Assembly: GCF_900636545.1 (NCBI RefSeq)
Contig: NZ_LR134290.1
Span: 3,596,001 to 3,660,000 of the forward strand
Direction: 5' to 3'
Source: Pseudomonas mendocina
GTDB lineage: Bacteria; Pseudomonadota; Gammaproteobacteria; Pseudomonadales; Pseudomonadaceae
DNA: 64,000 bases
Shown here piece by piece: positions 1 to 64,000 of this stretch (the first letter of the stretch is position 1; every line of letters begins with the position of its first letter). Position numbers and translations under genes: made by a program. The notes under the pieces are model-generated. The model saw only the letters and a list, made by a program, of their open reading frames with translations, was not told the origin of the DNA and ran no database searches.

Positions 1-53
1 TGCTGGCCGAATTCGACGATGATTGTGGCGTTGCGCAGCTGCTGAATCTTCAT
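1..53 (-). CDS. MBL-fold metallo-hydrolase, N-terminal fragment (cut by window edge)
   Basis: Only the first 17 codons are visible, starting at an ATG at position 53 and running off the left edge. They read MKIQQLRNATIIVEFGQ. This opening (a short strand with 'RNAT' followed by a hydrophobic strand) is how UlaG-like metallo-beta-lactamase-fold hydrolases usually begin, so the assignment is by resemblance of the N-terminus only. The metal-binding HxHxDH motif would lie outside the window. The gene is divergent from the GlxA-type regulator at 150, with about 96 bases between the starts, so it is the natural candidate target of that regulator. Confidence 0.55.
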   Translation of the reverse strand, partial: MKIQQLRNATIIVEFGQ

Positions 54-149
54 GAAAAGCCCTCGAGTTCTGAGAGCTCCATGCTGCCTATCCGCACCAT
101 GAACAATAATGGCAGTATTGGACACCTTCGATTCATTTTAGGCCACTCC

Positions 150-1106
150 ATGCGCATTGGTTTGCTGCTGTTTCCCGAGTGCATGCCCGCCGGGCTACTG
201 GCTTTCGCCGATTTGCTGCATGCCGCCAATCGCCGGAGCGCATCAGCACTGTTCGAGATTCGCTATGTCGCCGAGCAGGCCGGACCGGTGCAATGCGCCC
301 ATGGACTCGTGCTGCAAGCGCACTCCAACCTCGACCCACGCGCGCTGGATGCCTTGCTGATCCCTGGTTTCTGGGCGGAGTCGGCAGAGCAGGTCGATAC
401 GCTGCTAACGCGCAATGCCACGCTGATTAAGGCGCTTTCGGCCGCCGGCAAGCGCATTCAACTATGGAGTTACTGCACGGGAGTCGGCCTGCTCGCGGCC
501 AGCGGCCGGCTCAACGATCAGGCAGCGACGGTGACCTGGTGGCTGGCAGACGTGATGCAGGAGCGCTTCCCACGAGTTTGCTGGCAAAGCGAGAGCAGCT
601 GCGTGTTCACCCAACGTGTGGCCACCGCCTCCGGGGTGAGCGGTTACCTGCCCATCGCCCAAGGCGTGATCGAGCGTCGTGTTAGCGAGGACGTCTTCAA
701 GGACCTCAGCCAGTTGATGGTGCTACCCCGCCCTGCCGTGCCCCATAGTGCATTTCAAGGCGCCAGCTTGATGCAGCAACCGACGGGGCTGTTGCGGCGC
801 CTGCATAGGTTGATCGAGCAGACGCCTGCCGAACAGCTGACCGTGCAGGCACTGGCCGACAGGCTGGCAATGTCCGGGCGCACTCTGGCGCGCAAGGTAC
901 GGGCGGAAACAGGCGAGGCCGTAGCGAGCTACGCCAGGCGCATCAAGCTCTATCAACTCAGTGAACGACTGGCCATGACCTCGACGCCACTCAGTACCCT
1001 GAGCGCCGACCTGGGTTTCAGTAGCCCGGCCAATCTGCGGCGCATGTTCAAGGCACTGACCGGGCTGACACCTGCGCAATATCGCCAGCAGTATGGGCGT
1101 CAGTAA
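150..1106 (+). CDS. GlxA-family transcriptional regulator (DJ-1/PfpI domain + AraC HTH)
   Basis: A 318-aa regulator. Residues 1 to about 190 form a DJ-1/PfpI-like (class I glutamine amidotransferase-like) domain, with WSYCTGVGLLAASG as the nucleophile-elbow segment. The last 100 residues form the AraC-type double helix-turn-helix (LADRLAMSGRTLARKVRAET, then LGFSSPANLRRMFKALTGLT). Such proteins are cytoplasmic DNA-binding activators or repressors of neighbouring catabolic or detoxification genes. I start it at the ATG at 150 (MRIGLLLFPEC), because the family begins with a hydrophobic strand and the 23 codons upstream of it look non-coding. The head-to-head arrangement with the MBL-fold gene suggests it regulates that gene. 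The ligand is unknown. Confidence 0.88.
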   Translation: MRIGLLLFPECMPAGLLAFADLLHAANRRSASALFEIRYVAEQAGPVQCAHGLVLQAHSNLDPRALDALLIPGFWAESAEQVDTLLTRNATLIKALSAAGKRIQLWSYCTGVGLLAASGRLNDQAATVTWWLADVMQERFPRVCWQSESSCVFTQRVATASGVSGYLPIAQGVIERRVSEDVFKDLSQLMVLPRPAVPHSAFQGASLMQQPTGLLRRLHRLIEQTPAEQLTVQALADRLAMSGRTLARKVRAETGEAVASYARRIKLYQLSERLAMTSTPLSTLSADLGFSSPANLRRMFKALTGLTPAQYRQQYGRQ

Positions 1107-1325
1107 CTCAGGCTGACCGGAAACAGTGTTTTCGGTGCCTGATCACAGCAAAATATTTCAAGACAATTCAAAACGTCCCCCACAGGAAACGACAAAACAA
1201 AAATTGCATTGTTCGTTGCACAAGAGGAACAGTTCTTTGCCAAATCTCCGGTTTAATGCGCTTGCTAACGAGGCGTATAAACGAACTGCGACATTTAGCC
1301 GCATCCGTATTACGAGGAGACAAGC

Positions 1326-1499
1326 ATGAACGTGATCGTGCATGAACGTGACAACGAACATCTTTCCCGTGAAGCCCGTGCCATGGGGATAGTGGCCTGG
1401 GATGTAATTCAGAATGGAGAGCTAGTGGGTATCTTCCCGTCGCAGGACGAAGCCGATGCCTACCGCAAAGCGCTGGAAGACGCGCAACCGCAAGGATAA
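1326..1499 (+). CDS. Small conserved-looking hypothetical protein (57 aa)
   Basis: This 57-codon gene begins MNVIVHERDNEHLSREARAM and ends EDAQPQG. It has a strong Shine-Dalgarno (ACGAGGAGACAAGC before the ATG) and a distinctly AT-richer 219-base leader (1107-1325), as expected for a real, well-expressed small gene. The composition is acidic and balanced, with no signal peptide or membrane segment. The middle (VAWDVIQNGELVGIFPSQDEADAY) reads like a compact beta-beta-alpha unit. Function is not recognised. It is followed directly by a perfect 18-bp inverted repeat. Its 3' end overlaps, on the other strand, the doubtful C-terminus of the ORF at 1460-1798. Confidence 0.7.
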   Translation: MNVIVHERDNEHLSREARAMGIVAWDVIQNGELVGIFPSQDEADAYRKALEDAQPQG

Positions 1500-1798
1500 G
1501 CAGAGGCTGTTGCCGTTTCGAACGAAACGGCAACAGCCTCACGGCGGCGTTTGCAGCGCCCAGCAACACGTCCAGCCAGCGATATCGCCAGCACGCCAAC
1601 TTCCCCCGCAAAAGCACAAAGCCTCCGCCAGAGCCCGACGTCGCCTGGACTGCCCATCGGCACCTCACATCCCTGCAACAGTTGCAACGTCAAATAGCCC
1701 GGTTCGATTTCCAGGTGGCCATGCGCCCCGAGGGCGATGCGCGAATCACTGGATTCGACATCAGGCCAGGTGTAACGGGTGTAGAGTTGAGTGCTCAT
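1460..1798 (-). CDS. Hypothetical protein downstream of the reductase (doubtful C-terminus)
   Basis: The ORF starts 12 bases after the reductase stop, with AGAGG eight bases before the ATG, so translation from the same message is plausible. The N-terminal 60 residues (MSTQLYTRYTWPDVESSDSR...) have normal composition. After that the ORF becomes Ala/Arg/Cys-rich, passes through the perfect inverted repeat at 1503-1540 and overlaps the convergent small gene, which is typical of spurious read-through. Either the gene is real with a poorly conserved tail, or it is a decayed remnant whose true stop was lost. No family is recognised. Confidence 0.35.
   Translation of the reverse strand: MSTQLYTRYTWPDVESSDSRIALGAHGHLEIEPGYLTLQLLQGCEVPMGSPGDVGLWRRLCAFAGEVGVLAISLAGRVAGRCKRRREAVAVSFETATASAYPCGCASSSALR
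1503..1540. terminator. Perfect 18-bp inverted repeat, probable bidirectional terminator
   Basis: Arms GAGGCTGTTGCCGTTTCG (1503-1520) and its exact reverse complement (1523-1540) are separated by AA. It lies 3 bases after the small gene that ends at 1499. There is no T-tract, so it may be a stem-only terminator or mRNA-stabilising hairpin between convergent transcripts. Confidence 0.6.
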
Positions 1799-1810
1799 TT
1801 CCCAGTCCTC

Positions 1811-3856
1811 TTACAGATCAAGCACCAGCGGTTGCACACCATCCTCACCCTGTGCCGGCACCACGCAGCAGATCAACACACCGCCGTCCTGCGGCAATTC
1901 GGCCGGAGGGTTCGGATAATGCACCTGACCACTGAGCAGACGCGTCTTGCAGGTGCCGCAGGAACCACCCCGACAACTGAACTCGGGCGTAAGACCGCGA
2001 CTTTCCGCCAGCTCCAGCAGGCTGCCGCTGTCCGGCTTCCAGCGCGCCTCTTTGCTCGATGCGCTGAAATACACCGGTACCGGCTCCGTCGCCGCCGGCG
2101 GCTGCACGAAGGTGGCGGCCGGGCCGTCCGTACGCCGCTTGAGCGTCGAGGGGCCAAACGCCTCGGCGTGGATACGGACGTCGGCGACGTTCAAATCACG
2201 CAGGCCATCGTAGATCGCCTGGGTAAAGGCGGCCGGGCCGCACAGGTAGAAGTCGTAATCGTCGAACGGCAGCGCCGCCTTGATCTGCTCCAGCTCGATG
2301 CGCCCCTGCTGCTCATAGTCGTGCCCCGGTAGCGCGTCCGCTTCCGGCGTGCTGAGGGCACGGTGAATATTCAGCAAACCACCCGCACGCTGCACCAGTT
2401 CGCGCAGCTCGGCCTGGAACGGCAGGTCGGCCAACGTCCGTGCACCCTGGAAGAAATGAATACGCCTGCCCTGCCCCAGCGCCACCTGCTCACGCAGCAT
2501 CGACAGCAACGGTGTGATGCCAACGCCCGCGCCGATCAACACCAGCGGCCGGTCGGTGTCGCTGTTCAGGGTGAAGCTGCCCAATGGCGGACGCACGTCC
2601 AGCACATCCCCCACTTGTACCTGTTCGTGCAGATGCCGCGAAACCACACCCTGCGCCTTGACGCTGATACGCAGTTGGCCGTCCGACGGCGCACTGGACA
2701 GGCTGTAGGTACGCAGCAGGGTTTCGCCCGCAGCGGTAGTGATGCGAATGGGCAGGTGCTGGCCAGCAGCGAAACTCGGTGCTGCGCCCGTTTCCGGCGC
2801 CAGCACCAATGAGCGAATGTCGGCACTCTCCTGCTGTACGCTCTGCACGCGCCAGCGTTGCCACTGATTGCGCTGCTCACGCTCGTGCAGGCGCGCGTCG
2901 GTTTCCGCCCAGGTGCCGGTCATCAGGCTGGTCGGTGCATATTCCTCGAAGGCCCAGCGCAGCGAGGTCGCCGCAGGGCGCAATACCACTTGCTCGACGT
3001 CGAACGTCCACAGCCGCTCGGCACCTTCGAAGGCCTTGATCAACGGGCTGTCGAGGATGATCTCGGCGCGACCACCCAACTGCAGCACATCGCCCGTGGC
3101 GAAGTCGACGAACAACAGGCCGGCGCGCGGGTTGACGCTGAGGTTACCCAGGGTGTTGAAGAACAGGTTGCCGGCGTAGTCGGGAATGGTCAGGCGCTTG
3201 CCTTCCACTCGTACGAAACCGGCGCGGCCGCCCCGGTGGGAAACATCCACGGAACGACGACCATCGTCGTGCTCGACGTAACTGGCGACGAAGAAGGTGT
3301 CGGCGCCTTCGATCAGCGCGCGGGGGCGTGCATCCAGCTCAGTTGAGTCCACGCGCTCGCCACCCCGTTCGGGCACACGGCGATACTGGCGCAGTTGAAT
3401 GTACTGCGGGCAATTGCCGTAGGAATGCTCCACGGCGATCTCCAGGCGTTGTGCCGAAGCCTGGCGAATCTGCCCGTTGATGCGATTGCGCCGCCGCGTG
3501 TGCAACTCGATACCCAGCAGACCGATGGCATCGCCCGCATCCAGGCCACTGCTGGCCGGGTCGAGCGGATCGAGCGCCATGGCGGCCAGATCGAACGACA
3601 GCCGACGTGGGTCGGGCGAGGTGACGAAGCCCTCCTCGCCTTCGATCAGGGTGGCCCAGGGCTGCCCCGAACCATCGACGGTGCCGGCGATCATGAACGG
3701 CAACTGGTGGTAGAACTCGCGATGCTGATCGGGCATGTAGTCGCGAATCACCTTCTGCCCGAGTACTTCCATGCGTTCACCGACGCCGACCTTTTCCTGC
3801 AGTTGTCTTTCACCGGCGTGCCAGGGCGACTGCCGATGGCTGGGGAGCTGTTGCAT
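1811..3856 (-). CDS. Three-module oxidoreductase: PNPOx-like flavin domain + FAD/NAD reductase + 2Fe-2S ferredoxin
   Basis: A 681-aa soluble fusion. The first 300 or so residues are a pyridoxamine-5'-phosphate-oxidase-like split-barrel flavin domain (FVTSPDPRRLSFD, GNLFFNTLGNLSVNPRAGLLFVDF). The middle is a ferredoxin-NADP reductase module with an FAD-binding RTYSLSSAP and an NAD-binding VLIGAGVGITPLLSML. The C-terminal 90 residues are a plant-type 2Fe-2S ferredoxin with CRGGSCGTC and a final ICC. Electrons would flow NAD(P)H to FAD to the iron-sulfur cluster, with the flavin barrel as the likely substrate site; the substrate is unknown. The start is the ATG at 3856, preceded by GGAGGGCGCAAC. 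The open frame continues upstream only because it runs into the repeat element at 3907-4076, so longer versions are artefacts. Confidence 0.9.
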   Translation of the reverse strand: MQQLPSHRQSPWHAGERQLQEKVGVGERMEVLGQKVIRDYMPDQHREFYHQLPFMIAGTVDGSGQPWATLIEGEEGFVTSPDPRRLSFDLAAMALDPLDPASSGLDAGDAIGLLGIELHTRRRNRINGQIRQASAQRLEIAVEHSYGNCPQYIQLRQYRRVPERGGERVDSTELDARPRALIEGADTFFVASYVEHDDGRRSVDVSHRGGRAGFVRVEGKRLTIPDYAGNLFFNTLGNLSVNPRAGLLFVDFATGDVLQLGGRAEIILDSPLIKAFEGAERLWTFDVEQVVLRPAATSLRWAFEEYAPTSLMTGTWAETDARLHEREQRNQWQRWRVQSVQQESADIRSLVLAPETGAAPSFAAGQHLPIRITTAAGETLLRTYSLSSAPSDGQLRISVKAQGVVSRHLHEQVQVGDVLDVRPPLGSFTLNSDTDRPLVLIGAGVGITPLLSMLREQVALGQGRRIHFFQGARTLADLPFQAELRELVQRAGGLLNIHRALSTPEADALPGHDYEQQGRIELEQIKAALPFDDYDFYLCGPAAFTQAIYDGLRDLNVADVRIHAEAFGPSTLKRRTDGPAATFVQPPAATEPVPVYFSASSKEARWKPDSGSLLELAESRGLTPEFSCRGGSCGTCKTRLLSGQVHYPNPPAELPQDGGVLICCVVPAQGEDGVQPLVLDL

Positions 3857-3906
3857 GTTGCGCCCTCCACGAAAGTGGCCGCCGGGCGATCCCGGCAGCG
3901 GCTGTA

Positions 3907-4076
3907 GGGCGCTTCTAAAAACGTAGGCGAGGCAGCCAGCGCAAGGCAAAAACAAGCGAAAAACGGTCGGAGTCGCGCTCGACTTTACGTGCTGTAAATG
4001 AGCAGTTTGATCGGACTCGCGCACGAGCTTGTTTTTAACGCAGTGATGGCAACGCAGGTAGTTTTTAGAGGCGCCC
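3907..4076. mobile_element. MITE-like element, copy 1 (170 bp)
   Basis: The element has terminal inverted repeats: GGGCGCTTCTAAAAAC at 3907 and the complement of GGGCGCCTCTAAAAAC at 4076. Inner complementary blocks (AAAAACAAGC near 3950, GCTTGTTTTT near 4030) would let the whole unit fold into one long hairpin. It matches the copy at 55509-55648 over both ends and differs by a roughly 30-bp longer centre. It encodes no transposase, so it would need one in trans. It sits 6 bases past the GST stop and 50 bases before the reductase start. I could not identify a clear target duplication for this copy. Confidence 0.85.
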
Positions 4077-4082
4077 TGCGAC

Positions 4083-4709
4083 TCAGGCCTGCAGACCGGC
4101 GGCAGTACGCGGCATCGGCACGAACCCCGGCAGCGCCTCGATGCGTGCCAGCCAGGCGCGAATGTTCGGGTAGGGCTCCAGCGAAACGTTGCCCTCCGGC
4201 GCGTGGGCGATATAGGAGTAGTTGGCGACGTCGGCGATGCTCGGCTTGTCGCCGGTCAGGAACGGGGTTTCGCTCAGCTCGCCCTCCATCACGGTGAACA
4301 GCGCATGGGCGCGATTGATCACTTCTTCAGTATTGAACGAGGCGCCGAACACGGTGACCAGACGCGCAGCAGCGGGACCAAAGGCCACCAGCCCGGCGGC
4401 GACGGACAACCAGCGCTGCACACGGGCAGCAGCAGCGGGCTCCTGCGGCAGCCAGTCGTCATTGCCGTAGCGCTTGGCCAGATATACGAGGATGGCGTTG
4501 GAATCGCTGACGATGGTGCCGCCATCATCGATCACCGGCACCTGGCCAAAGGGGTTGAGGGCCAGGAACGCCGGCGTCTTGTGTTCGCCCTTGGCCAGGT
4601 CGACGAAGATCAGCTCGGTGGGCAGTTGCAGCAGCGAGAGCATCAGCTCGGCACGGTGGGCGTGACCGGAGCGGGGAAAGTTGTACAGCTTGATGGCGGG
4701 ACTAGACAT
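4083..4709 (-). CDS. Glutathione S-transferase family protein
   Basis: A 208-aa cytosolic GST, normal family length. The N-terminal thioredoxin-like half (residues 1-80) carries [30 protein letters not shown] (cis-Pro) and the glutathione-binding [14 protein letters not shown]. The helical C-terminal half includes [19 protein letters not shown], the N-capping region of the fold. It probably conjugates or reduces electrophiles with glutathione; the substrate cannot be inferred. The ATG at 4709 is chosen because AAGGAG lies 8 bases before it and the family begins with 'IKLYNFP'. Two LysR genes lie upstream on the same strand, 133 bp away, and may control it. Confidence 0.9.
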
Positions 4710-4842
4710 GGCGATGACTCCTTGAAAGTGGGGGTTGGCCATCGCGAGATCACTTAACTTCGCGACGATGGAGCCATGTTCACCCCATCCATCCCACAGA
4801 AGAATCACCAAACAAGACAATCCACTATTTCACTTTCTGCAA

Positions 4843-5736
4843 TTACCCCATCGCAAATGCCGGATGAGCACGCAGGCGCGGTACGGCGAAGTCGAGAAAG
4901 CTGCGCACCCGCGCGGCAGCACGGCGCCCCTCGCGGTAATACAGCTGCACCGGCAGAGGCGGCGCGGCGAAAGCCTCGAGTACGGCCAGCAGTTGCCCCG
5001 TCTGCAGCTCATGATGGGCCTCGTAACTCAGGCAACGAGTCAGCCCGAAACCCGCGAGCGCCGCACGAATAGCGGCCTGCGGCGTGCTACAGGTCAGCCG
5101 TGGCGCGACCTTCACCGTTTCCTGCGCAAAGCGCCACTCCCCCACATGGCCGGTCGTCGAGGTGGCAATGGTGCGATGCGCCGCCAGGGCCTGCGGATTG
5201 GCTGGTCGGCCCCAGCGCTCGAAATAAGCAGGCGCGGCACAGACCACTGGGCGCACCTGCCCCAGCGGCACAGCAAAGCCGGACGAACTGGGCAGGTGCC
5301 CGACGACCACGGCCAGGTCGATGCCCTCCTCCAGCAGCCTCGGCAGCTCCTCGCGCGCCAGGGTCGCCAGGCTCACCTTGGGAAATGCCGCCAGGTAATC
5401 GACAGCGACAGGCATCAGCACCTGGTGCGTCATCAACAGCGGCAGAGCCAGGGTCAACTGTCCGGCCGGGCTGGCATGCAGGCCAGTCACCGAGCGCTCG
5501 GCCTCATCCAGCCGTTGCAGAATGCGCAAGCAACTGTCGGCAAACGCCGCACCTGCCGGGCTCAGGCTTACGCCACGCGGACCACGCAGCAGCAGGCTAG
5601 CGTCCAGGCGGTTTTCCAGCGCCGTCACGGTGCGCATCACCGTGGCCTGCGACAGTTGCAGCGCCCTGGCGGCTGCCGCCAGGCTGCCCGCCTGCGCCAC
5701 GGCGAGGAACACCTGCATCTCGCGATGATGATTCAT
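4843..5736 (-). CDS. LysR-family transcriptional regulator (second of a tandem pair)
   Basis: A 297-aa LysR regulator. The winged HTH occupies residues 1-60 (MQVFLAVAQAGSLAAAARAL, then QLSQATVMRTVTALENRL). It is followed by a periplasmic-binding-protein-like effector domain with the typical RLLEEGIDLAVVVG and RPVVCAAPAYFERWGRP. The start ATG at 5736 overlaps the stop of the preceding LysR gene in an ATGA junction, so the two are translationally coupled. The pair shares the VGQ/LGQ-xRPVVCA segment and gene order, so they look like diverged duplicates. The 133-bp gap downstream leads to the GST gene. Longer versions of this ORF, reaching into the upstream gene, are out of frame with it and false. 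Confidence 0.92.
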   Translation of the reverse strand: MNHHREMQVFLAVAQAGSLAAAARALQLSQATVMRTVTALENRLDASLLLRGPRGVSLSPAGAAFADSCLRILQRLDEAERSVTGLHASPAGQLTLALPLLMTHQVLMPVAVDYLAAFPKVSLATLAREELPRLLEEGIDLAVVVGHLPSSSGFAVPLGQVRPVVCAAPAYFERWGRPANPQALAAHRTIATSTTGHVGEWRFAQETVKVAPRLTCSTPQAAIRAALAGFGLTRCLSYEAHHELQTGQLLAVLEAFAAPPLPVQLYYREGRRAAARVRSFLDFAVPRLRAHPAFAMG

Positions 5737-6656
5737 GTGGCAGGTGGAGCACCGGCCGCGCGTAGGGCCGGGTCGGCACGAAAACTCGCGGCGCAATGGT
5801 CGACGAAGGTACGCACCTTGGCCGACACCTGACGCCCGCCCTGGTGAATGATGTGCACCGGCAAGGCCGGCGGTTCGAAGGTTTCGAGCACCAGTTCGAT
5901 CTCGCCACGGGCTAGCGCATCGGCGACCTGGTAGGACAACACGCGGGTGTAGCCCCAGCCCAGACGCGCGGCGCCGATTGCCGCCTGGTTGGAGCTGACG
6001 GTGAAGCGTGGCGCAGGGGTGAAGCCGAACACGCCATCGGCGCCAACGAAGTTCCAGTGCGTCAGCAGACCGCTGGCACTGGACATGACGATGGGCGCAT
6101 CGCGCAACTCGTCCGGGTGGCGCGGGCGCCCGACGCGGTCGAGAAACTCTGGCGACGCGCACACCACCGGGCGAATCTGCCCAACCTGCAACGCCGGATG
6201 ATCCCCCTCGGGCAGCGAACCGATGCGCACGGCGACGTCGATGCCCTCCTCCATCATGTTCACCACGCGGTCGACCAGCAGCGCGTTGATTTCCACGTCC
6301 GGGTGGGTGTCGAGGTACTGGGCGATGCGTGGAATCAGGAACAGCTCGCCGAACATCACCGGCGCGGTCACGGTGAGCCGACCACGCGGCCGCACGCTGC
6401 CACCGGCGGCCAGCTCCTCGGCCTCCTCCAGTTCCAGCAGGATGCGCCGGCAATCCTCGACATAGCGCTGGCCGGCCTCGGTCAGGCGCAGGCTACGGGT
6501 GCTGCGCGCCAGCAACAGCGTGCCGAGACGTGCCTCCAGCGCAGCAACGGCGCGGGTCACGCTGGGCGGCGAGATACCCAGCAGCTTGGCACCGCCAGCG
6601 AAGCTCTCGGCCTCGGTGACCGCCAGCAGCACCTTCATTTCCTGAAACCGATCCAT
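5733..6656 (-). CDS. LysR-family transcriptional regulator (first of a tandem pair)
   Basis: A 307-aa LysR regulator with the DNA-binding domain at residues 1-60 (MDRFQEMKVLLAVTEAESFA, GISPPSVTRAVAALEARLG). Its effector domain contains NMMEEGIDVAVRIGSLP and QIRPVVCASPEFLDRVGRP. This belongs to the large LysR subgroup that begins 'MDRFQEM'; many such genes regulate adjacent oxidoreductases or exporters. I use the ATG at 6656 rather than the GTG two codons upstream. It lies downstream of the LysE-type exporter gene on the same strand and overlaps the next LysR gene by 4 nt. Its effector is unknown. Confidence 0.92.
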   Translation of the reverse strand: MDRFQEMKVLLAVTEAESFAGGAKLLGISPPSVTRAVAALEARLGTLLLARSTRSLRLTEAGQRYVEDCRRILLELEEAEELAAGGSVRPRGRLTVTAPVMFGELFLIPRIAQYLDTHPDVEINALLVDRVVNMMEEGIDVAVRIGSLPEGDHPALQVGQIRPVVCASPEFLDRVGRPRHPDELRDAPIVMSSASGLLTHWNFVGADGVFGFTPAPRFTVSSNQAAIGAARLGWGYTRVLSYQVADALARGEIELVLETFEPPALPVHIIHQGGRQVSAKVRTFVDHCAASFRADPALRAAGAPPAT

Positions 6657-6719
6657 CGTCACCGCCTGGTTTTCTGTTGCACCGACGCAGCGTAACTCAT
6701 GACGAGGCCACGTCCTGAA

Positions 6720-7340
6720 TCAGCGCCGGCTCAAGGCCAGGCGCGCGGCGAAGAGGAGGAAGATCAGCCCCGTGCTGCGATCCATCCACTTGATCACCAC
6801 CTCGCGCCGCAACCAGTGACCGAGCGGCTGGGTGGCGCCGATCAGCAGCAACGCCCAGACCAGGCTGAGCGCCACGTGAATGCCCACCAGGCCGAACGTC
6901 CAGGCAATCAGCGGTTGGCCCTGCGGGATGAACTGCGGCAGGAATGACACGTAGAAGATCCCTACCTTGGGGTTGAGCACATTGCCCAGCAGACCACGCA
7001 GGAACCAGTTGGCGCTGGCAGTATCACTCGCCTGCGCAGGCGCCAGCGAGGTACGCGGGCGCAGCAGCATGTTCAGCCCGAGCCAGGCCAGATAGGCCGC
7101 ACCGCAGTACTTGAGCAGGTTGTAACCGAACTCGGAAACCGCCAGCAGCGCGCCCAGGCCGAAGGCCACCGCCGCGCCCCAGATCAGGCAGCCGGCATTG
7201 ATGCCCAGCGCCGCGCGAAACGCCTGCTGCCGGCCCTCGACCGCTGCAGTACGCAGCACCAGCGCAGTGTCGATCCCGGGAGTCAGAGTCAGCAGTGTAG
7301 CCGCCAGGGTGAAGGCGATCAGGTTTTCGGCAAAGGGCAT
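6720..7340 (-). CDS. LysE/RhtB-family amino-acid (or metabolite) exporter
   Basis: A 206-aa inner-membrane protein with about six hydrophobic segments. The N-terminus (LIAFTLAATLLTLTPGIDTALVLRTA) contains the family TPG motif at the end of helix 1, followed by GINAGCLIWG, and LLGNVLNPKVGIFYVSF in the middle is the second family signature. LysE/RhtB proteins export amino acids or related small molecules by proton exchange. The start at 7340 follows the family; the 16 codons upstream are Arg-rich and lie outside the membrane topology. The LysR gene at 5733-6656 is directly downstream on the same strand, which fits a regulator-exporter pair. Confidence 0.9.
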   Translation of the reverse strand: MPFAENLIAFTLAATLLTLTPGIDTALVLRTAAVEGRQQAFRAALGINAGCLIWGAAVAFGLGALLAVSEFGYNLLKYCGAAYLAWLGLNMLLRPRTSLAPAQASDTASANWFLRGLLGNVLNPKVGIFYVSFLPQFIPQGQPLIAWTFGLVGIHVALSLVWALLLIGATQPLGHWLRREVVIKWMDRSTGLIFLLFAARLALSRR

Positions 7341-7416
7341 CGGCAGGCGCTCCGGTCGAAGGGCAGAGCGCGAGTATAAACAGCGCATCGCTGGCCGTCG
7401 TCAGGCCAGCGATCCC

Positions 7417-7490
7417 GTAGGGTGCACCATGCGCACCGCGGTTCATTCACGCGATGAATGTTGCCGGTGGTGCGCGCGGCGCACCCTACG
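7417..7490. repeat. REP pair (BIME-like), family GTAGGGTGC
   Basis: GTAGGGTGCACCATGCGCACC starts at 7417 and an inverted partner, GGTGCGCGCGGCGCACCCTAC, ends at 7489. The two head-to-head palindromic units are separated by about 28 bases. The same family recurs at 12514 and 12791. It lies between convergently read or terminal ends of the thiolase and exporter genes, a usual REP location. Confidence 0.8.
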
Positions 7491-7494
7491 TCGT

Positions 7495-8682
7495 TTAGCC
7501 GCGATAGGCCTCGAACAGCCCCGTGGCGCCCATGCCGCCGCCGACGCACATGGTGACGATGCCGTAACGCAGCTCGCGGCGCTGCAGTTCACGCACCAGG
7601 TGGCCGACCTGGCGTGACCCGGTCATGCCGAACGGGTGGCCGATGGAGATGGACCCGCCGTTGACGTTGTATTTCTCGTTGTCGATCTCGAGCTTGTCGC
7701 GGCAGTACAGGCACTGCGAGGCGAAGGCCTCGTTGAGCTCCCACAGATCGATGTCGGCCACGTTCAGGCCCTTGGCCTTGAGCAGCTTGGGCACCGAGAA
7801 CACCGGGCCGATGCCCATTTCGTCCGGCTCGCAACCGGCCACGGTGAAGCCGCGGAAATAGGCCTTGGGCGTCAGGCCCAGCTCCAGCGCTTTTTCCAGG
7901 CTCATCACCAGGGTCATGGAAGCGCCGTCGGACAGTTGCGAAGCGTTGCCCGCCGTCACGCTACCCGCCGGGTCGAACGCCGGTTGCAGCTTGGCCAGGG
8001 ATTCCAGGGTGGTGTCCGGGCGGTTGCAGTCATCGGCCTCGACCACGCCATCGACGATCTTCTTCTCGCCGCTGGCCTTGTCTTCCACTTGATACTTCAC
8101 CGTCATCGGCACGATTTCATCAGCGAACAGGCCTTCGGCCTGGGCCCGCGCCGTGCGCTGCTGGCTCTGCAAGGCATAGGCATCCTGGGCTTCGCGGGTG
8201 ATGCCGTAGCGGTTGGCGACGATCTCGGCAGTCTTGCCCATGGGGTAATAGATGCCGGGGTTGTCCTTTTGCAGCAGCGGGTTGAACAAGTTGTCCATGT
8301 TCATGCTTTTCAGGGTCATGGTGATGGACTCGACGCCACCGGCGACGATGATGTCGCTGCAGCCGGATGCCACCTGATTGGCGGCGATGGCGATGGCCTG
8401 CAGGCCCGAAGAGCAGAAACGGTTGAGGGTCATGCCCGCCACCGGATTGCCCAGACGCGAGAGCACGGCAACGTTGCGGCCGATGTTCATGCCCTGCGCG
8501 CCCTCGTTGGAGCCGGCGCCGACGATGCAGTCGTCGACCAGCTTCGGGTCGATACCGTTGCGCACCAGCAGCGCATCGACGCAGTGAGCAGCCATGTCGT
8601 CGGGCCGGGTCATATTGAACTTGCCGCGGAAGGACTTGGCCAGGCCAGTCCGCACGCTATCGACGATCACCACATCACGCAT
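7495..8682 (-). CDS. Acetyl-CoA C-acyltransferase (thiolase)
   Basis: A 395-aa thiolase, full family length. The nucleophilic cysteine is in NRFCSSGLQAIA near residue 88. The C-terminal catalytic elements are NGGSISIGHPFGMTGSRQVG (His) and CVGGGMGATGLFE (second Cys). It cleaves 3-ketoacyl-CoA with CoA, or runs in reverse as a Claisen condensation, so it serves beta-oxidation or acetoacetyl-CoA metabolism. No partner hydratase or dehydrogenase is adjacent, which argues for a stand-alone catabolic thiolase rather than the FadAB complex. The ATG at 8682 begins the typical RDVVIVDSVRTGLAKSFRG. Confidence 0.93.
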   Translation of the reverse strand: MRDVVIVDSVRTGLAKSFRGKFNMTRPDDMAAHCVDALLVRNGIDPKLVDDCIVGAGSNEGAQGMNIGRNVAVLSRLGNPVAGMTLNRFCSSGLQAIAIAANQVASGCSDIIVAGGVESITMTLKSMNMDNLFNPLLQKDNPGIYYPMGKTAEIVANRYGITREAQDAYALQSQQRTARAQAEGLFADEIVPMTVKYQVEDKASGEKKIVDGVVEADDCNRPDTTLESLAKLQPAFDPAGSVTAGNASQLSDGASMTLVMSLEKALELGLTPKAYFRGFTVAGCEPDEMGIGPVFSVPKLLKAKGLNVADIDLWELNEAFASQCLYCRDKLEIDNEKYNVNGGSISIGHPFGMTGSRQVGHLVRELQRRELRYGIVTMCVGGGMGATGLFEAYRG

Positions 8683-8820
8683 GACGCACCTCGTTGTTAT
8701 TGGATGGCGAATGGCGAGAAGATAAATCCAGCCGATCCCTGGGTGCGACCATCATTGATCTGGCGTATACGGGACGATGCCGGGCAGAGCCAGGATGCAC
8801 TCCGGCACGAGGCAAAAGCA

Positions 8821-8895
8821 TCGCGGCTAAAGCCCCTCCCACGGCTCCCCTGTAACCTGTGGGAGCGGCTGGGCGGCATTCCGCTTTAGCCGCGA
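8821..8895. repeat. REP pair, family TGTGGGAGNGGCT...AGCCGCGA
   Basis: TCGCGGCTAAAGCCCCTCCC (8821-8840) faces TGTGGGAGCGGCTG, with CTTTAGCCGCGA up to 8895; the second unit carries about 16 extra bases. The same family forms the tandem array at 60932-61245. The pair fills the gap between pap and the thiolase gene. Confidence 0.75.
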
Positions 8896-8902
8896 CAAGA
8901 CA

Positions 8903-10390
8903 TCAATCCCTGGCGAACGCCGCCTCGATGGCCTCGTTGATGGTGCGCAGCACCTTGACCCGGGCGAAGCGCTTGTCATTGGCCTCGATCAGCGTCCAGG
9001 GCGCGATCTCGGTGCTGGTGCGGTCGACCATGTCGCCCACCGCATCGGCATAGTCGTCCCACTTGTCGCGGTTGCGCCAGTCTTCCTCGGTGATCTTGAA
9101 GCGCTTGAACGGGATCTGCTCACGCTCCTTGAAGCGCTCCAGCTGCGTCTGCTGGTCGATGGCCAACCAGAACTTCACCAGGATCACCCCGGCATTGGTC
9201 AACTGCTCCTCGAAGTCGTTGATTTCGCCATAGGCGCGCAGCCAGTCGGCCTGGCTGCAAAAGCTCTCGACCCGCTCCACCAATACGCGGCCGTACCAAC
9301 TGCGGTCAAAGATGGTGAAATGCCCGCGCGCCGGAACGTGCCGCCAAAAGCGCCACAGATAAGGCTGGGCGCGCTCTTCCTCGGTCGGCGCCGCCACCGG
9401 CACGATGCGGTATTGGCGTGGGTCAAGCGCACCAGTCACACGGCGGATGGCCCCCCCCTTGCCGGCTGCATCGTTGCCTTCGAACACCGCGATCAGAGCG
9501 TGCTTGCGCATGCGTTTGTCGCGCATCAGGCCGGACAGCCGCGCCTGCTCGGTGGCCAGTTGCTCCTTGTAGTCGTCCTTGCCCAGTGCCTGGGTCATGT
9601 CCAGGCTGGCCAGCAGACCGCGATTGTCCAGGCTGGAAGCCAGCGGTGCCGCATGCGGCTGCAGCTGGATGCGCTGCGGGTTAGCCAACGCCGCCTGCAG
9701 GCCTTCGAGCAGAATGCGTCCGACGGTGAGGCTGCGGTAATAGTGATCGACACCCTCGACCACATACCAGGGCGCATAGTCACGGCTGGTGCGGCGCAAC
9801 ACACGCTCGCCGTAGCGCACAAACTTGTCGTAGGTCTTCGACTGCTGCCAGTCCAGCGGGCTGATGCGCCAGCTGTGCAGCGGGTCGTCCTTGAGCGCCT
9901 CGAGGCGCGCCTTCATCTGTTTCTTGGACAAGTGGAACCAGAATTTGAAGATCAGCGCGCCCTCGTCGCAAAGCATGCGCTCCAGGCGCTCGGCGCCGTC
10001 GATGGCCTGGTCAAGCACCGCGTCCTTGAACTTGCCATGTACACGCCCCTGCAGCATCTGGCTGTACCAGTTGCCGAAGAACACGCCCATGCGCCCTTTC
10101 GGCGGCAACTGTCGCCAATAGCGCCAGGCCGGTGGCCGCGCCAGCTCTTCATCGGTCTGGATATCGAAGGTGCTGACCTGGATCAGCCGCGGGTCCATCC
10201 ACTCGTTGAGCAGCTTAACCGTCTCGCCCTTGCCGGCACCCTCGACGCCGTTGATCAGCACGATCACCGGGAAACGAGACTGCTGCTTGAGTTCGTACTG
10301 CGCCTCCAGCAAGGCCTCGCGCAGCGCCGGCTCCTCGGCCTCGAACGTGGCCTTGTCGATACTGCGGCCGATTTCGGCGGATTCGAACAT
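8903..10390 (-). CDS. pap: Polyphosphate:AMP phosphotransferase (two-domain PPK2)
   Basis: A 495-aa protein with two tandem PPK2 kinase domains. The first carries NGVEGAGKGETVKLLNEWMD near residue 48. The second carries the more canonical FEGNDAAGKGGAIRRVTGAL near residue 300, followed by the lid sequence EEERAQPYLWRFWRHVPARG and FDRSWYGRVLVERVE. The enzyme transfers phosphate from polyphosphate to AMP, giving ADP, in the cytoplasm. In characterised two-domain Pap proteins the C-terminal half is the active one, which fits the poorer Walker A of domain 1 here (inference). It is divergent from mnmC. Confidence 0.95.
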   Translation of the reverse strand: MFESAEIGRSIDKATFEAEEPALREALLEAQYELKQQSRFPVIVLINGVEGAGKGETVKLLNEWMDPRLIQVSTFDIQTDEELARPPAWRYWRQLPPKGRMGVFFGNWYSQMLQGRVHGKFKDAVLDQAIDGAERLERMLCDEGALIFKFWFHLSKKQMKARLEALKDDPLHSWRISPLDWQQSKTYDKFVRYGERVLRRTSRDYAPWYVVEGVDHYYRSLTVGRILLEGLQAALANPQRIQLQPHAAPLASSLDNRGLLASLDMTQALGKDDYKEQLATEQARLSGLMRDKRMRKHALIAVFEGNDAAGKGGAIRRVTGALDPRQYRIVPVAAPTEEERAQPYLWRFWRHVPARGHFTIFDRSWYGRVLVERVESFCSQADWLRAYGEINDFEEQLTNAGVILVKFWLAIDQQTQLERFKEREQIPFKRFKITEEDWRNRDKWDDYADAVGDMVDRTSTEIAPWTLIEANDKRFARVKVLRTINEAIEAAFARD

Positions 10391-10535
10391 GCAATGACCT
10401 CCCTGGAATGGTCATCAGAGCCTAACGGATAGAACGCGACTTTGCCTGATAGCGGCTCGACACGGATTGACCTGCGCCGGGAAAAGCACGTGCACAGCGG
10501 TTAGAATCGCCGCCTGTTTTATCCGGAACTCCACC

Positions 10536-12497
10536 ATGTCCGACGTCCACAACGCCCAGCTCGACTGGGACGAGCACGGCCAGCCGCTGTCGCGCAGCTA
10601 TGGCGACGTGTACTTCTCCCGCGCCAACGGCCTGGAGGAAACCCGTCACGTCTTCCTCGCCCACAACCAGATCATCGAGCGCTGCCAAGCTCTCCCGGCG
10701 GGCGGACGACTGGTGATCGGCGAAACCGGCTTCGGCACCGGGCTCAACTTCCTCTGCGCCTGGCAGGCCTTCTCCGAGCATGCCCCGCATGACGCGCGGC
10801 TGCATTTCGTCAGCGTGGAGAAATTCCCGTTGGCCCTGGCGGATCTGCAACGAGCCCTGGCCCTGTGGCCGGAGCTGGCGCCCTACGCCGAACAACTGCT
10901 GGCGCAGTACCGCGCCATCCATCCCGGTTTCCAGCGTCTGCTGCTCGACGGCGGACGCGTGGCGCTGACGTTGATGATCGGCGACGTGCTCGACTGCCTG
11001 CCGCAGCTCGATGCCAGGGTCGATGCCTGGTTCCTCGATGGCTTTGCCCCGTCGAAGAACCCGGAGATGTGGACAGAGGCGCTGTTCAGCGAACTGGCGC
11101 GGCTGTCGGCGCCAGACGCCACGCTGGCTACCTTCACCAGTGCCGGCTTCGTCCGGCGCGGACTGATCGCGGCGGGTTTTGCCGTGGTGCGGGTCAAGGG
11201 CTTCGGCCACAAACGCGAGATGCTCGCCGGCCCATTCCAGGCACAGCAGATGCAGCGCACAGCGCCCTGGTTCGCCCGCCCGGCATTGCCGACAGGCGAA
11301 CGCCAGGCCGTGGTGATCGGCGCAGGCCTGGCCGGTTGTGCCACGGCTGCCAGCCTGGCCGCACGCGGCTGGTGCGTCACTGTGCTGGAGCGCCACGACG
11401 ATATCGCCCGCGAGGCCTCGGGCAACCCGCAAGGTGTGCTCTATCTGAAACTCTCAGCCCACGACACTGCGCTGTCGCGGCTGATCGTCGCCGGTTTCGG
11501 CCATACCCGCCGCCTGCTCGAGCGCCTGCAACGTGGCGTCGATTGGGATGCCTGCGGCGTGCTGCAACTGGCCTTCGACGCCAAGGAGGCCGAACGTCAG
11601 AGCAAGCTGGCTGCGGCCTTCCCGAATGATCTGCTGCATGCACTGACCAAGGATGAAGCCGAGCAACACGCCGGCATCGCCCTGCCGGCCGGTGGCCTGT
11701 TCTACCCGGACGCCGGCTGGGTGCACCCGCCAGCGCTGTGCCGGCAACTGGTGCAACACCCGCTGATCGAACTACGTCCCTATCAGGAGGCGCTGAGCCT
11801 GAGTCGGCGGGATGATCGCTGGCGCGTCGAGGGCCACAACGGCGTGCTGGCCGAGGCGCCGGTTCTGGTATTGGCCTGCGCCGCCGAGATCGGTCGCCTA
11901 CTGTCCGATGCCAACCTGCCGCTCAAGCGTATTCGCGGGCAGATCAGCCGCCTACCCGTCAGCAAGTCCAGCAGTGCACTGCGTACCGTGGTCTGTGCCG
12001 AGGGCTATGTCGCACCACCACGTGAAGGCGAACACACCCTGGGCGCCAGCTTCGACTTTCACAACGATGATCTGACGCCCAGCGTCGCCGAGCACGCTGG
12101 CAACCTCGAACTGCTAAGGGAGATTTCTACGGATCTCGCCGAGCGCCTGGATGTGCAGACGCTCGACCCTGCCACTCTGCAAGGCCGCGCAGCGTTCCGC
12201 TGCACCAGCCCGGACTACCTGCCATTGGTAGGCCCGCTGGCCGAGCAGCAGGCCTTCAACGAGGCCTACGCGGTGCTGACCAAGGACGCCCGCCAGGTGC
12301 CGGAAACGCCCTGCCCCTGGCTACCCGGCCTGTACATCAACAGCGGCCATGGCTCGCGCGGGCTGATCACCGCACCGCTGTCGGGCGAGCTGATCGCCGC
12401 CTGGCTGGAGGACGAACCGCTGCCAGTGCCGCGCGGAGTGGCCGAGGCCAGCCATCCCAACCGCTTTATGCTGCGCAAGCTGATTCGCGGGAGCTGA
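10536..12497 (+). CDS. mnmC: Bifunctional tRNA mnm5s2U biosynthesis protein MnmC
   Basis: A 653-aa fusion. The N-terminal SAM-dependent methyltransferase (residues 1-235, with GETGFGTGLNFL at 62-73) is joined to a C-terminal FAD oxidoreductase starting near residue 255 ([20 protein letters not shown]). The oxidase half removes the carboxymethyl group from cmnm5U34 of tRNA, and the methyltransferase half then methylates nm5U34 to mnm5U34. Length and domain order match enterobacterial and pseudomonad MnmC. The start is the ATG at 10536 (MSDVHNAQLDWDEHGQP); the upstream 23 codons do not fit the family. Confidence 0.96.
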   Translation: MSDVHNAQLDWDEHGQPLSRSYGDVYFSRANGLEETRHVFLAHNQIIERCQALPAGGRLVIGETGFGTGLNFLCAWQAFSEHAPHDARLHFVSVEKFPLALADLQRALALWPELAPYAEQLLAQYRAIHPGFQRLLLDGGRVALTLMIGDVLDCLPQLDARVDAWFLDGFAPSKNPEMWTEALFSELARLSAPDATLATFTSAGFVRRGLIAAGFAVVRVKGFGHKREMLAGPFQAQQMQRTAPWFARPALPTGERQAVVIGAGLAGCATAASLAARGWCVTVLERHDDIAREASGNPQGVLYLKLSAHDTALSRLIVAGFGHTRRLLERLQRGVDWDACGVLQLAFDAKEAERQSKLAAAFPNDLLHALTKDEAEQHAGIALPAGGLFYPDAGWVHPPALCRQLVQHPLIELRPYQEALSLSRRDDRWRVEGHNGVLAEAPVLVLACAAEIGRLLSDANLPLKRIRGQISRLPVSKSSSALRTVVCAEGYVAPPREGEHTLGASFDFHNDDLTPSVAEHAGNLELLREISTDLAERLDVQTLDPATLQGRAAFRCTSPDYLPLVGPLAEQQAFNEAYAVLTKDARQVPETPCPWLPGLYINSGHGSRGLITAPLSGELIAAWLEDEPLPVPRGVAEASHPNRFMLRKLIRGS

Positions 12498-12826
12498 TAA
12501 GCACGGTAGAGGCCGGTGCGCACGGCGCACCCTACCGAGTTGACCGCGCCGGGGTAGCCAAAAAGAGCCACCGTACGTGTAATGCTGTTCACATAAGAAA
12601 TGGTCGAGCGCGATCAGTCCCCTCGCCCCTCTGGGGAGAGGGTTAGGGCGGGCCGCGTTCGGAGAGGGGAAAACTACCAGTTTGCGGTGCTGTCAGCCCT
12701 CTCCCCCAGCCCCTCTCCCATAAATGGGAGAGGGGAGCCAAACGCATGCAACCTTAAGTGAACAGAATTACCACCGTACGTGGCCCTTTCGTAGGGTGCG
12801 CCGTGCGCACCGCAGCCAACCAGCGC
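12498..12826. repeat. Composite intergenic repeat region (329 bp, no gene seen)
   Basis: Between mnmC and the DMT transporter, no convincing coding frame exists. The region holds an inward-facing REP unit at 12514-12535 (CGGTGCGCACGGCGCACCCT...), an outward one at 12791-12812 (GTAGGGTGCGCCGTGCGCAC), and between them (12618-12738) a second repeat type made of CCCTCTCCC and GGGAGAGGG blocks. The block near 12700-12738 is an inverted repeat around CCATAAATGG. Confidence 0.75.
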
Positions 12827-13720
12827 TTAAGCCCTGGCCTCGACAAGCACTGGCTTGGGCTTACGAAATACCAGCACGTTGCCCAGCATCACCAGGCCCA
12901 GGCCGAGCAGCGCCGGGGCCGTCCATTGGTAGCCCTCGAGGAATACCGAGATATTCAGCGCCACCACCGGGAACAGCACCGTGCAGTAGGCGGCGCGCTC
13001 CGGGCCCATGCGCCCGACCAGGGTCAGGTAGGCGGTAAAGCCGATCACCGAGCCCGGAATTGCCAGGTAAAGCAGCGAGCCGACATAGCGTGCGCTCCAC
13101 TCGAAGGCGAACGGCGTGCCGCTGACCAGGCAAATGCCTGCCAACATCAGCGCGCCATAGAGCATGCCCCAGGCGTTGGTGGTCAGCGGTTTGAGCCCGG
13201 CCTTCTGCTGCAGGCTGGAGAGCATGTTGCCGGCGGAGAAGCACAGCGTACCGCACAGTGCCAGGCCAATACCCAAAAGGCTTTCACGACTGGCTTCGTG
13301 CCCCGCCAGCTCAGGCCAGAACAGCAAGCCCAGGCCGGCAAGCCCCAGCGCACCACCGAGCAGCACGTTGGCAGCGATACGCTGCTTGAAGAACAGCCGT
13401 GCATTGATCGCATTCCACAGGGTAGCGGTGGAGAAGATTACCGCGATCAGCCCGCTGGGGATCCACTGGCTGGCGGTGTAGAAGCACAGGAAGTTGAGGC
13501 AGAACAGGCACAGCCCCTGCATCAGACAGATGCCCTGGCCACGGCGATCCATCGACTGCAGGCGGCCGCTGAGCCAGAGCATGGCGAATAGCACTGCCGA
13601 GGCCAGGGCGAAGCGATAGGCGATGGAGGCGGCGACAGCTACCTCGCCCATCTGCAATTTGATGGCGATCCAGGTGGTGCCCCAGATCAGTACGGTAAGC
13701 AGGTAAAGCGACAGGTTCAT
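12827..13720 (-). CDS. EamA/DMT-family transporter
   Basis: A 297-aa inner-membrane protein with ten hydrophobic segments arranged as two EamA repeats of about 140 residues. It begins MNLSLYLLTVLIWGTTWIAI, and 'WGTTW' is the usual first-helix signature. The second repeat starts around LLGIGLALCGTLCFSAGNML. The family exports small metabolites such as amino acids or drugs; the substrate cannot be told. The ATG at 13720 is used because the 20 upstream codons are Arg/Cys-rich and precede the first helix. Confidence 0.9.
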   Translation of the reverse strand: MNLSLYLLTVLIWGTTWIAIKLQMGEVAVAASIAYRFALASAVLFAMLWLSGRLQSMDRRGQGICLMQGLCLFCLNFLCFYTASQWIPSGLIAVIFSTATLWNAINARLFFKQRIAANVLLGGALGLAGLGLLFWPELAGHEASRESLLGIGLALCGTLCFSAGNMLSSLQQKAGLKPLTTNAWGMLYGALMLAGICLVSGTPFAFEWSARYVGSLLYLAIPGSVIGFTAYLTLVGRMGPERAAYCTVLFPVVALNISVFLEGYQWTAPALLGLGLVMLGNVLVFRKPKPVLVEARA

Positions 13721-13870
13721 CGAGAATCTCCCAAGACTGGAGCATAGTCTGGAAGCGATACGCGCTGGGCGCTTGCACAAAGTTGCGCATTTATCGCTGC
13801 GCCATCACTGCCTGCCATCGCGCTGCAGGCTTTATCATGCGGGCTTTATCAGTTAGGTCATTCTCACCGC

Positions 13871-15784
13871 ATGCTTTCCGCTGTCGCGCGCTACAAACAA
13901 CTGCTGTCCAGCGCCCTCGCCCGTTACTTCCCCCGCACCACCGCCTACCTGCGCGCCGAGCGCGAGGCTGCGCAGCCACGCAAGCCCGTGCGCAAGCAGA
14001 GCAAGAAGAAATCCACCGGGAACAAGAAAGCCGGCAGTCGCAAGACCGCCAGCAGCAAGCCTGGCCCCGCCGGCATCTACCCCGCCACCCGGCTGAAGAT
14101 CGAAGACGCTCAGGTACAGGCCATGCGCGAGCGCGTGGCCGAGGCGGTAAGCGCCGGGCTGATCGGCGCACCGTCGGACGAACAGTGGGCGATGATCCTC
14201 TGCCGCGCGCCACTGGCGCGCATCTTCGCCGGCGCCGGCTCGGGCAAGTCGAGCACTCTGGTACTGCGCGTGGTGTTTCTGCTTTGCCACCTGGAGGTCG
14301 AGCCGAAACGCCTGACGGTGATTTCCTTCACCAATACCTCCTGCCACGAGCTGCGCGAGCGCCTGCAACGCCTGCTCGACTTCTGGCACTACCCGCACGA
14401 TGCGCGCCAGTGCGTGCGCACCTTCCACGCCGCCATGGCGACGCTGGCCAAGGAGCGCCTGGGCAACCCGCGTTGGTTCGAGCAACTGGACGATCCCAGC
14501 GACGAACCGGACAACCCGCTCGCAGGCACGCGCCTGCGTCCCGCACAACAGCGCCTGCTCAAGCAGGCCTACCAGAACGCCTACGCAGACGATGCGCGCT
14601 TTCGCGCCCTGACTCACCGCCTGCTCAAGCTACCGGCGCCCGAGGAGCCGCCACAGGGCAAGGCCAAGGCACCACTGGACGCCTGCAAGCTGCCCGGTGA
14701 ATTCGCCGCTCTGCCGCTGTTCGAGTTGCTGCACGGGCAAATCGACTTCGCCGAGAGCCTGGGGATTCGCCTCGACCGCCTGGACATGAAGGCCCTGGGC
14801 TGTGCGCCGCGCGAACGTGATTTCATCGAAGCCATGCAGCGCTTCCACCAGCACTTCAACGCCCTGCTGCACAACCAGGGTTTGATCAGTTTCAACGGCG
14901 CGTTCGCGCAGCTGAGTGAGCGACTGAGCAGCGACGGTGGCAAATCTGGCCCCGCCCTGATCGCCTTGAGCCACCTGCTGATCGACGAATTCCAGGATAT
15001 CTCGCCACAGATCGTGCTGTGGCTGCAGGCCGTACACCGTCGCCTGCACGCAGCGGGCGAACGCATCAGCCTGATGGCCATCGGTGATGACTGGCAATCG
15101 ATCTACGGCTGGCGCGGCAGCTCGCCGGAGCTGTTCATCGACTTCGACCGACACTTCCCCAGCCGGGGACGCGGCAAGAGCACCACCCTGCTGCTGGGCA
15201 CCAACTACCGCAGCATCGAGCCGGTGATTCGCGACGGCGAGAAGGTGCTGGCCGAGGTACACAACAAGCAGGCCAAGACCTGCGTCGCGGCCAAGGCCAT
15301 GCAACCGGGCGACCATGGCGTCAGGCTTATCCAGCGCTTCGACCTGGCCAGCGGCCTGCCGGCGCTGCTCAAGGAAATCACCGCGCAGTGCCAGCACGTC
15401 AGCCAGCGCCCCAACGCCGATCGTACCGCCGTGCTCCTGCTGAGCCGGCGCAACGAGCCGCTGCAACAGGTGCGCGCGCAACTGGACAAGGCGCTGCCGG
15501 TAAAAACCATGACCATCCACCGTGCCAAGGGGCTGCAGGCCGAGGTGGCGATCATCCTCGACGACTGCCTGCCGGCGGACAAACACCCGCTGCGCAACGC
15601 GCTCTACGCCCAGTGTGGCTTCTTCGCTGGCAGCTACGACCAGGCCATGCAGGACGAAGCCCGGCGCCTGGCCTATGTCGCCATCACCCGCGGCGTGAGC
15701 CGAGTGTTGTGGTACACGCGCAAGGCCCAGGGCGCCACGCAGTGCTTGGCAGCGAGCCGACCTATCGCGCAAGCTTCAGGCTGA
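13871..15784 (+). CDS. UvrD/Rep-like superfamily 1 helicase with basic N-terminal tail
   Basis: A 637-aa SF1 helicase with the full motif set: AGAGSGKSST (Walker A, residue 118 on), VISFTNTSCHELRERL (Ia), LLIDEFQDISPQ (II), IGDDWQSIYGWRGS (III), LGTNYRS (IV), MTIHRAKGLQAEVAIILDD (V) and RRLAYVAITRGVSRV (VI). It is about 80-100 residues shorter than UvrD and has a Lys/Arg-rich segment at residues 35-65 (KPVRKQSKKKSTGNKKAGSR) that looks unstructured and DNA-binding. It presumably unwinds DNA with ATP, in repair or replication restart. The exact subfamily is not one I recognise by name. The stop overlaps the leader of the LysR gene that follows. Confidence 0.88.
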   Translation: MLSAVARYKQLLSSALARYFPRTTAYLRAEREAAQPRKPVRKQSKKKSTGNKKAGSRKTASSKPGPAGIYPATRLKIEDAQVQAMRERVAEAVSAGLIGAPSDEQWAMILCRAPLARIFAGAGSGKSSTLVLRVVFLLCHLEVEPKRLTVISFTNTSCHELRERLQRLLDFWHYPHDARQCVRTFHAAMATLAKERLGNPRWFEQLDDPSDEPDNPLAGTRLRPAQQRLLKQAYQNAYADDARFRALTHRLLKLPAPEEPPQGKAKAPLDACKLPGEFAALPLFELLHGQIDFAESLGIRLDRLDMKALGCAPRERDFIEAMQRFHQHFNALLHNQGLISFNGAFAQLSERLSSDGGKSGPALIALSHLLIDEFQDISPQIVLWLQAVHRRLHAAGERISLMAIGDDWQSIYGWRGSSPELFIDFDRHFPSRGRGKSTTLLLGTNYRSIEPVIRDGEKVLAEVHNKQAKTCVAAKAMQPGDHGVRLIQRFDLASGLPALLKEITAQCQHVSQRPNADRTAVLLLSRRNEPLQQVRAQLDKALPVKTMTIHRAKGLQAEVAIILDDCLPADKHPLRNALYAQCGFFAGSYDQAMQDEARRLAYVAITRGVSRVLWYTRKAQGATQCLAASRPIAQASG

Positions 15785-15804
15785 TCGGCACTTCAGGCGT
15801 TCCC

Positions 15805-16704
15805 ATGGACAAACTGCTGGCTCTGCGCACCTTCGTCGCCACCGTTCGCTGTGGTGGTTTTTCCGCTGCAGCGCGGCAACTGGGGCTGGCTACCTCATCG
15901 GTGACACGCGCAGTCAACGCCCTGGAGCAGGAACTGGGCTGCGTACTGCTCAACCGCAACACACGGCAGATCAGCGTCAGCGAGGCCGGGCGCGACTACT
16001 TCGAGCGCGCCCTGGCCATCCTCGATGCCCTGGACGAAGCCGACGCCGCCGTAGCGGACAAAGATGGCGAAGTACGCGGCCGCCTGGCCGTAAGCGTGCC
16101 GGTGGAGTTCGCCCGACGCATCATTGCCCCGCACCTTGGCAAGCTGCTGCAGCGACACCCACAACTGGAGGTGTCCCTGCGCGTCACCGACGAGGTGGTC
16201 GATCTGCTCAGCGAACGGGTCGACCTGGCGCTGCGCCTGGGCTCTTCCATTGTCAGCGACGACGTGGTCAGCCAGCGGGTCGGCAGCTTCCGCCGCTGGC
16301 TGGTGGCGAGCCCGCAGTACCTCGCATGCAACTCGCCCATCACTCAGCCTGACGCACTGCAGATGCACGCCTGCCTGCAGTACGACTACGGCAGCCCGGC
16401 GAACTACTGGCGCTTCGAGCAACAGGGGACGACGCTGCAGGTACCAATCAGCGGGCGCCTGCGCAGCAACAACGCCGATATCCTGCGCCAGGCGGCGCTG
16501 GATGGTCAGGGCATCGCGCTGTTGTCGGACTGGCTGGTACGTGACGACGTGGACAGTGGCACGCTGCAGCGCCTGCTGCCCGACTACGACATCGCACCCG
16601 GCCCGCACGAAGGCACCATCCACCTGTTGTATCTGCCGAACCATCGCGGCTCTCGGCGCATCGCCGCGTTCAGCGAGTTTCTCCAGGAAGTGCTGCAAGG
16701 CTGA
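15805..16704 (+). CDS. LysR-family transcriptional regulator
   Basis: A 299-aa LysR protein. The HTH lies at residues 1-60 (MDKLLALRTFVATVRCGGFS, GLATSSVTRAVNALEQELG, then LNRNTRQISVSEAGRDY). The effector domain has the usual LSERVDLALRLGSSIVSDD and a final LLPDYDIAPGPHEGTIHLLY typical of the CrgA/AaeR-like group. It starts 20 bases after the helicase stop. The MFS transporter gene follows on the same strand 106 bp later, so the likely role is control of that efflux gene (inference from position). Confidence 0.93.
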   Translation: MDKLLALRTFVATVRCGGFSAAARQLGLATSSVTRAVNALEQELGCVLLNRNTRQISVSEAGRDYFERALAILDALDEADAAVADKDGEVRGRLAVSVPVEFARRIIAPHLGKLLQRHPQLEVSLRVTDEVVDLLSERVDLALRLGSSIVSDDVVSQRVGSFRRWLVASPQYLACNSPITQPDALQMHACLQYDYGSPANYWRFEQQGTTLQVPISGRLRSNNADILRQAALDGQGIALLSDWLVRDDVDSGTLQRLLPDYDIAPGPHEGTIHLLYLPNHRGSRRIAAFSEFLQEVLQG

Positions 16705-16810
16705 GGGCTTTGCACAGCGCGCAACGCAGCGTTGCCGATCCGACGGATTCTCCACCAGGCGTTAGCTACCTAACCTTGCGCCTGTCGCTTCCTCTCATCG
16801 AGATCCCATC

Positions 16811-17998
16811 ATGACTAGCCAGACCTCCTCACTCACGAGCGAGTCGCCAGCCCTGCCACAGGCACTGGTGCTGCTGTTCGCCCTGTGCTGCGGCGCGATC
16901 GTCGCCAACCTCTATTACGCCCAGCCGATCATCGAGCTTATCGCTCCGGACGTCGGCCTCAGCGCCGAACGCGCCAGCCTGATCGTTTCGCTGACGCAGA
17001 TCGGCTATGCGCTCGGCCTGTTGTTCCTGGTGCCACTGGCGGACTTGCTGGAAAGCCGTCGGCTGATGCTGATCACCACCGCCGCCGCCCTGCTCTGCCT
17101 GCTGGCCGCCGCCTTCGCCAATCAGCCGGATCTGTTCCTCGGCCTGGCGCTACTGATCGGGCTCAGTTCGGTCTCGGTGCAGATGCTGATTCCTCTGGCC
17201 GCCAACCTGGCGCCGGAAGCCAGCCGTGGTCGCGTGGTGGGCAATATCATGAGCGGTCTGCTGCTGGGCATCCTGCTGGCGAGGCCGCTAGCCAGTGTGG
17301 TAGCCGGCGAATTTGGCTGGCGCGCGGTGTACCTGATGGCAGCGGCTCTGATGCTGGTGATCACCCTGGTGATCGCCACCACCATTCCGCGCCACGCCCC
17401 CAGCCACAAGGCAAGCTACGGGCAACTGCTGGCCTCGCTCGTTCACCTGCTGCGCCGCTACCCCACCCTGCGCCACCGCGCGCTTTATCAGGGCCTGATG
17501 TTCGCCAGTTTCAGCCTGTTCTGGACGGTCGCACCGCTGCAACTGGCGCGTCATCTGGGCCTGAGTCAACAGAATATCGCCCTGTTCGCCCTGGCCGGTG
17601 CCATCGGCGCGGTGGCGGCTCCCATCGCCGGGCGTCTGGCCGATGCCGGCCACACCTGGCGCGCCAGCCTGGTGGCGCTGATCCTGGCACCGTTGGCTTT
17701 CGCACCCAATCTGCTGGACACCGGGCTAGGCTGGATCGGCCTGATCGCCACCGCCATCGTGCTGGATTTCGCCGTGCAGATGAGCATGGTGCTGGGCCAA
17801 CGTACGATCTACGCTCTGGAGCCTCAGAGTCGCGCGCGGCTCAATGCGCTGTACATGACCAGCATCTTCGTCGGTGGAGCCATCGGCTCGGCGCTGGCCA
17901 GCCCGGTCTACGAGCGCTTCGGCTGGTCGGGCACAGCCTTGCTGGCCGCCGGACTGCCGTTGCTCGCACTGCTGGTATTCATTGGCAAAGAGAAGTGA
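16811..17998 (+). CDS. Major facilitator superfamily transporter (drug-efflux type)
   Basis: A 395-aa protein with twelve hydrophobic segments. After a short polar N-terminus it reads LVLLFALCCGAIVANLYYAQ, and 'ANLYYAQPI' is a recognisable signature of a pseudomonad MFS subgroup. The loop between helices 2 and 3 is PLADLLESRRLML, a variant of motif A. Helix 5 begins with a proline-containing GLLLGILLARP, the position of motif C in exporters. It probably exports a toxic small molecule, driven by protons. A LysR gene precedes it, and a hairpin with T-tract on the opposite strand lies 30 bases after its stop. Confidence 0.9.
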   Translation: MTSQTSSLTSESPALPQALVLLFALCCGAIVANLYYAQPIIELIAPDVGLSAERASLIVSLTQIGYALGLLFLVPLADLLESRRLMLITTAAALLCLLAAAFANQPDLFLGLALLIGLSSVSVQMLIPLAANLAPEASRGRVVGNIMSGLLLGILLARPLASVVAGEFGWRAVYLMAAALMLVITLVIATTIPRHAPSHKASYGQLLASLVHLLRRYPTLRHRALYQGLMFASFSLFWTVAPLQLARHLGLSQQNIALFALAGAIGAVAAPIAGRLADAGHTWRASLVALILAPLAFAPNLLDTGLGWIGLIATAIVLDFAVQMSMVLGQRTIYALEPQSRARLNALYMTSIFVGGAIGSALASPVYERFGWSGTALLAAGLPLLALLVFIGKEK

Positions 17999-18029
17999 TG
18001 AGCAGCGCGATACAAAAATCGCGGGCAAC

Positions 18030-18053
18030 AAAAAACCCGCCTAAGCGGGTTTC
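18030..18053 (-). terminator. Intrinsic terminator (minus strand)
   Basis: Read on the minus strand: GAAACCCGC, TTAG loop, GCGGGTTTTTT. The T6 run directly after the stem is on the minus strand; on the plus strand the stem is followed only by TTTC. It therefore mainly ends minus-strand transcription coming from the cytochrome b561 gene or the candidate sRNA, and may also stop the MFS message. Confidence 0.85.
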
Positions 18054-18190
18054 TTCCCAACCATCCGACATCCTGTCGGTAGCCATCTTGGCCTGGTCAT
18101 CGTCCTTGATCCTCAGCGTTCCGTCGCTGCAGGGGATGTGCGTAGATTAGAGATCGGCCCTCGATGGCAACAGTGGAGGTTGCCGCCTCA
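18030..18190 (-). ncRNA. Candidate structured small RNA downstream of the cytochrome b561 gene
   Basis: This 160-nt non-coding stretch on the minus strand folds into three simple hairpins in order: GGCAAC/GTTGCC (18184 to 18166, 7-nt loop), CCGACA/TGTCGG (18079 to 18065, 3-nt loop) and the intrinsic terminator at 18053-18030. No credible frame exists on either strand. This arrangement, a single-stranded purine-rich middle between small hairpins and ending in a strong terminator, is typical of Hfq-dependent sRNAs. It could equally be a long 3' UTR of the b561 mRNA. It reminds me of the Pseudomonas RgsA/P16 sRNA, but that is from memory only. A promoter would have to overlap the 3' end of the b561 gene. 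Confidence 0.45.
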
Positions 18191-18221
18191 GCGTGTAAGC
18201 CTTTCGCCATAGCCAGTCGAT

Positions 18222-18752
18222 TCAGCGACCGATCATACGTGCCAGCACATCCTCGTCGCCCTGGCGGCGGTGGATGAAGGCCATGGCCGCATGGCCGATC
18301 ACCATGAACAGCAGCAGCCACCCCAGGTTGCCATGCAGCAGGCTGGCAGGCGCGATCATCCATTCGATCTTGCCATCGAACCCCGGCATGACGGTCATGC
18401 CGAAGGCGACGAACTCACGGCCCGAGCCATACTGGCGCAGCAAGGCGATGAAGGGGATGACGAACAGCAACCCATACAGTGCCAGGTGACCCAAGCGGGC
18501 CAGGGCGCTGACCGCCGCAGGCCGGCGGTTATGGCTGTACAACGCCCAGAGCAGGCGGATGACCACCAGTACCATCAACACCAGGCCCGTGGCCTTGTGC
18601 GTGCTCCAGGCGAACTTGTCCAGTGCACTGTCTTCCAGCAAGGAGTGGGCAAGAACGGTGACGAACTGCCACCCCAGCAAAACGGCCATGCCCCAATGCA
18701 GCAAGCGTGTAACGGCGCCATAGCGCTGTGCGGAATCATGCAGATTCGACAT
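18222..18752 (-). CDS. Cytochrome b561 family protein
   Basis: A 176-aa inner-membrane di-haem cytochrome with four helices. The His ligands expected of the family are visible: LLHWGMAVLLGWQ (helix 1), STHKATGLVLMVLVVIRLLW (helix 2), and LLHGNLGWLLLFMVIGHAAMAF (helix 4, two His). It begins YGAVTRLLHWGMA, a standard opening. Such proteins accept electrons from ubiquinol and can pass them to periplasmic acceptors or protect against superoxide. No obvious electron partner gene is adjacent. The start at 18752 is the only sensible ATG. Confidence 0.92.
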   Translation of the reverse strand: MSNLHDSAQRYGAVTRLLHWGMAVLLGWQFVTVLAHSLLEDSALDKFAWSTHKATGLVLMVLVVIRLLWALYSHNRRPAAVSALARLGHLALYGLLFVIPFIALLRQYGSGREFVAFGMTVMPGFDGKIEWMIAPASLLHGNLGWLLLFMVIGHAAMAFIHRRQGDEDVLARMIGR

Positions 18753-18908
18753 CGTGGTTTCTCTCCAATGTCATCAACGAAAACGGTAATCAGGTCGGGC
18801 AGCCAAACGCCGCGGTCCGTGCAAAGACCCGATCCAGACGCAATGGTGCCGTTCCGCGGGGCTCGGGGTGCGGCTGCAGATGTTAACGGGTATGTCAGAA
18901 AGGCATCA

Positions 18909-18939
18909 CGGCACGCCCCCGGCAGGCGGGGGCGTGCCG
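18909..18939 (-). terminator. 13-bp hairpin after opgH
   Basis: CGGCACGCCCCCG (18909-18921) pairs with CGGGGGCGTGCCG (18927-18939) around GCAGG. It begins 5 bases past the opgH stop. No clear T-tract follows on the minus strand. Confidence 0.65.
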
Positions 18940-18944
18940 GATGA

Positions 18945-21485
18945 TCAGGCGTCGCGCAGCGCTTCGCGCCAGGCGTGGTGTTGCGGCTCCTGCCAGATAC
19001 GCGCATGCAGGCGCGCCATGCCGTCAGGATCGTTGAGCAGACGCCAGCGGGTGGCCTCTACCTTGCCTTCAGGCCCGGCGTTGAGGATTTCATCGATTCG
19101 CTCATCGCGCAGCGCTTCGGCAGCCGGCACCACCTTGGCGTGGCGGGCGCGGGCCATGGCGCAGACCAGGGCGTTGTAAAGCGGATCGACCACCGCACGG
19201 AGGAAACCCCGATGCAGTGCACGTGAGCTGTTCAGTTGCTCGTACTCGGCGGTGTTGCTCAGCTCCACCGGCACCTTGTGCTCTTCCGGAATTAGGAACA
19301 GCTTGCTGCGCCGTGCTGCCAGGCCCGGTGCCGTGCGGCTGGTCAACACCGATACCACTGGCGACAGCACCAGCGACACGACGATGGGCGCCAGCCACCA
19401 GAGGAAGTCCGGGTTGAGCCAGGCCACCAGTGCCGTCCAGCTGATACCGATCAGCACCTGGGTACCGTGACGGCGGAAGGCCTCGCTCCAGGGCGTGGAA
19501 TCATCCACGCGCTGCGGCGAATTCCACTGCACCGACCAGCCGAGGAAGGCGGCGGTGACGAACAGGCTATGGAACAGCATGCGCACTGGCGCCAGCAACA
19601 CCGAGCAGGATGCTTCCAGCAACATCGACAACAACACCCGCGTGCGGCCGCCGTAAGCTTCCGCACCCTTGATCCAGATCAGCAGCACGCTGAGAAGCTT
19701 GGGCAGGAACAGCAGGGTCATGGTCGCCGAGAACAGCGCCACGGCCTCCTGCGGCTGCCACCGCGGCCACAACGGGTAGAGCTGGTTGGGCTGCAGGAAG
19801 TACTCCGGCACCATCAGCGTGTGAATCGCCAGCAGGCAGGTCGACAGCACCAGGAACAACAGCCAAAGCGGCGCCGACAGATAGGACATGACCCCGGTGA
19901 GGAACACCACGCGGTGTACCGCGTGCATGCCGCGCACCAGGAACAGACGGAAGTTCATCAGGTTGCCGTGGCACCAGCGACGGTCGCGCTTGAGTTCGTC
20001 GAGCAGGTTCGGCGGCAACTCTTCATAACTGCCCGGCAGGTCGTAGGCGATCCATACTCCCCAGCCGGCGCGGCGCATCAGCGCGGCCTCGACGAAGTCG
20101 TGGGAGAGGATTGCACCGGCGAAGGAACCGGTGCCCGGCAGCGGCGCCAGGGCACAGTGCTCGATGAAGGGTTTGACGCGAATGATCGCGTTGTGGCCCC
20201 AGTAGTGCGATTCACCCAGCTGCCAAAAGTTGAGACCAGCGGTGAACAGTGGCCCATATACGCTGGTAGCGAACTGTTGCAGGCGCGCGTAAAGGGTGTC
20301 CATGCCCGAGGCCTTGGGCGCGGTCTGGATGATGCCGGCGCCCGGGTTGGCCTCCATCAGACGCACCAGACGAGTCAGGCATTCGCCGCTCATCACGCTG
20401 TCGGCATCGAGCACTACCATGTAACGGTAGTTGCTGCCCCAACGACGGCAGAAGTCGTCGATGTTGCCACTCTTGCGCTTAACCCGACGGCGACGACGGC
20501 GATAGAAGATATGGCCGAAGCCTTCCACCTCACGGCACAACTCCATCCACGCCTGTTGTTCTGCCACGCAGATATCCGGGTCGTTGCTGTCGCTGAGGAT
20601 GAAGAAGTCGAAGTGTTCGAGCTGCCCGGTAGCCTTGAGCGACTCGAAGGTCGCGCGCAGACCGGCGAACACGCGCGGGACGTGCTCGTTGGCGATCGGC
20701 ATCACCAGTGCGGTACGCGCCCGCGGCGAAATCGGCTCGTCGCCGCAGCTGCTGGCGGAAATGCTGTAGCGGTCACGCCCCTTGAGCAGCTGGAAGAAGC
20801 CCATCAGCGCGGTCCAGAAACCCATCGACACCCAGCAGAACAGCAGGGCGAACAGCGCCAGGATGCTGGTTTGCACCACGTACGGCAGGATCTGCCGCGC
20901 CGACTCGCGCAGCGGCTGCTCGAAGACCAGGCCCAGGTCGACCAGCGACCAGCCCTGATAGGGCAGTACCGACTTCATGTACCAGGTGGCAACCACGGTC
21001 TGCACGATCATCAGTACCAGCAGCGCGGCGCGGCGTACCGCAGCGACATGACGCCAGCGTGCTTCGGCGAAGTCCTCGCTTTCGCGCGTGCGTGGTCGCG
21101 GCGCGGGCTTCTCGCCCTTCAGGCGGCGCCAACCGCGCTGCAGGATATTGGTCTGCCAGGGTTCCGGCACCATGCGCGTGCGCTTGATCGGCGGGGTCGA
21201 ATCGATGGTCGGACGCCCCTGATGATCCTGCACGATGCGGCAGCCGCGCTCTAGCGCATCCGGCCAGCCCAGCGCCAGCCGCGCTGGCACTGACTCGAGC
21301 ATCTCGCGGGTTTCTTCCTGGGGCTCGGCGGTGACCTGATCGTCCTCGTGCAGGGCGCGATGCAGTGTCGCAAGATCGCCGCCCTCCTCTTCGACTCGGC
21401 TGGCCAAAGCCTGCTGCCGCTCGTGATCGAGCGGCAGTTCGCCCAGGTAATCCTGGATCTGTGTAGCGTCTAGGGTGTTATTCAT
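18945..21485 (-). CDS. opgH: Osmoregulated periplasmic glucan glucosyltransferase OpgH (MdoH)
   Basis: An 846-aa multi-pass inner-membrane glycosyltransferase of family GT2. After an N-terminal cytoplasmic region and two membrane segments (from about residue 150) comes the catalytic domain, with [13 protein letters not shown] (acidic metal-binding motif, near residue 355) and [15 protein letters not shown] (the Q/RxxRW-type motif, near residue 500). Further helices form the channel. It polymerises UDP-glucose into the beta-1,2 backbone of osmoregulated periplasmic glucans while exporting it. The ATG at 21485 lies inside the end of opgG (8-nt overlap), so the two form an operon with translational coupling. 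Confidence 0.97.
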
Positions 21486-23037
21486 GGGAAGGCAGCTGAT
21501 AGCTCCAGGTTTCCGACACAGGCTTGCCGTCCTCGACCAGCGCGGCACGCATCTCCACCGGCTGCGCCGGGTTCTTCACCTTGACCCGCAGCATCAGGCG
21601 CCAGCCCTTGCTCACCGGGTTATACCGCAGGCTGTCTTCCAGCAACTCGGCGTTGTCATCGACGCTGACCTGCACCTGCGGCGCGGCATCGGGCGAACGC
21701 TTGGCCAGTTCCTCACCGACGAAGTCGACCACCAGCGCGGTGCTGCCATCGGCCTGACGAATCAGGTTGGCCTGCTTGATGTCGCCCTCGGACAGACGGG
21801 TCTGGCTGACCATCGCCAGTTGCGGATCATGCAGCTTGGCATCGTCACGGCTGAAGTGTAGGCGATAGGCCACATCCAGCGACTCCCCCTGCGCCGGCAG
21901 CTTCTCCGGGCGCCACAGGGCAACGATGTTGTCGTTGGTTTCGTCCGGGGTCGGAATCTCCACCAGCTCGACATGACCAGCCCCCCAGTCACCGACGGTC
22001 TCCACCCAACCACTGGGACGCAGCTCGTAGCGGTCGTCGAGATCCTGATACTGGTTGAAGTCGCGACCGCGCTGCATCAAACCGAAGCCGCGCGGGTTGT
22101 CGATGCGGTAACTGCTGACGTTTAGGCGCTGCGGGTTGTTCAGCGGACGCCAGATCCACTCGCCATTGCCGGCGGCGATGGCCAGGCCATCGGAGTCGTG
22201 CAGTTGCGGGCGGTAGTTCGGGCGCGGCCACGGCTGGTTGGCACCGAACAGGTACATGCTGGTCAGCGGAGCGATGCCGAGCTTCTCGACGTTCTCGCGC
22301 AGGTAGACCTTGGACTGCACGTCGAGCACGCTGTCGCGGCCCGGCTTGATTTCCATGCGATAGGCACCGGTGGCGCGCGGCGAGTCGAGCAGTGCGTAGA
22401 TCACCAGGCTACGGCGATCCGGTTGCGGCTTCTCGATCCAGAACTCGGTGAAACGCGGGAACTCCTCACCGGACGGCAGTGCCGTGTCAATCGCCAGACC
22501 GCGAGCTGAGAGGCCAAACACCTGGCCCTTGCCAACGATACGGAAGTAGCTGGCACCGAGCACGCTCATCACTTCGTCGTGCCGGCCATTGGCGTTGATC
22601 TCGTTGATCACCTTGAAGCCGGCGAAGCCGAGGTCCTTGAGGTCATCGGGGTTCAGGTTGAGGTCGCCGAAATCGAACATCGACGGGTCGTACTTGATCT
22701 CCTGGGTGCCTTCGGCAGTCACTTCGTTGATTTTCACCGGTACATCGAAATGCATGCCCTGGTGGAAGAAATACAGCTGGAACGGCGTCTTGCCGTCGCG
22801 CCAATGCGCTTTCTCCTCAAGGAAGCGAACCTTCTGGTAGCCGGCGAACGGCAGTTCGCGCAGCGAAGCCGGCAAACGGCTTTGCGGGGCACTGTAGCGT
22901 TCGGCAGCAAGCTCCTTGGCCTTGACGGCCACATCATCCAGCTCGAAGGCCCAGCTCTGGGCAGCGAACAGCAGAGGGAGCACACAGAGGGCCAGCTTGC
23001 CGGCCTTGCCCATACGGGCTCCAGAACAACGACTCAT
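21478..23037 (-). CDS. opgG: Periplasmic glucan biosynthesis protein OpgG
   Basis: A 519-aa protein with a Sec signal peptide ([20 protein letters not shown], cleavage near AQSWA-F). The mature part begins [20 protein letters not shown], followed by family blocks such as [33 protein letters not shown] and [19 protein letters not shown]. OpgG acts in the periplasm with OpgH on the nascent glucan, in branching or release of the chain. I use the ATG at 23037 because GGAGG stands 10 bases before it; the longer frame upstream is non-coding. It overlaps opgH by 8 nt. bglX ends 236 bp upstream. Confidence 0.97.
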
Positions 23038-23273
23038 CGACACACAGCCTCCAGGGCAACACGTACTGACAGGCAGCGACAAGCCCACGGGCGGCCGCTG
23101 CAGAAAGTTGAAATCAGGCGAATGGTACAAAGGCAACGCGAGCACAATGCAGACCGCCAACCGAACGGCGACGTCTCCGCATGCGCGGATTCTTTCTGCG
23201 CATTATTACCAGATCGTGAAGTCCGGCACAGGTGCTCGCGCGAGTATATTTTTCGCCTCCTTGGGCCACACCC

Positions 23274-25568
23274 TCATTGGCGTGGCAACAGTTCGAAACG
23301 CGCCTCCTGCACGCTCTCCGAATCCAGCCCCAGCTGGACACGGAAGGCACCTGGCTCGCTAACTTGCTGCAGGCTGGCGTTATAGAAACGCAGCATGGCT
23401 TCGTCGATCTCAAAACTCAGCTCACGCGTCTCACCTGCTTCAAGCTTGACCCTCTGAAAATCCTTGAGTTCCTTCACCGGACGGATCACCGAAGCGGCCT
23501 CGTCATGCAGGTAAAGCTGTACCACGGTGGCGCCAGCCCTGGGCCCGGCGTTCTTCAGGGTGACACTTACGCGAATCTTCTCACCCGGTGTCATACGCTC
23601 GGCGGACAGCTTGGGCGCCGAAAGCTGGAAGTCGCTGTAGCTCAAACCATAGCCGAATGGGTAAAGCGGGCCATTGGGCTCCTCGAAATACTGCGAAGTG
23701 TAGTTGCCAGGGGTGCCTGGGGTGTAAGGGCGGCCCAGACGCAGGTGATTGTAGTAGGTGGGAATCTGCCCGACCGAACGCGGGAAAGTGATCGGCAGCT
23801 TGCCGGAGGGGTTGTGCTCACCGAGCAGCACATCAGCGATGGCATGGCCGCCCTCGATGCCGCTGTACCAGGTCTCCAGCATCGCGTCGGCGTTTTCCTT
23901 CTCCCAGCCGAGCGCCAGCGGGCGGCCGTTCATCAGCACCAGTACCAGAGGTTTGCCGGTGGCCTTGAGCGCGCGCAGCAGGGCCTGCTGACTGTCGGGC
24001 AGGTCCAGGCGAGTACGGCTGGACGACTCGTGGGACATGCCCCGCGCCTCGCCCACGGCGGCGACGATGACGTCAGCCTGGGAGGCGACGCGCACGGCTT
24101 CCTCCAGCATCGCCTGCGGCGTGCGCTTGTCGAGCACCACTTCCGGGCGGTCCCAGTTGAGCTGGTTGAGGTAATTGATCACATGGGCATCGTCGGTGAC
24201 GTTGGCACCGACGGCGTAGAGCAGCTTGCCCTGGCCCTTGAGCGCCGCCTCCATGCCCTTGCGCAGCGTCACCGCCTGCTCGGCCACGCCGACTGCCGAC
24301 CAACTGCCGAGCATGTCCACCGGCGAGTCGGCCAGCGGGCCGATCAGAGCGACAGTGGTCTTCCTGCTCAGGGGCAGCGTGTCGCCATGGTTTTCCAGCA
24401 GCACCAGCGAGTCGCGCGCCATGGCCCGTGCGTCGGCACGATGCAGGCGGCTTTCGGCATTGACGTCGGCAGGATCGTCTTCGGCACGGCCGATGCGGCG
24501 GAACGGATCGTGGAACAGGCCAAGGTCGTACTTGGTGTTCAATACATGGGTGACGGCTTCATCCAGGACGCTCTGCGGCACCGCGCCGCTGCGCAGCAGC
24601 GCCGGCAGCTCCTGATCGTAGAGCGTGTCGGCCATGCTCATGCCGACGCCTGCAGTGATGGCCAGGCGCGCCGCCTCGCGGCCATCGGCGGCCACGCCAT
24701 GGCGCAGCAGCTCGGTGATCGCGCCGTGGTCGCTGAGCGCCACACCCTTGAAGCCCCAGTCACGACGTAACAGATCGCGCAGCAGCCAGGTGTTGGCCGA
24801 GGCAGGCACACCATTGATCGCATTCAGCGCCACCATCACCCCACCGGCCCCAGCATCGATGGCGGCGCGATAAGGTGGCAGGTAATCCTGGTACATGCGC
24901 ATCGGGCTCATGTCGACCACGTTGTAGTCACGCCCGCCCTCCACCGCACCGTAAAGAGCGAAGTGCTTGACGCTGGCCATGATGCGTTGCGGATCGCTGG
25001 GGTCCTTGCCCTGATAACCGTGCACCATCGCCGCAGCGATACGCGAAACCAAGTAGGGGTCCTCGCCGAAACCCTCGGAGGTGCGGCCCCAGCGCGGATC
25101 GCGGGAAATGTCCACCGTCGGCGCGAAGGTCATGTCCAGGCCGTCGGCGCTGGCTTCGAAAGCCGCCACCCGGGCACTGTTCTCGATGGCCGGAATGTCC
25201 CAGCTGGACGCCAGGCCCAGACCGATGGGAAAGGTGGTGCGATGGCCGTGGATGACGTCGTAGGCGAAGAACACCGGGATGCCCAGACGACTGCGCAGTG
25301 CGGCCTCCTGCATCGGACGGTTCTCCGGGCGTACCACCGAATTGAAGGTGGCGCCGATGCGCCCCGCGGCCATCTCCTCGCGGATGCGCTCACGCGGCAT
25401 GTCGCCGCCAATGCTGATCAGGCGAAGCTGACCGACCTTTTCCTCAAGGGTCATGCGCCCGACCAGGTCGGCGATGAAGGCCGATTTATCATCGATGGAC
25501 GGAGCGGCAGCCAGCAGGCTGGGGGTGATCAGAACGGAGGCGAGAGCGAACTGGCGCAGGTATTTCAT
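23274..25568 (-). CDS. bglX: Periplasmic beta-glucosidase BglX (GH3)
   Basis: A 764-aa GH3 glycosidase with an N-terminal signal peptide (KYLRQFALASVLITPSLLAA). The TIM-barrel domain contains FAPTVDISRDPRWGRTSEGF and the nucleophile loop GFKGVALSDHGAI (Asp near residue 275). The alpha/beta sandwich domain has VIVAAVGEARGMSHESSSRT and SGKLPITFPRSVGQIP. A fibronectin-III-like domain closes the protein. It hydrolyses terminal beta-glucosyl residues in the periplasm. Neither candidate start has a good Shine-Dalgarno; I prefer 25568 (MKYLRQ) to 25580 because it directly precedes the signal peptide. It sits upstream of opgGH on the same strand and divergent from an AraC regulator. Confidence 0.94.
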   Translation of the reverse strand: MKYLRQFALASVLITPSLLAAAPSIDDKSAFIADLVGRMTLEEKVGQLRLISIGGDMPRERIREEMAAGRIGATFNSVVRPENRPMQEAALRSRLGIPVFFAYDVIHGHRTTFPIGLGLASSWDIPAIENSARVAAFEASADGLDMTFAPTVDISRDPRWGRTSEGFGEDPYLVSRIAAAMVHGYQGKDPSDPQRIMASVKHFALYGAVEGGRDYNVVDMSPMRMYQDYLPPYRAAIDAGAGGVMVALNAINGVPASANTWLLRDLLRRDWGFKGVALSDHGAITELLRHGVAADGREAARLAITAGVGMSMADTLYDQELPALLRSGAVPQSVLDEAVTHVLNTKYDLGLFHDPFRRIGRAEDDPADVNAESRLHRADARAMARDSLVLLENHGDTLPLSRKTTVALIGPLADSPVDMLGSWSAVGVAEQAVTLRKGMEAALKGQGKLLYAVGANVTDDAHVINYLNQLNWDRPEVVLDKRTPQAMLEEAVRVASQADVIVAAVGEARGMSHESSSRTRLDLPDSQQALLRALKATGKPLVLVLMNGRPLALGWEKENADAMLETWYSGIEGGHAIADVLLGEHNPSGKLPITFPRSVGQIPTYYNHLRLGRPYTPGTPGNYTSQYFEEPNGPLYPFGYGLSYSDFQLSAPKLSAERMTPGEKIRVSVTLKNAGPRAGATVVQLYLHDEAASVIRPVKELKDFQRVKLEAGETRELSFEIDEAMLRFYNASLQQVSEPGAFRVQLGLDSESVQEARFELLPRQ

Positions 25569-25785
25569 CGGGAGCGGCATCCGGGATGCAAATCATTGTT
25601 TGAATGGCCGCCACGATACTCCGAGTCCTCGCGCCGCGCCGCGGGTTAGTGCAAAAAAACTTAAGCACCAGTCAAAGGCGTTCCAGAGATTACGACCCCA
25701 GACTTGCGCAAACTTGCGCATTTTTTTTGCCGATGCTGGTTTTGCCTGGCGGCAGGCGTAGCATGGCTGCATTCGGGAGAAGGTA

Positions 25786-26658
25786 ATGGCGCAATTCGAA
25801 CATCTTCAGGTATTCCAGAGCATGAGTCGCTCACCCAACGCGCGCCTGCACGCGATGGCTGAACTGGGCAACGGCATGGCAGTGGCCCGCTGGAGCAATG
25901 CCCATGACGCACGCGACTACCTCGCCCCCAGCCATCACACGCTGTCCTGCTATCTCAGCGGCGGTACCGGCACCTTTCGCCGCGAGCAACCCGGCAACAA
26001 GGGCGCGCCGGACAAGCTGTGCATCCTGCCGGCCGAGCACGAGTCGGGCTGGATCATCAACGGCGAGATCCAGCTCGCCCACCTCTATATAGAGCAGGAG
26101 CAGTTCGCCCTCGGCGCGGTCGCCCTGCTCGACCGCGAACCGCGCAGCCTGCAGCTTGAGGAAGCGACCTTTCTCGAAGATGCCGAGCAGGCGGCGCGCT
26201 TTCGGCAACTGTGCATCCTGGACTGGCAGGAACCGGGCGAACGCCTGCTGGCCAGCAGCCTGGCCCACCAGTTGCTCGACCATGCCCTGCTCAACCAGGT
26301 TGGCCAACGTCAGGGCCTTCGTTTCAAGGGAGGCCTGGCTCCATCGCAACGTCGGCGTGTGCGCGAGTTCATCGAGCAGCATTTGGAGACGCCACTGCCG
26401 CTGAGCCAACTGGCCGCACTCTGCGCGCTGTCCGAATACCATTTCGCGCGTATGTTCCAGAGCAGTTTCGGTTTGCCACCGCATCGCTACGTGCTGGCAA
26501 GGCGTCTGGCTCGCGCCTGCCAGATGCTGCGTCAGGCACAACCCTCGCTGAGCGAGGTGGCGCTGGCCTGCGGTTTCGCCAGCGCCAGCCACTTCAGCAA
26601 TCGCTTCCGCCAAGCTCTGGGCGCCACGCCGCGACAGTACCGCGCGGCCTTTCTCTAA
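25786..26658 (+). CDS. AraC-family transcriptional regulator
   Basis: A 290-aa regulator. Residues 1-180 form a cupin-type sensor domain (YLAPSHHTLSCYLSGGTGTFRRE). The C-terminal 100 residues carry two HTHs (LSQLAALCALSEYHFARMFQ and LSEVALACGFASASHFSNRF), ending with LGATPRQYRAAF, the canonical AraC tail. The start at 25786 has GGGAGAAGGTA before it. It is head-to-head with bglX, 217 bp between the starts, in an AT-rich gap (AATGC-type tracts at 25650-25740). Regulation of bglX is therefore likely. The effector may be a sugar, but nothing in the sequence proves it. Confidence 0.92.
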   Translation: MAQFEHLQVFQSMSRSPNARLHAMAELGNGMAVARWSNAHDARDYLAPSHHTLSCYLSGGTGTFRREQPGNKGAPDKLCILPAEHESGWIINGEIQLAHLYIEQEQFALGAVALLDREPRSLQLEEATFLEDAEQAARFRQLCILDWQEPGERLLASSLAHQLLDHALLNQVGQRQGLRFKGGLAPSQRRRVREFIEQHLETPLPLSQLAALCALSEYHFARMFQSSFGLPPHRYVLARRLARACQMLRQAQPSLSEVALACGFASASHFSNRFRQALGATPRQYRAAFL

Positions 26659-26813
26659 CCGACCCTCCCTGCCCGGACGGATCGGACCACCCTACTCGTC
26701 GGCAATCTCTGCGCCACGCCTGCTAATCGCCGCACAGCTATGCGAAAATCTGCGGCTTTGCATTGCCACGGCCCAGTCATGCGCCCATCCATTGTTGCCA
26801 CGGGGCTTCGTTG

Positions 26814-29444
26814 ATGCCCCTGGATATCCACCAGCTACGCCAGGAAGACTGGCGCTCGGAGTTCGGTGCCGGTGACCTGCGTCGCGGCCACGGCTACGCC
26901 GAGGAAAAGCGCAGCAAGCTGCTCAGCCTCAAAGACAACAGCCTGCTCGCCAATTGCCGCGGCTCGGCCGGGCAGACCTATCAGCAGCGCATCACCCTGC
27001 ATCCCTATGGACGCAAATGGAGCGTGACCGGCCACTGCAACTGCCCGGTCGGCTTCAACTGCAAGCACGTGGTCGCCGCGCTGCTCACCCTTGAGGCCCA
27101 GCAACGCGCCGGCAGTGACCTCTCCGACATCATCGTGGCGGACAAGGAGCTGGCGGAAACGCGCCTGGAAGGCATCGCGCCCACCGCCATCCTCAGCCTG
27201 GGCAGCCAGGTGCGTGTACATTTCGACGCACGCAAGGGGCGCATGCAGGAGCAAACCCAGCACCGTGCGGCGCTGGCCTTCGACTACGCCGGGCACAAGG
27301 TCTTCGGCAAACCGCCCAAGGACCTGGTCAAGCGCCTGGACGAACACAGCAACCTGCGCCTGATCCGCGACGGCGCTGCCGAAGCCGCCCTACGCAAGCG
27401 CCTGGAAGGCCTCGGCCTGCAGGTGGCGTTGCGCCAGAGCGAAGCGCTGCCGGCCGAAGCCGGTGAGCCGTTCGAGCTGGAGCGCGAGCGCGACTGGCTG
27501 GACTTCGTCCAGCGACAGCTGCCGCAATTGCGCGCCGAAGGCTGGCAGATACACATGCGCCCGGACTTCCAGTACAACCTCGCCGAGGTCGACGACTGGT
27601 ACGCCGAGGTCGAGGAAGACCCGCAGCAGAACTGGTTCGACCTGGAACTGGGTATCGAAGTCGAAGGCCAGCGCCTGAGCCTGCTGCCGATCCTGCTCCA
27701 GGCCATTCGCCGTACGCCCTGGCTGCTGGCACCCGAAGCGTTGGCGCAACGCGCCGATGAGGATCGCCTGCTGGTCAGCCTGCCGCAGGGCGGCAAGCGC
27801 ATCGCCCTGCCCTTCGCCCGCCTCAAGCCATTGCTGGCCACGCTCGGCGAGCTGTATTTCCGCGACCCTGGCGAAGACCACCTGCCGCTGCGCCTGGGTC
27901 GCGCCGACGCCGCACGCCTGGCCGAACTGGCGCACGGCCCGCAGCTAAGCTGGCAAGGGGGCGATGAGTTACGCGGTTTCGCCCAGCGTCTGCAGAACCT
28001 GGCAGTGCGCGAGATTGCTCCACCCGAGGGTTTGCAGGCCGAACTGCGCACCTATCAGGTGCAGGGCCTGAACTGGATGCAGACCCTGGCCGAACTGCGC
28101 GTCGGCGGCGTACTGGCCGATGACATGGGCCTGGGCAAGACCCTGCAGACCCTGGCGCACATCCTCTGCGAGAAACAGGCCGGACGCCTCGACAAGCCCG
28201 CGCTGATCGTCATGCCTACCAGCCTGATTCCCAACTGGCAGGACGAAGCCGCGCGCTTCACCCCGCAACTGCGCGTACTGGCCCTGCATGGCAGCAAGCG
28301 CAAGGTGCTGTTCGAGCAGATCGCCGAGCACGACCTGATCCTCACCACCTACGCTCTGCTGCCGCGCGACCTCAAGGCGCTGAACCAGCAGCGCTATCGC
28401 CTGCTGATTCTCGACGAAGCGCAGAACATCAAGAACCCGCGCAGCAAGGCAGCCAGTGCCGCCGCACAAGTGCAGGCCGACCTGCGCCTGTGCCTGACCG
28501 GCACGCCGCTGGAAAATCACCTGGGCGAACTCTGGTCGCTGTTCCATTTCCTCATGCCGGGTTGGCTGGGCGATGCCAAGGCCTTCACCCGTGACTACCG
28601 CACGCCCATCGAAAAGCGTGGCGACACCCAGCGCCTCAACCACCTGAACGGGCGCATTCGCCCCTTCCTGTTGCGCCGCACCAAGGAGCAGGTGGCCAGC
28701 GAGCTGCCGCCGAAGACCGAGATCACCCAATGGGTCGAGCTGACCCAGTTGCAGCGCGACCGCTACGAGACTCTGCGTCTGGCCATGGACCAGAAGGTAC
28801 GCGACGAGATCGCCCGCCAGGGCCTGGCGCGCAGTCATATCGTCATCCTCGAAGCCCTGCTGCGCCTGCGCCAGAGCTGCTGTGACCTGCGCCTGCTCGG
28901 CGAGGACGGCGGCCAGCTGACGGCCGCCGACTCGGGCAAGCTCAGCGCCCTGCTGGACATGCTCCAGGAGCTGGTCGACGAAGGCCGCCGCGTGCTGCTG
29001 TTCTCCCAGTTCACCTCGATGCTGGCACTGATCGAAGCAGAGCTGCAGGCGCGCAAGATCGCCTACGCCAAGCTGACCGGCAGCACCCAGGATCGACGCA
29101 CGCCGGTCGAGCGCTTCCAGGCCGGGGAGTTCCCGGTGTTCCTGATCAGCCTCAAGGCCGGCGGCAGTGGCCTCAACTTGACCGCCGCCGACACGGTGAT
29201 CCACTTCGATCCCTGGTGGAACCCGGCCGCCGAAGCCCAGGCCAGCGACCGCGCCTATCGCATCGGCCAGGACAAGCCGGTGTTCGTCTACAAGCTGATC
29301 GCCCGCGGCAGCGTCGAAGAGAAGATCCAGCTACTGCAGCAGGCCAAGGCCAGCCTGGCCAGGGGCGTGCTCGACGGCGGCAGCCAGGGCCAGTGGCAAC
29401 TGAATGAGGACGACCTGGCGGCGCTATTCGCGCCGCTCGGCTGA
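26814..29444 (+). CDS. SNF2-family DNA/RNA helicase with N-terminal SWIM zinc finger
   Basis: An 876-aa protein. A SWIM zinc finger at residues 74-86 reads CNCPVGFNCKH (CxCx(n)CxH). A long middle region of unknown fold follows. The SNF2 ATPase begins near residue 420: LADDMGLGKTLQTLAH (Walker A), LILDEAQNIKNPRSKAA (DEAQ motif II), LTGTPLENHLGELWSLFHFL (III), then lobe 2 with FQAGEFPVFLISLKAGGSGLNLT (V) and ASDRAYRIGQDKPVFVYKLI (VI). It should translocate on double-stranded DNA. Relatives are widespread in Pseudomonas, though the cellular job is not settled. The ATG at 26814 begins the conserved MPLDIHQLRQEDW. It ends tail-to-tail 15 bases from psiE. Confidence 0.92.
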   Translation: MPLDIHQLRQEDWRSEFGAGDLRRGHGYAEEKRSKLLSLKDNSLLANCRGSAGQTYQQRITLHPYGRKWSVTGHCNCPVGFNCKHVVAALLTLEAQQRAGSDLSDIIVADKELAETRLEGIAPTAILSLGSQVRVHFDARKGRMQEQTQHRAALAFDYAGHKVFGKPPKDLVKRLDEHSNLRLIRDGAAEAALRKRLEGLGLQVALRQSEALPAEAGEPFELERERDWLDFVQRQLPQLRAEGWQIHMRPDFQYNLAEVDDWYAEVEEDPQQNWFDLELGIEVEGQRLSLLPILLQAIRRTPWLLAPEALAQRADEDRLLVSLPQGGKRIALPFARLKPLLATLGELYFRDPGEDHLPLRLGRADAARLAELAHGPQLSWQGGDELRGFAQRLQNLAVREIAPPEGLQAELRTYQVQGLNWMQTLAELRVGGVLADDMGLGKTLQTLAHILCEKQAGRLDKPALIVMPTSLIPNWQDEAARFTPQLRVLALHGSKRKVLFEQIAEHDLILTTYALLPRDLKALNQQRYRLLILDEAQNIKNPRSKAASAAAQVQADLRLCLTGTPLENHLGELWSLFHFLMPGWLGDAKAFTRDYRTPIEKRGDTQRLNHLNGRIRPFLLRRTKEQVASELPPKTEITQWVELTQLQRDRYETLRLAMDQKVRDEIARQGLARSHIVILEALLRLRQSCCDLRLLGEDGGQLTAADSGKLSALLDMLQELVDEGRRVLLFSQFTSMLALIEAELQARKIAYAKLTGSTQDRRTPVERFQAGEFPVFLISLKAGGSGLNLTAADTVIHFDPWWNPAAEAQASDRAYRIGQDKPVFVYKLIARGSVEEKIQLLQQAKASLARGVLDGGSQGQWQLNEDDLAALFAPLG

Positions 29445-29459
29445 CAGCGCAACGGCGAC

Positions 29460-29954
29460 TCAATCCGAGGTATCGTCGCGCTCGGCCTCGGCATCCTCAC
29501 GGTTGCGCGCCTTGCTGCGGGGGTGCGGGCCGGCCACGGCCGGAAAGCGCGACGAGGCGTAGCGCACCACCAGAATCGCCAGCGCCAGCAGCAGGATCGC
29601 CCCGGAAACCATCACCACGCCCCAGCTCGGCTTGTGGGTGTGGGAGATGTCGGAAATCAGCAAGCGGGTCAGCGCGGTGATCGCCACGTAGATCATGAAG
29701 CGGATCGGCATGTGGTTGGTCTTGAAATAGATCCCCACCATCGCCGCCAACTCCAGATAGATGAACAGCAGCAGAATGTCATCGACCGTGATGTGGCCCT
29801 TCTCCAGCATGCCGATGAAGGCCATCACTCCCGCCCAGGCCGTGATAGCCCCAATGGCGAACAAGGCCAGGTAATGAAAGGCCTCCATCAGCAGATTGCC
29901 CAGCGACTCCGCCAGACCGTGCATGTTTTCGCGCAAGCGCTCAGCCCAATTCAT
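29460..29954 (-). CDS. psiE: Phosphate-starvation-inducible PsiE family protein
   Basis: A 164-aa inner-membrane protein with four hydrophobic helices (FHYLALFAIGAITAWAGVMA, DILLLFIYLELAAMVGIYF, IRFMIYVAITALTRLLI, VVMVSGAILLLALAILVVRY) and a charged C-terminal tail. ELAAMVGIYFKTNHMPIRFM is the most recognisable PsiE block. Its molecular function is unknown; in E. coli it is induced by phosphate starvation under PhoB. I see no clear Pho box in the 226-bp divergent gap to 30181, but I could not scan it quantitatively. GGGGAG stands 7 bases before the ATG at 29954. Confidence 0.88.
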   Translation of the reverse strand: MNWAERLRENMHGLAESLGNLLMEAFHYLALFAIGAITAWAGVMAFIGMLEKGHITVDDILLLFIYLELAAMVGIYFKTNHMPIRFMIYVAITALTRLLISDISHTHKPSWGVVMVSGAILLLALAILVVRYASSRFPAVAGPHPRSKARNREDAEAERDDTSD

Positions 29955-30180
29955 CCTTCAACTCCCCACGAGACCTGGCAAACCACCCCGAATCCCCACC
30001 TCGGGTATTCGCAGGAAACAATCATGCAGGAAAAAGACCAGCCCGAGGATGCCGCTGCGATGTGACGATTTGGCACGCTCCAGCCGACCGCGACGAGGCT
30101 GAAACTGACATCACAGGCTCGCCAAGATACCCCGACGCGTCGCACACTGCGGCATCGCCACTCTCAATGAAGGATCCCCC

Positions 30181-31155
30181 ATGCGTCTTTTCTCGCTGAG
30201 CACCGCATTGTCGTCCGCCATGATCGCCCTGGTCAGCCTGCCGCTGCAGGCGGCCGCACCGGCACAACAGAAGACCCAGGTACCGGGCTACTACCGTATG
30301 GCACTCGGTGACTTCGAAGTCACCGCTCTGTATGACGGCTACGTCGACCTGCCTGCCAGCCTGCTCAAGGGCATCGATGACAAGGACCTGCAATCGCTGC
30401 TGGCACGCATGTTCGTGGCGTCCGAGAAAGGCGTGCAGACTGCGGTCAACGCCTACCTGATCAACACCGGCGACAACCTGGTGCTGATCGATACCGGCGC
30501 CGCCAAGTGCTTCGGCCCGACTCTCGGCGTGGTGCAGACCAACCTCAAGGCATCCGGCTACCAGCCGGAGCAGGTGGATACCGTGCTGCTCACCCACCTG
30601 CACCCGGACCATGCCTGCGGCCTGGTCAACGCCGACGGCAGCCCGGCCTACCCCAACGCGACCGTGGAGGTGCCGCAGGCGGAGGCTGAATTCTGGCTCG
30701 ACGAGGCGACCATGGCCAAGGCCCCCGAAGGCATGCAGGGCATGTTCAAGATGGCGCAACAGGCAGTCGCACCCTATGCCAAGATGAACAAGCTCAAGCC
30801 CTACAAGAAAGAAGGCGAATTGTTGCCTGGCGTCAGCCTGGTAGCGAGCCCAGGACACACGCCCGGACATACCTCTTACCTGTTCAAATCGGGTGGACAG
30901 AGCCTGCTGGTATGGGGCGACATTCTGCATAACCACGCCGTGCAGTTCGCCAAGCCTGAAGTGGTCATCGAGTTCGATGTCGACAGCGACCAGGCCAGGC
31001 AATCCCGCCAACGCATCCTGGCCGAAGCGGCCACAGACAAGCTGTGGGTCGCTGGTGCGCACCTGCCCTTCCCCGGCCTGGGCCACGTACGCAAGGAAGC
31101 CCAAGGCTACGCCTGGGTACCCGTCGAGTTCAGCCCAATCCGTAGCGACCGCTGA
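30181..31155 (+). CDS. Exported MBL-fold metallo-hydrolase
   Basis: A 324-aa protein with a Sec signal peptide (FSLSTALSSAMIALVSLPLQ, cleavage near QAAA). The zinc-binding motif is LLTHLHPDHACGL (His139, His141, Asp143, His144). Further ligands are in SLVASPGHTPGHTSYLF and LVWGDILHNHAVQF. It resembles the methyl-parathion-hydrolase/AHL-lactonase branch of the MBL superfamily more than beta-lactamases, so a periplasmic lactonase or esterase is the best guess; the substrate is unknown. The divergent neighbour is psiE. The downstream yebG has its own promoter, so this is probably a single-gene unit. Confidence 0.9.
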   Translation: MRLFSLSTALSSAMIALVSLPLQAAAPAQQKTQVPGYYRMALGDFEVTALYDGYVDLPASLLKGIDDKDLQSLLARMFVASEKGVQTAVNAYLINTGDNLVLIDTGAAKCFGPTLGVVQTNLKASGYQPEQVDTVLLTHLHPDHACGLVNADGSPAYPNATVEVPQAEAEFWLDEATMAKAPEGMQGMFKMAQQAVAPYAKMNKLKPYKKEGELLPGVSLVASPGHTPGHTSYLFKSGGQSLLVWGDILHNHAVQFAKPEVVIEFDVDSDQARQSRQRILAEAATDKLWVAGAHLPFPGLGHVRKEAQGYAWVPVEFSPIRSDR

Positions 31156-31209
31156 ATTCTCGACACTCGCTGCTGGCAAAACGGTAGCGAGTTCTTTATG
31201 CTTGGATTA

Positions 31210-31225
31210 CTGTATAAATAAACAG
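31210..31225 (+). promoter_or_regulatory. LexA (SOS) box upstream of yebG
   Basis: CTGTATAAATAAACAG fits the CTGT-N8-ACAG consensus, with an AT-only spacer as in strong SOS boxes. It ends 38 bases before the yebG ATG, the usual distance for an operator overlapping the promoter. It predicts repression by LexA and induction by DNA damage. Confidence 0.9.
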
Positions 31226-31263
31226 CTACCAACAGACACGCATGAAGGCAGATGAGGTGATGA

Positions 31264-31527
31264 ATGGCCGTCGAAGTGGTGTATCGCAGCAGTCGCGATC
31301 CGGAGCGCTTGTTCATGGATAAGGCCGAAGCCGACCGTTACGACAAGATGCTGGAACTGGCCGAGCGCCTGAGCGAGGTCCTGCACAAGGCGGTTCCATC
31401 CTTGAGTGAGGAACAGGGCGAGGAGCTGGGTATCTTCATGGCCAAGAATCGCGACGTCTTTGCCAAGGCGTTCAAGAGCCAGCCGGACGCGCTCGACGAA
31501 CTGGAAATCGACACCGCCAGCGAGTGA
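31264..31527 (+). CDS. yebG: YebG family SOS-induced protein
   Basis: An 87-aa acidic cytoplasmic protein, MAVEVVYRSSRDPERLFMDK at the start, with the family body DKMLELAERLSEVL and EELGIFMAKNRDVFAKAF. YebG is a small LexA-regulated DNA-damage-inducible protein of unknown biochemical role. The LexA box at 31210-31225 is direct support. The ATG at 31264 follows GATGAGGTGATGA, a usable Shine-Dalgarno. A hairpin (31539-31561) ends the transcript before the convergent small membrane-protein gene. Confidence 0.94.
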   Translation: MAVEVVYRSSRDPERLFMDKAEADRYDKMLELAERLSEVLHKAVPSLSEEQGEELGIFMAKNRDVFAKAFKSQPDALDELEIDTASE

Positions 31528-31538
31528 TCAAGAGCAGC

Positions 31539-31561
31539 GGCCCCGTTCCTCCAACGGGGCC
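31539..31561. terminator. Hairpin between convergent genes
   Basis: GGCCCCGTT (31539-31547), loop CCTCC, AACGGGGCC (31553-31561): a 9-bp GC-rich stem between the yebG stop and the stop of the minus-strand gene at 31567. No T-tract on the plus strand. Confidence 0.65.
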
Positions 31562-31566
31562 TCGAC

Positions 31567-31809
31567 CTATGCGTGACTGACGGGATACTGCGCTGCGGCC
31601 TGCTCCAGCCAGACCGGCAAGTCTCGCCGCTTTACACCCTCACGCCGGGCACGGGCCAACTGTTCCAGCATGTATTGACGCTTGTGCTCGTTACCTTCGG
31701 CGAAAGACAGCGCCAGGTCACGATCGGTCCACTGACGAATGCGGCGAAACAGCCACCAGTGAAAGTAAAGGCCGGCTGCAGTGGTGACGACGATGATGAA
31801 ATAGTCCAT
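31567..31809 (-). CDS. Small membrane-anchored hypothetical protein (80 aa)
   Basis: An 80-aa protein with one N-terminal membrane helix (MDYFIIVVTTAAGLYFHWW) and a positively charged cytoplasmic tail (FRRIRQWTDRDLALSFAEGN, LARARREGVKRRDLPVWLEQ). I could not assign a family. The ATG at 31809 is chosen over the longer frame because AGGAGG lies 8 bases before it and it directly precedes the membrane helix. It is divergent from the DUF488 gene, 82 bp between the starts. Confidence 0.72.
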   Translation of the reverse strand: MDYFIIVVTTAAGLYFHWWLFRRIRQWTDRDLALSFAEGNEHKRQYMLEQLARARREGVKRRDLPVWLEQAAAQYPVSHA

Positions 31810-31891
31810 GGTGAATCCTCCTTTCACCACGCTAATCGAGCCTGCAGGCAGCGCCAAGTGCGGCATTGCCGCAGGCGATGGAGGCAGGTCC

Positions 31892-32296
31892 ATGATCCGC
31901 TGCAAACGGGTTTATCTCGAGGCCGAAGCAGGCGATGGTCAACGCGTCCTGGTCGACCGCCTGTGGCCTCGCGGTATGTCCAAAGATGCCCTGGCGCTCG
32001 ATGAATGGCTACCCGATGTCGCGCCCTCCACTGAACTGCGCAAGTCCTTCGCCCACCGCACCGAGGCCTTCGAAGCGTTCCGTACGGCCTACCGCCGCGA
32101 ATTGTGCGCCCACCCCGAGCACTGGCAGCGCCTGCTGCACTGGGCAACCAAAGGCACGCTGACGTTGCTCTACGCCGCGCGCGACGAAGCGCATAACAAC
32201 GCAGGGGTACTGGCCGAATTTCTCGAAGAGGAGTTGCAGCGCCATGACTCGCCCAGCTCGCCAGTGTGCTACCAGGGCGAGTTCGACGGTCATTGA
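31892..32296 (+). CDS. DUF488 family protein
   Basis: A 134-aa protein of the DUF488 (YeaO-like) family: RVYLEAEAGDGQRVLVDRLW followed by PRGMSKDALALDEWLPDVAP, the family's 'DRLWPRG' signature, then LRKSFAHRTEAFEAFRTAYR and LTLLYAARDEAHNNAGVLAEF. Function is not established; a nucleotide- or nucleic-acid-related fold has been proposed for relatives. The ATG at 31892 follows GGAGG; the 28 codons upstream overlap the divergent promoter and are not part of the gene. Confidence 0.88.
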   Translation: MIRCKRVYLEAEAGDGQRVLVDRLWPRGMSKDALALDEWLPDVAPSTELRKSFAHRTEAFEAFRTAYRRELCAHPEHWQRLLHWATKGTLTLLYAARDEAHNNAGVLAEFLEEELQRHDSPSSPVCYQGEFDGH

Positions 32297-32578
32297 CCAC
32301 GTGGCAGCGGCAGGCTAGCCTTCGAACCTCTGCGACATATCCGAAGCTGTTTTCATGACCCTCATCGCGCATTGCCTCAACGATTTCGTCAGCGCCGCCT
32401 ATCGCGCCGCTGCCGACGGCTGTGCGCCGCCACCTGTCTGTCGCGCCGGCACGCCCCCACCGCCGGCTTCCGTCCAAGCGGGCTGATCCCGCTTTTTCCT
32501 CGCTCCGATCCATCGGCCATACCGATGCGTGCCCTTGCACGCGTGGAGCTCATGCGGATTTTCGACAGGTGTTCTCTC

Positions 32579-33454
32579 ATGTGTTTCGATTCGACTTCCC
32601 TGCGCACCTATGGCGCGACGACTCTGTTCGTGCTGCTCTGGTCCGGCGGTGCGATCTTCGCTCGCCTGGGCCTGGACCATGCTTCTCCCTTCGCCTTTCT
32701 GCTGCTGCGCTTTGCCCTCGCTTTTACGGCGCTGGCGCTCATCGCCAGTCATTCCGGAGTCTGGCTGCCCGAACGCGGTATGCGTTGGGCAACTGCCAGG
32801 GCCGGCCTGCTGATGATCGGCGGCTACAGCATCTGCTACATGCTGGCACTGGCCGAAGGCATCACACCCGGCGTTTTGGCCACCGTACTCGGCGTACAAC
32901 CCATCCTGACCCTCATGTTGCTGGAACGGCGCACGTCGCGACTGCGTGTGCTCGGTTTGTTCCTGGCTCTGGCTGGGCTGGCGATAATCGTCGCGGACAG
33001 CCTGGTGAGCAGCGCAATGCCGTTGTCCGGCGTGTTTCTGGCTCTTGGAGCCCTGCTCTGCATCACCTGCGGCACCATCGCCCAGAAAAACCTGCGGCAG
33101 ACACCCATGCGTGCCTTGCCGCTGCAGTACGGCCTCTGCCTGCTGGGTAGTCTGTTGCTGTTACCCAGCCAGGAGTGGCAGGTGCGTTTTGACGTCGGGC
33201 TGATCGTGCCGCTGCTGTGGATGGGGCTGGTGATTTCGGTGGGCGCACAATTGCTGCTGTACCGGCTGATCCAGGCCGGCAATCTGGTCAATGTCACCAG
33301 CCTGTTCTATCTGGTGCCGGTGACGACGGCGCTGCTCGATTACGGGCTGCTGGGCAATCGCCTTTCGGCCAGCGCGCTGCTCGGGATGGGCGCGATCCTG
33401 ATCGGCCTGGCGCTGGTCTTTCGTTTCGCTCCCCGCCTGGATCGCCTCGGCTAG
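32579..33454 (+). CDS. EamA/DMT-family transporter
   Basis: A 291-aa inner-membrane protein with ten hydrophobic segments in two EamA repeats (TLFVLLWSGGAIFARLGL opens the first; MPLSGVFLALGALLCITCG opens the second). QKNLRQTPMRALPLQYGLC is the typical loop between repeats. Substrate unknown. Start choice is uncertain: the ATG at 32579 (MCFDSTSLRTYG) gives the normal family N-terminus, while 32552 has a closer GGAG but only 3 bases of spacing. The 282 bp upstream hold no gene I can support. It ends 3 bases before the convergent dehydrogenase stop. Confidence 0.88.
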   Translation: MCFDSTSLRTYGATTLFVLLWSGGAIFARLGLDHASPFAFLLLRFALAFTALALIASHSGVWLPERGMRWATARAGLLMIGGYSICYMLALAEGITPGVLATVLGVQPILTLMLLERRTSRLRVLGLFLALAGLAIIVADSLVSSAMPLSGVFLALGALLCITCGTIAQKNLRQTPMRALPLQYGLCLLGSLLLLPSQEWQVRFDVGLIVPLLWMGLVISVGAQLLLYRLIQAGNLVNVTSLFYLVPVTTALLDYGLLGNRLSASALLGMGAILIGLALVFRFAPRLDRLG

Positions 33455-33457
33455 CGG

Positions 33458-34480
33458 CTAGGCACCGTACAGCAGGCGCTCGGCGAGGTAGTCGGCGACT
33501 CGCGCAGGGGAGCGTTTTTCAGCCTGGGCATGGGCGTAGATTTCGGTCAGGCGTCGACTGATCTGCGCCAGGTGCGCAGTGATCGCCGGTAGCGCCTCGC
33601 CGCGATGACGTAGCGCCACGTAAATCAGGCCGCCGGCGTTGAGCACGTAGTCCGGTGCGTAGAGAATGCCGCGCGCCTCCAACTGATCAGCCACCTCGGG
33701 GCTGGCCAGCTGATTGTTGGCCGCACCTGCCACCGCTGCGCAGCGCAGATGGGCGACCGTCTGCGCGTTTAGCACGCCACCCAGACCGCAAGGTGCAAGG
33801 ATGTCGCAAGGCGTACCGAGCAACGCATCGCTGGCGACCGGATGCGCGCCCAGTTGTTCGACCGCCAGTTGCACGCGCCCGGCATCGAGGTCGCTGACCA
33901 GAAGTTCGGCGCCAGCGGCGTGCAGCGCTTCGGCCAGGGCGAAACCGACATTGCCCAGCCCCTGCACGGCAACCCGCAACCCTTCCAGATCATCGCTACC
34001 CAGGCGCGCCTGCGCCGTGGCACGGATACCCGCGAACACGCCCAGCGCCGTGTGCGGCGAAGGATCGCCCTCCTGGGTCGTACTGGTGACGTGGCTGGTG
34101 TGCTGGGCGATGCAATCCATGTCGGCGCTGGACGTGCCGCTGTCGACGGCGCTGATGTAGCGCCCGTTGAGCGTCTCGATGAAACACCCGAAGGCTTCGA
34201 ATAGCGCGGCACGACTGGGCACATGCGCCGGACGGATGATCACCGCCTTGCCGCCGCCATGGTCGATACCGGCGAGCGCCGCCTTGTAGCTCATGCCCTG
34301 AGCCAAACGAATGGCGTCGGCAATGGCGCTCTGTTCATCGGCATAGGCCAGGTAACGGCAACCGCCGAGCGCTGGCCCGAAGCGGGTGTTGTGAATGGCG
34401 ATAACGGCCTTGAGGCCGCTGGCCGGATCCTCGGCCAGGTGCAGGGCCTCGAGGCGGGCGGCTTGCATCATGCTGAACAT
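33458..34480 (-). CDS. Leu/Phe/Val (Glu) family amino-acid dehydrogenase
   Basis: A 340-aa NAD-dependent oxidative deaminase. The catalytic lysines lie in GMSYKAALAGIDHGGGKAVI (Lys66 and Lys78), and the NAD-binding fold carries VAVQGLGNVGFALAEAL. LAPCGLGGVLN and AANNQLASPEVADQLEARGI complete the family profile. It converts a branched-chain or aromatic amino acid to the 2-oxo acid plus ammonia; leucine or valine dehydrogenase is most likely from length and from the Gly-Gly-Gly-Lys motif. Two starts are possible (34480 and, 3 codons in, 34471). There are no Bkd-type genes nearby. Confidence 0.9.
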   Translation of the reverse strand: MFSMMQAARLEALHLAEDPASGLKAVIAIHNTRFGPALGGCRYLAYADEQSAIADAIRLAQGMSYKAALAGIDHGGGKAVIIRPAHVPSRAALFEAFGCFIETLNGRYISAVDSGTSSADMDCIAQHTSHVTSTTQEGDPSPHTALGVFAGIRATAQARLGSDDLEGLRVAVQGLGNVGFALAEALHAAGAELLVSDLDAGRVQLAVEQLGAHPVASDALLGTPCDILAPCGLGGVLNAQTVAHLRCAAVAGAANNQLASPEVADQLEARGILYAPDYVLNAGGLIYVALRHRGEALPAITAHLAQISRRLTEIYAHAQAEKRSPARVADYLAERLLYGA

Positions 34481-34580
34481 GGCTGCGCTCCCGGTCGGAC
34501 TTCAGGCCTCAGTATAGGAGAAGCCCACTGGACGACGCCCCTGACAGGGGCTACAAGAACAGAAGTCAGCGGAGAATGCG

Positions 34581-35384
34581 ATGAGCCCACGCCAAGCCTG
34601 CCTGCAGTGCCTGCAACGCGATCCCCCCGCCCTGTTCGAGGCGGCGCTGTGGATTGCCGCCGAACACGATGACCGACTTCAACCCGCCCAGGTATTGAAC
34701 GACCTGCATAGCCTGGTGCTGCAGGTCAGCGCCGGTCTCCCCGCTCTGCCCGCCCGCGACCTAGCCCAGCCGCTGCTACGGCGGCTTGCCGAACTGGACT
34801 TCCAGGAAGACGACGAAGGTGTCACACGGCCGCGCCACGCCCTGCTCCATGAAGTGCTGCGCCACCGACGCGGTCAGCCGCTGGCGCTCGCCCTGATCGC
34901 CCTGGAAGTGGCACGTCGCCTGGACATTCCCTTGCAGGGCGTGAATTTCCCGGGGCATTTCATGCTGCGCGTACCGGGTGCCGACCACCTGCTCGACCCG
35001 TGCGGTGGGCGCCGCCTGTACACCCGTGACTGCCGCGAGCAACTCTATCGCCAGATGGGGGCGAACATCGAACTCAGCGCCGAACACCTGCAAACGGGCG
35101 ATGCCCAGGCCATGCTGCAGCGCCTGTCGCGCAATCTACGTCAGTTGCACATGCAGTGCGATGCCCCGGACGCCGCTCTCAAGGACGCCGAGCGCGTTCT
35201 GCTGCTGGGACCACCCAACCTGGCCGACCACCTGGCCCGAGCCGACGTCTATCGGCAACTCGACTGCCCGCAGGGCGAACGCTACGACCTGGAGCACGCA
35301 CTGCTGTTCTGTGAAGAGGACGGCCTGCGCCTGAAGTTGAGCGAACGCCTGCGCAACCTGGCCCGTGTTCCGGCGATGCATTGA
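34581..35384 (+). CDS. SirB1 family (transglutaminase-like/TPR) protein
   Basis: A 267-aa cytoplasmic protein of the SirB1 family. The core GQPLALALIALEVARRLDIP and GVNFPGHFMLRVPGADHLLD forms the transglutaminase-like fold, with the family's 'PGHFL' His and the following Asp (LDPCGGR). Its C-terminal third (LRQLHMQCDAPDAALKDAER) is TPR-like. The usual transglutaminase cysteine is not evident in its normal place, so catalysis is doubtful (inference). GGAG precedes the ATG at 34581. Function in Pseudomonas is unknown. Confidence 0.88.
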   Translation: MSPRQACLQCLQRDPPALFEAALWIAAEHDDRLQPAQVLNDLHSLVLQVSAGLPALPARDLAQPLLRRLAELDFQEDDEGVTRPRHALLHEVLRHRRGQPLALALIALEVARRLDIPLQGVNFPGHFMLRVPGADHLLDPCGGRRLYTRDCREQLYRQMGANIELSAEHLQTGDAQAMLQRLSRNLRQLHMQCDAPDAALKDAERVLLLGPPNLADHLARADVYRQLDCPQGERYDLEHALLFCEEDGLRLKLSERLRNLARVPAMH

Positions 35385-35401
35385 TTCGAAGCAGGGGAAT
35401 A

Positions 35402-35758
35402 TCAGGCCGAAGCCGCCAGGCTGTGAAAGCTGAAGTAGTAGCGCAGGGCGTCGATCATCTCGACGTAGTCGGCAGGTGGTGCGACCAGCGCGAAGCCGGA
35501 GTCGTAGACACCTGGGTTGACGTCTTCGCGGCACCACTGGCAGTTGGCGGAAAAGTCGATGAAGTGAATGCCATGCTGGCCGGGAATCTTCAGGCGCATG
35601 TCGAAGCGCGCGCCCACCAGCATCGGCAGCTGACTGATCAGCATCAGGCCGTCGAGAGAGACGTTGCCGATGGAGCCCATCGGTTTGTCGGTAATGCGGT
35701 TGAACACCTTCAGGTAGTAGGGCAGCTGGTGGCGTTCGATTCGGCGCTGGCTACGCAT
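35402..35758 (-). CDS. PilZ-domain protein (c-di-GMP binding)
   Basis: A 118-aa single-domain PilZ protein. The N-terminal RRIERHQLPYYLKVF gives the RxxxR arginine motif, and IGNVSLDGLMLIS gives the (D/N)xSxxG motif, so both c-di-GMP-contacting elements are present. It would bind c-di-GMP and act on an unknown partner. A diguanylate cyclase is encoded 7 kb away (42167-43303), but nothing in the sequence links them. The start at 35758 fits the family. Confidence 0.88.
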   Translation of the reverse strand: MRSQRRIERHQLPYYLKVFNRITDKPMGSIGNVSLDGLMLISQLPMLVGARFDMRLKIPGQHGIHFIDFSANCQWCREDVNPGVYDSGFALVAPPADYVEMIDALRYYFSFHSLAASA

Positions 35759-35817
35759 AGCGGCAGATCGCTACAAAGGGTCTTGAGTATGGCCCTACTA
35801 CGGCCGCTAAACCACCC

Positions 35818-36240
35818 TCAAGTACAGCGTTGGGCTATCCGCTCGCGCAGCTGGCGACGAGCGGCGTCTGTTTCATCATCACTGTAGTAGATGCGTTCAC
35901 CGTTGGCGTCGGTGCGGTAGTAGCTGAAGCCTTCGGGAATCTGCGCCAGGCGCCGGCGCAGATCGCGACATTCACCGGCCCGCTCTTCGCGCTGCGCGGC
36001 TGCCGTGGCCGCTGCCTGCTGCTGCTCCTCGCGCCTGGCGTCATAGAAACGCTGCGTGCGCGCCTCACGCTCACGGGTGGAGGCGTCACGCTCGACCACC
36101 TGCGGCTTAACCTCCACGGTTTCAGCCCCTGCCACGGGGCGCTGAGCGAAATGCACGCGCCCCTGCTCGTCCGTCCAGCGATAGATCTCGGCTGTCGCCA
36201 ACGTCGGCAGCAGCGCGGCGATCAGCAATAAGTGACGCAT
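35818..36240 (-). CDS. DUF4124 domain-containing periplasmic protein
   Basis: A 140-aa protein with a signal peptide (MRHLLLIAALLPTLATA) followed by the DUF4124 unit EIYRWTDEQGRVHFAQRP, a Trp-containing beta-hairpin. The rest is a charged, coiled-coil-like region (EREARTQRFYDARREEQQQA) and a C-terminal FSYYRTDANGERIYYSDDET. It is presumably envelope-associated; no activity is known. I take the ATG at 36240 because GGAGG lies 7 bases before it; the ATG two codons upstream touches the Shine-Dalgarno. Confidence 0.87.
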   Translation of the reverse strand: MRHLLLIAALLPTLATAEIYRWTDEQGRVHFAQRPVAGAETVEVKPQVVERDASTREREARTQRFYDARREEQQQAAATAAAQREERAGECRDLRRRLAQIPEGFSYYRTDANGERIYYSDDETDAARRQLRERIAQRCT

Positions 36241-36314
36241 GTTCATCCTCCATGAAGGCCATGCGCCAGCTTATACCGCGTCGCGGTGCCAGGAAATGCC
36301 GGACGACAGAAGGC

Positions 36315-36689
36315 TCAGAGCGCGGCAGGACTGGCCTTGGCTGCCGTCGCCGGGCTGTGGTGGCCCAGTTGTTCCAAGGTCTGCAGGCGGGCACGTGCGC
36401 GGTAGGCGTATTCGCTGGCCGGGTAACGCGTGATGATGAACTGATAGGTCTGCGCCGCATCGACGAACAGGCTTTCCCGCTCCAGGCATTGGCCACGCAA
36501 CAGGGAAATCTCCGGCTGCAGGTAGCTGCGCGAGCGGCTCTTGCGCTCGGCTTGTGAAAGCTCCAGCGCGACCTGAGCGCAATCGCCTTCGTTGTAGGCA
36601 CGATAGGCGTTGTTCAGATGATGATCGAGCGAGACGCGGGTGCAACCTGTGGCAGCCACGGCCACGGCCAGAATGATCAGGGTACGCAT
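36315..36689 (-). CDS. TPR-like lipoprotein
   Basis: A 124-aa lipoprotein: the signal MRTLIILAVAVAATGC ends in a lipobox (AATG-C). The mature part has paired helices of TPR type (NNAYRAYNEGDCAQVALELS and LFVDAAQTYQFIITRYPASE). It should be an outer-membrane- or envelope-anchored scaffold. The ATG at 36689 is the only start that gives the signal peptide; the larger frame upstream is not coding. It is divergent from another TPR lipoprotein gene at 36841, so the two may be co-regulated from the 151-bp gap. Confidence 0.82.
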   Translation of the reverse strand: MRTLIILAVAVAATGCTRVSLDHHLNNAYRAYNEGDCAQVALELSQAERKSRSRSYLQPEISLLRGQCLERESLFVDAAQTYQFIITRYPASEYAYRARARLQTLEQLGHHSPATAAKASPAAL

Positions 36690-36840
36690 GGGCAAGTCCT
36701 CCAATGAGTAGTGTATCGACAGCGCAGGGAAAAACTGAACAGCGACAAACCTCCGATGGGTTTTGCCGGCCGTACCTTGGCGCTGACTGGCGTGCTGACT
36801 AGACTGCGCCGCATCGGCCCATTCCGGCCAAGGAGCCCGC

Positions 36841-37647
36841 ATGTCGCTCGCCCGCCTGCTTCCCCTCGTCATCGGTGCCAGCCTGCTTAGCGCCTGCGCC
36901 CCGACCACGCCGCTGTTCATCGCCCAGGTCACCACCAACGAGGTGGTGGAATACAAGGCGCTGAAGACCAAACGCATGACCGCCGCCATCGAAGAAGAAG
37001 GCGACCTGCTCACCTACAGTGCCCTGGCCATTCGCGACGCCCACAGCGCCAAGGCCGAAGCGCTGTATCTGGACGGCTACCGCGACCGCCAACTGAGCGG
37101 CGAGGTGCGTGCCATCGCTCTGTATCAGATCGGTCTGATCTACATGAACCGCTTCAACGAGCAGCGCGACGATGCCAAGGCGCTCAACTACTTCTACAAG
37201 GTGCTCAACGAGTTTCCCGCCAGCCAGGCCGCCAGCCGCGCCGAGGAGCGCATCGCCACGATCCGCCTGCGCGCTGACGAGCCGATCCAGCAGACGTCGC
37301 GCGAGCTGCTGGCGAACTGGCAACCGAGTCAGAATCTGGACTTGTACAAGCCCAGCCTGGACCCGGACATGACCCTGCTGTCGCGTCGTGCCGTGCTCAA
37401 GGGGCGCGTCGACGAAGCCGAGCAACTGTACCTGCTGGGCCTGGCCGACCCGCACGTGCCTGCGGACATCAAGGAAAAGGCGCTGTATCAACTGGCGCTG
37501 ATGCACATGGCGCCGGACAATCCCGACGCCAACCGCGACAAGGCCATTGCCTATCTGCGCCGTCTGCTGGTGCAGTTCCCCAATGGCGAGCTGAGCGCCA
37601 AGGCCGCACGTCATCTGGACCTGGCGCTCAATCCGGGCCTGCGCTGA
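36841..37647 (+). CDS. TPR-containing lipoprotein
   Basis: A 268-aa lipoprotein with lipobox LLSAC (Cys19) and the signal ARLLPLVIGASLLSAC. The mature protein is made of Sel1/TPR-like helical pairs (AIALYQIGLIYMNRFNEQRD, ALNYFYKVLNEFPASQAASR, ALYQLALMHMAPDNPDANRD, AIAYLRRLLVQFPNGELSAK). Such proteins act as envelope scaffolds; no partner is known. It has the same general architecture as the divergent lipoprotein at 36315-36689. Confidence 0.87.
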   Translation: MSLARLLPLVIGASLLSACAPTTPLFIAQVTTNEVVEYKALKTKRMTAAIEEEGDLLTYSALAIRDAHSAKAEALYLDGYRDRQLSGEVRAIALYQIGLIYMNRFNEQRDDAKALNYFYKVLNEFPASQAASRAEERIATIRLRADEPIQQTSRELLANWQPSQNLDLYKPSLDPDMTLLSRRAVLKGRVDEAEQLYLLGLADPHVPADIKEKALYQLALMHMAPDNPDANRDKAIAYLRRLLVQFPNGELSAKAARHLDLALNPGLR

Positions 37648-37716
37648 CCCATATCAATGCCGCGCGCCGTCACCAGGTCTGTAATACCCATACAGCCCCC
37701 TGGCGAGGCCACTGCC

Positions 37717-38625
37717 ATGAAACTACAACGACTGTTGGTCGTCATCGACGCCGAACACCAGCAACAACCCGCCCTGCAACGCGCCGTCGACATTGCGCGT
37801 CAGGTCGGCGCCGAGCTGCACCTGCTGAAGATCGAATACCACCCGAGCCTGGAGAGCGGCCTGCTGGACAGCCAGTTGCTCAACCGCGCCCGTGAAGCCA
37901 TCCTGCGGCAGAGCCATGAGGCGCTACGCGCCAGCGTCGCCCACCTGAGCGATGAAGGGTTCAGAATCGAAGTGGACGTACGCTGGGGCAAACGCAGCCA
38001 CGAGGAGATACTCGCCCGCGTTGCCGTGCTGCAGCCGGACATCCTGTTCAAGTCGACCCACCCCAGCAGTGCACTACGACGCCTCTTGTTCAGCGATACC
38101 AGCTGGCAACTGATCCGCCGCTGCCCGGCGCCACTGTGGCTGGTGCACGATGCCAAGCCCCGAGGCCAGAGCCTGTGCGTCGCACTCGACCCGCTGCACA
38201 GCGCGGACAAGCCTGCTGCCCTCGATCATCAGCTGATTCGCACCAGCCAGGCGCTGCAGGCCGCGCTCGGCCTTCATGCCGAATACCTGCATGCACAGGC
38301 ACCACTGCCACGTTCGCTACTATTCGACGCCGAGGTAGCGCAAGCCTATGACGACTACGTGAACCAGTGCAGCCGCGAGCACCGCGAGGCCTTCGACAAG
38401 CTGATTGGCCAATACGCCATCGATCGGGCGCAGGCCCACCTGCTGGACGGATTTGCCGAAGAAGTCATTCCAAAATTCGTGCATGAGCACAATATCGGCC
38501 TGCTGGTAATGGGTGCCATCGCCCGCGGCCATCTGGACAGCCTGTTGATCGGCCACACCGCGGAGCGGGTACTGGAACGCGTCGAGTGCGATCTGCTGGT
38601 GATCAAACCGGACGGCAAAGGGTAG
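37717..38625 (+). CDS. Tandem universal stress protein (UspE-like)
   Basis: A 302-aa cytoplasmic protein made of two Usp domains. The first is LQRLLVVIDAEHQQQPALQR onward, with HPSSALRRLLFSDTSWQLIR. The second starts near residue 155 (SLCVALDPLHSADKPAALDH) and ends GLLVMGAIARGHLDSLLIGH followed by TAERVLERVECDLLVIKPDG, the ATP-binding G-2x-G-9x-G(S/T)-like end of the fold, with Gly-His in place of the usual Gly-Ser. It is an oxygen- or energy-stress protein by family. The ATG at 37717 begins the fold. Pyruvate kinase follows with 71 bp between, so the two may share stress regulation. Confidence 0.9.
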   Translation: MKLQRLLVVIDAEHQQQPALQRAVDIARQVGAELHLLKIEYHPSLESGLLDSQLLNRAREAILRQSHEALRASVAHLSDEGFRIEVDVRWGKRSHEEILARVAVLQPDILFKSTHPSSALRRLLFSDTSWQLIRRCPAPLWLVHDAKPRGQSLCVALDPLHSADKPAALDHQLIRTSQALQAALGLHAEYLHAQAPLPRSLLFDAEVAQAYDDYVNQCSREHREAFDKLIGQYAIDRAQAHLLDGFAEEVIPKFVHEHNIGLLVMGAIARGHLDSLLIGHTAERVLERVECDLLVIKPDGKG

Positions 38626-38664
38626 TGCACAGGAACAATGACTACAGCTGAATGGCGTAGTAGC

Positions 38665-38689
38665 CTCCCTGGCATAGTTCACTAGGGAG
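38665..38689 (+). promoter_or_regulatory. Hairpin that could hide the pyk ribosome-binding site
   Basis: CTCCCTGG (38665-38672) can pair with CTAGGGAG (38682-38689) across a 9-nt loop, with one G-U pair. The right arm contains AGGGAG, the Shine-Dalgarno of pyk, 7 bases before the ATG at 38697. Formation would reduce translation. This is seen in the sequence only; folding energy was not computed. Confidence 0.5.
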
Positions 38690-38696
38690 TTCGTGC

Positions 38697-40148
38697 ATGA
38701 CCTTTCGCCGCACCAAAATCGTCGCCACCCTGGGCCCGGCCAGCAGCTCGCCGGAAGTGCTGGAGCAACTGATCCTCGCCGGTCTCGACGTGGCCCGTCT
38801 GAACTTCTCCCACGGCACACCGGACGACCACAAGGCCCGCGCTGCCCTGGTCCGCGAACTGGCTGCCAAGCACGGCCGTCATGTCGCCCTGCTCGGCGAC
38901 CTGCAAGGCCCGAAAATCCGTATCGCCAAATTCGAGAACAAGCGTATCGAGCTCAAGGACGGCGACCTGTTCCGCCTCTCCTCCAGCCACTCGCGCACCG
39001 CCGGCACCCAGGAAGTGGTCGGTATCGACTATCCGGCGCTGATCCAGGACTGCGATGTCGGTGACGAACTGCTGCTCGATGATGGCCGCGTGGTCATGCG
39101 CGTCGAGCTCAAGGGCGCCGACGAGCTGCATTGCCGCGTGGTGATCGGCGGCCCGCTGTCGGACAACAAGGGTATCAACCGCCGCGGCGGCGGCCTGACC
39201 GCACCGGCGCTGACCGACAAGGACAAGGCCGACATCAAGGTCGCTGCCGAAATGGATCTGGATTACCTGGCCGTGTCCTTCCCGCGCGATGCCGCCGACA
39301 TGGACTACGCCCGTCGCCTGCTCACCGAAGCCGGCGGCACCGCCTGGCTGGTGGCCAAGATCGAACGCGCCGAAGCCGTGGCCGATGACGAAGCCCTCGA
39401 CGGCCTGATTCGCGCCAGTGACGCAGTAATGGTGGCCCGTGGCGACCTGGCCGTGGAAATCGGCGACGCCGAGCTGGTCGGCATCCAGAAGAAGATCATC
39501 GCCCACGCACGTCGCCTGAACAAAGCGGTGATCACCGCTACGCAGATGATGGAGTCGATGATCCACAGTCCGATGCCGACCCGTGCCGAAGTTTCCGACG
39601 TGGCCAACGCCGCGCTGGACTACACCGACGCGGTGATGCTGTCGGCCGAAAGCGCCGCCGGTGAATACCCGGTCGAAGCCGTGCAGGCCATGGCCCGCGT
39701 GTGCCTGGGCGCCGAGAAGCACCCGACCAGCAAGCAGTCCAGCCACCGTCTGGGCCGCACCTTCGAGCGTTGCGACGAAAGCATCGCCCTGGCGACCATG
39801 TACACCGCCAACCACTTCCCGGGCGTCAAGGCCATCATCAGCCTGACCGAAAGTGGCTACAGCCCGCTGATCATGTCGCGCATCCGCTCGTCGATCCCGA
39901 TCTTCGCCTTCACCCCGCATCGCGAAGCCCAGGCCCGCGTGGCGCTGTTCCGCGGCGTCTACACCGTGCCGTTCGACCCGGCCTCGCTGCCGGCGAACAA
40001 GGTCAGCCAGGCGGCTGTGGACGAGCTGCTCAAGCGCGGCGTCGTGGAACCCGGCGACTGGGTCATCCTGACCAAGGGCGACAGCTACCACGGCACGGGT
40101 GGCACCAACACCATGAAGATCCTCCACGTCGGCGATCAGATGGTGTAA
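38697..40148 (+). CDS. pyk: Pyruvate kinase
   Basis: A 483-aa enzyme converting phosphoenolpyruvate and ADP to pyruvate and ATP. Visible motifs: RTKIVATLGPASSSPEVLEQ, VARLNFSHGTPDDH, ALLGDLQGPKIRI, then the active-site helix IERAEAVADDEALDGLIRAS, DAVMVARGDLAVEIG and ITATQMMESMIHSPMPTRAE. The C-terminal regulatory domain ends with VILTKGDSYHGTGGTNTMKI. Length and VARLNFSHG match the bacterial type II enzymes. A perfect terminator follows at 40164-40190. Confidence 0.97.
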   Translation: MTFRRTKIVATLGPASSSPEVLEQLILAGLDVARLNFSHGTPDDHKARAALVRELAAKHGRHVALLGDLQGPKIRIAKFENKRIELKDGDLFRLSSSHSRTAGTQEVVGIDYPALIQDCDVGDELLLDDGRVVMRVELKGADELHCRVVIGGPLSDNKGINRRGGGLTAPALTDKDKADIKVAAEMDLDYLAVSFPRDAADMDYARRLLTEAGGTAWLVAKIERAEAVADDEALDGLIRASDAVMVARGDLAVEIGDAELVGIQKKIIAHARRLNKAVITATQMMESMIHSPMPTRAEVSDVANAALDYTDAVMLSAESAAGEYPVEAVQAMARVCLGAEKHPTSKQSSHRLGRTFERCDESIALATMYTANHFPGVKAIISLTESGYSPLIMSRIRSSIPIFAFTPHREAQARVALFRGVYTVPFDPASLPANKVSQAAVDELLKRGVVEPGDWVILTKGDSYHGTGGTNTMKILHVGDQMV

Positions 40149-40163
40149 TCCAGATGTGAATGC

Positions 40164-40190
40164 AAGAGGCCGCTCTTCGAGCGGCCTCTT
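40164..40190 (+). terminator. Intrinsic terminator of pyk
   Basis: AAGAGGCCGCTC, TTC, GAGCGGCCTCTT (40164-40190): a 12-bp perfect stem followed by CGTTTCTGTCTG, T-rich. It is 15 bases past the pyk stop and also blocks convergent transcription from the minus-strand gene at 40203. Confidence 0.9.
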
Positions 40191-40202
40191 CGTTTCTGTC
40201 TG

Positions 40203-40406
40203 TCAGGTGCGGACGAAATAGGCAATGGCGATCAGCGTCAAGCCGATCAGTACCAACCACAATGTGCCATCGATCAGATAGGGAAAACCCATCAGCCCCA
40301 GGCCACAGAGAAAAGGCACGGGCTTGCTCTGGCGCCGCCCATAGATGACGAATCCCAGGCCAATGCTGCCGAACAGCAGGCCCCAGAGCAGTGCGGCACT
40401 GTCCAT
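40203..40406 (-). CDS. Two-helix small membrane protein (67 aa)
   Basis: A 67-aa hydrophobic protein with two membrane helices (ALLWGLLFGSIGLGFVIYGR, then LWLVLIGLTLIAIAYFV) and a short loop that includes KPVPFLCGLGLMGFPYLIDG. Function not known; relatives of this type are common in Pseudomonas near fatty-acid genes. Its ATG overlaps the stop of the enoyl-CoA hydratase gene by one base (TGATG), so it is almost surely translated by re-initiation and belongs to the same transcript. Confidence 0.8.
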   Translation of the reverse strand: MDSAALLWGLLFGSIGLGFVIYGRRQSKPVPFLCGLGLMGFPYLIDGTLWLVLIGLTLIAIAYFVRT

Positions 40407-41179
40407 CAGGCGAACCTCGTGAAATCCGCCGGGCGCCGTTGCATGAAGGCGGTCAGCGCCTCGATGGCCTCAGGCGAACGCAGTCGCTGACCGAACAACG
40501 CGCCCTCCTCCTCAATCACCCTGCGCAACTCCTCACGCCCCGGCGCGCGCATCAGGCGCTTGCTGTCGACAACCGCCGACGGCGCCAACTGGAGGAAACG
40601 CTGCGCCATCTCACGCGCTTTGCTCAGCGTCGCAGCGCCGTCGTCGAGTGCCTGGTTGGCGAAGCCCCAGGCCGCCGCCTGCTCCCCCGTAAACGCCTGA
40701 CCGAGCAACAGCAACTCGGCAGCACGCGCGTGGCCCAGCAGGCGCGGCAAGATCAGACTGGAGCCGTATTCCGGGCACAGTCCCAGGTTGACGAAAGGCA
40801 TCTTCAGCTGTGCGCCACGGGCGACGTAGACCAGATCGCAATGCAGCAACAAGGTGGTACCGATGCCCACCGCCGGGCCGGCCACCGCGGCGACCACCGG
40901 CTTGCTGAAGTCGAACAGCGCGCGCATGAAATGGAACACTTCACTGTTGAGCCCGCTCGGTGGCGCCTGGATGAAATCGGCGACATCGTTGCCGCTGGTG
41001 AAGCAGTCCTCGCCACCAGTCAGCAGTACCACACGCACGCTTGGGTCGCGCTCCGCCTGGTCCAGTGTTTCGGCCATGCCGGCGTACATGGCACGGGTCA
41101 GTGCATTCTTCTTGTCCGGGCGATGCATGCGCAGGGTCAACAGACCGCCGTCGCGTTCGATAAGCAGGTGTTCGCTCAT
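40406..41179 (-). CDS. Enoyl-CoA hydratase/isomerase family protein
   Basis: A 257-aa crotonase-fold enzyme. The oxyanion-hole segments are HRPDKKNALTRAMY... and FTSGNDVADFIQ, then VAAVAGPAVGIGTTLLLHCD, with PFVNLGLCPEYGSSLILPRL near the active site. The catalytic glutamates are not both in classical positions (Glu is seen at CPEYG), so it may be a hydratase, isomerase or a related CoA-thioester enzyme. It works on acyl-CoA in the cytoplasm. The ATG at 41179 is preferred to an upstream frame. It is coupled to the small membrane protein by TGATG overlap. Confidence 0.9.
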   Translation of the reverse strand: MSEHLLIERDGGLLTLRMHRPDKKNALTRAMYAGMAETLDQAERDPSVRVVLLTGGEDCFTSGNDVADFIQAPPSGLNSEVFHFMRALFDFSKPVVAAVAGPAVGIGTTLLLHCDLVYVARGAQLKMPFVNLGLCPEYGSSLILPRLLGHARAAELLLLGQAFTGEQAAAWGFANQALDDGAATLSKAREMAQRFLQLAPSAVVDSKRLMRAPGREELRRVIEEEGALFGQRLRSPEAIEALTAFMQRRPADFTRFA

Positions 41180-41235
41180 GCCTGGGCTCCAATGGATACG
41201 ATGCAAGCACCGGCGTCGAACCTGACCGGCACAGC

Positions 41236-42174
41236 CTACGCGCGAGTGAGAAAGACGTCGGCGAGCATCTGGCTGCGCGGCAAACCGGCCATGTAGAGGC
41301 GCCGCGCGAAACTGTCGACCGTCTCTGGATGGCCGCAGAGTAAGGCGAGGGTCTGTCGTGAAACAAGGCGCAGTTCGGCCAAAGCAGCCGGCAGCTGCGC
41401 CGCCGTCACCAGCTCCACCTGCAGGTTGGCATGCTGCTCCGCCAGCGCCTGAAGCTCGCTGGCCAGATAATGCTCCACCGAGTCATGCGCCACGTGCAGC
41501 AAGCGAATGGCACCCCGATGCTCCTGACGCAATGCCTCACGCAACACCCCGTACAGCGGCGCCAGCCCGGTACCAGCAGCCAGCAACCAGAGCGGTCGCG
41601 CCTGCCAGTCAGGGTCGTAATGCAACGCGCCGCCCCGCAATTCACCGAGGCGTAACCCATCACCGACCTGCAGGCGTCGCGCTGCATCACAGAACGCACC
41701 AGGCATGCGGCAATCGAGATGAAACTCCAGCCAGTCGTCTTCGCCCGGCACGCTGGCCAGCGAATAAGGCCGTGCCACTCCCTGCTCGCTCCACAGCAGC
41801 AGATGCTGCCCGGGGCGATAGCGCAGCGGCCGCGCCGGCTGCAAACGCAGGCGCAAGACCTGCGGACTGGGCCAGTCCAGGGCGATCACGTTCGCTGCCA
41901 GGCCGTCGCGCTCTGGGTCGAAGGGCTCGACCTGCAGATCCCCCTCTACTCGACACTGGCAGGCCAGGCGCCAGCCCTCTGCGCGCTTGTCGGCCGCCAG
42001 CGCTTCGGGTTGCAGGTCCAATGGCTCGCCGTCCACACAACGCACCAGGCAGGCGTGACAACTGCCGGCTCGGCAACTGTAGGGCACGGCCACACCACCA
42101 CCGAGCAATGCATCGAGCAAGTTGGTTTGTTGGGCGACCTGCAACAACTGGCCACCGACACGCAGCTCAGGCAC
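41236..42174 (-). CDS. 2Fe-2S ferredoxin/FAD-dependent NAD(P)H reductase
   Basis: An iron-sulfur flavoprotein of about 312 aa. N-terminal ferredoxin module: VPYSCRAGSCHACLVRCVDG (three Cys) and WRLACQCRV (last Cys). FAD module: ARPYSLASVPGEDDW. NAD module: PLWLLAAGTGLAPLYGVL. It resembles the reductase components of oxygenases or CDP-6-deoxy-delta-3,4-glucoseen-type reductases; no oxygenase gene is adjacent. I start it at the GTG at 42174, with GGGAG 7 bases before it. The alternative ATG at 42195 gives 7 more residues but has no Shine-Dalgarno. Either start overlaps the end of the diguanylate cyclase gene. Confidence 0.85.
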   Translation of the reverse strand: MPELRVGGQLLQVAQQTNLLDALLGGGVAVPYSCRAGSCHACLVRCVDGEPLDLQPEALAADKRAEGWRLACQCRVEGDLQVEPFDPERDGLAANVIALDWPSPQVLRLRLQPARPLRYRPGQHLLLWSEQGVARPYSLASVPGEDDWLEFHLDCRMPGAFCDAARRLQVGDGLRLGELRGGALHYDPDWQARPLWLLAAGTGLAPLYGVLREALRQEHRGAIRLLHVAHDSVEHYLASELQALAEQHANLQVELVTAAQLPAALAELRLVSRQTLALLCGHPETVDSFARRLYMAGLPRSQMLADVFLTRA

Positions 42175-43303
42175 CCGCACGCTCCCAGCTGGCATCGCAA
42201 CGATTACGGCCACCGCGCTTGGCCTGGTAAAGCGCCTGGTCGGCGCGCTGCAGGGCCTCGTCGAGATCATCGCCAGCGACCAGCAGCGTCATGCCAGCGG
42301 AAAGACTGAGCGTCTCGAGCTTCACCCCCACCGGCTCGGCCTTGGCGAACGCCTCGCGCAGCCGCTCGCAACAGGCAGTGAACTGGTCGGCATCGGTATT
42401 GGGCAGTAGCAGAACGAATTCCTCACCGCCGTAGCGGGCAACGATATCGCCGTCACGCAGACAGGCACGGGCTACCGCGGCGAAGGTCTGCAGCACCCGG
42501 TCACCAGCGGCATGACCATGAGCATCGTTGATTCGCTTGAAATGGTCCAGATCGATCAGTGCCAGGCCGTGCTGACGGCCATGCCCTAGATGCTCCAACT
42601 CGCGGCTGGCCAGGCGCAGGAAATGGCGGCGGTTGAACAGCCCCGTCAACTCGTCGGTGGCGACCAACTCCTCGAGCTGGCGCATCATCCCGCGCAGGGT
42701 GTCCTGATGCGCCTGCAAGGCAAACCTGCGCTGGCGCATGCGTTTGCGCATGGCCTGCACGTAGCTGGAGAACAGGCACAGCCAGACCAGCAGGATGAAC
42801 AGCACCCACACCTGCAGCCAGGCCATGCTCGGGTCCACCAACTGCATGCGGTAGGCCTCCACCAGCACCATCGCGGTGAAACCGAAAAAGCCGAAGGCCG
42901 CGCATCGTGCGAATACCCGGGGCGGCAACTGGAACACGCCGAACAACAGGATCAACACGTAGAAGACCATCATCACGCCGCGTGCGCTGTCGAACAGCGC
43001 CAGCACCGGCGGCTGCCAGGCCAGCGCCACCAGCACCTGGGCCTCGGTCAGGCTGGGGTCCTCGTATCGCAGATTGCGCCCGGAAAGAAAAAGCCAGAGG
43101 AATACCAGCTGACTGCCGAACACGCCGAGGCTCAGCCAGACGGCCGTGCTGATGGAGCCGAGAAACAGACCATTGAATACGGCGAACCAGCAGACGAGCG
43201 CCATCATCGCGTAGGTAGCGAAGGCCATGGCGAAGCGTTTGAGCAGTAGGCTTTGCAGGCTGCGCTGCGTGCCCCGACGAGTGGTTGAGCTCATGGGCTC
43301 CAT
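42167..43303 (-). CDS. Membrane-bound diguanylate cyclase (GGDEF domain)
   Basis: A 378-aa protein with six hydrophobic segments in the first 190 residues (AFATYAMMALVCWFAVFNG, then GVMMVFYVLILLFGVFQL) and a coiled linker, followed by an active GGDEF domain. Motifs: TDELTGLFNRRHFLRLASRE, DLDHFKRINDAHGHAAGD and RYGGEEFVLLL. An RxxD inhibitory site (RDGD) lies five residues before GGEEF. It makes c-di-GMP from two GTP and should be product-inhibited. No EAL domain. Start at 43303, with MSSTT at 43294 as alternative. It overlaps the ferredoxin reductase gene, an odd pairing. Confidence 0.92.
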   Translation of the reverse strand: MEPMSSTTRRGTQRSLQSLLLKRFAMAFATYAMMALVCWFAVFNGLFLGSISTAVWLSLGVFGSQLVFLWLFLSGRNLRYEDPSLTEAQVLVALAWQPPVLALFDSARGVMMVFYVLILLFGVFQLPPRVFARCAAFGFFGFTAMVLVEAYRMQLVDPSMAWLQVWVLFILLVWLCLFSSYVQAMRKRMRQRRFALQAHQDTLRGMMRQLEELVATDELTGLFNRRHFLRLASRELEHLGHGRQHGLALIDLDHFKRINDAHGHAAGDRVLQTFAAVARACLRDGDIVARYGGEEFVLLLPNTDADQFTACCERLREAFAKAEPVGVKLETLSLSAGMTLLVAGDDLDEALQRADQALYQAKRGGRNRCDASWERAGA

Positions 43304-43418
43304 CCCATACTGGCATCTGGCCTTTACTCTACCCCTGTGATCACAGATTGCCTAGCGAGCCGATAACCGCCCACCCAGCTAGCATCATCGACCTTAGGCG
43401 GCTGTGCCCTATACGACC

Positions 43419-43445
43419 GGCGCGGTATACTGCCGCGCCTTTTTT
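43419..43445 (+). promoter_or_regulatory. Terminator-like hairpin in the fumarase leader, loop carries TATACTG
   Basis: GGCGCGG (43419-43425), loop TATACTG, CCGCGCC (43433-43439), T6 (43440-43445). It looks like an intrinsic terminator on the plus strand, 138 bases before the fumA ATG, although no plus-strand gene precedes it. The loop holds a -10-like TATACT, so the same bases could instead be the fumA core promoter with GC-rich flanks. Both readings are inference. Confidence 0.45.
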
Positions 43446-43582
43446 GTTGCTGCCCTGTGTGGCGGCCACCTAAGCAGACCGTCGCGAGCGACGTGAAAAT
43501 CGCTCCCGACAGTTTTTCGCCGTTGCGCCGGGTCGTTGTCCGGCGCTTCCTTGTTGATGTTCCCTGATAGAGGAGCGCCCCA

Positions 43583-45106
43583 ATGACCGTGATCAAGCAG
43601 GACGACCTGATTCAGAGCGTTGCCGACGCACTGCAGTTCATCTCCTATTACCACCCCGTCGACTTCATCCAGGCCATGCACGAGGCCTACCTGAAGGAAG
43701 AGTCGCCGGCCGCCAAGGACTCCATGGCGCAGATCCTGATCAACTCGCGCATGTGTGCCACTGGCCACCGCCCGATCTGCCAGGACACCGGCATCGTCAC
43801 CGTCTTCATCAAGGTCGGCATGGACGTGCGCTGGGACGGCGCCACCATGAGCGTCGACGACATGATCAACGAGGGCGTGCGTCGCGCCTACAACCTGCCG
43901 GAAAACGTCCTGCGCGCCTCGATCCTGGCCGACCCGGCAGGTGCCCGCAAGAACACCAAGGACAACACCCCGGCGGTGATCCACTACTCCATCGTCCCCG
44001 GTGACAAGGTGGAAGTGGACGTCGCGGCCAAGGGCGGCGGCTCCGAGAACAAGTCGAAGATGGCCATGCTCAACCCGTCCGACTCCATCGTCGACTGGGT
44101 GCTGAAGACCGTGCCGACCATGGGTGCTGGCTGGTGCCCGCCCGGCATGCTCGGCATCGGTATCGGCGGCACCGCCGAGAAGGCCGCGGTGATGGCCAAG
44201 GAAGTGCTGATGGAGCACATCGACATCCACGAACTGCAGGCTCGCGGCCCGCAGAATCGTATCGAGGAGCTGCGTCTGGAGCTGTTCGAGAAGGTCAACC
44301 AGCTGGGCATCGGCGCTCAGGGTCTGGGCGGCCTGACCACCGTGCTTGACGTCAAGATCATGGATTACCCGACCCACGCCGCCTCCCTGCCGGTGTGCAT
44401 GATCCCCAACTGCGCCGCCACCCGTCACGCTCACTTCGTGCTCGACGGCTCCGGCCCGGCCTCGCTGGAAGCGCCGGATCTGGACGCTTACCCGGAAATC
44501 GTCTGGGAAGCCGGCCCGAGCGCGCGCCGCGTCAACCTCGACACCCTGACCCCGGAAGACGTGCAGAGCTGGAAGCCGGGCGAGACCGTCCTGCTCAACG
44601 GCAAGATGCTCACCGGCCGCGACGCTGCGCACAAGCGCATGGTCGACATGCTGAACAAGGGCGAGCAACTGCCGGTGGACCTGAAAGGTCGCTTCATCTA
44701 CTACGTCGGCCCGGTCGATCCGGTCGGTGACGAAGTGGTTGGTCCGGCTGGCCCGACCACTGCCACACGGATGGACAAGTTCACCCGTCAGATCCTCGAG
44801 CAGACCGGTCTGCTGGGCATGATCGGCAAATCCGAGCGCGGCCCGATCGCCATCGACGCAATCAAGGACAACAAGGCCGTGTACCTGATGGCCGTCGGCG
44901 GCGCCGCTTATCTCGTGGCCCAGGCGATCAAGAAGTCCAAGGTGCTGGCCTTCGAAGAACTCGGTATGGAAGCCATCTATGAGTTCGAAGTGAAGGACAT
45001 GCCGGTGACCGTCGCGGTCGACACCAACGGCGAGTCCGTACACATCACCGGCCCAGCGATCTGGAACAAGAAGATCGCCGAAAGCCTGGCGGTGGAAGTG
45101 AAGTAA
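43583..45106 (+). CDS. fumA: Fumarate hydratase, class I (4Fe-4S)
   Basis: A 507-aa iron-sulfur fumarase interconverting fumarate and malate in the TCA cycle. The N-terminal alpha domain has NSRMCATGHRPICQDTGIVT (cluster Cys) and AAKGGGSENKSKMAMLNPSD. It continues with WCPPGMLGIGIGGTAEKAAV and VCMIPNCAATRHAHFVLDG (Cys). The C-terminal beta domain contains FIYYVGPVDPVGDEVVGPAG, PTTATRMDKF and GKSERGPIAIDAIKDNKAVY. This is the fused, single-chain form. Shine-Dalgarno AGAGGAGCGCCCCA stands before the ATG at 43583. A terminator follows at 45126-45152. Confidence 0.96.
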   Translation: MTVIKQDDLIQSVADALQFISYYHPVDFIQAMHEAYLKEESPAAKDSMAQILINSRMCATGHRPICQDTGIVTVFIKVGMDVRWDGATMSVDDMINEGVRRAYNLPENVLRASILADPAGARKNTKDNTPAVIHYSIVPGDKVEVDVAAKGGGSENKSKMAMLNPSDSIVDWVLKTVPTMGAGWCPPGMLGIGIGGTAEKAAVMAKEVLMEHIDIHELQARGPQNRIEELRLELFEKVNQLGIGAQGLGGLTTVLDVKIMDYPTHAASLPVCMIPNCAATRHAHFVLDGSGPASLEAPDLDAYPEIVWEAGPSARRVNLDTLTPEDVQSWKPGETVLLNGKMLTGRDAAHKRMVDMLNKGEQLPVDLKGRFIYYVGPVDPVGDEVVGPAGPTTATRMDKFTRQILEQTGLLGMIGKSERGPIAIDAIKDNKAVYLMAVGGAAYLVAQAIKKSKVLAFEELGMEAIYEFEVKDMPVTVAVDTNGESVHITGPAIWNKKIAESLAVEVK

Positions 45107-45125
45107 GCGTCAACGCTGCAAAGCA

Positions 45126-45152
45126 AAAAGCCCGGCCATGTGCCGGGCTTTT
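45126..45152 (+). terminator. Intrinsic terminator of fumA
   Basis: AAAAGCCCGGC, CATGT, GCCGGGCTTTT (45126-45152): an 11-bp stem with T-tract. It sits between the fumA stop and the convergent dsdA stop and its A-tract lets it work on both strands. Confidence 0.92.
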
Positions 45153-45181
45153 GCGTTTTCAGGGCATGAATCCGCAGCCCG

Positions 45182-46537
45182 TCAGGCGTCCTGCAACAGT
45201 TGCCGGCCACGCGTCAGGTAACTGTCCATTTCAGCCTGGGGCACCATGCTGCCACCCGTTGCCCAGACCAGATGCGTCGCCTGCGACATGCGCAGCGGCG
45301 TCAGGCCCATGCGCTGGCGGTAGCCCTGCTGCTCGCCCAGCACGTGCAATACGCCCGGCATGCCGGCCAGGGCCGAAGGCTCCAGCCGCTGGCCCTCGGT
45401 CTGTTCCAGCAACGCCAGGTAGCGGAACAGCTGTTCATCGCTGACCGTGTAGTAACCATCAATCAGTCGCTGCATGGCGCGGCCGACGAAGCCCGATGGT
45501 CGACCGACTGCCAAGCCATCGGCCGCGGTACGGTTGTCGATACCGAAATCCTGCACTGCCAGCTCTTCATGTCGGCCGGTGTGCACGCCGAGCAGCATGC
45601 ACGGCGAGTGCGTCGGCTCAGCGAACAGGCAGTGCACCGCATCGCCGAACGCCAGCTTCAGGCCGAAGGCCACGCCACCCGGCCCACCGCCGACGCCACA
45701 GGGCAGGTAGACAAACAGCGGATGCTCGGCATCGACCACGACACCGGCCGTCGCCAGTTGCTGCTTGAGGCGTTCGCCGGCCACCGCGTAGCCGAGGAAC
45801 AGGTGCCTGGAATTTTCGTCATCGACGAAGTGGCAACGCGGATCGCCTTCAGCCTGCCGCCGCCCCTGCTCCACGGCAACGCTGTAGTCGCTGGCGTACT
45901 CGACCACGGTCACGCCATGGGCGCGCAGCTTGTCCTTCTTCCACTGACGCGCATCGGCGGACATATGCACCGTGGCCTGGAAACCCAGGCGCGCGCTGAT
46001 GATGCCGATGGACAGGCCCAGATTGCCGGTAGAACCGACGGCAACCTGATAGCCGCCGAAGAAAGCGCGCATCGCGTCGCTGTCGAGGCAGGCGTAATCG
46101 TCATCGAGGCTGAGCAGCCCGGCCGCCAACGCCAGCTCCTCGGCATGCTTGAGCACCTCGTAGATACCGCCGCGGGCCTTGATCGAACCGGAAATAGGCA
46201 GGTGACTGTCGCGCTTGAGCCATAGCGCGCCAATCTCGCCTTCGCCCTGGATCTCTGCACTCAGCAAGGCCTGCATATGCGGCAGAGGCAGAATGTCCGA
46301 CTCGATGATGCCGGCGCTCGCGGCCGTCTGCGGGAACACTCGGGCCAGGTAAGGCGCAAAGCGCTCCAGGCGCGCGCGGGCCTCAGCCACATCCGCAGCG
46401 CTCAAACCGACATCACCCAGTGCCTCGGCAACGGGCGCCACAGCCGGGTTGAACCAATGAATCTCGCGCAGGGCGATCAGCTCGTCGAGCAGCGGAAACT
46501 CGGCACGCCATTGCCCAAGCGATTGGCCAAGGATCAT
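45182..46537 (-). CDS. dsdA: D-serine dehydratase (D-serine ammonia-lyase)
   Basis: A 451-aa PLP enzyme converting D-serine to pyruvate and ammonia. The PLP lysine is Lys120 in [20 protein letters not shown], one or two residues from its E. coli position. The phosphate-binding loop is [13 protein letters not shown] ([15 protein letters not shown]), and [20 protein letters not shown] is the small-domain Asn/Gly loop. The family's C-terminal [12 protein letters not shown] is present. No dsdC or dsdX gene is adjacent, so it is probably regulated singly or constitutively. Start at 46537, divergent from the DUF1028 gene. Confidence 0.94.
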
Positions 46538-46679
46538 GCGGTATTCCTCATAGCAGGCAGTGAACAGCGCGCATTAGACGATGCCCTGGCCGATCTGGCA
46601 AAGGTCGCGGCATCGGCCAGCTAGCGGAACGATAACGGCCTGCGGGAGGCCTAAGCTGAAAAATCGCCCAGGAGTTGCC

Positions 46680-47354
46680 ATGACCTTTTCCATCATCGCC
46701 CGGTGCCCGCGCAGCGGACAGTTCGGCGTCGCTGCAGCCACCGCCATGCCCGCCGTCGGCAAACTGCTCAGCCACGCCGCAGCCGGTTCCGGCGCAGTGG
46801 CGACTCAGGCGCAGGTCAACCCATACCTGGGTCTCGATGGCCTGGCTCTGTTGCGCCAGGGTCTTTCGGCGCAGGAAGCGCTGGAGCGACTAAAAGATAC
46901 CGATCCCTGCATGGAGCTGCGCCAGTGCGCGCTGATCGACGCTCAGGGCGACAGCGCCTGCTGGACCGGCGCAAAGTGCATTCCCTGGGCTGGCTCGCTG
47001 ACCGGCGAGCAATTCTCCGTACAGGGTAACCGCCTGGTCGGTCCGCAGGTGCTGGATGCCGTCGCCGACGCCTTTCGCCAGACGCAGGAACGTCCGCTGA
47101 TCGAGCGTCTGATCGAGGCGCTGGCAGCCGGTGACCGCTGCGGTGGCGACCGGCACGGCGAATCCTCGGCGGTGATCTACGTGGTCGATCAGGAGGCGTA
47201 TCCGCTGTGGGACATCCGCGTCGACCACCATCTCGACCCAGTGGCCGAGCTGCGTCGCCTGCATGACGTATTCGCCCGTGAAGTGCTGCCGGAGATTCTC
47301 GCCATGCCGACCCGCGACAATCCGGCAGGTAAGGCGGCGGAAGACTCGGTCTAA
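46680..47354 (+). CDS. DUF1028 domain-containing protein (Ntn-hydrolase-like)
   Basis: A 224-aa protein of the DUF1028 family. It begins MTFSIIARCPRSGQFGVAAA and continues PAVGKLLSHAAAGSGAVATQ AQ. Family members have an N-terminal-nucleophile-like fold; an autoproteolytic nucleophile is not evident here, so activity is uncertain. GGAG stands 5 bases before the ATG at 46680. It overlaps the convergent GlxA-type gene by 4 nt at the stops. It faces dsdA across 142 bp, which may hint at a shared D-amino-acid role, though this is only position. Confidence 0.87.
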   Translation: MTFSIIARCPRSGQFGVAAATAMPAVGKLLSHAAAGSGAVATQAQVNPYLGLDGLALLRQGLSAQEALERLKDTDPCMELRQCALIDAQGDSACWTGAKCIPWAGSLTGEQFSVQGNRLVGPQVLDAVADAFRQTQERPLIERLIEALAAGDRCGGDRHGESSAVIYVVDQEAYPLWDIRVDHHLDPVAELRRLHDVFAREVLPEILAMPTRDNPAGKAAEDSV

Positions 47355-48325
47355 CGCGCGGTGGTGCCGAAACGCCGCCGGTAATCGCCAGGCGACAGGC
47401 CCACCAGACGGGTGAAGACCTTGCGAAACGCGCCACTGTCGCGATACCCCACCTGCCAGGCCACCTGGTCGATGCTCTGGCGGGTGAACTCGAGCATTTC
47501 GCGCGCCTTGCTCACACGTAGCTGCTGGCAGTACTCGGTGGGCTTCAGCCCGGTGGCGGCGCGAAAGCGACGCAGAAAGGTGCGCTCCCCCAGCCCGGCA
47601 CGCGCGGCCATATCGGCCAGGCTCGCCTCGGCGCCCTCCTCCCCCTGCAACCAGCGCTGCACGGCGAGCACTGCGGCATCGCCGTGATCGAGGCTGGGCG
47701 CGAAGCTGCTGAAATGGCGCTGCGATTCACGGTTCAGGTCCACCACCAGAAAGCGCGCGGTCTCGGCGGCGATGGTCGGCCCCAGCAGGCGAGTAACAAT
47801 GGCCAGACCGAGATCGGTCCAGGCCATCAGACCACCGGCGGTGATCAGGTCACCGTCATCGATCACCATGCGTTCGGGCAGTACCTGCACCTGCGGAAAA
47901 CGCGCCGCCATCTGCGCTGCCAACGCCCAATGGGTAGTCACAGTGCGCCCATCGAGCAAACCGGACTCGGCCAGTGCAAAGGCGCCGGCACAGACCGAAG
48001 CCAGCAGCACGCCGGCGCCGTGCTGTGCACGCAGCCAGTCACGGTACACGGCAGCGAGCGGCTGCTCGGCAGCATCGTCCAGACAGGGCGGCAAGATCAC
48101 TACCTGCGGCGTACCCTCGGCCTGCGGCAGGCTGTCGAACATGCGCTGAAGCTGTCCTGTTTCATCGGCCTGCCAGTGACTGACCCGCAGCCGAGGCAGC
48201 CCCTCACGCCCCTGCCCGGCGGCCATGCGATTGGCCACCGCGAACAAATCGCCCAGGCCATACACCGCTGCCAGTTGGGCACCGGGGTAGCGCAACAGGC
48301 CGATCTCCAGACAGCGTTCGCTCAT
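47351..48325 (-). CDS. GlxA-family transcriptional regulator (DJ-1/PfpI + AraC HTH)
   Basis: A 324-aa regulator. Residues 1-200 form the DJ-1/PfpI domain, with GVLLASVCAGAFALAESGLL (nucleophile elbow Cys) and GRTVTTHWALAAQMAARFPQ. The C-terminal AraC domain holds LADMAARAGLGERTFLRRFR and DQVAWQVGYRDSGAFRKVFT. It is head-to-head with the cysteine hydrolase gene at 48420, 94 bp apart, so that gene is the probable target. This is the second GlxA-type regulator in the window paired in this way with a small hydrolase. Confidence 0.92.
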   Translation of the reverse strand: MSERCLEIGLLRYPGAQLAAVYGLGDLFAVANRMAAGQGREGLPRLRVSHWQADETGQLQRMFDSLPQAEGTPQVVILPPCLDDAAEQPLAAVYRDWLRAQHGAGVLLASVCAGAFALAESGLLDGRTVTTHWALAAQMAARFPQVQVLPERMVIDDGDLITAGGLMAWTDLGLAIVTRLLGPTIAAETARFLVVDLNRESQRHFSSFAPSLDHGDAAVLAVQRWLQGEEGAEASLADMAARAGLGERTFLRRFRAATGLKPTEYCQQLRVSKAREMLEFTRQSIDQVAWQVGYRDSGAFRKVFTRLVGLSPGDYRRRFGTTAR

Positions 48326-48419
48326 TGTCAGTTTTTCCCCGCAGATTGTCGGCCGCGCCCATCCTCGCAGGCGCGCCAGGGCGATAAGGTTTGCCGCACA
48401 TCATCCCACGGAGACAACC

Positions 48420-48968
48420 ATGAGCAAGCGCGCCCTGATCCTGATCGACATCCAGAACGACTATTTCGCCGGCGGCAAGTGGTCGCTCGAAGGCATGGAA
48501 GGAGCAACCGCCAACGCCGCCCGCGTGCTGGCGGCAGCACGCCAGGCGGACGATAAGGTGATCCATGTACGCCATGAATTCGAAAGCGCCGACGCGCCCT
48601 TCTTCGTCCCCGGCAGCGCTGGTGCGAACATCCATCCGCAGGTGCAGCCCCTGGCGAGCGAAGTGGTGGTGCTCAAGCATCGGGTCAACGCCTTCCTCGG
48701 CACCGACCTCAAGGCTCAGCTGGACGCCGCCGGCATCGAGCAGATCACCCTGGTTGGCGCCATGAGTCATATGTGTATCGACGCTGCAGCACGTGCCAGC
48801 AGCGACTTCGGCTACGCCACCACGGTGATCCACGATGCCTGCGCAACGCGTGACCAGGAATTCGAAGGGCAATCGATTGCGGCTGCTCAGGTTCACGCCG
48901 CCTATATGGCCGCACTGGCCTTCGCCTATGCGAGTGTGGTGTCCACGGAGCAGTACCTGGCCGGCTGA
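48420..48968 (+). CDS. Isochorismatase-family cysteine hydrolase
   Basis: A 182-aa enzyme with the triad expected of the family: Asp10 in ALILIDIQNDYFAGGKW, Lys86 in VVVLKHRVNAFLGTDL and Cys119 in VGAMSHMCIDAAARAS, preceded by a non-proline cis-peptide (GA-MS). Members hydrolyse amides such as nicotinamide or carbamates. The substrate cannot be told. The start at 48420 follows GGAGACAACC. It is divergent from a GlxA-type regulator and ends 2 bases before the convergent zapE stop. Confidence 0.9.
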   Translation: MSKRALILIDIQNDYFAGGKWSLEGMEGATANAARVLAAARQADDKVIHVRHEFESADAPFFVPGSAGANIHPQVQPLASEVVVLKHRVNAFLGTDLKAQLDAAGIEQITLVGAMSHMCIDAAARASSDFGYATTVIHDACATRDQEFEGQSIAAAQVHAAYMAALAFAYASVVSTEQYLAG

Positions 48969-48969
48969 A

Positions 48970-50088
48970 TCAGCTTGCCCCGAAGCGCTCCAGCTGCATC
49001 TCGCGCAAACGGCTGAGCGTGCGGCGGAAGGCAAAGCCGAGGTAGCCCTGGGTGTACAGCTCATCCAGCGCCACCTCGGCTTCGATATACATCGGCACGC
49101 GGCGGTCGTAGCACTCGTCGACCAGGGCGATGAAGCGGCGCACCGCATCGTCGTTACGAGACAAAGCTGGCAATTGCCGATCCCCGGCATCGACCCGCTC
49201 GGCACCGTCCTCGGTGCCACGGGCGATGCGCCCCTCGCGTTGCTCGCCCCCCAGGCGCGGCACTTCGCCAAGCAGGATGGCCGGGAAGCGCTCGCACAGC
49301 TCAATGAAATCGGCTGCGGCCAGCGGCTGTTCACACAGATCACAGAAGCGACACCATAGCGCCGTCGGGCTATGGCCGAGGGCCGAGACACGCCGGTGAG
49401 CCAACTCGACCGGCTCGCTGCTGATGGCTTGCCCCTCGCTCAGACGGGCAAACTGCTCGGCCAACGCCTGTGGCTGTCGCAGCCAGTAGCGCTGCACCTC
49501 TGCACCGGGATGCAGGCGATGATCTTGGTCGCCGTCCACCGTCACCACCTGCATATGCGCCTGCAGCGCGGCAATGGCTGGCAGGAAGCGCTCACGGTTA
49601 TAGCCATCGGCATAGAGCTGATCCGGCGGCTGGTTGGAAGTGGCCACCAGCACCACACCCTGCTCCACCACCAGGCTGAGCAGGCGGCCGAGCAACATGG
49701 CGTCGCCGATATCGCTGACGAACAGTTCGTCGAAGCACAGCACACGCACCTCGCGCCCCAGCTCCTCGGCCAGCAGACGCAGCGGGTCGGCATTGCCGGT
49801 GAGTTGGAACTGGCGGCGATGCACCCACTGCATGAAGTGATGGAAATGCTGGCGCCGCGCCGGCACCCGCAGGCTGTTGTAGAAACTGTCCATCAGCCAG
49901 GTCTTGCCGCGCCCCACCGGCCCCCAGAGGTACACGCCGGGTGGGCATTCGCCGCGATGCACGGCCTCATGACACTGCTGTAGCGCCTCGACTGCTCGAC
50001 GCTGTGCGGCATCGGCGACGAAGCCACCTGCCAGGGCCTGCTCGTAGGCGGCCAGCGGCGAGCCTGGCAATACCTCTGGCGCGTTCAA
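48970..50088 (-). CDS. zapE: Cell division protein ZapE (AFG1-like ATPase)
   Basis: A 372-aa AAA-type ATPase, E. coli ZapE length (about 375). Walker A is GVYLWGPVGRGKTWLMD (residues 51-67), Walker B is VLCFDELFVSDIGDAM, and sensor-type segments are VLVATSNQPPDQLYADGYNR. ZapE acts at the division site and affects Z-ring stability, mostly under stress. The only start that gives the family N-terminus (NAPEVLPGSPLAAYEQ) is a TTG at 50088. It overlaps the stop of the nitrilase-family gene in TTGA, so coupled re-initiation is likely. No ATG or GTG start fits. Confidence 0.88.
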   Translation of the reverse strand: MNAPEVLPGSPLAAYEQALAGGFVADAAQRRAVEALQQCHEAVHRGECPPGVYLWGPVGRGKTWLMDSFYNSLRVPARRQHFHHFMQWVHRRQFQLTGNADPLRLLAEELGREVRVLCFDELFVSDIGDAMLLGRLLSLVVEQGVVLVATSNQPPDQLYADGYNRERFLPAIAALQAHMQVVTVDGDQDHRLHPGAEVQRYWLRQPQALAEQFARLSEGQAISSEPVELAHRRVSALGHSPTALWCRFCDLCEQPLAAADFIELCERFPAILLGEVPRLGGEQREGRIARGTEDGAERVDAGDRQLPALSRNDDAVRRFIALVDECYDRRVPMYIEAEVALDELYTQGYLGFAFRRTLSRLREMQLERFGAS

Positions 50089-50969
50089 CGCAGCACCAGC
50101 CGGTTGCCTTCGAACTGCTTTGGCCAATCGCGCCGGGTGAATACCTGGCCCTGCTCGCGCACGCGGCGCACCTCGGCCAGATCCAGCTCGGCAAACAGCC
50201 AGTGGCTGCGTGCGGGGCAAAGCTCCGCGCTCTCGGCGATCACGCCAGTGGCCGGCATGCCGTAGTCCGATGGCACGTACAGCGCGGCGCGGCCGATGTT
50301 CTCGTCCAGCGCCGGCGACCAGGGCGCCAGGCCAACCGTGGGCGACTGCAGCACGGCGATCTGGTTTTCCAGAGCACGAGCCTGAGCGCCGATGCGCACA
50401 CGATAGAAGCCCGCTTCGGTATCGGTGCAACTGGGCGCCAGGATCAGGTCCACACCGGCCTCGGCCAGGGTGCGCGCCAGCAGCGGAAATTCGTTGTCGT
50501 AGCAGATCAGGATGCCCAGCTTGCCCAGCGCTGTGTCGAACACCTTGAGCCCGCTGCCCGCCGCAATCTGCCACTGCTCCAGCTCGAAGCGGGTCATCAT
50601 CAGCTTGTCCTGACTGCCCAGGCAGCCCTCCGGGCCGAACAGCCAGGCGCGGTTGCGGTAGAGGCCATCATCATCCAGCACGGCCACCGAACCGGGTTGC
50701 AGATGAATCTGCAGCCGCTTCGCCAGGCTTTCGCACAGTTCCAGCCAGCGCGGCAGCAGCGCCTGAATACCCTCGATAGAAGCATGCAGGTCGCTGCGCT
50801 GGGCTTCCGGCAACTGCCCGGTCAGCACCAGCCCGGCGTATTCCGGCAACAGCAGCAATTCGGCGCCCTGCCCGGCCGCGTTCTCGCACAGCTCGGTCAG
50901 GTGCTCGGCGTAGGCGTCCCAACTCGTCAGCAGGTCGATGTGATATTGGCAGGCGGCAACCTTGATCAT
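50085..50969 (-). CDS. Carbon-nitrogen hydrolase (nitrilase superfamily)
   Basis: A 294-aa enzyme with the Glu-Lys-Cys triad: Glu43 in ELLLLPEYAGLV, Lys122 in GSQDKLMMTRFELEQW and Cys156 in LGILICYDNEFPLLA. It hydrolyses a C-N bond of an amide or carbamoyl compound; the substrate is unknown. It starts at 50969, where its ATG overlaps the stop of the GNAT gene (ATGA), and its end overlaps the start of zapE. The three genes form one translationally coupled operon. Confidence 0.92.
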   Translation of the reverse strand: MIKVAACQYHIDLLTSWDAYAEHLTELCENAAGQGAELLLLPEYAGLVLTGQLPEAQRSDLHASIEGIQALLPRWLELCESLAKRLQIHLQPGSVAVLDDDGLYRNRAWLFGPEGCLGSQDKLMMTRFELEQWQIAAGSGLKVFDTALGKLGILICYDNEFPLLARTLAEAGVDLILAPSCTDTEAGFYRVRIGAQARALENQIAVLQSPTVGLAPWSPALDENIGRAALYVPSDYGMPATGVIAESAELCPARSHWLFAELDLAEVRRVREQGQVFTRRDWPKQFEGNRLVLR

Positions 50970-51556
50970 GAAGCGAGTTCCTTCAACCAGAATGACATGG
51001 GCTTGGCCGACTCCTCGGCTTCGTCCAGATCACGCCAATGATACTGGGTGTGCAGTTCGGGATGATGGCGATAGCCGCGGCGCACCCAGAAGGCGTCCAG
51101 CGGTTGGTAGTCGGCGGGGCGACGCGGGTGATCGGCCGGACGCTGTACGGCGCAGAAGGCGCACCAGTCGAAACGCCCCAACTGGCGCGCATGCGCCTCG
51201 CGCTCGGCAAAGAAGCGCACACCCAGGCCATGGCCGCGCCAAGCCGGCAACACCACCGACTCGGCGCAGTAGAAAATGCGCGCCGGATCCCAACCCGCCG
51301 ATAAGAACGGCTGCTGGAACTCCAGGGTTTCATCGGCCAGCGGCAGCGCCGTCGAGGCACCGACCACTCGCCCCTCATCACGCACCAGCACGCACAGGCT
51401 ATCGGCGCTGCGCACATAGGTGTCGAGGTACTCGGCCTCGTAGTCGAGGCTGCCGTCGTAGAGGTAGGGAAATTCGCGGAAGACCGTAATCCGCAAATGC
51501 GCCAGGTCTTCGATATGGGGGGCTATCTGCGGCCCCCGGAGCAATTCGATGTCCAT
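50966..51556 (-). CDS. GNAT family N-acetyltransferase
   Basis: A 196-aa acetyltransferase. The acetyl-CoA-binding loop is CAESVVLPAWRGHGLGVRFF (motif A, R/QxxGxG as RGHGLG). YLDTYVRSADSLCVLVRDEG precedes it, and AFCAVQRPADHPRRP with FWVRRGYRHHPELHTQYHW follows. Its substrate is unknown; gene fusion or neighbour logic suggests it acts with the nitrilase. It begins at 51556 and overlaps the nitrilase gene by 4 nt. Confidence 0.88.
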   Translation of the reverse strand: MDIELLRGPQIAPHIEDLAHLRITVFREFPYLYDGSLDYEAEYLDTYVRSADSLCVLVRDEGRVVGASTALPLADETLEFQQPFLSAGWDPARIFYCAESVVLPAWRGHGLGVRFFAEREAHARQLGRFDWCAFCAVQRPADHPRRPADYQPLDAFWVRRGYRHHPELHTQYHWRDLDEAEESAKPMSFWLKELAS

Positions 51557-51668
51557 CTGGAGTCGTTCGCCAGCAGCAGGGTGACGCCGGCGGCTATGCC
51601 GGCTCGAAGGCGCGAACTTATCATGCGTGCCAATCCACCACTAACCACGCTACGAAAGGAACTTAGCC

Positions 51669-52067
51669 ATGACCGCCACCGAACTGGTACAGGCCTACTA
51701 CGCCGCCTTCAACGCCGGCGACATGCCCACCTTCCTCGACCTGCTGGCCGAGGACGTGGTGCACGATATCAACCAGGGCGAGCGCCAGGTTGGCAAAGCC
51801 ACCTTCGCCGCCTTCATGGACAAGATGAACCGCTGCTACCGCGAGCGCCTGGCCGACATAGTGGTCATGCAGAACGCCGCCGGCGACCGCGCCGCCGCCG
51901 AATTCGTGGTGCACGGCGAATACCTGGCCGACGACGAAGGCCTGCCACCGGCCAGCGGCCAGACCTACGTACTGCCGGCTGGCGCCTTCTTCGAGATCAA
52001 AAACGGCAAGGTCGCGCGCATCAGCAACTATTACAACCTGAATGACTGGATCGCTCAGGTTTGCTGA
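51669..52067 (+). CDS. SnoaL-like/NTF2-fold protein (ketosteroid isomerase-related)
   Basis: A 132-aa single-domain NTF2-fold protein, beginning ELVQAYYAAFNAGDMPTFLD, with the typical 'YYAAFNAGDM' opening, and closing FFEIKNGKVARISNYYNLND. The pocket contains His and Asp (LLAEDVVHDINQGERQVGK). Function unknown. Its stop (52065-52067) stands one base before the stop of hsdR on the other strand, with no terminator between, so it is the abrupt border of the restriction locus. Confidence 0.88.
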   Translation: MTATELVQAYYAAFNAGDMPTFLDLLAEDVVHDINQGERQVGKATFAAFMDKMNRCYRERLADIVVMQNAAGDRAAAEFVVHGEYLADDEGLPPASGQTYVLPAGAFFEIKNGKVARISNYYNLNDWIAQVC

Positions 52068-52068
52068 G

Positions 52069-55000
52069 TCACTGCCGCGCAGCCCCTAGTAACTGCGCCC
52101 CCACATCACGCTTGAGCAGCTCGTAGAGCACGGTGATGAAGAACTCGCGGCTGGGCTCATCGCTCAGCAAGCGAGTCGCCATGCTGTTATGGCTGCTCAT
52201 GGCACCGACTATGGCCTCAACGGCGCGGATCGGCAGGTCAGCCTTCAGCGCCTGTTCGAGGTCGTTGTTGTGAATCTGCGCCATCACCACCGGATCGCTG
52301 CGCAGCGTCTCGGACACCTGTAGCGCCAGCATCACCTGATCGGTGTCGGAAACATCCTTGCCGAAGGCAGCGTTGAGGCGCTCGATCAGCTCGGTCAGGT
52401 ACTTCTTCTCACGGTCGCGGGCCTCGCGCAGGCCATTGTCAGTAATACCGTACAGGCCGGGGCTTTCCCCCTGAACCGCCACGCCATCGAGACGCTCGCC
52501 CGCTTTGACTCGATAATGGCTGAGCTTGAGATCCCCCAGATCCACCTGCTCGGCGCCAATACCCTTGAGCCGCTTGCGCAGCAGGCGGGCGAAACTGGCG
52601 AAGGCCTCAAGGCTTGGATCGCCCAAGTCCACCAATTGCGCGATGTACTCGTAGCAACGGACGAACTTGGACAGGCTCTCGCTGAAGATCAGCAGTTCAT
52701 CGCGCTGTTTGCAGTATTCCGCGCGCTGCGCATCGGCATAGGCTGCACCGGCTTCATCGCCCGCTTCTTCGGCCTTGAACAAAGCCCGTTCCCACTGTTC
52801 GATGGCATCGGTGAGGGTCTTGAGCTTGCCGTTGAATCGGTCGGTAGCCGGCTGGGTCAGCGCATAGAGTTTCTGGTGAGTGACCTTGGGATCGACGATG
52901 GCATCACCGAACGCCTCCACCTCGGCGCGCTCGTACAGGTGCATGCCATCCAAGCGCTGGCGGATGTCGAAGACGATGTTCGGGTCTTGAATATCGGCCA
53001 TCCGCGCGTCGCGATAGAAGGTCTGGAAGGCTTCGAGAATCTCCTTGGCCTCGTTGGCGAAGTCGATGACGTAGGTCTTGTCCTTGCCCGGATAGGTGCG
53101 GTTCAGCCGTGACAGGGTCTGCACCGCCTCCACGCCGGAAATTTTCTTGTCCAGGTACATGGCCACCAGCTTGGGCTGGTCGAAGCCGGTCTGGTACTTG
53201 TTGGCGACGATCATCACCTGGTAATGCGGCGTGTCGAACAGCGTGCGCATGTCCTGGTTGCCCAGTTTGGCGTTGAGGTTCTGCTCATTGAAGGCATGCT
53301 CATCCGGCAGGCTGGCGGCCAGCGGCGCTTTCAGATCCGGGTCGAGGTTGGGCACATCACCGGAGAACGCCACCATCGCCCGCACATTGGCGTAGCCACG
53401 CCGCTGGCAGTAATCCTCCAGCGCCAGGTGGTACTTCACCGCTGCCGCACGCGAGCTGGTCACCACCATTGCCTTGGCCTGGCCGCCGAGCAGGTGGGCG
53501 ACGTTCTTGCGAAAGTGCTCGACGATCAGTTCGACCTTCTGCCCGACATTCACCGGGTTGAGCGACAGCCACTTGGCCAGCTTGCGCCGCGCGCTCTTCT
53601 CGTCCACGCGTTTGTCGTCCACCATCTCGCTGCCGATGCGCAGCGCCACGTCATAGCTGGTGTAGTTGCGCAGCACATCGAGGATGAACCCTTCCTCGAT
53701 GGCCTGCTGCATGGTGTACAGGTGAAACGGCACAGGCGGATTGCTCTCGCTCACCGGCAACGCTGGCTGGCGCGGGCGACCGAACAGGCTAAGCGTCGAA
53801 TGCTTGGGCGTGGCGGTAAAGGCGAAATAACTGGCGTTGTTCGGCCGGCTGCGCGACGACTGCCAGACCGACAAACGCTCATCGCGCGAGAGCTTCTTCC
53901 ACTCCTCCTCGCTCTGCCCGGTGAGCACGTAGCGCAGATCATCCGCCGTGCTGCCACCCGTGGAGCTGTGCGCCTCGTCGATGATGATGGCGAAGCGGCG
54001 ATCACGCAGGTTGCGTTCTTCGAGAATGGCCTTCTGCGCATGGGGGAAGGTCTGCAGGGTGCAGACGATGATCGGCACGCCTGCCAGCATCGCCTCGGCC
54101 AGTTGCTTGCTCTTGGGCAGGCTGGATTGCTCGCGGTCGATGGCGCGCACCACACCGGCCTGGTGGTCGATCTGGCGAATCGCCTCCTGCAACTGCTGAT
54201 CCAGCACCTGACGGTCGGTAACGACGATCACGCTATGAAAATACGGCTCGCCATCGGGGCGGCGCACGCGGATCAACGAATGCGCCGTCCAGGCGATGGT
54301 GTTGGTCTTGCCGGAACCGGCGCTGTGCTGGATCAGATACGGCTGGCCAACGCCCTCACGGCGCACCGCATCGATCATGCGCGTCACCCCGTCCCATTGA
54401 TGGAAGCGAGGGAACACCAGGCGCTCCTTGAACCGGGTATTGCCGTTGGCATCCTGCTGGGCCTTGCGCTCCAGCAGTACGAAGCGATGGAAGATATGCA
54501 GCCAGTTGTCCTTCTGCAGCACGCTCTGCCACAGATAGCTCACCGGGTAATCATCGTCCTCGGCCTTGTTGCCGGCAGCACCGTCATTGCCCCGGTTGAA
54601 GGGCAGGAACACCGTCTCGGCTCCCGCCAGTTGCGTGCTCATGCGGATATCGCTGTCGCTCATGGCGAAGTGCACCACCGCGCCGCGCTTGAACGTCAGC
54701 AGCGGCTCGCTGCCACCGCTCTTGCGCTCCGGGCGACGATCCTGACGGTACTGCGCCATGGCAGCATCCACCGACTGGGTGAAATCGGTCTTCAACTCCA
54801 CCGTGGCCACGGGTATGCCGTTGATGAACAACACCAGGTCGAGTTCGTCCGCTTTGTCCTGCGAATAACGCAGTTGCGGCACCACCCGCAGGCGGTTGGC
54901 GGCGTAACGCATGGCCACGGTTTCGTTGCGCGCATCCTCGGGCAGCGCCTGGCTCATGGCCAGGGTGCCGGCGCCCGCGATGGAAAACCCACTGCGCAGC

Positions 55001-55263
55001 ACATTGAGCGTGCCGCCGTCGGTCTTGTTCTCCAGTTGCTTGACCAGGCGATCGAGCAACGCGGCTTCGGTGCCCGCACCATTGAGCGCGCGCAGCTTGG
55101 CCATCGTCTCAGCCTGGCTGGTATCGAGCCAGGCCAGCACATCTTCGCTGTACAGCGCACGCGCCGCGTCATAGTTCGCGGAGCGGCCGACCAGCCAACC
55201 GGCAGCGGCCAGTTGCTCGACGATGTGTCGCTCCAGTTCGCATTCATGGTGCACGTGACTCAT
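52069..55263 (-). CDS. hsdR: Type I restriction endonuclease subunit R (HsdR)
   Basis: A 1064-aa motor/nuclease subunit. N-terminal nuclease: ELDLVLFINGIPVATVELK gives Asp142, Glu156 and Lys158 (D...ExK). Helicase: Walker A HSAGSGKT (313-320), IIIDEAHSSTGG (DEAH, 429-432), YFAFTATPKHSTLSLFG, and IVANKYQTGFDQPKLVAMYL (motif V). It cleaves DNA at a distance after ATP-driven translocation, in complex with HsdM and HsdS. The ATG at 55263 follows GAGGGATGGC. The longer open frame upstream crosses the broken DUF1016 gene and is false. hsdR is the last gene of the locus. Confidence 0.95.
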   Translation of the reverse strand: MSHVHHECELERHIVEQLAAAGWLVGRSANYDAARALYSEDVLAWLDTSQAETMAKLRALNGAGTEAALLDRLVKQLENKTDGGTLNVLRSGFSIAGAGTLAMSQALPEDARNETVAMRYAANRLRVVPQLRYSQDKADELDLVLFINGIPVATVELKTDFTQSVDAAMAQYRQDRRPERKSGGSEPLLTFKRGAVVHFAMSDSDIRMSTQLAGAETVFLPFNRGNDGAAGNKAEDDDYPVSYLWQSVLQKDNWLHIFHRFVLLERKAQQDANGNTRFKERLVFPRFHQWDGVTRMIDAVRREGVGQPYLIQHSAGSGKTNTIAWTAHSLIRVRRPDGEPYFHSVIVVTDRQVLDQQLQEAIRQIDHQAGVVRAIDREQSSLPKSKQLAEAMLAGVPIIVCTLQTFPHAQKAILEERNLRDRRFAIIIDEAHSSTGGSTADDLRYVLTGQSEEEWKKLSRDERLSVWQSSRSRPNNASYFAFTATPKHSTLSLFGRPRQPALPVSESNPPVPFHLYTMQQAIEEGFILDVLRNYTSYDVALRIGSEMVDDKRVDEKSARRKLAKWLSLNPVNVGQKVELIVEHFRKNVAHLLGGQAKAMVVTSSRAAAVKYHLALEDYCQRRGYANVRAMVAFSGDVPNLDPDLKAPLAASLPDEHAFNEQNLNAKLGNQDMRTLFDTPHYQVMIVANKYQTGFDQPKLVAMYLDKKISGVEAVQTLSRLNRTYPGKDKTYVIDFANEAKEILEAFQTFYRDARMADIQDPNIVFDIRQRLDGMHLYERAEVEAFGDAIVDPKVTHQKLYALTQPATDRFNGKLKTLTDAIEQWERALFKAEEAGDEAGAAYADAQRAEYCKQRDELLIFSESLSKFVRCYEYIAQLVDLGDPSLEAFASFARLLRKRLKGIGAEQVDLGDLKLSHYRVKAGERLDGVAVQGESPGLYGITDNGLREARDREKKYLTELIERLNAAFGKDVSDTDQVMLALQVSETLRSDPVVMAQIHNNDLEQALKADLPIRAVEAIVGAMSSHNSMATRLLSDEPSREFFITVLYELLKRDVGAQLLGAARQ

Positions 55264-55291
55264 GCCATCCCTCGCAATCCAATCAGTGGGC

Positions 55292-56486
55292 TTAGGCCCG
55301 CGTGTCATACAACCCGTGCTGCTCGGCCAGGCGCGCCCGCTCCCGATCCAGCTCGGCGCGCAGCTCTTCTTCGCTGGGCAATACCAGCTTGTATTTGCTG
55401 GCGAACAGTTGCTCGCTGCCCTGCAGCACCGAGTAGCGCACCAGCGAGGCATCCTTTTGCGCACACAGGATGATGCCCACAGTCGGGCCATCCTCCGGGC
55501 CCGCGTTTGGGCGCCTCTAAAAACGTAGGCGAGGCAGCCAGCACAAGGCAAAAACAAGCGAAAAAGCGGAGTTTACGAGTTGTAAATGAGCATTTTGAGC
55601 TTGTTTTTAACGCAGTGATGGCAACGCAGGTAGTTTTTAGAGGTGCCCGTTTGAGGTCATCGAACATACGCACATACATGTCCATCTGGCCGATGTCCTG
55701 GTGAGTCAGCTCGCCCCGTTTGAGATCGAAGATCACAAAGCACTTGAGCAGGTAGTTGTAGAACACCAGGTCGATGTAGAAATCCTTGCTCTCGGTGCTG
55801 ATGCGCTGTTGCCGGCCGACGAAGGCGAAGCCCTTGCCCAGCTCCAGCAAAAACTGCTGCAACTGGTCGATCAGCGCCTGCTCCAGCTCGCTTTCCAGCA
55901 AGGTGCCGGCATTGGGCAGGCCGAGAAACTCCAGCAGCACCGGGTCACGCACGAACTCGCGCGGGCTCTTGCCCAGTGCCTGCAGGTTGCTCGCGGCTTC
56001 CTGCTCCACCGCCGCGCGATCCTGGCTGGCCAGCAGGCGTTCGTAATACAGCGTGCCGATCTGCCGCTCCAGCGCGCGGGTGCTCCAGTTCTGCGTGGCA
56101 GCCTCGTTCATGTACCACTGGCGAGCGCTGTCGCTATCCACCTTGAGCAGAGTGCGATAGTGCGTCCAACTCAATTCGTGACGCAGTGCGTCACGAATTG
56201 GAAAGGCTTGGTAGAACTGACGCATGTAACGCAGGTTGGAGGCATCGAAACCCTTGCCGAACTCAGCGGTCAGCGCCGTGGCCAGAGCTGGCAACAACTT
56301 CTTGCCGTAGGCCGCACGCGCCTGCCCACCCTGCTCGAACTCGACGATATGCCGCCCCACTTCCCAGCAGGTTTGCACCTGAATCGCATCCACCGCTCGC
56401 ACGGCCTGCTGTCGCGCCTGGCGGATCAGCTCGGCCAGTTCAGCGAGCAAGGGTTGCAGCGAGGTATGCGACTCGGGCGCGCTCAT
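55292..56486 (-). pseudogene. DUF1016 (YhcG-like) PDDEXK nuclease gene, interrupted by a MITE and a 1-nt frameshift
   Basis: Residues 1-280 are intact: DUF1016 N-terminal region (VQTCWEVGRHIVEFEQGGQ, GFDASNLRYMRQFYQAFPIR, ELSWTHYRTLLKV) and the nuclease core (DFYIDLVFYNYLLKCFVIFD LK; Asp239, Asp254, Lys256). After MFDDLKR the MITE copy 2 (55509-55648) begins. Element plus duplication is 144 bp, in frame and without stops. The real C-terminus (GPEDGPTVGIILCAQKDASL ... to YDTRA) then appears in a different frame because of one extra base in the CCGGGCCCG run near 55495-55505. The gene starts at 56486, overlapping the GIY-YIG stop by 4 nt. A truncated product may still be made. Confidence 0.85.
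55509..55648. mobile_element. MITE-like element, copy 2 (140 bp), inside the DUF1016 gene
   Basis: The ends GGGCGCCTCTAAAAAC (55509) and the complement of GGGCACCTCTAAAAAC (ending 55648) are inverted repeats matching copy 1 at 3907-4076. A 6-bp direct repeat CGTTTG overlaps both borders (55504-55509 and 55648-55653), consistent with a target duplication of 4-6 bp. No coding capacity of its own. Confidence 0.9.
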
Positions 56487-57418
56487 GCGTCCTCCGGCGC
56501 TGGCTGCAACGCGCTTAATTGTTGATCCTGCCAGGCGGCGTAGGTTTGTCCGGTGCCATCCACAAGCCATGCAGTGCGACCATTGGAAGAGCGGCCCGCA
56601 ACAACCGCAGCCGCCGCACTAGGGCTCTTAAAAGCGTAGTCGTCTACAAATCTCAGCAAGCCGCTTGCATCAGGTACTAACACACCGTCAGCAACCAACT
56701 GCTTGAACAAAGCTTCATAACCACCCGGAGCGCCACCCCATTTGCTGCGCGCCCTGGAGTCCTTCAATACGAAGAACTCACCATCAATTTCCTGCGCCAA
56801 TGCATATCCACCTTCTTTGGGAACTTCCCGGCGAAACAACGGTGAACGCTCGATAGTAGGTAGGTTATCGCCAGTAACTGGCGCGGATGGCTTGCTCAGC
56901 TCACGCAGGAACTCGAAACCCAGCACCGGCAGTACCGTACGAATCTGCTCCAAGAAGAACGCCATATCGGCGCGGTCGGACTCGGGTAGCCCGGCGTATT
57001 CGTGCGCCGTGCCATTGCTCAGCACACAACGCCCGGCGCTGGCAGCAATGCCGATCAGCTTGCTCTCAAGATACTTCACATGGGCCTTGGTCAGGTTCTG
57101 ATCCTTGCTGGTGACCAGGCACACGCGCTCCCAGAAGTCCTTGCCGCCCGCCTCTTCCGGGCGGTTATGGGTTTTCAGGCGTTGCGCCACATCGTCGGAC
57201 TCGCCGATATACACGCGAGAGCGCAGGCTGTCGTCCGGATCGGGGCCGACCAAAAAGTACACACCGGTACGCCCACACTCAGAGCGCTGCACCAATTCGG
57301 CCAGCTTGCTGCGCGGGCCGGTCAGCACATGGCCCGTCCAATTCATGATCTCGGCGGTCAGCAGGCCATTGGGCGTGCCGTCCACCAGAAAGAGTCGAAT
57401 GCTACGGCCTTGGGTCAT
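56483..57418 (-). CDS. GIY-YIG nuclease family protein with C-terminal DUF4357-like domain
   Basis: A 311-aa protein. The nuclease core begins GVYFLVGPDPDDSLRSRVYI (Gly-Val-Tyr at 52-54, Val-Tyr-Ile-Gly at 69-72), followed by the catalytic-type Arg in GESDDVAQRLKTH. The C-terminal part (EFFVLKDSRARSKWGGAPGG, AFKSPSAAAAVVAGRSSNGR) matches the DUF4357 pattern, a domain often attached to GIY-YIG enzymes. It is set between hsdS and the DUF1016 gene and overlaps the latter by ATGA, so it is part of the R-M transcript. Whether it cuts DNA or regulates the system is unknown. Confidence 0.87.
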   Translation of the reverse strand: MTQGRSIRLFLVDGTPNGLLTAEIMNWTGHVLTGPRSKLAELVQRSECGRTGVYFLVGPDPDDSLRSRVYIGESDDVAQRLKTHNRPEEAGGKDFWERVCLVTSKDQNLTKAHVKYLESKLIGIAASAGRCVLSNGTAHEYAGLPESDRADMAFFLEQIRTVLPVLGFEFLRELSKPSAPVTGDNLPTIERSPLFRREVPKEGGYALAQEIDGEFFVLKDSRARSKWGGAPGGYEALFKQLVADGVLVPDASGLLRFVDDYAFKSPSAAAAVVAGRSSNGRTAWLVDGTGQTYAAWQDQQLSALQPAPEDA

Positions 57419-57472
57419 GGCACGTCCTTGTTGTCAGGTGTTAGCGAGAAAGCGTGGAGCGGAACATATCAC

Positions 57473-57577
57473 GCGGCGTGGATAACGCTCTTTTCATCCA
57501 CCGATGCACGGCACGGCGACAGGCTGCCCCCTGCAAGACCGCTCGGTGGATCGATAAGGCGTGATCCACCCTACGGC
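57473..57577. repeat. REP pair, family GTGGATNA...TCCACC
   Basis: GTGGATAACGCTCTTTTCATCCACCG (near 57475) and CGGTGGATCGATAAGGCGTGATCCACC (57544-57570) followed by CTACGG; an inverted pair of short palindromic units in the 159-bp gap between hsdS and the GIY-YIG gene. Confidence 0.65.
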
Positions 57578-58909
57578 TCATACCGACTCCCGCAGATCGA
57601 TCTGGCCGGTCACGGCAGCGGTGATCAGGGCGGAGCGGCGTTCTTTTAGGAGAGTGATGCTGTGTTCGGTTTTGCCGATCAAACTATCCAGTCGCCCTGT
57701 ACCTTGATCGAGATATTCAGTGATTGCTTTTTGCTCTGGCGAAGGCGGAACAGCAAGCCAAATTTCTTTGGTTTTCTCTTGATTCATAATCCCGATAGTC
57801 GCCGCGTTTGCCAGAAACCACATTGCTTCGGTCTTGACGGAAAGCGAATAGGCCAAAAAGTACCCACTCATCCGCGAATTAGGGATAACAGCATTTATCT
57901 GCTGATTTGCAGAGGCTGATTCGACGAGATAACCGACCTTACCCAACGTGGCACCAATACTCACTACCAGCACTGCACCAGCCGGATAGGTTTTTGCCTC
58001 ACCAGAACTGACGGCCAAAGCACTGACACGCTTCTCGGATGAAGTAAGAACCAATGAGCCACCAAAGTCTCCTGGTGTATACCAAGCGAGGCCATCCGAG
58101 TCTGGACTCGGCGGTTCCTCGGATGGAGTGCCGCCGGTTTTCACAGCACTTACCACTCGCCGCAAAGGCAAAGCATCCCAATGCTCCGGCACCTCCCCCA
58201 GCCACTCCACGCCGGAGTGTTTCATCTTTACGTTCGGGTCAAGCCCCTTGGTGACGGTATGGGTGATCAGCGCCTGGCGCTTTTCGCGCAGCAGTTCGAT
58301 AAAGCGGGTTTTCTTTTCGACCAGTGCATCGATGCGGGCGGTTTCGCGGTCGAGCTTGCTGGCGATTAGACGCTGTTCATCTAGATCAGGGAGCGATACC
58401 GGAAAATTGCGCGTGAACTCATCCGGTACTCGCTTCAACCCACCGGCCCCGGTCATTGCACCGGCGCCGAAGGCACGAAAACTGGAAGCTTGAACGATGT
58501 AGTTGATATAGCGGGCATCTGCAACTGCTGGATTCGGGCGAACTACAGTCAACTCGGTAGTGCCAAACCCAGCAGCACGCTGCAGCCCCAGCATCAGAGC
58601 CCCTTTCCCATTCTCAAAGCAGGGCGTGACCTTAGCGAAGGCCACATCACCATTTTCAAAATAGGAATAACCACTTCTTACGTCAGCTACCGGACGATTC
58701 TGCTCAAGGTTGAGCGAACCATCTTCGCCAATAGCCTCCATCGGCAGGAAAGAAACTTCTTGTTCCGGATCATCCAGCAAATCGCGACGAACAGGCGGAT
58801 TCAAGGTGGCTACATAGCGCATACGTGCAACGTGCCAATGCTCCGGCACCCGCCCCAACCACTCCACCCCGGAATCCTTATAGGCCGGGTAGGGTTTGTA
58901 CTGACTCAC
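57578..58909 (-). CDS. hsdS: Type I restriction-modification specificity subunit (HsdS)
   Basis: A 443-aa DNA-recognition subunit with two target-recognition domains separated by conserved helices. The opening repeat SGVEWLGRVPEHW (residues 13-25) recurs as SGVEWLGEVPEHW (232-244). Each half ends in a helix of the type LDEQRLIASKLDRETARIDA (residues 177-196) and PEQKAITEYLDQGTGRLDSL. The two variable domains determine the bipartite target. The coding part is AT-richer than its neighbours, a sign of exchange by recombination. The start is a GTG at 58909 overlapping the hsdM stop (GTGA). Confidence 0.94.
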   Translation of the reverse strand: MSQYKPYPAYKDSGVEWLGRVPEHWHVARMRYVATLNPPVRRDLLDDPEQEVSFLPMEAIGEDGSLNLEQNRPVADVRSGYSYFENGDVAFAKVTPCFENGKGALMLGLQRAAGFGTTELTVVRPNPAVADARYINYIVQASSFRAFGAGAMTGAGGLKRVPDEFTRNFPVSLPDLDEQRLIASKLDRETARIDALVEKKTRFIELLREKRQALITHTVTKGLDPNVKMKHSGVEWLGEVPEHWDALPLRRVVSAVKTGGTPSEEPPSPDSDGLAWYTPGDFGGSLVLTSSEKRVSALAVSSGEAKTYPAGAVLVVSIGATLGKVGYLVESASANQQINAVIPNSRMSGYFLAYSLSVKTEAMWFLANAATIGIMNQEKTKEIWLAVPPSPEQKAITEYLDQGTGRLDSLIGKTEHSITLLKERRSALITAAVTGQIDLRESV

Positions 58910-60828
58910 GCCGTCACCTCACCCAGCAGCGCGGCGATCTCGGCTTCCACAGCCTTGAGGTCGGCATCGATCTCGGCCAGCGGGCGCGGCGGCTGGTAGA
59001 CGTAGAAGTAGCGGTTGAAGTTGATCTCGTAGCCGACGATGCCCACCTGGCCGTCCTTGGGGTCGAGCTTGGCGGTGTCGATCCAGGCGTCGGGCACATG
59101 GGGCAGCACTTCGCGGGCGAAGTAGTCCTCGACGTTCTGGTTCAGCGGCACGTTCTCGAACTCGCGCAGGTCGGGGTCGGGCTGCGGCTTGCCCTTGTCA
59201 TCGAGCATCGGCTGGGCGCTGGGGTCACGTTCGCCGAAGCAGGCCAGTGCGGCTTTCAGCGCGCCCTTGCCAAGTTTCTTGATACCAGCGGCCTTGAGGA
59301 AGGCCGGCAGGTTGTCGGACTCGCCGCTCACGCTGGCGAAGGCGTCGATCTGATCAGCGCCCTTGGCCTCGCGGTAGGCGGCGAGATTTTCCGGCGTCAC
59401 GGCAAAGCGCAGGCGCAGCGGGCGCTCGACGGTGATGCGGCGGTAGCCGAAGTCGCTGGTGGCGAAGATTTTCGACTGGGCGCCGTGCTCACAGGCTTCA
59501 TGGAGCTTGGCGATTTCGGCGATCTGCACTTCGGACAGGTACTTGCGCTTGTTGCCCAGGCTCTTGTGCATGGGCGCGTGCATGGCGGTGGCGTCGATCA
59601 GTTGCACCTTGCCTTTGCGCAGTTCGTCCTTGTGGTTGGACAGCACCCAGACATAGGTGCCGATGCCGGTGTTGTAGAACAGGTCATTGGGCAGGGCGAT
59701 GATCGCCTCCAGCCAATCGTTCTCCAGTATCCAGCGGCGAATCTCCGACTCGCCCGAGCCGGCGCCGCCGTTGAACAGCGGCGAGCCTGACAGCACGATC
59801 CCGATGCGCGTGCCGCCCTCTTCCGGCGGTTTGCGCTTGGACAGCAAATGCATCAGGAACAGCAGCGAACCATCGCCCACGCGCGGCAGGCCTGGGCCGA
59901 AGCGCCCGTAGAAGCCATGCTGGCTGTGTTCGGCCTGCACCTGCGGCTGCACCTTCTCCCACTTCACGCCGAACGGCGGGTTGGCCAGGCAGTAGTCGAA
60001 GCGCTCAGCGGGCAGCAGGTCGTTGGACAGGGTGTTACCAAGCTTGATGTTCTTGGTCTCGAAGCCCTGGATGAGTTTGTCGGCCACGGAGATGGCGTAG
60101 GTTTCCGGGTTCAGCTCCTGGGCGTAGGGCACGATGCGCGCCGGGGCCTTCCATTCATCCTTGACCAACTCGATGGCCGAAGACAGAAAGCCGCCCGTAC
60201 CGGCGGCGCAGTCATAAACGGTGCGCACCGCGCCTTCCTGATTGAGGGCACGGTGATCCGGGGCGAATACCAGGGTGGTGGTCAGGCGCACCACGTCACG
60301 CGGGGTAAAGAACTCACCGGCGGTGTCGTTGGCGGATTCGGCGAACTTGCGGATCAGGTGCTCGAACACCAGGCCCATTTCGTGGTTGCTCAGCACCTCG
60401 GGGTGCAGGTCGATGGCGGCGAACTTCTGCGTGACCAGATACAACAACTTGGCCTTGTCGAGCTGCACCAGCCAGTCGGAAAAGGCGAAGTGCTCGAACA
60501 CCTGGCGGGCGTTGGCGGAAAACTTGGCGATGTAGTCTTCGAGGTTGGCACGGGTATCGGTGGCGCCCAGGGTAGCCAGGTCGAATTGCGAGACGTTGTA
60601 GAAGGTGGCCTTGGCCGTGGCGGGCAGGATCAGATCCAGATCAACGCTGCTGGATTTCATCGCCTGATGCTGGGCACGCACCGCGTCACGGGTTGGCTCC
60701 AGCACACACTCCAGACGACGCAGCAAAGTGAAGGGCAGGATGATGCGGCCGTAGATGGACTGTTTGAAGTCGCCGCGCAGCACGTCGGCCACGTTCCAGA
60801 TGAAGTCGGCGAGGTTTTGCTGGTTCAC
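58906..60828 (-). CDS. hsdM: Type I restriction-modification methyltransferase subunit (HsdM)
   Basis: A 640-aa adenine-N6 methyltransferase. The N-terminal helical region (NLADFIWNVADVLRGDFKQS) is followed by the SAM-binding motif DCAAGTGGF (206-214) and the catalytic NPPF (283-286). HsdM with HsdS methylates the recognition site to protect the chromosome. The GTG start at 60828 has AGGAA upstream and is the first gene of the locus. The C-terminal region is long (over 300 residues after NPPF), as in the HsdM branch found with GIY-YIG/DUF1016 accessory genes (recollection, not tested). Confidence 0.95.
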   Translation of the reverse strand: MNQQNLADFIWNVADVLRGDFKQSIYGRIILPFTLLRRLECVLEPTRDAVRAQHQAMKSSSVDLDLILPATAKATFYNVSQFDLATLGATDTRANLEDYIAKFSANARQVFEHFAFSDWLVQLDKAKLLYLVTQKFAAIDLHPEVLSNHEMGLVFEHLIRKFAESANDTAGEFFTPRDVVRLTTTLVFAPDHRALNQEGAVRTVYDCAAGTGGFLSSAIELVKDEWKAPARIVPYAQELNPETYAISVADKLIQGFETKNIKLGNTLSNDLLPAERFDYCLANPPFGVKWEKVQPQVQAEHSQHGFYGRFGPGLPRVGDGSLLFLMHLLSKRKPPEEGGTRIGIVLSGSPLFNGGAGSGESEIRRWILENDWLEAIIALPNDLFYNTGIGTYVWVLSNHKDELRKGKVQLIDATAMHAPMHKSLGNKRKYLSEVQIAEIAKLHEACEHGAQSKIFATSDFGYRRITVERPLRLRFAVTPENLAAYREAKGADQIDAFASVSGESDNLPAFLKAAGIKKLGKGALKAALACFGERDPSAQPMLDDKGKPQPDPDLREFENVPLNQNVEDYFAREVLPHVPDAWIDTAKLDPKDGQVGIVGYEINFNRYFYVYQPPRPLAEIDADLKAVEAEIAALLGEVTA

Positions 60829-61336
60829 GCGTGTATTCCTTGAGCGAATGCCGCAAGGCGCCTTGCGCGCCTGCCTGCGAGGTATTTCTAACGATGGCGA
60901 ACCTTACCCGCTCCCCCGCTCATGAGCCAGTGTCAGAGCGGAGCGGCTTCAGCCGCGATAGAAAAGCTCGCCGCTAAAGCGCCTCCTACAGGTGCCAGGC
61001 CTGAACGCTGAAGCCTGCCGCCGCACGGACTGTGGGAGGGGCTTCAGCCGCGACAGAACAGCTCGCCGCTAAAGCACCTCCTACAGGCGCCAGGCCTGAA
61101 CGCTGACGCCTGCTGCCGCACGGACTGTGGGAGGGCTTTAGCCGCGACAGAACAGCTCGTCGCTAAAGCACCTCCTACAGGCGCCGGGCCTGAACGCTGG
61201 CACCCACCGACGCACGGATTGTGGGAGGGGCTTCAGCCGCGATAACGCAACGCCCGAAACATTCTGCAAAGTCTTAATACAGCGTTAAGCCAGCCCTCCC
61301 AGAATCACCCCCAGGCCAATCACCGAGGTTCCGACG
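60829..61336. other. 508-bp intergenic region, mostly a REP tandem array
   Basis: No gene found. 60829-60931 is the hsdM promoter side; 60932-61245 holds four REP cores in a 95-bp tandem array; 61246-61336 is the leader of the thermostable-hemolysin-like gene, with an AT-rich patch (CATTCTGCAAAGTCTTAATA) that could hold its promoter. Confidence 0.75.
60932..61245. repeat. Tandem array of a 95-bp unit, each with one REP core
   Basis: The REP core TGTGGGAGGGGCTTCAGCC recurs with ggctt at about 60946, 61041, 61135 and 61230, giving 94-95-bp periods. Between cores the units share GACAGAACAGCTC, CTAAAGCACCTCCTACAGG and CAGGCCTGAACGCTG blocks. Unit 1 lacks the first half of the core. The core is a palindrome typical of Pseudomonas REP families. 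Confidence 0.85.
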
Positions 61337-62026
61337 ATGGAACTACCCTGGGCGCATCACGACCGTCCCGTTGCCCGTATCGGGCGCGGCGATACTTACG
61401 AACTCCACCTGGCTTCCCCTGGCAGCGCGCGGCGCGCGGTGCTGGAGCAGTTCATCCGCCAGCGCTTCGAGTTGCAGCACGGTGCACGCATCCGTCACTT
61501 CATGCCCTGCCTGTTCGGCCTGGAAAACCAGGCCGGTCAGTTGCTCGGTGCAGTGGGCGTGCGTGGCGGCAACAGCGGCGCGCTGTTTCTCGAGCGCTAC
61601 CTGAACGAGCCGATCGAAACCGCCATCGGTGCCCGCCTTGGTCATGTCGAACCTGGTCGTGGCGAGGTGGTGGAAGTCGGCAACCTGGCTGCCGACAGTC
61701 CCGGTGCTGCGCGCCTGCTGATCGTCGCCCTGACCGATTTGCTGGTAGCCCTGGGTTTCCGCTGGGTCACCTTCACCGGTACGCCGACGCTGCTCAACAG
61801 CTTCCAACGCCTGGGCCTGACCCCCATCGCCCTGGGCGAGGCCGACCCGGCGCGCATGGGCGAAGAGCTGGCCGACTGGGGCAACTACTACGCCAACCGC
61901 CCACTGGTGATGGCCGGCGACATCCATGGCGGCCATCAGCGCCTGCTGCAACTGGGCGCCTATCCCCGTCTCGGCCACCAACCACTCTATGCCCTGGAGG
62001 ACATGCCCAATGTGGTCTGCAGCTGA
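61337..62026 (+). CDS. Thermostable-hemolysin family protein (GNAT-like)
   Basis: A 229-aa cytoplasmic protein, beginning ELPWAHHDRPVARIGRGDTY, with RRAVLEQFIRQRFELQHGAR and IRHFMPCLFGLENQAGQLL followed by AAVGVR-type strands, and EVGNLAADSPGAARLLIVAL TDLL in the region that binds CoA in acetyltransferases. The family is named after a Vibrio thermostable hemolysin, but its fold resembles N-acyltransferases, so acyl transfer to a small molecule is a better guess (inference). It has no signal peptide. Its end overlaps the next gene by 17 nt, so the two are cotranslated. It is divergent from nothing; the REP array precedes it. Confidence 0.82.
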   Translation: MELPWAHHDRPVARIGRGDTYELHLASPGSARRAVLEQFIRQRFELQHGARIRHFMPCLFGLENQAGQLLGAVGVRGGNSGALFLERYLNEPIETAIGARLGHVEPGRGEVVEVGNLAADSPGAARLLIVALTDLLVALGFRWVTFTGTPTLLNSFQRLGLTPIALGEADPARMGEELADWGNYYANRPLVMAGDIHGGHQRLLQLGAYPRLGHQPLYALEDMPNVVCS

Positions 62027-63458
62027 ATCCTTCTTCGAGCATCTAGCCGCCTTTGGTCCGCGCACGGCGCTGGCCGAGGATGGTCACGAACTCACCTATG
62101 ACGGTCTGCTGGCAGCCGTGGCCAGCCGCAGCCGTCATCTGCGCGAGCTGGGCGCCCAGCGCGTGGCACTGGCGCTGGATAACGGTATCGACTGGATACT
62201 GTGGGATCTGGCGGCGTTGCATGCCGGCCTGGTCTGCGTGCCGGTACCCGGGTTCTTCTCCGCCGATCAGCAACGCCATGTGCTCGACAGCGCCGGCATC
62301 GATTGCCTGATCGGCGCCGGTGCACCCGGCTTCGCCACCGTCGAGAACGGCATTCATCGCCGCTCGGTGGCGCAACCGCCCGAGCTGCACGCCGGCACCT
62401 GCAAGATCACCTACACCTCCGGCACCACCGGTCAGCCCAAGGGCGTGTGCCTGGATCTGGCCACGCAACTGGCGGTGGCCGACAGCCTGGTCAAGGCCAG
62501 CGCCAGCCGCGAAGTGGAGCGCCATCTGTGCATCCTGCCGCTGGCGACCCTGCTGGAGAACATTGCTGGCGTCTACGCCCCGCTGCTGGCCGGTGCGCGC
62601 GTGGAGTTGATGCCGATGGCACAGATCGGCCTGAGCGGCGCCAGTGGCTTCGACCTGATGCGCTTTCTGCAGGCGCTGCAAGCCGCCCAGCCGAACAGCC
62701 TGATCCTGCTGCCGCAACTGCTACTGGCGCTGGTCAGCGCAGCCGAGCGCAAACTGCCGGTACCGGGCTCACTGCGCTTCGTCGCCGTCGGTGGCGGGCG
62801 CGTCTCGGCCCAGTTGCTGCAGCGCGCCGATGCGCTGGGTCTGCCAATTTTCGAGGGCTACGGGCTGTCCGAGTGCGCCTCGGTGGTCTGCCTGAACACC
62901 CCCGAGCAGCGCCATATCGGCAGCACCGGCAAACCGCTGGAGCATCTGCAGATCCGCCTGACGGATGACGGCGAGGTGCTGGTCAAGGGCGCGCGCATGC
63001 TCGGCTACATCGGCGACCCGGCGCCGCAAGGCGAGTGGCTGGGCACCGGCGACCTCGGTCATTTCGAGGACGGTTTCCTGGTGCTGCATGGGCGCAAGAA
63101 GCATCAGTTCATCACCGCCTATGGGCGCAACGTCAACCCGGAATGGGTCGAGTCCGAGTTGGTGCAACAGCTGCCTATCGCCCAGGCCTGGCTGCACGGC
63201 GAGGCGCTGCCGGCCAACGTCGCGGTGCTGGTGCCGCGCTTTCCCAACACCCCTGACGCGCAGTTGCAGGCGGCCGTGGACGCCGTCAATCACGGCCTGC
63301 CGGACTACGCCCGAGTGCACCACTGGCTGCGCGCCGATGCCCCCTTCAACGCGAGCAACGACCTGGCCACGGCCAACGGCCGCCTGCGCCGCACTGCCCT
63401 GTTCAATCATTACCAAGCCGCCATCGAAGCGTTGATGGCAGAAGGAGTACACGCATGA
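62010..63458 (+). CDS. AMP-dependent acyl ligase (ANL superfamily), C-terminal catalytic Lys replaced by Arg
   Basis: A 482-aa adenylate-forming enzyme. The core P-loop is TYTSGTTGQPKGVCLDL (about residues 135-151), the substrate-binding GYGLSECASVVCLN follows, and GTGDLGHFEDGFLVLHGRKK is the hinge motif. The C-terminal A10-type segment reads LATANGRLRR, so the residue that is normally the adenylation lysine is Arg458. It lacks about 20-40 residues against common acyl-CoA synthetases. It likely activates a carboxylic acid for the partner proteins. The start at 62010 overlaps the upstream stop and its end overlaps the next ATG in ATGA. Confidence 0.88.
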   Translation: MWSAAESFFEHLAAFGPRTALAEDGHELTYDGLLAAVASRSRHLRELGAQRVALALDNGIDWILWDLAALHAGLVCVPVPGFFSADQQRHVLDSAGIDCLIGAGAPGFATVENGIHRRSVAQPPELHAGTCKITYTSGTTGQPKGVCLDLATQLAVADSLVKASASREVERHLCILPLATLLENIAGVYAPLLAGARVELMPMAQIGLSGASGFDLMRFLQALQAAQPNSLILLPQLLLALVSAAERKLPVPGSLRFVAVGGGRVSAQLLQRADALGLPIFEGYGLSECASVVCLNTPEQRHIGSTGKPLEHLQIRLTDDGEVLVKGARMLGYIGDPAPQGEWLGTGDLGHFEDGFLVLHGRKKHQFITAYGRNVNPEWVESELVQQLPIAQAWLHGEALPANVAVLVPRFPNTPDAQLQAAVDAVNHGLPDYARVHHWLRADAPFNASNDLATANGRLRRTALFNHYQAAIEALMAEGVHA

Positions 63459-64000
63459 GCTTCTACGAATCCCTGCTGGCTCAGACCCAGGCTGAACGCG
63501 ACTACCTGCTCGGCGCACCGATCATCCAGCAGGCCATGACCGGCCAGGTCGCCTTGCGCAGCTACATCGCCTTCCTCACCGAGGCCTACCACCACGTCAA
63601 GCACACCGTACCGCTGCTGATGGCCTGCGGCGCACGCCTGCCGGAACGTCTGGAATGGCTGCGCGAAGCCATCGCCGAGTACATCGAAGAGGAAACCGGG
63701 CACCAGGAGTGGGTGCTCAATGACATCGCCGCCTGCGGTGCGGACAAGGATGCGGTGCGCCATGGCACGCCGCACATGTCCACCGAACTGATGGTGGCCT
63801 ATGTCTACGACCGCATCGCCCGGCACAACCCGGTGAGCTTCTTCGGCATGGTCAACGTGCTCGAAGGCACCAGCATCGCCCTGGCCACCCAGGCCGCCGG
63901 CATCATCCAGGACAAGCTGCAACTGCCGAACAAGGCCTTCAGCTACCTCAACTCCCACGGCAGCCTGGACCTGGAGCACATCGAGTTCTTCAAGAAGCTG
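63455..64000 (+). CDS. Haem-oxygenase-fold di-iron oxidase-like protein, N-terminal 182 residues (window ends)
   Basis: The frame is open for 182 codons and runs off the right edge. It reads MSFYESLLAQTQAERDYLLG with an all-helical TenA/PqqC pattern. Candidate metal ligands in the order expected of UndA-type oxidases are: Glu43-Ala-Tyr-His-His, Glu80-x-x-His83 (EETGHQEW), Glu137 (VLEGTS) and His175 (LDLEHIEFF). Enzymes of this type oxidise fatty or amino-acid-derived substrates with O2, e.g. removing carbon or forming alkenes. Its ATG overlaps the ligase stop (ATGA), so the two act together. The assignment is from motif reading. Confidence 0.8.
   Translation, partial: MSFYESLLAQTQAERDYLLGAPIIQQAMTGQVALRSYIAFLTEAYHHVKHTVPLLMACGARLPERLEWLREAIAEYIEEETGHQEWVLNDIAACGADKDAVRHGTPHMSTELMVAYVYDRIARHNPVSFFGMVNVLEGTSIALATQAAGIIQDKLQLPNKAFSYLNSHGSLDLEHIEFFKKL

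Follow-up and report, generated by a model that had tools for sequence, protein, structure and literature searches.

The closest described relatives of the locus analysed here have been presented as hemolysin loci. In Pseudoalteromonas carrageenovora, a plasmid cluster that is conserved across 24 Pseudoalteromonas genomes was described as a potential virulence cluster (PMC6262041), and in Serratia ATCC 39006 the or1352-or1355 operon was described as coding for a TauD protein, an AMP-dependent ligase, a thermostable hemolysin (THL) and a drug transporter (PMC4046660). In the passages that deal with these genes, each paper notes parts of the cluster and both keep the hemolysin label. We analysed a locus of this kind at the end of a 64,000-nt stretch of Pseudomonas mendocina DNA (the window), where THL is followed by an AMP-binding ligase (ANL), a haem-oxygenase-like iron oxidase (HDO), an SDR, a TPR protein, a response regulator (RR) and a kinase (HK). 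The P. carrageenovora plasmid record carries the identical seven-gene set THL-ANL-HDO-SDR-TPR-RR-HK, followed by cupredoxin and iron-transporter genes; the difference lies in the interpretation, as PMC6262041 reads the cluster as hemolysin and virulence genes and, in its account of it, names neither the oxidase nor the SDR. The Serratia operon represents a TauD form of the same THL-ANL cassette, in which TauD stands for HDO, and its description in PMC4046660 treats THL as a haemolysin. In the literature that we searched, which covers few subscription papers, we found no paper presenting THL-ANL-HDO/TauD as a biosynthetic pathway.

Results

The THL gene (61337-62026, plus strand, ATG start, 229 aa, PF12261) overlaps the ANL gene (62010-63458, plus strand, ATG at 62010, 482 aa, PF00501) by 17 nt (62010-62026), and the ANL gene overlaps the HDO gene (plus strand, ATG at 63455, PF14518) by 4 nt (63455-63458), confirming the three open reading frames and both overlaps that the initial annotation had reported. 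Its claim that the operon continues past the window was also borne out, and the next gene is of one of the kinds (SDR, transporter or lipase) that it had called telling: HDO runs beyond position 64000 to the equivalent of position 64114 (219 aa at full length; 3455-4114 in locus L002, the coordinates of which equal the window position minus 60000), and the gene after it is an SDR (L002 4119-4910, Pfam adh_short). The TPR protein (L002 4921-5571), with an N-terminus that by eye resembles a signal peptide, the response regulator (L002 5599-6255) and the kinase (L002 6252-7739) come next, all three, like the SDR, outside the window and on the same strand as THL-ANL-HDO, no gap between neighbouring genes exceeding 27 nt. 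The whole window lies within a single 5.19 Mb contig. A promoter scan found none, and the only terminator-like site falls within the kinase gene, against 4.3 such sites in shuffles.

Scanning species genomes with THL gave 405 relatives, the best 80 of which were retained and are nearly all from Pseudomonas, Stutzerimonas and Azotobacter. All seven genes are present in order in 75 of these 80 best relatives, and THL-ANL-HDO-SDR with the kinase pair in 76; in Azotobacter vinelandii (L117) the operon lacks a detectable TPR gene with the rest in order, and the other four loci (L062, L077, L095 and L116) stop at contig edges. Further afield, we read 39 loci with wide flanks, comprising 38 of 80 phylum-sample matches picked for diversity and one match from the congeneric scan (by relatedness: congeneric, three; same family, two; same order, six; same class, ten; remainder of the phylum, 18; 34 of the 39 thus belong to other families). 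Here, THL-ANL-HDO-SDR-TPR is found in order in 31 loci, while five keep THL-ANL-HDO with part of the rest missing in place (L144, L148, L156, L157, which ends after HDO, and L158, which ends about 650 nt past HDO), two have THL-ANL without HDO (L139 and L161) and one has THL alone (L153). Among 40 short loci with 1.5 kb flanks, ANL adjoins THL in 36, and the four in which THL occurs without ANL (L012, L014, L027 and L028) all come from genus g152 and have short contigs or flanks; L012 also stands for G164, a fortieth stretch that was too short to be read with wide flanks. Of 398 genomes sampled across the phylum, 78 have PF12261 (77 of them above the cut-off), as do 27 of 59 congeneric genomes; THL above 195 bits and HDO of at least 61% identity are found in exactly the same 26 of these 59, eight more HDO-like matches of 20-24% identity being left uncounted. 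THL is also present on 32 plasmid records, and in 20 of the 30 listed HDO is encoded, by coordinates, some 2 kb downstream of THL and in the same direction; eight of the ten others were read, with the Rhizobium records H55 and H56 left out. The proposal that the three genes act in one pathway is well supported by this linkage (76 of 80 and 31 of 39 loci), and the possibility that they are unlinked in close relatives is contradicted by most of the relatives read.

THL matches PF12261 (T_hemolysin) with 201 bits (Pfam cut-off 27). The best fold matches of its AlphaFold model (pLDDT 94.1) are the AHL synthases TofI, LasI, BjaI and RpaI together with the N-acyl amino acid synthase FeeM, with top TM-scores of only 0.47-0.72; in VIA, the scores of EsaI and MesI do not exceed those of ordinary GNATs. 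In sequence, none of 19 THL members matches PF00765 (LuxI) in Pfam at E up to 10, and PF21926 (FeeM) is absent from the Pfam families matched by any of them; a profile-profile comparison of THL with LuxI returned a probability of 4.8% or 0.4%, depending on which of two THL sets was used, and the THL profile found no match among the sequences of solved structures. Of the residues that are invariant in 31 LuxI sequences (W36, E45, D47, D50, E102, S104 and R105), THL keeps only the Glu equivalent to E102, the Glu of the LuxI E-L-S-R motif, which aligns with the invariant THL residue E113. The LuxI E-x-D-x-x-D and S-R residues are missing: where LuxI has E-D-D the alignment shows a gap, and S-R is replaced by G-N. 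A true AHL synthase was rejected because of these missing residues and the lack of a Pfam match. THL differs from both FeeM and LuxI also in being encoded alongside a ligase, an oxidase and an SDR. A DtpC-type desiccation factor was rejected as well, the DtpC protein, described as co-transcribed with katE (PMC13232832), being a different one. On the basis of the modelled fold, we predict that THL is a LuxI/FeeM-like GNAT-fold acyltransferase, and thermostable hemolysin is probably the wrong name for it.

The second protein matches PF00501 with 162 bits (Pfam cut-off 29.9), and its nearest solved structures are MenE-type ligases. In an alignment of 110 sequences (eight of 118 were dropped as incomplete or for their length), T136, S137, G138, K144 and G145 of the T-S-G...K-G loop are invariant. 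The A10 lysine is the usual catalytic Lys of ANL enzymes. Here, the A10 position is R458, and the relatives have Arg in 100, Lys in seven, Ala in two and Thr in one of the 110 sequences. The 25 best NCBIfam models all score below their cut-offs, which, together with the Arg at A10, leaves the activity of ANL and the acid that it would use uncertain.

HDO matches PF14518 with 105 bits (Pfam cut-off 28.9), and its model (pLDDT 93.9) has a haem-oxygenase-like helical fold. E80, H83, E137, H168, D172 and H175, which make up a 3-His/3-carboxylate ligand set, are conserved in all 114 sequences; they align with the corresponding residues of MboA and, except around H83, of CADD. Such a ligand set has been described for the HDO superfamily (PMC13108848). 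CADD, UndA, HrmI and MboA share with the operon HDO the fold and the 3-His/3-carboxylate pattern and differ from it in having 10-22% identity in structural alignments. Haem oxygenases and TenA proteins match the fold nearly as well as HDOs do; the fold Z-score of UndA ties with those of many other entries, no UndA occurs among the sequence matches, SznF and HrmI give no sequence match and AetD gives only a weak one (E about 0.5). A CADD-like pABA synthase was rejected, HDO scoring 27.7 bits against the CADD model TIGR04305 (NCBIfam), far under the cut-off of 200. TenA thiaminase II has its catalytic cysteine in the C-terminal half. The only cysteines of HDO are C58 (93 of 114 sequences) and C94 (100 of 114), neither of them invariant, and a TenA-type thiaminase cysteine was not found. 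The modelled fold and the ligand set point to a di-iron oxidase. As for the three proteins as initially annotated, the acyltransferase-like fold of the first agrees with the fold matches of the predicted THL model, the ANL assignment of the second fits its AMP-binding domain and adenylation-domain motifs, and the Glu/His set and haem-oxygenase fold of the third were recovered as a Glu/His/Asp set and a predicted fold.

The SDR exceeds the cut-off of the classical-SDR model NF006565, whose name gives no function (394 versus 238 bits), and has a catalytic set in which N109 is invariant and S137, Y150 and K154 are conserved in 108 of 109 sequences. The regulator scores best with PmrA/QseB models and the kinase with QseC, both below the cut-offs. 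This kinase pair is constant only in near relatives: of the 39 further loci, 10 have a pair of this family within 8.5 kb downstream. In the Pseudoalteromonas plasmid (L200), the cupredoxin and iron-transporter genes at 8462-9797 adjoin the kinase pair, and an iron-transporter-like set recurs near five or six other loci (L123, L124, L127, L128, L130 and L131); beyond the operon, an SspA/GST-like gene is present in six loci and a GGDEF protein in nine, the identities of these recurring neighbours being read from sequence and not by family search.

Congeneric genomes contain a second THL type, in which THL-ANL is followed by TauD, two class III aminotransferases and an amidase; all five loci found (L139, L161, L196, L197 and L198) have this arrangement, which was established by family search in L161 (8121-15026) and in the others by similarity to L161. 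Of five Streptomyces plasmid records, four were read, and all four have THL-ANL-TauD; on three of them (L164, L194 and L195) the trio sits amid several ketosynthases, dehydratases and MFS exporters, probably forming natural-product clusters. On an Acinetobacter plasmid, the order is THL, a small ORF, ANL, a transposase, TauD and SDR. Three translated TauD proteins show, by eye, H-x-E and a later H; the H-x-D pattern was absent from these three. Because a TauD-type oxygenase replaces HDO elsewhere, we take the core unit to be THL-ANL-non-haem iron oxygenase, and the filling of the place after THL-ANL by two different iron-oxygenase families suggests that substrate and oxidation are of one kind in both forms. 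Exceptions include THL alone in L165 and L168 and a scattered set in Methylosinus. In L153 (8295-10023), the lone THL adjoins a radical SAM/DUF3641 protein; the genome concerned, G036, carries the complete operon as well (L152). Such a neighbour was not found beside THL in L012, L014, L027 and L028.

Discussion

Altogether, the operon is real, widely conserved, undercharacterised and most likely biosynthetic. Each component belongs to a known kind, which is not true of their combination and product. We favour, with about an even chance of its being right, a small-molecule pathway of activation, N-acylation, oxidation and SDR adjustment, the product of which would derive from a fatty or amino acid. 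In this model, ANL would activate a carboxylic acid and THL, judging from its fold, would move the acyl group onto an amine or amino acid; HDO may then oxidise the resulting acid- or amino-acid-like compound, with desaturation, hydroxylation and oxidative decarboxylation as examples of such a reaction, and the SDR would reduce or oxidise the newly made group. More speculatively, the TPR protein and the two-component system probably serve an envelope response, export or regulation, and signalling through the adjoining kinase is conceivable. Against the biosynthetic reading stand the weak sequence-profile support and low TM-scores of THL, the nearly equal fold matches of HDO to haem oxygenases and TenA proteins, the Arg at A10 of ANL and its NCBIfam scores below the cut-offs, the loci with THL alone or without ANL, and the hemolysis or toxicity reported for Vibrio members (cited in PMC4046660 and PMC6262041). 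Our guesses are that a lytic product or a host artefact explains the Vibrio hemolysis.

An alternative that we consider unlikely is fatty-acid modification without N-acylation, whereby HDO would be UndA- or desaturase-like, ANL would recycle the fatty acid, THL would shift acyl groups between carriers or to an alcohol or lipid, and the SDR would reduce an aldehyde or ketone. UndA is missing from the sequence matches of HDO and ties with many entries in fold, the top THL matches FeeM and the AHL synthases make amides, and the replacement by TauD and the aminotransferase neighbours of the second type point towards nitrogen compounds. A virulence cluster, in which THL would be a true secreted or released hemolysin that its neighbours modify or regulate, has in our view a slim chance. 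In its favour are the published reading of the Pseudoalteromonas plasmid cluster (PMC6262041), which cites the toxicity of a Vibrio alginolyticus thermostable hemolysin to zebrafish, and the haemolytic activity of the V. cholerae protein cited in PMC4046660. Against it, the modelled THL has the GNAT fold of an enzyme and is matched best by AHL synthases and FeeM, no signal peptide was found in the proteins of Vibrio and Serratia (PMC4046660), the operon is widespread among environmental bacteria, and Streptomyces biosynthetic clusters contain the trio THL-ANL-TauD. About as slim is the chance that an N-substituted amino acid, built or loaded by THL and ANL, has its nitrogen oxidised by HDO or TauD in an N-oxygenation or a reaction of the nitrile or isonitrile type: a carrier protein or peptide synthetase is not among the conserved genes, and the sequence comparisons with SznF, HrmI and AetD speak against it. 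The public annotations of the oxidase, which make it a protein of TenA thiamin salvage or a regulator of the TenA family, are extremely improbable given the invariant metal-ligand set, the two non-invariant cysteines and an operon without thiamin genes.

Returning to N-acylation followed by oxidation, it is tempting to speculate, unlikely as we consider it, that PF12261 comprises unrecognised LuxI/FeeM-fold signal or lipid synthases that, with ANL and a swappable HDO or TauD, make a new class of oxidised N-acyl compounds in Pseudomonadota and Streptomyces, sensed in Pseudomonadaceae by the kinase and regulator. If the biosynthetic reading holds, many environmental and pathogenic bacteria wrongly carry a common hemolysin and virulence label, and many orphan HDO oxidases could be placed in a pathway. 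It would also open another type of LuxI-fold enzyme to experiment, through a compact cassette present in Azotobacter vinelandii, which is safe to handle in the laboratory.

Finally, we note the surroundings of the operon in the window. Upstream, on the opposite strand (57578-60828), lie genes that by eye resemble HsdS and HsdM of type I restriction-modification systems; the loci of the 80 best relatives have no HsdM match, and HsdM is thus not part of the operon system. Between them and the operon (60945-61242) are three copies of a 109-nt repeat, 85-87% alike, which overlap, being 94-95 nt apart. Compared with the window, THL is 97% and ANL 87% identical in L043, and 91% and 95% in L050, an unevenness along the operon such as recombination would give.
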